From NCBI GenBank assembly GCA_021805625.1, contig JAJZEU010000082.1, positions 1 through 13,867 of the forward strand: DNA of 13,867 bases, in the 5' to 3' direction. The position numbers and the translations under genes are program-made. The DNA is from Microcaldota archaeon. GTDB taxonomy: Archaea > Micrarchaeota > Micrarchaeia > Micrarchaeales > CABMGC01. Below are positions 1 through 13,867 of the stretch, piece by piece. Positions within the stretch are counted from its first letter, which is position 1, and each line of letters begins with the position of its first letter. The notes below the pieces were generated by a model. It did no database searches, was not told the DNA's origin, and worked only from the letters and a program-made list of their open reading frames with translations.

Positions 1-57
1 TCTGGGAATGAGCAAAGAGAATACTGCAAGTACTACAACAAGTCCCAGCTCGCCCAT
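1..57 (-). CDS. N-terminal fragment of a small membrane or exported protein (partial, runs off left edge)
   Basis: On the minus strand an ATG at 57-55 opens a frame that stays open to the window edge, giving 19 residues (MGELGLVVVLAVFSLLIPR). After MGE comes a run of about 14 hydrophobic residues, as expected for a first transmembrane helix or signal anchor. A good TATA element (81-90) lies about 29 bases upstream, so the transcript would be nearly leaderless. It is divergent from the gene at 144. Too little is visible to name a family; chance is not excluded in so short a frame. Confidence 0.45.
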   Translation of the reverse strand, partial: MGELGLVVVLAVFSLLIPR

Positions 58-80
58 GCTTTATAAGATAAGAACAATAC

Positions 81-90
81 CTATATATTT
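81..90. promoter_or_regulatory. TATA element serving the divergent pair 57(-)/144(+)
   Basis: The A/T-only core (ctatatattt) is close to symmetric and sits about 29 bases before the minus-strand ATG at 57. It is about 58 bases before the plus-strand ATG at 144. For the minus gene this gives a leaderless transcript. For the plus gene it would give a leader of about 30 bases that contains the direct repeats at 102-137. The call rests on composition and spacing only. Confidence 0.45.
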
Positions 91-101
91 GTTTAACGCC
101 A

Positions 102-137
102 AATGGCATTGCAGTCTGAAAATGACATTGCAGTCTG
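102..137 (+). repeat. Two 17-bp direct repeats, 19-bp period, possible operator
   Basis: Positions 102-118 (aatggcattgcagtctg) and 121-137 (aatgacattgcagtctg) differ at one base. They lie between the TATA element at 81-90 and the ATG at 144, over the expected transcription start and leader. A 19-bp period is close to two helical turns, so two protein subunits could bind the same face of the DNA. This is inferred from position; no known operator is recognised. Confidence 0.5.
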
Positions 138-143
138 GTTGTC

Positions 144-443
144 ATGGAATTATCTGATAGGACGAAGTCTATTTTGCAGCAGGGTAGCATAAAGATTAGG
201 GTATCAAGGAGCGGCATGCTGCAGCAGCTCACCTTCACTGTTAGGAGGACAACAGAGGGCAACATAACCTACACAGAGCTTTTCACAGCAAGGATTGTTG
301 ACGTTTTCGAGCTGCTCAAAGTAGCAAACGAAGCTGGATTGCCGGTATCAGCCCCAAACGGCCACGCGTTTCCCACAGGCACAAGCGCCATGGACTTTTC
401 CAAGCCTGAATACCTTCCTGCCAGCGAAACAGCCGGCAAATAG
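144..443 (+). CDS. Hypothetical protein, 99 residues
   Basis: I do not recognise this gene. It starts at the first ATG after an in-frame stop at 123-125. The N-terminal 60 residues alternate hydrophobic and charged residues, as in beta strands (KIRVSRSG, LTFTVRRT, ITYTELFTARIVDV), followed by a helix-like stretch (VFELLKVANEAG). The last 30 residues are rich in Pro, Ser, Thr and Ala and look disordered. No signal peptide, membrane segment or cysteine is present, which suggests a small cytoplasmic alpha/beta protein. No strong Shine-Dalgarno sequence is visible. It may be controlled through the direct repeats just upstream. Normal length relative to a family cannot be judged. Confidence 0.6.
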   Translation: MELSDRTKSILQQGSIKIRVSRSGMLQQLTFTVRRTTEGNITYTELFTARIVDVFELLKVANEAGLPVSAPNGHAFPTGTSAMDFSKPEYLPASETAGK

Positions 444-473
444 GCTGGTAAGGTCATAAAAGCCTTTAATGGC

Positions 474-525
474 AACCTTTTTAAAGGTTTGAGATGTATT
501 ATCTGCGTATACTGCGCAAGCGCAG
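474..525. promoter_or_regulatory. Promoter region with two inverted repeats before the 56-residue ORF
   Basis: An inverted repeat at 474-489 (aaccttt-tt-aaaggtt, 7-bp arms) coincides with the best TATA-like sequence. A second perfect inverted repeat lies at 512-525 (ctgcgc-aa-gcgcag, 6-bp arms), near the expected transcription start. The ATG follows at 544. Dyads over the TATA box and start site are typical places for archaeal repressors. The call is by position only. Confidence 0.35.
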
Positions 526-543
526 TTGCACAGGCGTGGAAAA

Positions 544-714
544 ATGAGAATACTAAAGAACTCAAACAAGACAATCTTCGTGATTACGACTGGGGGTAGT
601 GCCCCTGGCTGTCCAAAAATTATACTTAATAAGAACAAAGCACTGCTTAGAGATGATTACAGAGGAGAATTAACCATTGCAAAGCAGGCACTACACATGC
701 TCGCTCAAATGTAG
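544..714 (+). CDS. Small hypothetical protein, 56 residues
   Basis: The ATG at 544 is preferred to the in-frame TTG at 526, because the latter abuts the inverted repeat at 512-525. The protein begins MRILKNSNKTIFVITTGG and contains a compact Gly/Pro/Cys motif (TTGGSAPGCPK, about residues 15-25). A short charged stretch (KALLRDDYRGEL) and a terminal helix (TIAKQALHMLAQM) follow. It has one cysteine and no membrane segment. I cannot name a family. Its last 24 bases overlap, tail to tail, the end of the double Lrp-like gene on the other strand. A dedicated promoter region upstream and a sensible hydrophobic core favour a real gene, but the size makes this uncertain. Confidence 0.5.
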   Translation: MRILKNSNKTIFVITTGGSAPGCPKIILNKNKALLRDDYRGELTIAKQALHMLAQM

Positions 715-1737
715 CTCTCTTTTTATCTCAGTGATATCTTTGAGTTGGTTTTCATAGCCTTCAAGATGGAAAGGCCACTTTCCTACCAGAAGGCTTGTCA
801 AGATCGATTTTTCCACTTTTGGGTTCTCAGCAGCCCACAGTGTATTTAATATCCCCGCTCCTTTTTTTGCCTCTACCTCCCCATCTGCAAATGCACACAA
901 AAAAACACCATCATAAGATCCATTAGCATTACTCATTAGACTATAATCATTTGTCACTTCATGTAAATCCTCACCTATTATTGTTTCAAGGAATCTAAGA
1001 AGTATTTTTCTGTGTTCTTTCACAAAAACGACCGTAATTGTATATGCTACAAGCAATCTTTTATCGGGATTTTGAACCAAAGCTGTATACCCCTCTATTA
1101 TTCCTCTCTCTTTGAGTTTCTTTATCAGATATATTACGCGCATCTGATTTAGTTTGCTTGCCTCTATCAAATCTTTGAGCTTCATCCTAGAATTCTCGTT
1201 GAGAAGCAGCAAAACCTTCTTTTCGTTATCAGAAAGCACTTCACTATCTTTAATCAACTCATTTCTCAATGAGAAGAAACCACAAGTGTACTCTGTTTGC
1301 GTCGACACTTTCAAAATTGGCCCGTAATCACTTAAATCCATTCTTAATTTAACCTGCCAACCGTCGAAATCTATTTCTGTTAAACCAACCACATAAAGCA
1401 ACAAGTCAAAATCTCCGCTGCCCAGATAGGCATCCTGCACAAAGATGTCCTTCTTGAACCTCTCTTTAAGCAATCCTATGTCGGGCATTTTTGCGAACTT
1501 GATTGTGATAATCCTGCCGCTTGCAAATCCAAGGGCGCGTTCATTTAATCTCAGAGTATACGCTATGTTATACTTCTCTTCGTACTCTTTCAGCACTTCT
1601 GAAATTGTATGGTATGAGATCTTGAACTCCCTCCCCAGAGTCTTGAGAGGCGCCCTTGCATCTTTGTAGAGGTAGCGAAGCAGCATGTAAGGCAGCTCTT
1701 CTGCGACAAATTCCTGGGTTTTCTTAGATGCAGGCAT
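691..1737 (-). CDS. Double Lrp/AsnC-like transcriptional regulator, 348 residues
   Basis: This is a probable DNA-binding regulator built as a duplicated Lrp/AsnC unit. Residues about 14-58 form a first winged-helix candidate (LLRYLYKDARAPLKTLGREF, then SYHTISEVLKEYEEKYNI). Residues about 72-150 look like a first ligand-binding (RAM-like) beta-alpha-beta region. Residues about 168-214 form a second, more typical Lrp helix-turn-helix (LSDNEKKVLLLLNENSR, then LNQMRVIYLIKKLKERGII). Residues about 216-320 are a second RAM-like region. Ordinary Lrp proteins are about 150 residues with one of each domain, so one chain here could mimic a dimer. The start is supported by a TATA element about 25 bases upstream. 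Base composition is visibly richer in A/T than the genes at 2046-2487. Effector and targets cannot be read from sequence. Confidence 0.72.
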   Translation of the reverse strand: MPASKKTQEFVAEELPYMLLRYLYKDARAPLKTLGREFKISYHTISEVLKEYEEKYNIAYTLRLNERALGFASGRIITIKFAKMPDIGLLKERFKKDIFVQDAYLGSGDFDLLLYVVGLTEIDFDGWQVKLRMDLSDYGPILKVSTQTEYTCGFFSLRNELIKDSEVLSDNEKKVLLLLNENSRMKLKDLIEASKLNQMRVIYLIKKLKERGIIEGYTALVQNPDKRLLVAYTITVVFVKEHRKILLRFLETIIGEDLHEVTNDYSLMSNANGSYDGVFLCAFADGEVEAKKGAGILNTLWAAENPKVEKSILTSLLVGKWPFHLEGYENQLKDITEIKRELHLSEHV

Positions 1738-2045
1738 AATACATCTCTATATTATATTTTTATATGCAATAAATCTTGATTATCTCAGTATATTAGAACT
1801 ATTTGTCCAATAAGTATATATATCTGCTAATACATATCTTTTATTCAGGGTTGAATTCGTGATTTGGGGCAAAAGCAATTTACAGAAAATACGCGGTAGC
1901 GCAAGTATTCCCCTCCCATCCCGCTTGCTCTTCGCAGTGATCTATACAATCCACTTTCCCCCTCTTTTTTCGTGGTTCAACCCCTCTTTCTCTTTAATCC
2001 AATAACAATCACTGGCACTACTAACCATAAAACATAGGTGGGGTT
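1738..2045. other. 308-base intergenic region with a possible small RNA at about 1845-1970
   Basis: No convincing protein gene is seen here. The left end holds the minus-strand Lrp promoter. A plus-strand TATA-like run lies at 1813-1822 (agtatatata), predicting a start near 1845. Downstream, gggg at 1866-1869 can pair with cccc at 1910-1913. Directly inside the latter, aatac-gcg (1888-1895) can pair with cgc-aa-gtatt (1900-1909), leaving an AA bulge. A T6 run follows at 1965-1970 and could terminate a transcript of about 120 bases. It could equally be the 5' leader of the gene at 2046. No C/D or H/ACA boxes are evident. Confidence 0.3.
1756..1765 (-). promoter_or_regulatory. TATA box of the double Lrp-like gene
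   Basis: Read on the minus strand this is atataaaaat, centred about 23-25 bases before the ATG at 1737. Transcription would start at or next to the start codon, giving a leaderless mRNA. Further upstream (1791-1832) lie the inverted hexamers tattag and ctaata about 30 bases apart, flanking a short dyad (ttg-tc-caa at 1803-1810). These are candidate sites for autoregulation. Confidence 0.5.
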
Positions 2046-2321
2046 GTGACGACAAACAATGTGGCTGTGAGCAGAAGAGAAGCGAGGGAGCATTTTCTCC
2101 TTTTGGAGCCCGCCGAGCTCAACGACGCGGAGAGGATCGCCAAGGCAATGGCTATGTGCAGGGGCGTGAAGAAGGTCTTCCTTACAAGTGGGGAGTACGG
2201 CTTCGTAGTCTCCGTAACGGGAGAGAGCTTCCAGAACGCCTACAGCAAGGTAAAGAAGCTGAATGATGGCGGAACGATAAGCACGGCCATCGCGCATAGG
2301 GAATACTCAAGGAGGCGGTGA
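2046..2321 (+). CDS. Stand-alone Lrp/AsnC-type ligand-binding (RAM) domain protein, 91 residues
   Basis: The start is GTG at 2046, preceded by a G-rich ribosome-binding sequence (ggtgggg at 2037-2043). After a short basic N-terminus (SRREAREHF) the fold pattern is beta (FLLLEPAEL), helix (DAERIAKAMAMCRGV), beta (KKVFLTSGEYGFVVSV), helix (SFQNAYSKVKKL), beta (GGTISTAIAHREY). This is the alpha-beta order of the RAM domain that senses effectors in Lrp/AsnC regulators. The usual helix-turn-helix is absent. Such stand-alone domains are known in archaea and can modify partner regulators. The stop is 5 bases before the zinc-finger ATG, so the two are almost certainly co-transcribed. The family call is by pattern, not by search. 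Confidence 0.6.
   Translation: MTTNNVAVSRREAREHFLLLEPAELNDAERIAKAMAMCRGVKKVFLTSGEYGFVVSVTGESFQNAYSKVKKLNDGGTISTAIAHREYSRRR
2311..2315 (+). promoter_or_regulatory. Shine-Dalgarno site of the zinc-finger gene
   Basis: The sequence ggagg lies inside the last codons of the RAM gene, 10 bases before the ATG at 2326. It supports translation of the short zinc-finger frame and selects that ATG. Another ATG at 2321 is in a different frame. Confidence 0.6.
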
Positions 2322-2325
2322 TGCA

Positions 2326-2487
2326 ATGGACTTTCTCGGGCGCCTCTTCCATGCAAATTCCAAGAAGGAAAACACCGGCACTGATCAGAGGAAGGGCTAT
2401 ACCTGCTGGATCTGCAGCAGCAACTTCGAGAGCCCCGTAGACTTCTTGGGGCACCTGAAGACATGCACAGCTTCCGAAGGCAAATAG
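2326..2487 (+). CDS. C2HC zinc-finger microprotein, 53 residues
   Basis: This short frame runs from the ATG at 2326 to the TAG at 2485-2487 and has a strong Shine-Dalgarno site. An N-terminal linker (MDFLGRLFHANSKKEN) leads to one zinc finger: C27-x2-C30, twelve residues, H43-x3-C47, with the hydrophobic positions of a classical C2H2 finger (YTCWIC, F34, L41, HLKTC). It therefore probably binds zinc and contacts nucleic acid or protein. It is the second gene of a pair with the RAM-domain gene, so the two may be a split sensor and binding module. Its last 57 coding bases are duplicated at 2897-2953, next to priL. No single-finger protein of this kind has a function I can assign. Confidence 0.7.
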   Translation: MDFLGRLFHANSKKENTGTDQRKGYTCWICSSNFESPVDFLGHLKTCTASEGK

Positions 2488-2493
2488 GCTCAT
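2431..2493 (+). repeat. Left copy of a 63-bp direct repeat (3' end of zinc-finger gene)
   Basis: Positions 2431-2493 match 2897-2959 with a single mismatch (A at 2478, C at 2944). This copy covers the last 19 codons and stop of the zinc-finger gene plus 6 bases. The homology ends abruptly on both sides (2430/2896 and 2494/2960). It marks the left boundary of the 403-base insert. Confidence 0.9.
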
Positions 2494-2896
2494 AAGATAG
2501 CCCCAAGGAAACTTCTGACTTCAGTCGGATGAGGAATTTGGTGCGCTTTCCCGCCAATACCTTTATAAATACCTTTATATATTCTTGTATACAATGCGAT
2601 ATTATTGATTTGTGAGCGGGAAGGGAAAATTATGACTATTAAGACTAGAAATGAGAAATCAGTGGCTGGAAGGATAGTTTTCTCATACAATGCGAAAGTC
2701 ATAGATGTTATTGATCTTGATGAGGCTTCGTTGAAGCCGGAAAGAAAAGTGAAAATCGTAGAGGATAAATTAAGTGAAATGGTAAGGAAAAAAGTGATCA
2801 AGGGCAGCGAAAGATTCAACGTGAGCATTGTTACAGAATGGTTCCCACCCTCTACTTTTTTATCGTCTACCCAACTTCGACCAGTCGACTCTACGT
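2494..2896. mobile_element. 403-base insert bounded by 63-bp direct repeats
   Basis: Everything between the two repeat copies is absent from a simple zinc-finger/priL tail-to-tail arrangement. The insert is visibly richer in A/T than both neighbours and carries its own promoter and one ORF. The right repeat copy restores the 3' end of the zinc-finger gene, as integrated elements do at attachment sites. Integration with attL/attR-like ends, or a duplication with later replacement of the middle, would both fit. There is no integrase, transposase or terminal inverted repeat, so the element type is unknown. Confidence 0.5.
2556..2579 (+). promoter_or_regulatory. Tandem 12-bp promoter repeat of the insert ORF
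   Basis: The 12-mer aatacctttata occurs twice without a gap (2556-2567 and 2568-2579), giving two TATA-like cores one helical turn apart. From the second core a start near 2603-2606 is expected, some 27 bases before the ATG at 2632. Duplicated cores may raise expression or give two start sites. Confidence 0.5.
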
Positions 2897-2898
2897 AG
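2632..2898 (+). CDS. Hypothetical protein of the insert, 88 residues, probably with an altered C-terminus
   Basis: I do not recognise the family. The ATG at 2632 follows a purine-rich stretch (gggaagggaaaa). An in-frame TTG at 2605 would add nine residues. Residues 12-30 look like paired beta strands (AGRIVFSYNAKVIDVIDLD), 38-57 a charged helix (RKVKIVEDKLSEMVRKKVIK), and 60-71 another strand (ERFNVSIVTEWF). From about residue 72 the sequence turns Ser/Thr/Pro-rich (PPSTFLSST) and unlike the rest. Its TAG (2896-2898) straddles the junction with the right repeat. The native frame may therefore once have ended or continued differently. Lysine- and AT-rich codons differ from the neighbours, suggesting separate origin. 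Confidence 0.5.
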   Translation: MTIKTRNEKSVAGRIVFSYNAKVIDVIDLDEASLKPERKVKIVEDKLSEMVRKKVIKGSERFNVSIVTEWFPPSTFLSSTQLRPVDST

Positions 2899-2959
2899 CC
2901 CCGTAGACTTCTTGGGGCACCTGAAGACATGCACAGCTTCCGACGGCAAATAGGCTCAT
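2897..2959 (+). repeat. Right copy of the 63-bp direct repeat, overlapping the end of priL
   Basis: This copy repeats 2431-2493 with one mismatch. It contains a headless 3' end of the zinc-finger gene, including its TAG (2951-2953). It also supplies the priL stop codon (TGA on minus, 2956-2958). In the presumed ancestor the zinc-finger stop and the priL stop were two bases apart, tail to tail. Confidence 0.9.
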
Positions 2960-3897
2960 TCAAGATTGACTATTCCATGCAGCAGCTCCTTCGCCCTTTT
3001 CAGCGATAGCGGCTTAAGCCCCTTCGCCTTCGCATACCTGCACTGGTACCTAATGTAGGAATCGTTTATCTTGGTGTCGGGGTTTATCTCCTTGCATTTT
3101 TCTATGTAATCAATGATTACCGTCGCTGCCGCATCTGCATCAAGCTCCTTAACATTGGTGAGGTATGGTGCCAGGATTATATTGACGGTCCTGTGCCTCA
3201 CATCGGGAATCGGAGTGCTTAGTAGCTTCTCTATCCAGTCATAACTTCTAGTCATGCCTCCAGTCTTTATACTGACGGCCGGCATTTTTATCCCCCTTGC
3301 CTTCTCAAATACCTCCTTGGGCAGCTCCTTCGCATCTATAGGCAAGCCCCTTGCTACCCTCGAGGCTATGGCCCTGGAAAGCACCCTGAGGAATCTTTCC
3401 CTCCGCAGGTAGACCAAGCCTCCGCCTAGGCGCTGCCTTACAAGCGCAAATTCCTCTCCCCTTGGCATGTACCTGAGATAAGCCTGGAACCTGACGTAGA
3501 ACATGCCGTCTTTCATGCCGGTTTCCAGCGCAATGTCCTTCGCAACCCTTATTATCCCGTCGGGAGGTTCCCCCTCTATTGCCGTTCCGGCCCTTCTTGC
3601 CTCAGCAAATGCGTATTTCCTGACAATGTCCGGGCTTTTCAGTGCACTGACTATCATCCTTGCATAGACGTAGCTTACAAGGTAGGTATACATAAGCTCG
3701 GGGTACCTGGTGTTGACGAACTCTATTGTGCCGCTCTCAATTGCTTCCTGAACCCTGATTGCACCGGCATCCAGGTACTTCTGCGATACTTCCCTTATGC
3801 CGAAGCCCTGTATCGCTTCTCTTGCTGTCGCTGAAAAAGGATATCTGTATGAAAAGCCAAGGTCCTTGATTCCTGCTTCATGCGTGCTCTCTGCCAT
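2956..3897 (-). CDS. priL: DNA primase large subunit (PriL), 313 residues, apparently lacking the Fe-S cluster
   Basis: This is the regulatory subunit of archaeal primase, which with PriS makes replication primers. The N-terminal half has typical PriL signatures: YPFSATAREAI (19-29), a helical region with RYPELMYTYLVSYVYARMIV (64-83), and RRERFLRVLSRAIASRVARGLPI (165-187). The C-terminal part (about 219-305) has DWIEKLLSTPIPDVRHRTV and ILAPYLTNVKEL, then a 'YQCRYAKAKGLKPLSLKRAK' end, which resembles PriX-like domains. Only two cysteines exist (C268, C286), whereas PriL Fe-S domains need four. The family is often 350-400 residues, so this is short. A ribosome-binding GAGGT lies about 6 bases before the ATG. 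It sits 36 bases downstream of pcna on the same strand, an expected replication operon. Confidence 0.82.
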   Translation of the reverse strand: MAESTHEAGIKDLGFSYRYPFSATAREAIQGFGIREVSQKYLDAGAIRVQEAIESGTIEFVNTRYPELMYTYLVSYVYARMIVSALKSPDIVRKYAFAEARRAGTAIEGEPPDGIIRVAKDIALETGMKDGMFYVRFQAYLRYMPRGEEFALVRQRLGGGLVYLRRERFLRVLSRAIASRVARGLPIDAKELPKEVFEKARGIKMPAVSIKTGGMTRSYDWIEKLLSTPIPDVRHRTVNIILAPYLTNVKELDADAAATVIIDYIEKCKEINPDTKINDSYIRYQCRYAKAKGLKPLSLKRAKELLHGIVNLE

Positions 3898-3933
3898 AAG
3901 CGGACCTCAGGATGACACCGAGCGATGTACCAG

Positions 3934-4677
3934 CTATTCCTCCATGTATGGGGCAAGGAAGTAAGTAAGCGTGGCATCGCCGATATTGTACGTTACCTTT
4001 AGCGGCTCGTTTGTCTTGAGCGCTATGTTTATCTGGTTGCCAATCGGGCAAGCCTTTATTATGCTCTCCAGGTACTCGAGGTTGAAGACAGCGCCCTCCT
4101 CTTTCTCAGCCTTGATCTTCTTTATTATCTCGCCGTCGTTCTCGTTGAACTCCTCTAGTTCTCCCGAGTCGCCATGCGCGCTTATGAAGAACTGGTTTTC
4201 CGATTCCTTGAATGTTATGTATGAGGACATGAGGCTCGCGTCCTTTATTATCTCCTTGAGCGGATCCCCTGCAATGTCCACAAATGCATTGAATTCGACA
4301 TTTGGTTCCTTCTCGACATTCTTCCTCACGTCGATCATTGGCAGCCTGTACCTTCTCTTGCCATTTTTGCCCACGAATTCAAGAAGAAGCTTGTTGTCCG
4401 TATCTTTCATTACAAGCGCTTCGTTGTCCCTGGTCCTTGAAAGCACTTTGTTCAGGTTTTCGAGATTTAGGCCTACGCTGGCGTTTTTCGGGATATCGAA
4501 CTTCGAGAATGCCTTGCTAGGTATGAAGAACGAAACCATGCTTATCCCGCTGGGATCCATGGCCTTGAGGCTTATGCCCTCCTTCGCTATGTTGAAAGAG
4601 CCCTCATCAACAAGATTTACTATTGATTCTACGCAGTCCCTCCAGTATTTCGCATTGTCTATTCGCAATTCGAACAT
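3934..4677 (-). CDS. pcn: DNA polymerase sliding clamp (PCNA), 247 residues
   Basis: This is the ring-shaped trimeric clamp that tethers DNA polymerase, ligase and other partners to DNA. The length is right for the family (about 245-250). Visible signatures are LKAMDPSGISMVSFFIPS (37-54), the first-domain core (LNLENLNKVLSRTRDNEAL), the interdomain connecting loop (about 116-126), IKDASLMSSYITFK (144-157), the acidic FISAHGDSGELEEF (164-177) and the C-terminal LTYFLAPYMEE. A TATA-like run at 4711-4718 (minus) lies 34-41 bases before the start and a G-rich stretch (gggggt) lies just before the ATG. It is the first gene of the pair with priL. Nothing looks broken. Confidence 0.95.
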   Translation of the reverse strand: MFELRIDNAKYWRDCVESIVNLVDEGSFNIAKEGISLKAMDPSGISMVSFFIPSKAFSKFDIPKNASVGLNLENLNKVLSRTRDNEALVMKDTDNKLLLEFVGKNGKRRYRLPMIDVRKNVEKEPNVEFNAFVDIAGDPLKEIIKDASLMSSYITFKESENQFFISAHGDSGELEEFNENDGEIIKKIKAEKEEGAVFNLEYLESIIKACPIGNQINIALKTNEPLKVTYNIGDATLTYFLAPYMEE

Positions 4678-4710
4678 GTTACCCCCTAAATACCATTGGC
4701 AACAATAATA

Positions 4711-4718
4711 ATAAATAG
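4711..4718 (-). promoter_or_regulatory. TATA box of the pcna-priL operon
   Basis: On the minus strand tatttatt lies 34-41 bases before the pcna ATG, predicting a start near 4689 and a leader of about 12 bases. The leader contains the G-run before the start codon. The 178-base spacer to the divergent dtdA holds both promoters and no further gene. Confidence 0.45.
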
Positions 4719-4792
4719 GCTACCGCTTCCGTCATTCCTGACTCTCGCCTCCAGCCTTCCCGCCAATTTTACCCCGTTCGGCTCTCCCCAAC

Positions 4793-4801
4793 AAATATAA
4801 G
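4793..4801 (+). promoter_or_regulatory. Candidate TATA box for dtdA
   Basis: The sequence aaatataag lies 55-63 bases before the ATG at 4856 and would start transcription near 4822, leaving a leader of about 34 bases. It is the best A/T core in the spacer for the plus strand. Confidence 0.4.
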
Positions 4802-4855
4802 AACTTCATTTGACATATACGAACGGCATTCAGGATACGAAGCCCGCATGGTTGC

Positions 4856-5656
4856 ATGATCGGCATTGTGTATTCCACGAAAGACGAAGTCTCGGCCTCT
4901 GCTGCGAGGGCTATAATATCAGAGTACGGGCTCGAAAACAAGGGCGGCTCATTCGCAAATGACAGGATAGCCGTAAAGGAAATAGAAACAGAGCTTACCT
5001 GTGCCGAGAAGGCAGACTCCTTCGGCTTCGAAGTCATATTCTTCCTGAGCAAGCACAGCAGCGCCAAAGGCATACCTGCCTTCACAACCCACGCTACGGG
5101 CAACTGGGCGGGCAAGGCGGAGCTGGGAGGCAAGCCCAAAGAGCTCTCTACGGCTGCCCCTGCATCAATGCTCGCAGTTCTCGCAAGCTTTGGCAAGCTT
5201 GATGTCCGGATAGAAAAGGGTTACGAAGCCACGCACCACGGGCCTCTGCTGAAGACACCCTCGCTTTTCGTCGAGCTGGGAGGAAATGATGAAACAAGAT
5301 CCAACATGGAGTTGCAGCGGAAGCTGGCAGTAGCGGCATATGAGTCTGCAACGCTCACCGCAGACAAAGAAGTAGACATGGCCAAAGTGGTTATTGGCAT
5401 AGGAGGCAACCACTACCCCTCAAAGTTCTCGAAGCTCGCAATGGAAAAGGGCTACGCGTTCTCCCATATAATGCCAAAGTACGCAATAATGAATGATGAC
5501 AGCAGCGACAACCTTGACATGCTGGAACAAACCCTGGCAAGAAGCGCAAACGCCCCAGAGCCCGCGGTTCTTGAGTGGAAGAGCGTGAATTCCGTAGTTA
5601 GAAATAAAATTCTTTCACGGCTAAATGAGATAGGTTTGGATTATGAGAAGATATGA
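4856..5656 (+). CDS. dtdA: D-aminoacyl-tRNA deacylase, archaeal type (DtdA/DTD2), 266 residues
   Basis: The enzyme hydrolyses D-amino acids (for example D-Tyr or D-Asp) from mischarged tRNA, protecting translation. Length and motif order fit the archaeal/plant DTD2 family: FFLSKH (62-67), HATGNW (79-84), EATHHGP (124-130) followed by FVELGG (138-143), and GGNHYPSKFS (183-192). The histidines and acidic residues in these blocks form the conserved active-site face of the family. The ATG at 4856 begins with the typical IGIVYSTKDEVS strand and helix. The last 14 bases overlap the start of the exported repeat protein at 5643, so the two are translated from one message. No sign of damage. Confidence 0.92.
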   Translation: MIGIVYSTKDEVSASAARAIISEYGLENKGGSFANDRIAVKEIETELTCAEKADSFGFEVIFFLSKHSSAKGIPAFTTHATGNWAGKAELGGKPKELSTAAPASMLAVLASFGKLDVRIEKGYEATHHGPLLKTPSLFVELGGNDETRSNMELQRKLAVAAYESATLTADKEVDMAKVVIGIGGNHYPSKFSKLAMEKGYAFSHIMPKYAIMNDDSSDNLDMLEQTLARSANAPEPAVLEWKSVNSVVRNKILSRLNEIGLDYEKI

Positions 5657-7619
5657 GCTCCTGCTCCTCTCCATTGCGTTAATATCCATTGCAAACATAG
5701 CAAGCGCCCAATATTGGTTCCAGTTCGGAGCAAGAGCGGGCAGCCAGGTCAACTACAACTATGGTGCGGGGGTGACAATACAAACGATTCTCCAAAACAC
5801 CTCGGCAGGTTCCCTCGGATTCTGGGTCGGGGAGACGCTTTCAAACGGCGCATTCCTTCAGATGGGCTACACCATTGAGAACACATCTGGAAGCTACCCC
5901 TCATTCTGCACTCCCACAGCATGCACCAACGATGAATACATAAATGCTGGCCAGGCCGAATGGTTCTATGAGTACTTCCTTCCAAACGAGAATTCGGGTT
6001 TCCTCGGCAGGCTCGGGCCTGCTGGCAGCGCAGGCGCCAACGGCACGTTCCACACATATTCTTTCTATTCTGTGGGCAATACGTGGTACTTTGTGTTAGA
6101 TGGCAGCACAGTCGGCAGCGTTGACCTCGGCGCTTCCGATTCTGGCCCAAACACGCCAGTGGCATTCGGAGAGCTTGCCAACTCCAGTGTAAACACGCAG
6201 TACATCCATCCTGTGATATTCAAAAACCTCTCTGCATACGTGGGAGGAAGCAAGACCGAGGTACCTAAAGGTTACTCCTACATAGGGTACGGAGTTGGAA
6301 GCGCAACAGGCCTGCATAACCCTTACGGGGTAAAAGAAGTGGGCAGCAAGGTGAACTACTTCGAAGTAGGTTCAGGCTTGCCGCAGCCTCAGAACCACAC
6401 AGAGCTATGGTCACTCGGCTACCACCTTGTTGTGAATTCGCAGTATGCAAACATAAACAGCAACACCAGCTACATTGCGCTGTCAAACATAGCGATATCA
6501 GCACCTGAAATGGTGCAGGTCAATGCCACAGCAAGGGCCATATTTGCAGGCTGGGAAGGCTCTGGCACCGGATCCTACACAGGCCCTCTGAATAATGTCA
6601 CAGTGCTGATGGGCAGCAATGTAACCGAAACGGCACGCTGGAATATGCAGTACCTCGTAAACGCTTCGTCGCAGTACGGCTCTGCGACAGGAAGTGGCTG
6701 GTACAATCTTGGCAGCCCAGCTACATACGGCATAAGCACAAACATTTCCAATATAAGCACAGGCGCAAGGGCAGTCTTTACGGGCTGGAGCAGCGGCAAC
6801 AGGAACGAGAGCGGGAGCATCATCGTAACCGGACCGGAAAGCATAAGCGCCATATGGCAGACGCAGTATCTGCTTAGCGTCAGTTCGCAGTTCGGCAACG
6901 TGACAGGAAGTGGCTGGTACGCGAACGACACGCTTGTAACTGTATCTGAAAGGGTAACGAACGTAACGGTATCGCAGGGCGAGCGCTACACATTTACGGG
7001 CTGGAGCAGCGGCAACACCAGTGCAACTGTATCGTTGCTTCTCACAAGCCCTGTAACAATGGATGCGCTCTTCGCAAAGCAATATCTTGTGCACTTCATA
7101 ACAGAAAACGCATACGGCTCGCAGATAAATTCCAGCAACCTCTACCTAGATTCACGGCCTGTAGGCAGCACCGCATTCATAAATGCAAACCAGGGTTATA
7201 ATCTGACCGGCGCAAAATATGAGGGAATTCAGCTGAGTTTCAAGAGCCCGTTTTTTGCATCTGCGCCATCAGACATACCTGTGAAGCTGCCTGTATTCAA
7301 TGTGAAGATATCATCAAGCGACCTATTCGGATTGACTGTGGCGCCGGTCTACGTGGTAAGCACATCCAATACCCAAAACCAGACTTACAATCCCCAGAAC
7401 GGAACCGTAATCCTTGACAACCTGCCTTATGGCTATGCAAGGGGCACAGCTAGCTACCTGGGCATCACACAGAGCTTCTCCACTAGGGGCGGCGGTGGTG
7501 TTTCGCTCCTCTTCTTTTCCATAGCGAACATCCTCGCATTCGGCTTTGTCGCAGCTGCGATAGCATTGGCATACGTGCTCGCAAGGCACCACTACGCCAG
7601 GCAGAATGGCAGCGTATAG
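5643..7619 (+). CDS. Exported, membrane-anchored repeat protein with a glutamic-peptidase-like N-terminal domain, 658 residues
   Basis: A signal peptide (residues 1-22, cleavage likely after IASA) and a C-terminal transmembrane helix (about 619-647, then a short basic tail) place the protein outside the cell, anchored in the membrane. Residues about 23-200 resemble the concanavalin-like fold of glutamic peptidases (family G1). GFWVGETLSNGAFLQMG (59-75) parallels the WVG...ILQTG block carrying the catalytic Gln, suggesting Q73, and AFGELA offers E177. This is by eye and tentative. Residues about 258-480 hold three related units of about 72-79 residues, each with a QYxxxSSQYG- or SQYA-like start and a central FxGW motif. 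About two dozen N-x-S/T sequons suggest glycosylation. It overlaps dtdA by 14 bases. It could instead be an adhesin or S-layer-associated protein. Confidence 0.68.
   Translation: MRRYELLLLSIALISIANIASAQYWFQFGARAGSQVNYNYGAGVTIQTILQNTSAGSLGFWVGETLSNGAFLQMGYTIENTSGSYPSFCTPTACTNDEYINAGQAEWFYEYFLPNENSGFLGRLGPAGSAGANGTFHTYSFYSVGNTWYFVLDGSTVGSVDLGASDSGPNTPVAFGELANSSVNTQYIHPVIFKNLSAYVGGSKTEVPKGYSYIGYGVGSATGLHNPYGVKEVGSKVNYFEVGSGLPQPQNHTELWSLGYHLVVNSQYANINSNTSYIALSNIAISAPEMVQVNATARAIFAGWEGSGTGSYTGPLNNVTVLMGSNVTETARWNMQYLVNASSQYGSATGSGWYNLGSPATYGISTNISNISTGARAVFTGWSSGNRNESGSIIVTGPESISAIWQTQYLLSVSSQFGNVTGSGWYANDTLVTVSERVTNVTVSQGERYTFTGWSSGNTSATVSLLLTSPVTMDALFAKQYLVHFITENAYGSQINSSNLYLDSRPVGSTAFINANQGYNLTGAKYEGIQLSFKSPFFASAPSDIPVKLPVFNVKISSSDLFGLTVAPVYVVSTSNTQNQTYNPQNGTVILDNLPYGYARGTASYLGITQSFSTRGGGGVSLLFFSIANILAFGFVAAAIALAYVLARHHYARQNGSV
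6651..7082 (+). repeat. Two adjacent 216-bp coding repeats in the exported protein
   Basis: Residues 337-408 and 409-480 are in-frame copies with a 216-bp (72-codon) period. Identity is high at the DNA level in blocks: the 19 bases at 6686-6704 recur at 6902-6920, and the 25 bases at 6777-6801 (encoding FTGWSSGN) recur at 6993-7017. A more diverged third copy precedes them (about residues 258-336). Identity of this sort points to recent duplication or to recombination between copies. Confidence 0.8.
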
Positions 7620-7642
7620 GCAAACAGATAATGATTTATGCC

Positions 7643-7652
7643 TTGGCGCCAA
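7643..7652. promoter_or_regulatory. Perfect palindrome ttggcgccaa in the promoter of the DJ-1-like gene
   Basis: The 10-bp palindrome lies between a weak TATA-like atttatg (7633-7639) and the ATG at 7673, close to the expected transcription start. It could be a repressor site. A 10-bp palindrome can occur by chance. Confidence 0.3.
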
Positions 7653-7672
7653 AGTAAATACGGGCGTTTGCA

Positions 7673-8194
7673 ATGAAGATTGCAGTGATAATACCTCCAA
7701 AAGATTTCAAGGATGAAACTCTTTCAATGGCGAAGCTTCTCATGAACAAATGGGAAGTAAAACCAGTGATATCGAGCTATACCTCCAGTCCGTGCACCGG
7801 AGTCCACGGAGCTGTTGCAATTCCGGAAGTCAATGCATCGAAGCTTGAGGTGCAGGACTACAGCGCGCTGCTGCTCATCGATGGCACCGGAGTAGATTCC
7901 TACAAGCTCTATGATTTCAGGCCGTTGCTCGATCTCATCAAGAACTTCAGCGCTTCCGGAAAAGTGGTCGGCGCTATAGGCAATGCCATAAAGGTCATTT
8001 CAAGGGCCAACATAATAACCGACACCAAAGTCTCTGCCCCGCCGGATGAGGAATCTCAAAGATTGATCAGGATTTACAAAGGGGTAAACTCCCAGAACCC
8101 AGTAGAGGTGGACAAGAACGTGGTAACCGCAAGGAGCTCAGAAAATGCCGAGACTTTCATCAGCACTGTCTTGGATGCCATAGGGGCGAAGTGA
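7673..8194 (+). CDS. DJ-1/PfpI-like protein without the usual nucleophile, 173 residues
   Basis: The order of secondary structure follows the class I glutamine-amidotransferase-like (DJ-1/PfpI) fold. There is an N-terminal strand (KIAVIIPP), the DETLSMAKLL helix with an acid at E15, LLLIDGTG (66-73), a helix (FRPLLDLIKNF), then KVVGAIGNA (97-105). In active members this last block is the nucleophile elbow, AIC-x-G; here the Cys position is G103 in AIGNA. The only cysteine is C41. The protein is therefore probably not a protease, chaperone-deglycase or hydratase of the usual type, and may be a structural or regulatory relative. Length (173) is normal. It ends one base before the convergent RNase P gene. 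Confidence 0.7.
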   Translation: MKIAVIIPPKDFKDETLSMAKLLMNKWEVKPVISSYTSSPCTGVHGAVAIPEVNASKLEVQDYSALLLIDGTGVDSYKLYDFRPLLDLIKNFSASGKVVGAIGNAIKVISRANIITDTKVSAPPDEESQRLIRIYKGVNSQNPVEVDKNVVTARSSENAETFISTVLDAIGAK

Positions 8195-8195
8195 A

Positions 8196-8516
8196 TTAGC
8201 TTCTCCTGTAGAATATGTGCTTCTCATTTCCGCATTCGCATTTGTATACAGCATAGCCTTCAGAACTTGCCATCCTTACTGTGCAGTTCCTCCCAGGAAT
8301 GAGCACAGCTCCGCATCCGCTGCATATGCCGTTCTTTATACGCTTCGGCAGAGGCACCTTGTAGTGCATGCCTATCTTCTTAAGAAGGCGCGTATACCTC
8401 TTTGCAAGCCTCATACCATCCTCGCCGCCGCCTGCCTCCTTCTCTGCTGCAAGCTCGAAGAGCTTCTCTATCCTCTCCAGGGCGATCCTCTTCACTATGC
8501 TAGGCTTGCTGTGCAT
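8196..8516 (-). CDS. rnp4: RNase P protein component 4 (Rpp21/Rpr2 family), 106 residues
   Basis: This is a subunit of archaeal RNase P, which matures the 5' ends of tRNAs. In archaea it works with Rpp29 on the specificity domain of the RNA. The N-terminal half is helical and basic (SIVKRIALERIEKLFELA, RLAKRYTRLLKKIGMHYKVPLPKRIKNGI). The C-terminal half is the zinc ribbon: C65-x2-C68-GAVLIPGRNC, then YKCECGNEKHIFYRR with C93 and C95. The second pair is spaced CxC rather than the usual Cx2C, so zinc ligation may use a shifted residue. Length fits the family. The palindrome tcacaatgtga (8521-8531) lies 5 bases upstream of the ATG, where it could affect initiation. Confidence 0.88.
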   Translation of the reverse strand: MHSKPSIVKRIALERIEKLFELAAEKEAGGGEDGMRLAKRYTRLLKKIGMHYKVPLPKRIKNGICSGCGAVLIPGRNCTVRMASSEGYAVYKCECGNEKHIFYRRS

Positions 8517-8589
8517 GAGCTCACAATGTGAAGTGCAATTCTATACGGCAAACGCTATCGGTGCATCGGTATTTCGTCACGGCTATCTA

Positions 8590-8844
8590 TTACTGCCTTC
8601 CCTTCTTCTCCTTGTCGTAGGCAATCCAGCTGTCGTATACCTCCGGAGCCCCAATCTTGAGCCTGGACAGCACAGTCGTCCTTATCTCTTCAGTAGTCAC
8701 CGCATCCCTGCCGGAAAACGACGCCTCAACCTCTGAAGCCACGTTTCTAGCCAGATCCAGCGCTCCTCCAGACTTCAGGACCGCCACCACGATCTTCTCT
8801 CTTGCAAATTCTTTGCTAGTACCATCTCTCCTCTTTGCTTCCAT
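8590..8844 (-). CDS. Stand-alone ATP-cone domain protein, 84 residues
   Basis: The sequence is almost entirely an ATP-cone, the nucleotide-sensing domain found in NrdR and ribonucleotide reductases. It has V/R-KRDGTSKEFAREKIVVAVLKSGG (4-27), then DLARNVASEVEASF, then VTTEEIRTTVLSRLKIGAPEVYDSWIAYDK (49-78). The family's KRDG turn and Y...W..Y end are both present. No zinc ribbon (as in NrdR) or reductase follows, so it probably senses ATP/dATP as a separate subunit or regulator. It is divergent from the prenyl synthase gene, with 56 bases between start codons. An A/T-rich core around 8872 may serve both. The partner is unknown. Confidence 0.8.
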   Translation of the reverse strand: MEAKRRDGTSKEFAREKIVVAVLKSGGALDLARNVASEVEASFSGRDAVTTEEIRTTVLSRLKIGAPEVYDSWIAYDKEKKGRQ

Positions 8845-8900
8845 ATGGATGCATATTGCAAACCAAGTGATTTAGCTTTTTCCAAACGATTCATATACTT

Positions 8901-10013
8901 ATGAAACACGCGACAAGCACTGCTATGCGGGAGTCCGTAGAAAGGATCGCAGAACTCAAAGCGCTTTACAGAACAGAGGACTACTGGAAATTCACCACAG
9001 AGGTAAAAGAGCATGTGTATGAAAAGGTGCTAGAGGCGATTCCTGATTTTTATAAGAAGAATCCAGAGCTGTACAATTTGCTCGAGGAATACCCCAAGCG
9101 CAGGGGCCACTACTCCAGGCCGCTGCTGCTCATACTCTCCGCTCTCTCCCTCTCCGACGGCAGCGATAAGGAGCTGTTTAACAAGGCGATAGAGCTCGGC
9201 GCGATAATACAGCTCTCCGAAGAATGGATACTTGTGCACGACGACATAATGGACGGCGCAAGCATGAGGAGGGGCAAGCCGACGCTGCACGGCATGGTGG
9301 GACCTGAAATAGCCATGCTTGTCGGGGACATACTCCACAATGCGATGGCAGAGGCTATGCACAACTTCGCCCAGAAATATGGCGCTCAAGGGGATAAGAT
9401 ATACAAAGTCTTCAACAACGAGATAGGAAATGCTACTGCGCTCGGGAAGTATCTTGACCTGAAATTCACGAAGCTCATAAGGGACCCCGGTGCTGTTGGG
9501 GAAGACTTCTACATAGACATAGTGAATGGAAAGACCCTACAGTATACAGTAAAGGGACCGATGGTGCTCGCTGCAATACTGGCCGGAAAGGGTCCTGACA
9601 TGATAGAGAAGATAGTGCGCATTGCGGAATCTGCAGGAATTGCATTCCAGATAAACGACGACCTGATTGACATGAAAACAGGCGCAAAATCAGGAAAGGA
9701 CCAATACGGTGACCTATATGAGGGCAAGCTTACCCTGATAATACACCACGCATATACGCATGCCACCACTGAAGAAAAGTCAAGGATTCTTGAGATCTAC
9801 AGGAAGGATCGCAAAGACAAGACCCAAGAGGACATAGAATTCCTTAAGGGCGTGATAAGCAAGTACAATTCCATGCAATACGTCGAGGCAAAAAAAGAAG
9901 AAGCAGAGGGCAGCACATGGAAGAACATGCAGGAGTATGCCAAAGAGATGCCCTCCAACAAGTACGCATCGTGGCTCCTAGCTACGATTCTAATGCTGTA
10001 CAACAGGGACTGA
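8901..10013 (+). CDS. Polyprenyl diphosphate synthase (GGPP/FPP synthase type), 370 residues
   Basis: The enzyme condenses isopentenyl diphosphate with an allylic diphosphate, feeding archaeal ether-lipid synthesis. Both aspartate-rich motifs that bind magnesium and substrate are intact: HDDIMD (113-118) followed by RRGKPTLH (123-130), and NDDLID (252-257) followed by GKDQYGDLYEGKLTL (265-279). The basic substrate-binding block KRRGHYSRP (66-74) matches the family's GKRLRP region loosely. W109, five residues before the first motif, is bulky where chain length is usually set, but product length cannot be deduced safely. The chain is somewhat longer than the common 320-350 residues because of N- and C-terminal helices. 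The ATG at 8901 is the first in frame after the divergent promoter. Confidence 0.9.
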   Translation: MKHATSTAMRESVERIAELKALYRTEDYWKFTTEVKEHVYEKVLEAIPDFYKKNPELYNLLEEYPKRRGHYSRPLLLILSALSLSDGSDKELFNKAIELGAIIQLSEEWILVHDDIMDGASMRRGKPTLHGMVGPEIAMLVGDILHNAMAEAMHNFAQKYGAQGDKIYKVFNNEIGNATALGKYLDLKFTKLIRDPGAVGEDFYIDIVNGKTLQYTVKGPMVLAAILAGKGPDMIEKIVRIAESAGIAFQINDDLIDMKTGAKSGKDQYGDLYEGKLTLIIHHAYTHATTEEKSRILEIYRKDRKDKTQEDIEFLKGVISKYNSMQYVEAKKEEAEGSTWKNMQEYAKEMPSNKYASWLLATILMLYNRD

Positions 10014-10028
10014 ATAAAGCAAGAAAAG

Positions 10029-10103
10029 TGGGCCCGAGGAGATTTGAACTCCTGACCTACGGCTTATAAGACCGCCGCTCTAACCAAGCTGAGCTACGAG
10101 CCC
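10029..10103 (-). tRNA. tRNA-Ile, anticodon UAU
   Basis: A complete 75-base cloverleaf reads on the minus strand. The acceptor is GGGCTCG/CGGGCCC with discriminator A, then T8-A9, D stem GCTC/GAGC with the AGCTTGGTTA loop, and anticodon stem GCGGT/GCCGT closing CTTATAA. The variable loop is AGGTC and the T arm is AGGAG-TTCAAAT-CTCCT. Positions 34-36 are TAT, which reads AUA. CCA is not encoded and there is no intron. The overall sequence resembles archaeal tRNA-Ile, supporting isoleucine identity. A TATA box lies at 10131-10140 on the minus strand. Most archaea decode AUA with a CAU tRNA carrying agmatidine, so a UAU tRNA is uncommon. Confidence 0.93.
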
Positions 10104-10130
10104 ACGAATACACCCGATACTGCATCGTTA

Positions 10131-10140
10131 AGATATTTAA
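10131..10140 (-). promoter_or_regulatory. TATA box of the tRNA gene
   Basis: On the minus strand ttaaatatct is centred about 32 bases before the mature tRNA 5' end, leaving room for a short leader removed by RNase P. Confidence 0.55.
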
Positions 10141-10150
10141 GGTTGCTTGG

Positions 10151-10160
10151 CTCATATATG
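10151..10160 (+). promoter_or_regulatory. TATA box of the SHOCT-domain gene
   Basis: The run ctcatatatg is centred about 24 bases before the ATG at 10180, predicting a leaderless transcript. It is separate from the tRNA promoter that points the other way. Confidence 0.5.
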
Positions 10161-10179
10161 CTCACAATAAAGTGCCATC

Positions 10180-10473
10180 ATGACCAACCCCTTTGCGATA
10201 TTTCTTGCAGCAATAATCGTGCTATTGGTCATAGCCTTCGTGTTCAGCATTGTGACAGGCAGCATCTTCATGGCCATGTTCTGGTTCCCATGGCTGTGGG
10301 GAATTCTCTGGCTTGTGCTCCTAGTTTGGTTCCTTATTTGGCTTTTCAGGGGTCCGCGCTGGCACAGATACCGCTACGCCCCGCCTGCAGAGATACTCAA
10401 GGCAAGGTACGCCAGCGGAGAGATAACGAAGAAGCAGTACCTTGAGATGATGAAGGACATTGAGAAGGGCTGA
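10180..10473 (+). CDS. Two-helix membrane protein with C-terminal SHOCT domain, 97 residues
   Basis: Residues 5-29 and 31-57 are two hydrophobic helices (FAIFLAAIIVLLVIAFVFSIV and a Trp-rich FWFPWLWGILWLVLLVWFLIWLF), joined by a short turn. A basic stretch (RGPRWHRYRY) follows, and the last 29 residues are a SHOCT domain (AEILKARYASGEITKKQYLEMMKDIEK). SHOCT is a short oligomerisation helix pair often attached to small membrane or stress proteins. The positive-inside rule puts the SHOCT end in the cytoplasm. The start is set by a TATA box about 24 bases upstream. srp54 follows 46 bases later on the same strand and may share the transcript. Function unknown. Confidence 0.8.
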   Translation: MTNPFAIFLAAIIVLLVIAFVFSIVTGSIFMAMFWFPWLWGILWLVLLVWFLIWLFRGPRWHRYRYAPPAEILKARYASGEITKKQYLEMMKDIEKG

Positions 10474-10519
10474 CATCGTCATATCATGCATCCGAAATGA
10501 ATAATTCTGGCGTGTTCGC

Positions 10520-11830
10520 ATGGATTTGGGAGAAGGCATAAGGAAGGCTCTTGCAAAACTCTCAGGGGCCACAATAATCGATGCGAAAACCATAAGGGAG
10601 TTCAACAAGGAGCTGCAGAAAGCCCTGATTAGTGCTGATGTAGAGATAAGCCTTGTCTTTGCGCTTACAAAGAAGATAGAGGAATCGGCGCTGAAATCCG
10701 ACTTGCCTGCAGGAGTAAGTCCAAGGGACTACATAACCAATCTTGTTTATGAAGAACTCATAAAGCTGATGGGCAGCAGCTACAGCCCGGAAATAAGGCC
10801 GAAGAAAATCCTTTTGCTTGGGATATACGGTTCTGGCAAGACCACTACCGCAGCGAAACTTGCAAAGTTCTACCAGGACAGGGGAGTGAGCGCTGCGCTG
10901 ATATGCTGTGACGTCACAAGGCCTGCAGCATACGAGCAGCTGGAAATGCTTGCAAAGCAGGCGAACGTCGCTTTCTTTGGGATCAAAGGAGAAAAAGACG
11001 TCAAGAAGATAGTGAGGGATGCATATGCAGAACTTAGGGGCAAGAAGGTATTGATATGCGACTCAAGCGGAAGGAGTGCGATGGACAACGAGCTCATAAC
11101 AGAGCTCAAGGAAATAGCAAGCGAGTTCAAGCCTGACGAGAAGTTCCTGGTAATCAATGCCGATACAGGCCAGATTGCTGGCAAGCAGGCCAGCGAATTC
11201 GACAAAGCAGTGAAGCTTACCGGTGTCATCGTCACGAAACTTGACGGTTCAGGAAAAGGCGGAGGCGCACTGAGCGCCGTCAATGCGGCGCATGTGAACA
11301 TAACGTTTGCCGGCGTTGGCGAAAAGCTCAACGCAATCGAGCTGTATGATTCAAAGAAGTATGTTGGAAGACTGCTTGGCATGCCTGACCTAGACACACT
11401 TATAACGCACGTCCAGGATGCGATAAAGGAAGCGCAGATAAAGCCCGAAGATATGCAGTCTACGGAGCTAAATTTCGATACGTTTTACACGCAGCTCAAG
11501 GCCATGTCGAAAATGGGGCCCTTGAAGAACATGTTAGGCATGCTTGGAATGGTCGATACGCCAAAAGAACTGGTGGAACAGAGCGAGAAGAAGCTGAAGA
11601 AGTACAAGGTAATAATAGGCTCTATGACAAAAGCAGAGCGCGAGGACGAGCGCCTCATGCATGACCAGAGCAGAATAAGGAGGGTAGCAAAGGGAAGCGG
11701 TACCATGGAAAAGGACGTCAGGGAGCTGCTTTCCGATTTCGCCAAGATGAAAAAAGTCATAAGCAGGTTCCAAACAGACAGGAATTTCAAGAAGAATATG
11801 TCAAAATTCATGCCCGGTGTGGATGTATAA
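10520..11830 (+). CDS. srp54: Signal recognition particle GTPase SRP54, 436 residues
   Basis: This is the SRP subunit that binds signal sequences and 7S RNA and delivers ribosomes to the membrane with FtsY. The N domain (1-95) precedes the G domain: GIYGSGKTTTAAKLA (101-115), DVTRPAAYEQL (131-141), DSSGR (181-185; usually DTAGR), TKLDGSGKGGGALS (239-252) and GVGEKLNAIELYD (265-277). The M domain (about 318-432) includes the RNA-binding helix (RIRRVAKGSGT, 385-395), with methionines scattered through the finger region (MGPLKNMLGMLGM). Length is close to the archaeal norm of about 440-450. The DSSGR variant keeps the Asp and Gly needed for magnesium and the switch. No obvious independent promoter is visible in the 46-base gap upstream. 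Confidence 0.95.
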   Translation: MDLGEGIRKALAKLSGATIIDAKTIREFNKELQKALISADVEISLVFALTKKIEESALKSDLPAGVSPRDYITNLVYEELIKLMGSSYSPEIRPKKILLLGIYGSGKTTTAAKLAKFYQDRGVSAALICCDVTRPAAYEQLEMLAKQANVAFFGIKGEKDVKKIVRDAYAELRGKKVLICDSSGRSAMDNELITELKEIASEFKPDEKFLVINADTGQIAGKQASEFDKAVKLTGVIVTKLDGSGKGGGALSAVNAAHVNITFAGVGEKLNAIELYDSKKYVGRLLGMPDLDTLITHVQDAIKEAQIKPEDMQSTELNFDTFYTQLKAMSKMGPLKNMLGMLGMVDTPKELVEQSEKKLKKYKVIIGSMTKAEREDERLMHDQSRIRRVAKGSGTMEKDVRELLSDFAKMKKVISRFQTDRNFKKNMSKFMPGVDV

Positions 11831-11923
11831 AAAAGCAGAAAGCATAAATCAAAAAAAAGCAAGAAAAAACAACAAAAGTTTCTTTACTTACCTCTTTCTT
11901 TGTTTCTTTCCCTTTTTCTTTGC
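11829..11923. terminator. A-rich/pyrimidine-rich spacer, probable convergent terminator
   Basis: The plus strand switches from A-rich (11829-11877, with A6, A8 and A6 runs) to a T/C-rich tract (11878-11923). Read on plus, the T-rich part can end srp54. Read on minus, three T-runs (11869-11864, 11858-11851, 11834-11829) can end a transcript from the micro-ORF at 11926. The ends (around 11859-11869 and 11911-11923) are nearly complementary and could form a long-looped stem. Confidence 0.45.
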
Positions 11924-11926
11924 CAT
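11888..11926 (-). CDS. Putative 12-residue basic micro-ORF
   Basis: On the minus strand an ATG at 11926 opens a 12-codon frame, MAKKKGKKQRKR, ending at TAA. The A/T core read as tatatttttaaatg (11956-11943 on minus) is centred about 24 bases before it, giving a leaderless message. T-runs after the stop look like a terminator. Nine of twelve residues are Lys, Arg or Gln. It recalls tiny basic ribosomal proteins such as eL41 but is half that length and not recognisably homologous. It may only be the complement of the pyrimidine-rich srp54 terminator. Confidence 0.3.
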   Translation of the reverse strand: MAKKKGKKQRKR

Positions 11927-11987
11927 TTTATCCACTTAGTAACATTTAAAAATATACGTGACATACATATTTAAAAGCAAGATAAAA

Positions 11988-12011
11988 AATTATTTACGTA
12001 CATAAATAATT
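11988..12011. repeat. A/T-rich inverted repeat with 9-bp arms between divergent promoters
   Basis: Positions 11988-11996 (aattattta) and 12003-12011 (taaataatt) are perfectly complementary around a 6-base centre (cgtaca). The element lies between the minus-strand core at 11943-11956 and the plus-strand TATA at 12021-12030. It could be an operator for the DRG GTPase gene. A related tacgt-acata pattern occurs nearby at 11954-11966. Confidence 0.45.
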
Positions 12012-12020
12012 GTATTAGCT

Positions 12021-12030
12021 TATATAAAAT
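12021..12030 (+). promoter_or_regulatory. TATA box of the DRG GTPase gene
   Basis: The run tatataaaat is the clearest plus-strand TATA box in the window. It predicts a start near 12050 and a leader of roughly 27 bases before the ATG at 12077. No strong Shine-Dalgarno site is seen in that leader. Confidence 0.6.
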
Positions 12031-12076
12031 CCGACTGCGGCATGGAAAACTTGTTTTTGCGGTCCACACTGATACT

Positions 12077-13210
12077 ATGGTAGAAAAAGAGCAAAAAAAG
12101 ACAAAAAAAGAGAACCCACTACAGCGCAGACTTGAAGAGCTCAGGAAAGAATATTCGAACACAAAATATAACAAGGCCACCAACAAGCACTTGGGGATAC
12201 TCAGGGCAAAGATCGCGACTGTGGTAAAGGAACTTAACAAAAAATCCGGAAAGAAGGGCATAGGAATAAATGCAAGGAAGAGTGGCGATGGAACAGTGGT
12301 GCTCGTCGGTCCGCCCAATGCAGGCAAGTCATCGCTTCTCAATGCTCTGACTGGGGTGGACTCAAAAGTCGCAAACTACGCCTTCACTACAGTAAGCATC
12401 ATACCTGGGATGCTAATGTGGAAGGGTGCAAAGATACAGGTTTTCGATCTGCCCGGTCTGATAGAGGGCTCGCACATAGGTAAAGGGGGAGGCATAAGAC
12501 TTGGCAGCGTGATGAGAATTGCAGATCTCGTACTTTTTGTTGTGCCCGCAACAGATTACAGCGTCATATTCAACATAATCGAAGAGCTTTCTGAACTCGG
12601 CATAAAGGTCAACAAGGGCAAACCAAAAATAAAAGTGGAGGAGGTTAGCAGCGGGGGCATAGAGATGATAAGCAACGGCAACAGAACTCCGCTGCAGGAG
12701 GAGGCAGTGCCAATAATCAACGAGTTCGGCATCTACAATGCAAAGGTAATATTTTGGGAAAACTCAACAGCCGATGACCTCTTCGATTTCCTTACCAAGA
12801 ACAACGTCTATGTACAGGGTTTTGTTGTGGCCAACAAGATAGATCTTGTGGAGAAGCCCGCGGAGCTGGTAAGGGAGATCAAAGCGAAGATAGGCATGCC
12901 TGTAATACAGACCAGCGCGCTCGAAAAGAGGAATATAGAAGAACTAAAAGATGCAATCTTCCAGAATCTGGAGCTGGAGCGCGTATATCTCAAGCCTAAA
13001 GACGGCCAGCCCGACTACGAGAAGCCCATGATAATGAAGAAGGGGAGCAGAGTGTTGGAGCTTGCAAGGGCATTGCACTCCGATACCGCAGCCCAGCTCA
13101 GGTATGCGTTTGTAAACGGAAAAAGCGCCAAGTTCAGGAACCAAGTCTGCGGGCCAAACCACGTGCTGGAGGATGGCGATGTCGTAACCCTTGTTTACAG
13201 TAAGGTTTAA
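12077..13210 (+). CDS. DRG-family GTP-binding protein with TGS domain, 377 residues
   Basis: This is a member of the Obg/HflX superfamily, DRG branch, whose eukaryotic relatives bind ribosomes and assist translation. A basic helical N-terminus (1-70; LQRRLEELRKEYSNTKYNKATNKHLGIL is the DRG-type lead) precedes the GTPase. G1 is GPPNAGKSSLLNAL (78-91), switch I is AFTTVSIIPG (102-111), and G3 is DLPGLIEG (124-131) followed by the glycine-rich GKGGGIRLGSVMR. G4 is NKID (253-256) and G5 is TSALE (279-283). An inserted region (about 176-245) splits G3 and G4, as in DRG proteins. The TGS domain ends the chain (about 301-376). Length is typical (about 365-380). The next gene starts 26 bases downstream and is probably co-transcribed. 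Confidence 0.93.
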   Translation: MVEKEQKKTKKENPLQRRLEELRKEYSNTKYNKATNKHLGILRAKIATVVKELNKKSGKKGIGINARKSGDGTVVLVGPPNAGKSSLLNALTGVDSKVANYAFTTVSIIPGMLMWKGAKIQVFDLPGLIEGSHIGKGGGIRLGSVMRIADLVLFVVPATDYSVIFNIIEELSELGIKVNKGKPKIKVEEVSSGGIEMISNGNRTPLQEEAVPIINEFGIYNAKVIFWENSTADDLFDFLTKNNVYVQGFVVANKIDLVEKPAELVREIKAKIGMPVIQTSALEKRNIEELKDAIFQNLELERVYLKPKDGQPDYEKPMIMKKGSRVLELARALHSDTAAQLRYAFVNGKSAKFRNQVCGPNHVLEDGDVVTLVYSKV

Positions 13211-13236
13211 TATTCCCACGAAGAAAGGATAATCGC

Positions 13237-13767
13237 ATGACAATCAAATACTGGGAATTCGAAGACGCTCCGCTGAAGGAGAAGCTGAAGAGCCCCAGCG
13301 TAAAGGAGATTGCAAAAATCTACTTCGACAACGAGACAAAGGCATACAGATTCGCAAGAGCGCTTCAGGAAGTGAAAAAGAGCGGGGAGGTAAGGCTCAA
13401 GGACTGCAGCAAGGACCTGCCGCTGGCAACATGGAAGAGGTACCTTGATTACGGCGTCAGCGTAGGATTGCTGAAGCACGAGAACAACGCATATTCCTTC
13501 ACAGACAGATTCTCCAAGCCGCTGAAGAACATAGCGGTATACATAAAATCGTGGATGGATTCCAAGTTCGAAGAAGACATGGGGATCCTTTTTGCCAATG
13601 CCAAGATGGGCAGGCAGAAGAAGCGCGGAGGCAAGTTCAAGCATGCAGCATCGGAAGAAATGCCTGCTCAGAGCTCTAATACCAGCCCGTCAGACCAGGA
13701 GTTGAAGGCGAGCCTTGACTCAAGGGACCTGGCAGCAGGGCATCTTGAATCTCCGCCTGTCCCCTAA
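13237..13767 (+). CDS. Hypothetical protein, 176 residues, possible winged-helix with a disordered tail
   Basis: I cannot name the family. Residues about 20-110 are helix-rich with a pattern suggestive of a winged helix: SVKEIAKIYFDNETKAYRFARALQEVKKSGEVRL, then ATWKRYLDYGVSVGLLKHENNAYSFTD, then a helix (PLKNIAVYIKSWM). A basic patch (GRQKKRGGKFKH, about 125-136) and a low-complexity acidic/Ser/Pro tail of about 40 residues follow. These features would suit a nucleic-acid-binding protein, which is inference. A purine-rich site (gaaaggat) precedes the ATG, and the gene follows the DRG gene by 26 bases. Its stop codon overlaps the convergent cysS stop by four bases (13764-13767). Confidence 0.65.
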   Translation: MTIKYWEFEDAPLKEKLKSPSVKEIAKIYFDNETKAYRFARALQEVKKSGEVRLKDCSKDLPLATWKRYLDYGVSVGLLKHENNAYSFTDRFSKPLKNIAVYIKSWMDSKFEEDMGILFANAKMGRQKKRGGKFKHAASEEMPAQSSNTSPSDQELKASLDSRDLAAGHLESPPVP

Positions 13768-13867
13768 TTGCGTTGCAGGTACCATCTTGTACCTTCTTCA
13801 GTGTCTTCAAGGAGCACCCCGTATTTTTCCTTAAGCTCCCTCCTTATCGCATCAGCCCTTGCAAACT
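13764..13867 (-). CDS. cysS: Cysteinyl-tRNA synthetase, C-terminal end (partial, runs off right edge)
   Basis: The minus strand from the right edge to the TAG at 13766-13764 encodes about 33 residues: FARADAIRREL, KEKYGVLLEDTEEGTRW and YLQRN. The motif A-D-x-IR-x-EL, then G-(V/I)-x-LEDT-x-x-GT-x-W, is the characteristic C-terminus of CysRS, which charges tRNA-Cys. Only this end lies in the window, so catalytic motifs (HIGH, KMSKS) cannot be checked. It is convergent with the 176-residue gene, the two stops interlocking. Confidence 0.88.
   Translation of the reverse strand, partial: FARADAIRRELKEKYGVLLEDTEEGTRWYLQRN

Follow-up and report, generated by a model that had tools for sequence, protein, structure and literature searches.

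The direct repeats and the insert at positions 2431-2959 of the window (the whole analysed stretch of DNA, 13,867 nucleotides, contig C98 of a Microcaldota archaeon) probably represent the scar of an IS200/IS605-type insertion. The inserted element would have been combined with a small-alarmone-synthetase operon of the Thermoplasmata type, and the present structure would have been made by exchange with an empty copy of the site. The genome comprises 817 kb on 151 contigs and is 73% complete; the genomes listed for the order measure about 0.5-1.3 Mb each.

The window codes for PCNA, a priL-like protein, D-aminoacyl-tRNA deacylase and SRP54. The insert is located between two genes on opposite strands. 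A zinc-finger gene of 53 aa (2326..2487, plus strand) was read directly as an open reading frame; its stop codon TAG is at 2485-2487 and its 3' tail coincides with the repeat. Relatives of this gene were found in 20 of 164 genomes of the order (own genome counted), and comparison of the protein to Pfam gave nothing at E <= 1. The priL-like gene (2956..3897, minus strand) has a PriX-like C-terminus (PF18689, E 6.5e-14; PF04104 weak), and its stop (2956-2958, minus) is situated within the second CTCAT (2955-2959). Two further observations were made in the window. Short direct repeats (AAATGGCATTGCAGTCTG / AAATGACATTGCAGTCTG) are present at 101-137, directly 5' of an ORF of 99 aa (144-443). The gene at 5643-7619 contains two 66-bp DNA repeats of 73% identity and encodes a 658-aa protein with a signal-like start and a weak InlB B-repeat match (PF18998, below the cut-off), which is probably a surface protein.

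The 63-bp direct repeats described in the earlier note were recovered at 2431-2493 and 2897-2959 (plus strand), with 62 of 63 positions identical and a start-to-start distance of 466. The sole mismatch is located at repeat position 48 (A/C). Under a uniform-base model, about 2e-28 pairs of such quality are expected by chance in the window. The left copy is the native 3' end of the zinc-finger gene, includes its stop codon and terminates in CTCAT (2489..2493). The right copy is a second zinc-finger tail, in which the zinc-finger stop (2951-2953) and the priL stop are two bases apart, as had been stated for the site without insert. The intervening 403 bp (2494-2896) are indeed richer in A/T, with 39.0% GC; the corresponding values are 47.8% (window), 53.1% (zinc-finger gene) and 50.6% (priL). 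Apart from an intact gene of 88 aa (2632..2898, plus strand) no gene was detected in the insert, and tnpA, tnpB and integrase genes were absent from it. The stop codon of the 88-aa gene occupies 2896-2898, and the right repeat begins with its final two bases. This start of the right repeat within a stop codon was not part of the earlier description, nor was the transposon end that forms the left part of the insert.

A misjoin of the second repeat or of the insert during metagenome assembly would be conceivable in a draft of 151 contigs that is 73% complete, but is extremely improbable. The two repeat copies differ by one base, both borders fall on meaningful sequences, and database records place an identical 88-aa protein on 3 contigs, of which the largest (15,776 bases) exceeds the contig studied here.

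The first part of the insert, starting with AAGATAGCCCC at 2494, had matches in 3 of the order's 164 genomes, the own one among them (G050, E 8e-19; G047, E 3e-12; own contig C111, E 4e-10). In G050, the left end runs into the gene of a 399-aa TnpB protein (PF07282, E 1e-16; TIGR01766 above cut-off; NF040570, E 5.6e-25, with 88 of the 100 bits required by its cut-off), and a hairpin plus GGTAGTTTAC completes the element where the contig ends. In G047, the left end is followed by the start of tnpB, which breaks off. On C111 it is joined straight to GGTAGTTTAC, forming a minimal remnant at the 3' end of a gene. The own genome contains another TnpB element on C18 (59% protein identity), whose left end is of a different kind and which terminates in a hairpin plus TAATTTAC. 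The motif TARTTTAC ends the elements of G050, C111 and C18; two unrelated loci (L014, L027) contain it as well, by chance. As judged by these sequence matches, the insert from 2494 to about 2575 is the left end of an IS200/IS605 (TnpB) element, and fainter similarity extends to the tnpB start position at about 2620. YTCAT stands before each of the four left-end copies that were found (as TTCAT on C111 and as CTCAT in the window, G050 and G047), and the left 63-bp repeat stops exactly at CTCAT, the presumed insertion target. The right end, which consists of a hairpin and TARTTTAC in the relatives, was found neither in the insert nor elsewhere in the window. Among 17 loci compared, including those of the Y1 transposases and other TnpB genes of the own genome, this left end was found only in the C111 remnant. 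One order-wide search produced matches in 99 genomes, and loci were taken for 30 matches only. Viral contigs scanned with left-end patterns yielded no relative. The remnant on C111 (L006, 185-236) is shorter than 50 bp, and has the left end fused to the right-end motif. A methyltransferase-like gene (minus strand, 232-846) has its stop within this motif.

Two TATA-like stretches (2562..2581, plus strand; starts at 2562 and 2574) form a putative promoter in front of the 88-aa gene. Since they fall within the leader derived from the transposon, or at its margin, the 88-aa gene may use a promoter taken over from the element.

ISDra2 is described as sitting 3' of TTGAT and as being mobilised in single-stranded form at the replication fork, with no target duplication (PMC2806898, PMC8612924). 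The window resembles IS200/IS605 elements with TnpB (ISDra2, IS608) and their remnants in the left-end sequence, the hairpin region, the fixed target 5' of the left end and the tnpB gene present in G050. It differs from ISDra2 and IS608 in that tnpA, tnpB and the right end are missing and another gene occupies the tnpB start position. Furthermore, it has a 63-bp copy of the target, which insertion of an IS605 element does not make. Both ends of the 466-bp unit adjoin CTCAT, and the own genome holds several Y1 transposases. These observations would fit a unit made by the transposase, in which TnpA took the CTCAT of the right tail as the lost right end, and left end, cargo and tail were moved or rebuilt together. 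Such an origin is very improbable, as known right ends of this kind consist of hairpin and TARTTTAC and no second copy of the unit was found in the genome.

The 88-aa reading frame proved to be a real gene. Apart from itself, nine homologues with 66-78% identity were found, the two named ones originating from a Thermoplasmatales archaeon and from Cuniculiplasma. A chance reading frame was ruled out by these relatives and by dN being lower than dS (0.09-0.13 vs 0.91-1.57 against four Thermoplasmata copies, 67 codons); these values are no proof of present selection, because most of the divergence may predate the loss of the partner. The gene is present on four Thermoplasmata contigs; among the 117 genomes of the order searched there, the four to which these contigs belong gave the only matches. 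The earlier note had named an old structure carried by all relatives as a result that would refute it; the opposite was found, as in the window's order the gene occurs in the own genome only (1 of 164) and in 0 of the 163 others. The window's protein departs from all nine relatives at R65 and R70. It is predicted to fold as strand-strand-helix-strand, with a tail of low confidence that is yet well conserved (mean pLDDT 69). No curated Pfam or NCBIfam family matched above cut-off. Similarity to MxiM was obtained for 9 of 10 family members at E <= 1 (best E 7e-4; PDB E 0.0034), and the window's protein scored 13.8 bits at a cut-off of 25. A fold search with the model of the 88-aa protein gave nothing at E <= 0.001. 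Viral contigs scanned with the gene and with the family alignment contained no relative; an IMG/VR match (L051) was rejected, being a DNA match inside an unrelated reading frame of 146 aa.

At all four Thermoplasmata loci the 88-aa gene is the immediate 5' neighbour of a RelA/SpoT-type gene; the matched parts of the two genes are 15-18 bp apart. The RelA/SpoT-type gene is cut by the contig end at one locus (L053) and disrupted at its 3' end at another (L054). The Pfam domain RelA_SpoT (PF04607) was detected in the two proteins tested (L052, E 5.2e-7; L055, E 2.5e-9) and was precomputed for 7 of 9 protein matches. Alignment A2 contained seven of these nine protein matches together with L052 and L055; P0019 and P0020, both short, were not included. 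For the structure predicted for the L052 synthetase (pLDDT 75), the closest matches were small alarmone synthetases (Foldseek E 3.6e-7, TM about 0.5), and the tRNA pyrophosphokinase CapRel appeared lower in the list. With PADLOC, the synthetase weakly matched the candidate family PDC-S33 (E 7.8e-6 and 0.0019). Searches with the synthetase as query found no relative on viral contigs and none on plasmids. In two of the four loci a tRNA-Leu gene lies just 5' of the two-gene unit (L052, 5822-6938; L054, 3695-4767), with different anticodons (tag and cag), as if tRNA-Leu ends were favoured as sites for the unit.

The Thermoplasmata unit resembles the toxin-antitoxin pairs of toxSAS type (toxic small alarmone synthetases; PMC8832971) in the position of a small gene directly before a gene for a single-domain RelA/SpoT-type synthetase. 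On the basis of this resemblance the 88-aa protein is named a probable antitoxin. In contrast to the toxSAS pairs, the small protein is outside curated families, the window has no synthetase, and both the toxicity of the partner and its neutralisation are putative. No paper on small alarmone synthetases in Thermoplasmata archaea was found in a limited literature search.

A piece of the synthetase gene was found in one of 164 genomes of the window's order, again only the own, 73% complete genome, as a broken start on contig C149. The restriction of both the antitoxin gene and the synthetase piece to the own genome (1 of 164 each) points to transfer of the operon from Thermoplasmata, a direction that we infer from the distribution. 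Gene transfer between Thermoplasmatales and Micrarchaeota-type symbionts is described for Mia14 and Cuniculiplasma (PMC5498576), and PMC8975820 suggests it for M. harzensis. Those cases share with the window a Thermoplasmata gene family in a small archaeal genome, and differ from it in that the direction proposed here is derived from distribution.

Contig C149 carries a decayed copy of the operon. Two blocks of the 88-aa gene region are shared with the window (50 bp at 96% and about 107 bp at 94% identity), with other sequence between them, and the copy has the first of the two changes of the window's protein (R65). The blocks are followed by a spacer and by the start of the synthetase gene (37 residues, 47% identity, two stops). 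From the second block onward, C149 could be aligned with L052 in one piece (73.9% over 199 columns, 4 gap openings) across the antitoxin end, the spacer and the synthetase start. The spacer ACGTAGCCCTGTAGGG, including AGCCCTGTAG, is therefore native to the operon and not copied from the repeat. The window tracks the C149 spacer via ACGTAGCCC and GTAG, and thereafter continues with zinc-finger sequence. The zinc-finger gene itself holds AGCCCCGTAG (2431..2440, plus strand), the first ten bases of the repeat, which form the short homology with the cargo operon. The repeat thus starts at a match of 9 out of 10 bases between operon and target gene, consisting of 5 perfect bases, a mismatch and 4 more. 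In 200,000 random joins of C149 and window, at least 5 perfect bases were obtained in 0.57% and a 9/10 match across the join in 0.024%; as C149 stands in for the parent, these odds are only a guide.

The surrounding region of C149 (L005, about 7900-10128) consists of broken reading frames behind intact genes, and contains the decayed operon copy as well as a chimaeric ORF of 194 aa without relatives. At about 7900 there is a hairpin end (TGACATCCTCTCCCGAC...), which we take to be IS605-like. The 194-aa ORF was tried as parent gene and rejected: its only match is itself, and it includes one of the two shared blocks, with the other behind its stop. A left end of the window's type was not found on C149.

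The layout of the repeats and of the zinc-finger gene, whose 3' end is rebuilt, had led the earlier note to a comparison with att-site integration. An element with a 63-bp zinc-finger tail would have recombined with the gene and rebuilt its 3' end, with an integrase acting in trans. One intact tyrosine-integrase match is present in the genome (contig C10) and keeps this explanation alive at a low level; the insert itself lacks an integrase, as had been noticed. Integrative elements that restore the 3' end of the gene they enter show the same combination of direct repeats and rebuilt gene end. In contrast to these, the relative on C149 has no full-length attP-like copy, and one border of the insert is a transposon end. 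C149, as one decayed relative, shares about 10 of the 63 bp, a further copy of the repeat was found nowhere in the own, 73% complete genome, an IS605 left end, placed at its own target, forms the left border, and near the integrase no comparable long repeat was found. An att-type origin is thus quite improbable. Nor is a new type of very small mobile element required, since each repeat border has a simpler explanation, namely the short homology with the cargo operon on the left and the transposon target on the right. Of the earlier reading, the scar of a small mobile element is retained, now with an IS200/IS605 left end, and the att-type mechanism and the new element type are given up.

The same final map would result if a tandem duplication of the zinc-finger tail came first, a cargo-bearing IS605-type element then entered behind copy one, and a later deletion joined the cargo to copy two, for which the same short homology could be exploited. 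This course is unlikely, as it needs an extra, unrelated event and a left border that coincides with the short homology by accident.

For the preferred explanation, insertion followed by exchange with an empty copy, we infer the following order of events. The element would have carried, or become joined to, a small-alarmone-synthetase operon of the Thermoplasmata type. With its left end after YTCAT, it would have been inserted 3' of the CTCAT that links the zinc-finger and priL stops. The filled copy would have consisted of zinc-finger tail, CTCAT, left end, antitoxin, spacer, synthetase, right end and priL, and the empty copy of zinc-finger tail, CTCAT and priL. Both copies would be expected together, because IS605 elements are excised and inserted on one strand at the replication fork. 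The filled copy would then have recombined with the empty copy, or copying would have switched to it, at the short shared sequence, i.e., AGCCCyGTAG past the stop of the cargo antitoxin and AGCCCCGTAG in the zinc-finger gene. The product would be the zinc-finger gene, the left end, the antitoxin, a second zinc-finger tail through CTCAT, and priL. Such an exchange would remove the partner gene and the transposon right end, and would leave the zinc-finger, priL and antitoxin genes whole. A repeat that is bounded by a transposon target and a short homology is as expected from recombination between an element-bearing site and an empty copy; template switch in repair or unequal exchange would both fit. 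TnpB has been proposed to cut the empty joint and thereby to provoke repair from the filled sister (PMC8612924).

Some observations argue against the exchange model. The perfect core at the join is short (5 bp), and in G050 and G047 the place after the left end is occupied by tnpB, whereas in the window it is taken by the operon gene. A parent element with left end, operon and right end was not found among the sequences searched. No example of an empty site was found, the genus being represented by one genome; the zinc-finger gene was absent from the priL-matching loci of four relatives (L012, L024, L035, L037), and a first scan of the genome contigs with the priL protein gave no match.

If the pair is addictive, selection would be expected to favour cells that lose the partner and keep the antitoxin. 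Orphan (solitary) antitoxins and the anti-addiction idea form the background for this. Like other orphans, the window has an intact, probable antitoxin gene without a partner beside it; its function is putative, and, as a difference, the sequence lets a probable route of partner loss be read. A more detailed scenario, speculative and rather unlikely as a whole, combines these points. In this scenario, a Thermoplasmata toxin-antitoxin pair was acquired on an IS605-type element, and excision with repair from the sister, perhaps started by TnpB at the empty joint, shed the toxin at the antitoxin stop. The lone antitoxin, driven by a transposon promoter, would be kept as protection against renewed entry of the toxin from Thermoplasmata of the same community.

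Each component is of a known kind (IS605 remnants, toxSAS pairs, orphan antitoxins, gene transfer between Thermoplasmatales and symbionts). Their combination and the explanation of the repeat are apparently new, as far as a limited literature search extends; the structure is a new scar from known processes. Where direct repeats flank an insert, the usual interpretation is att sites or duplication of the target. The explanation of a 63-bp repeat by a transposon target plus a short homology offers a way to spot similar scars. The analysis also describes a small protein family beside a RelA/SpoT-type synthetase in Thermoplasmata that also occurs in one archaeon with a small genome, in which the small gene is intact and has no partner beside it. 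If the pair consists of toxin and antitoxin, the orphan gene would make the anti-addiction idea directly testable in an archaeal community.
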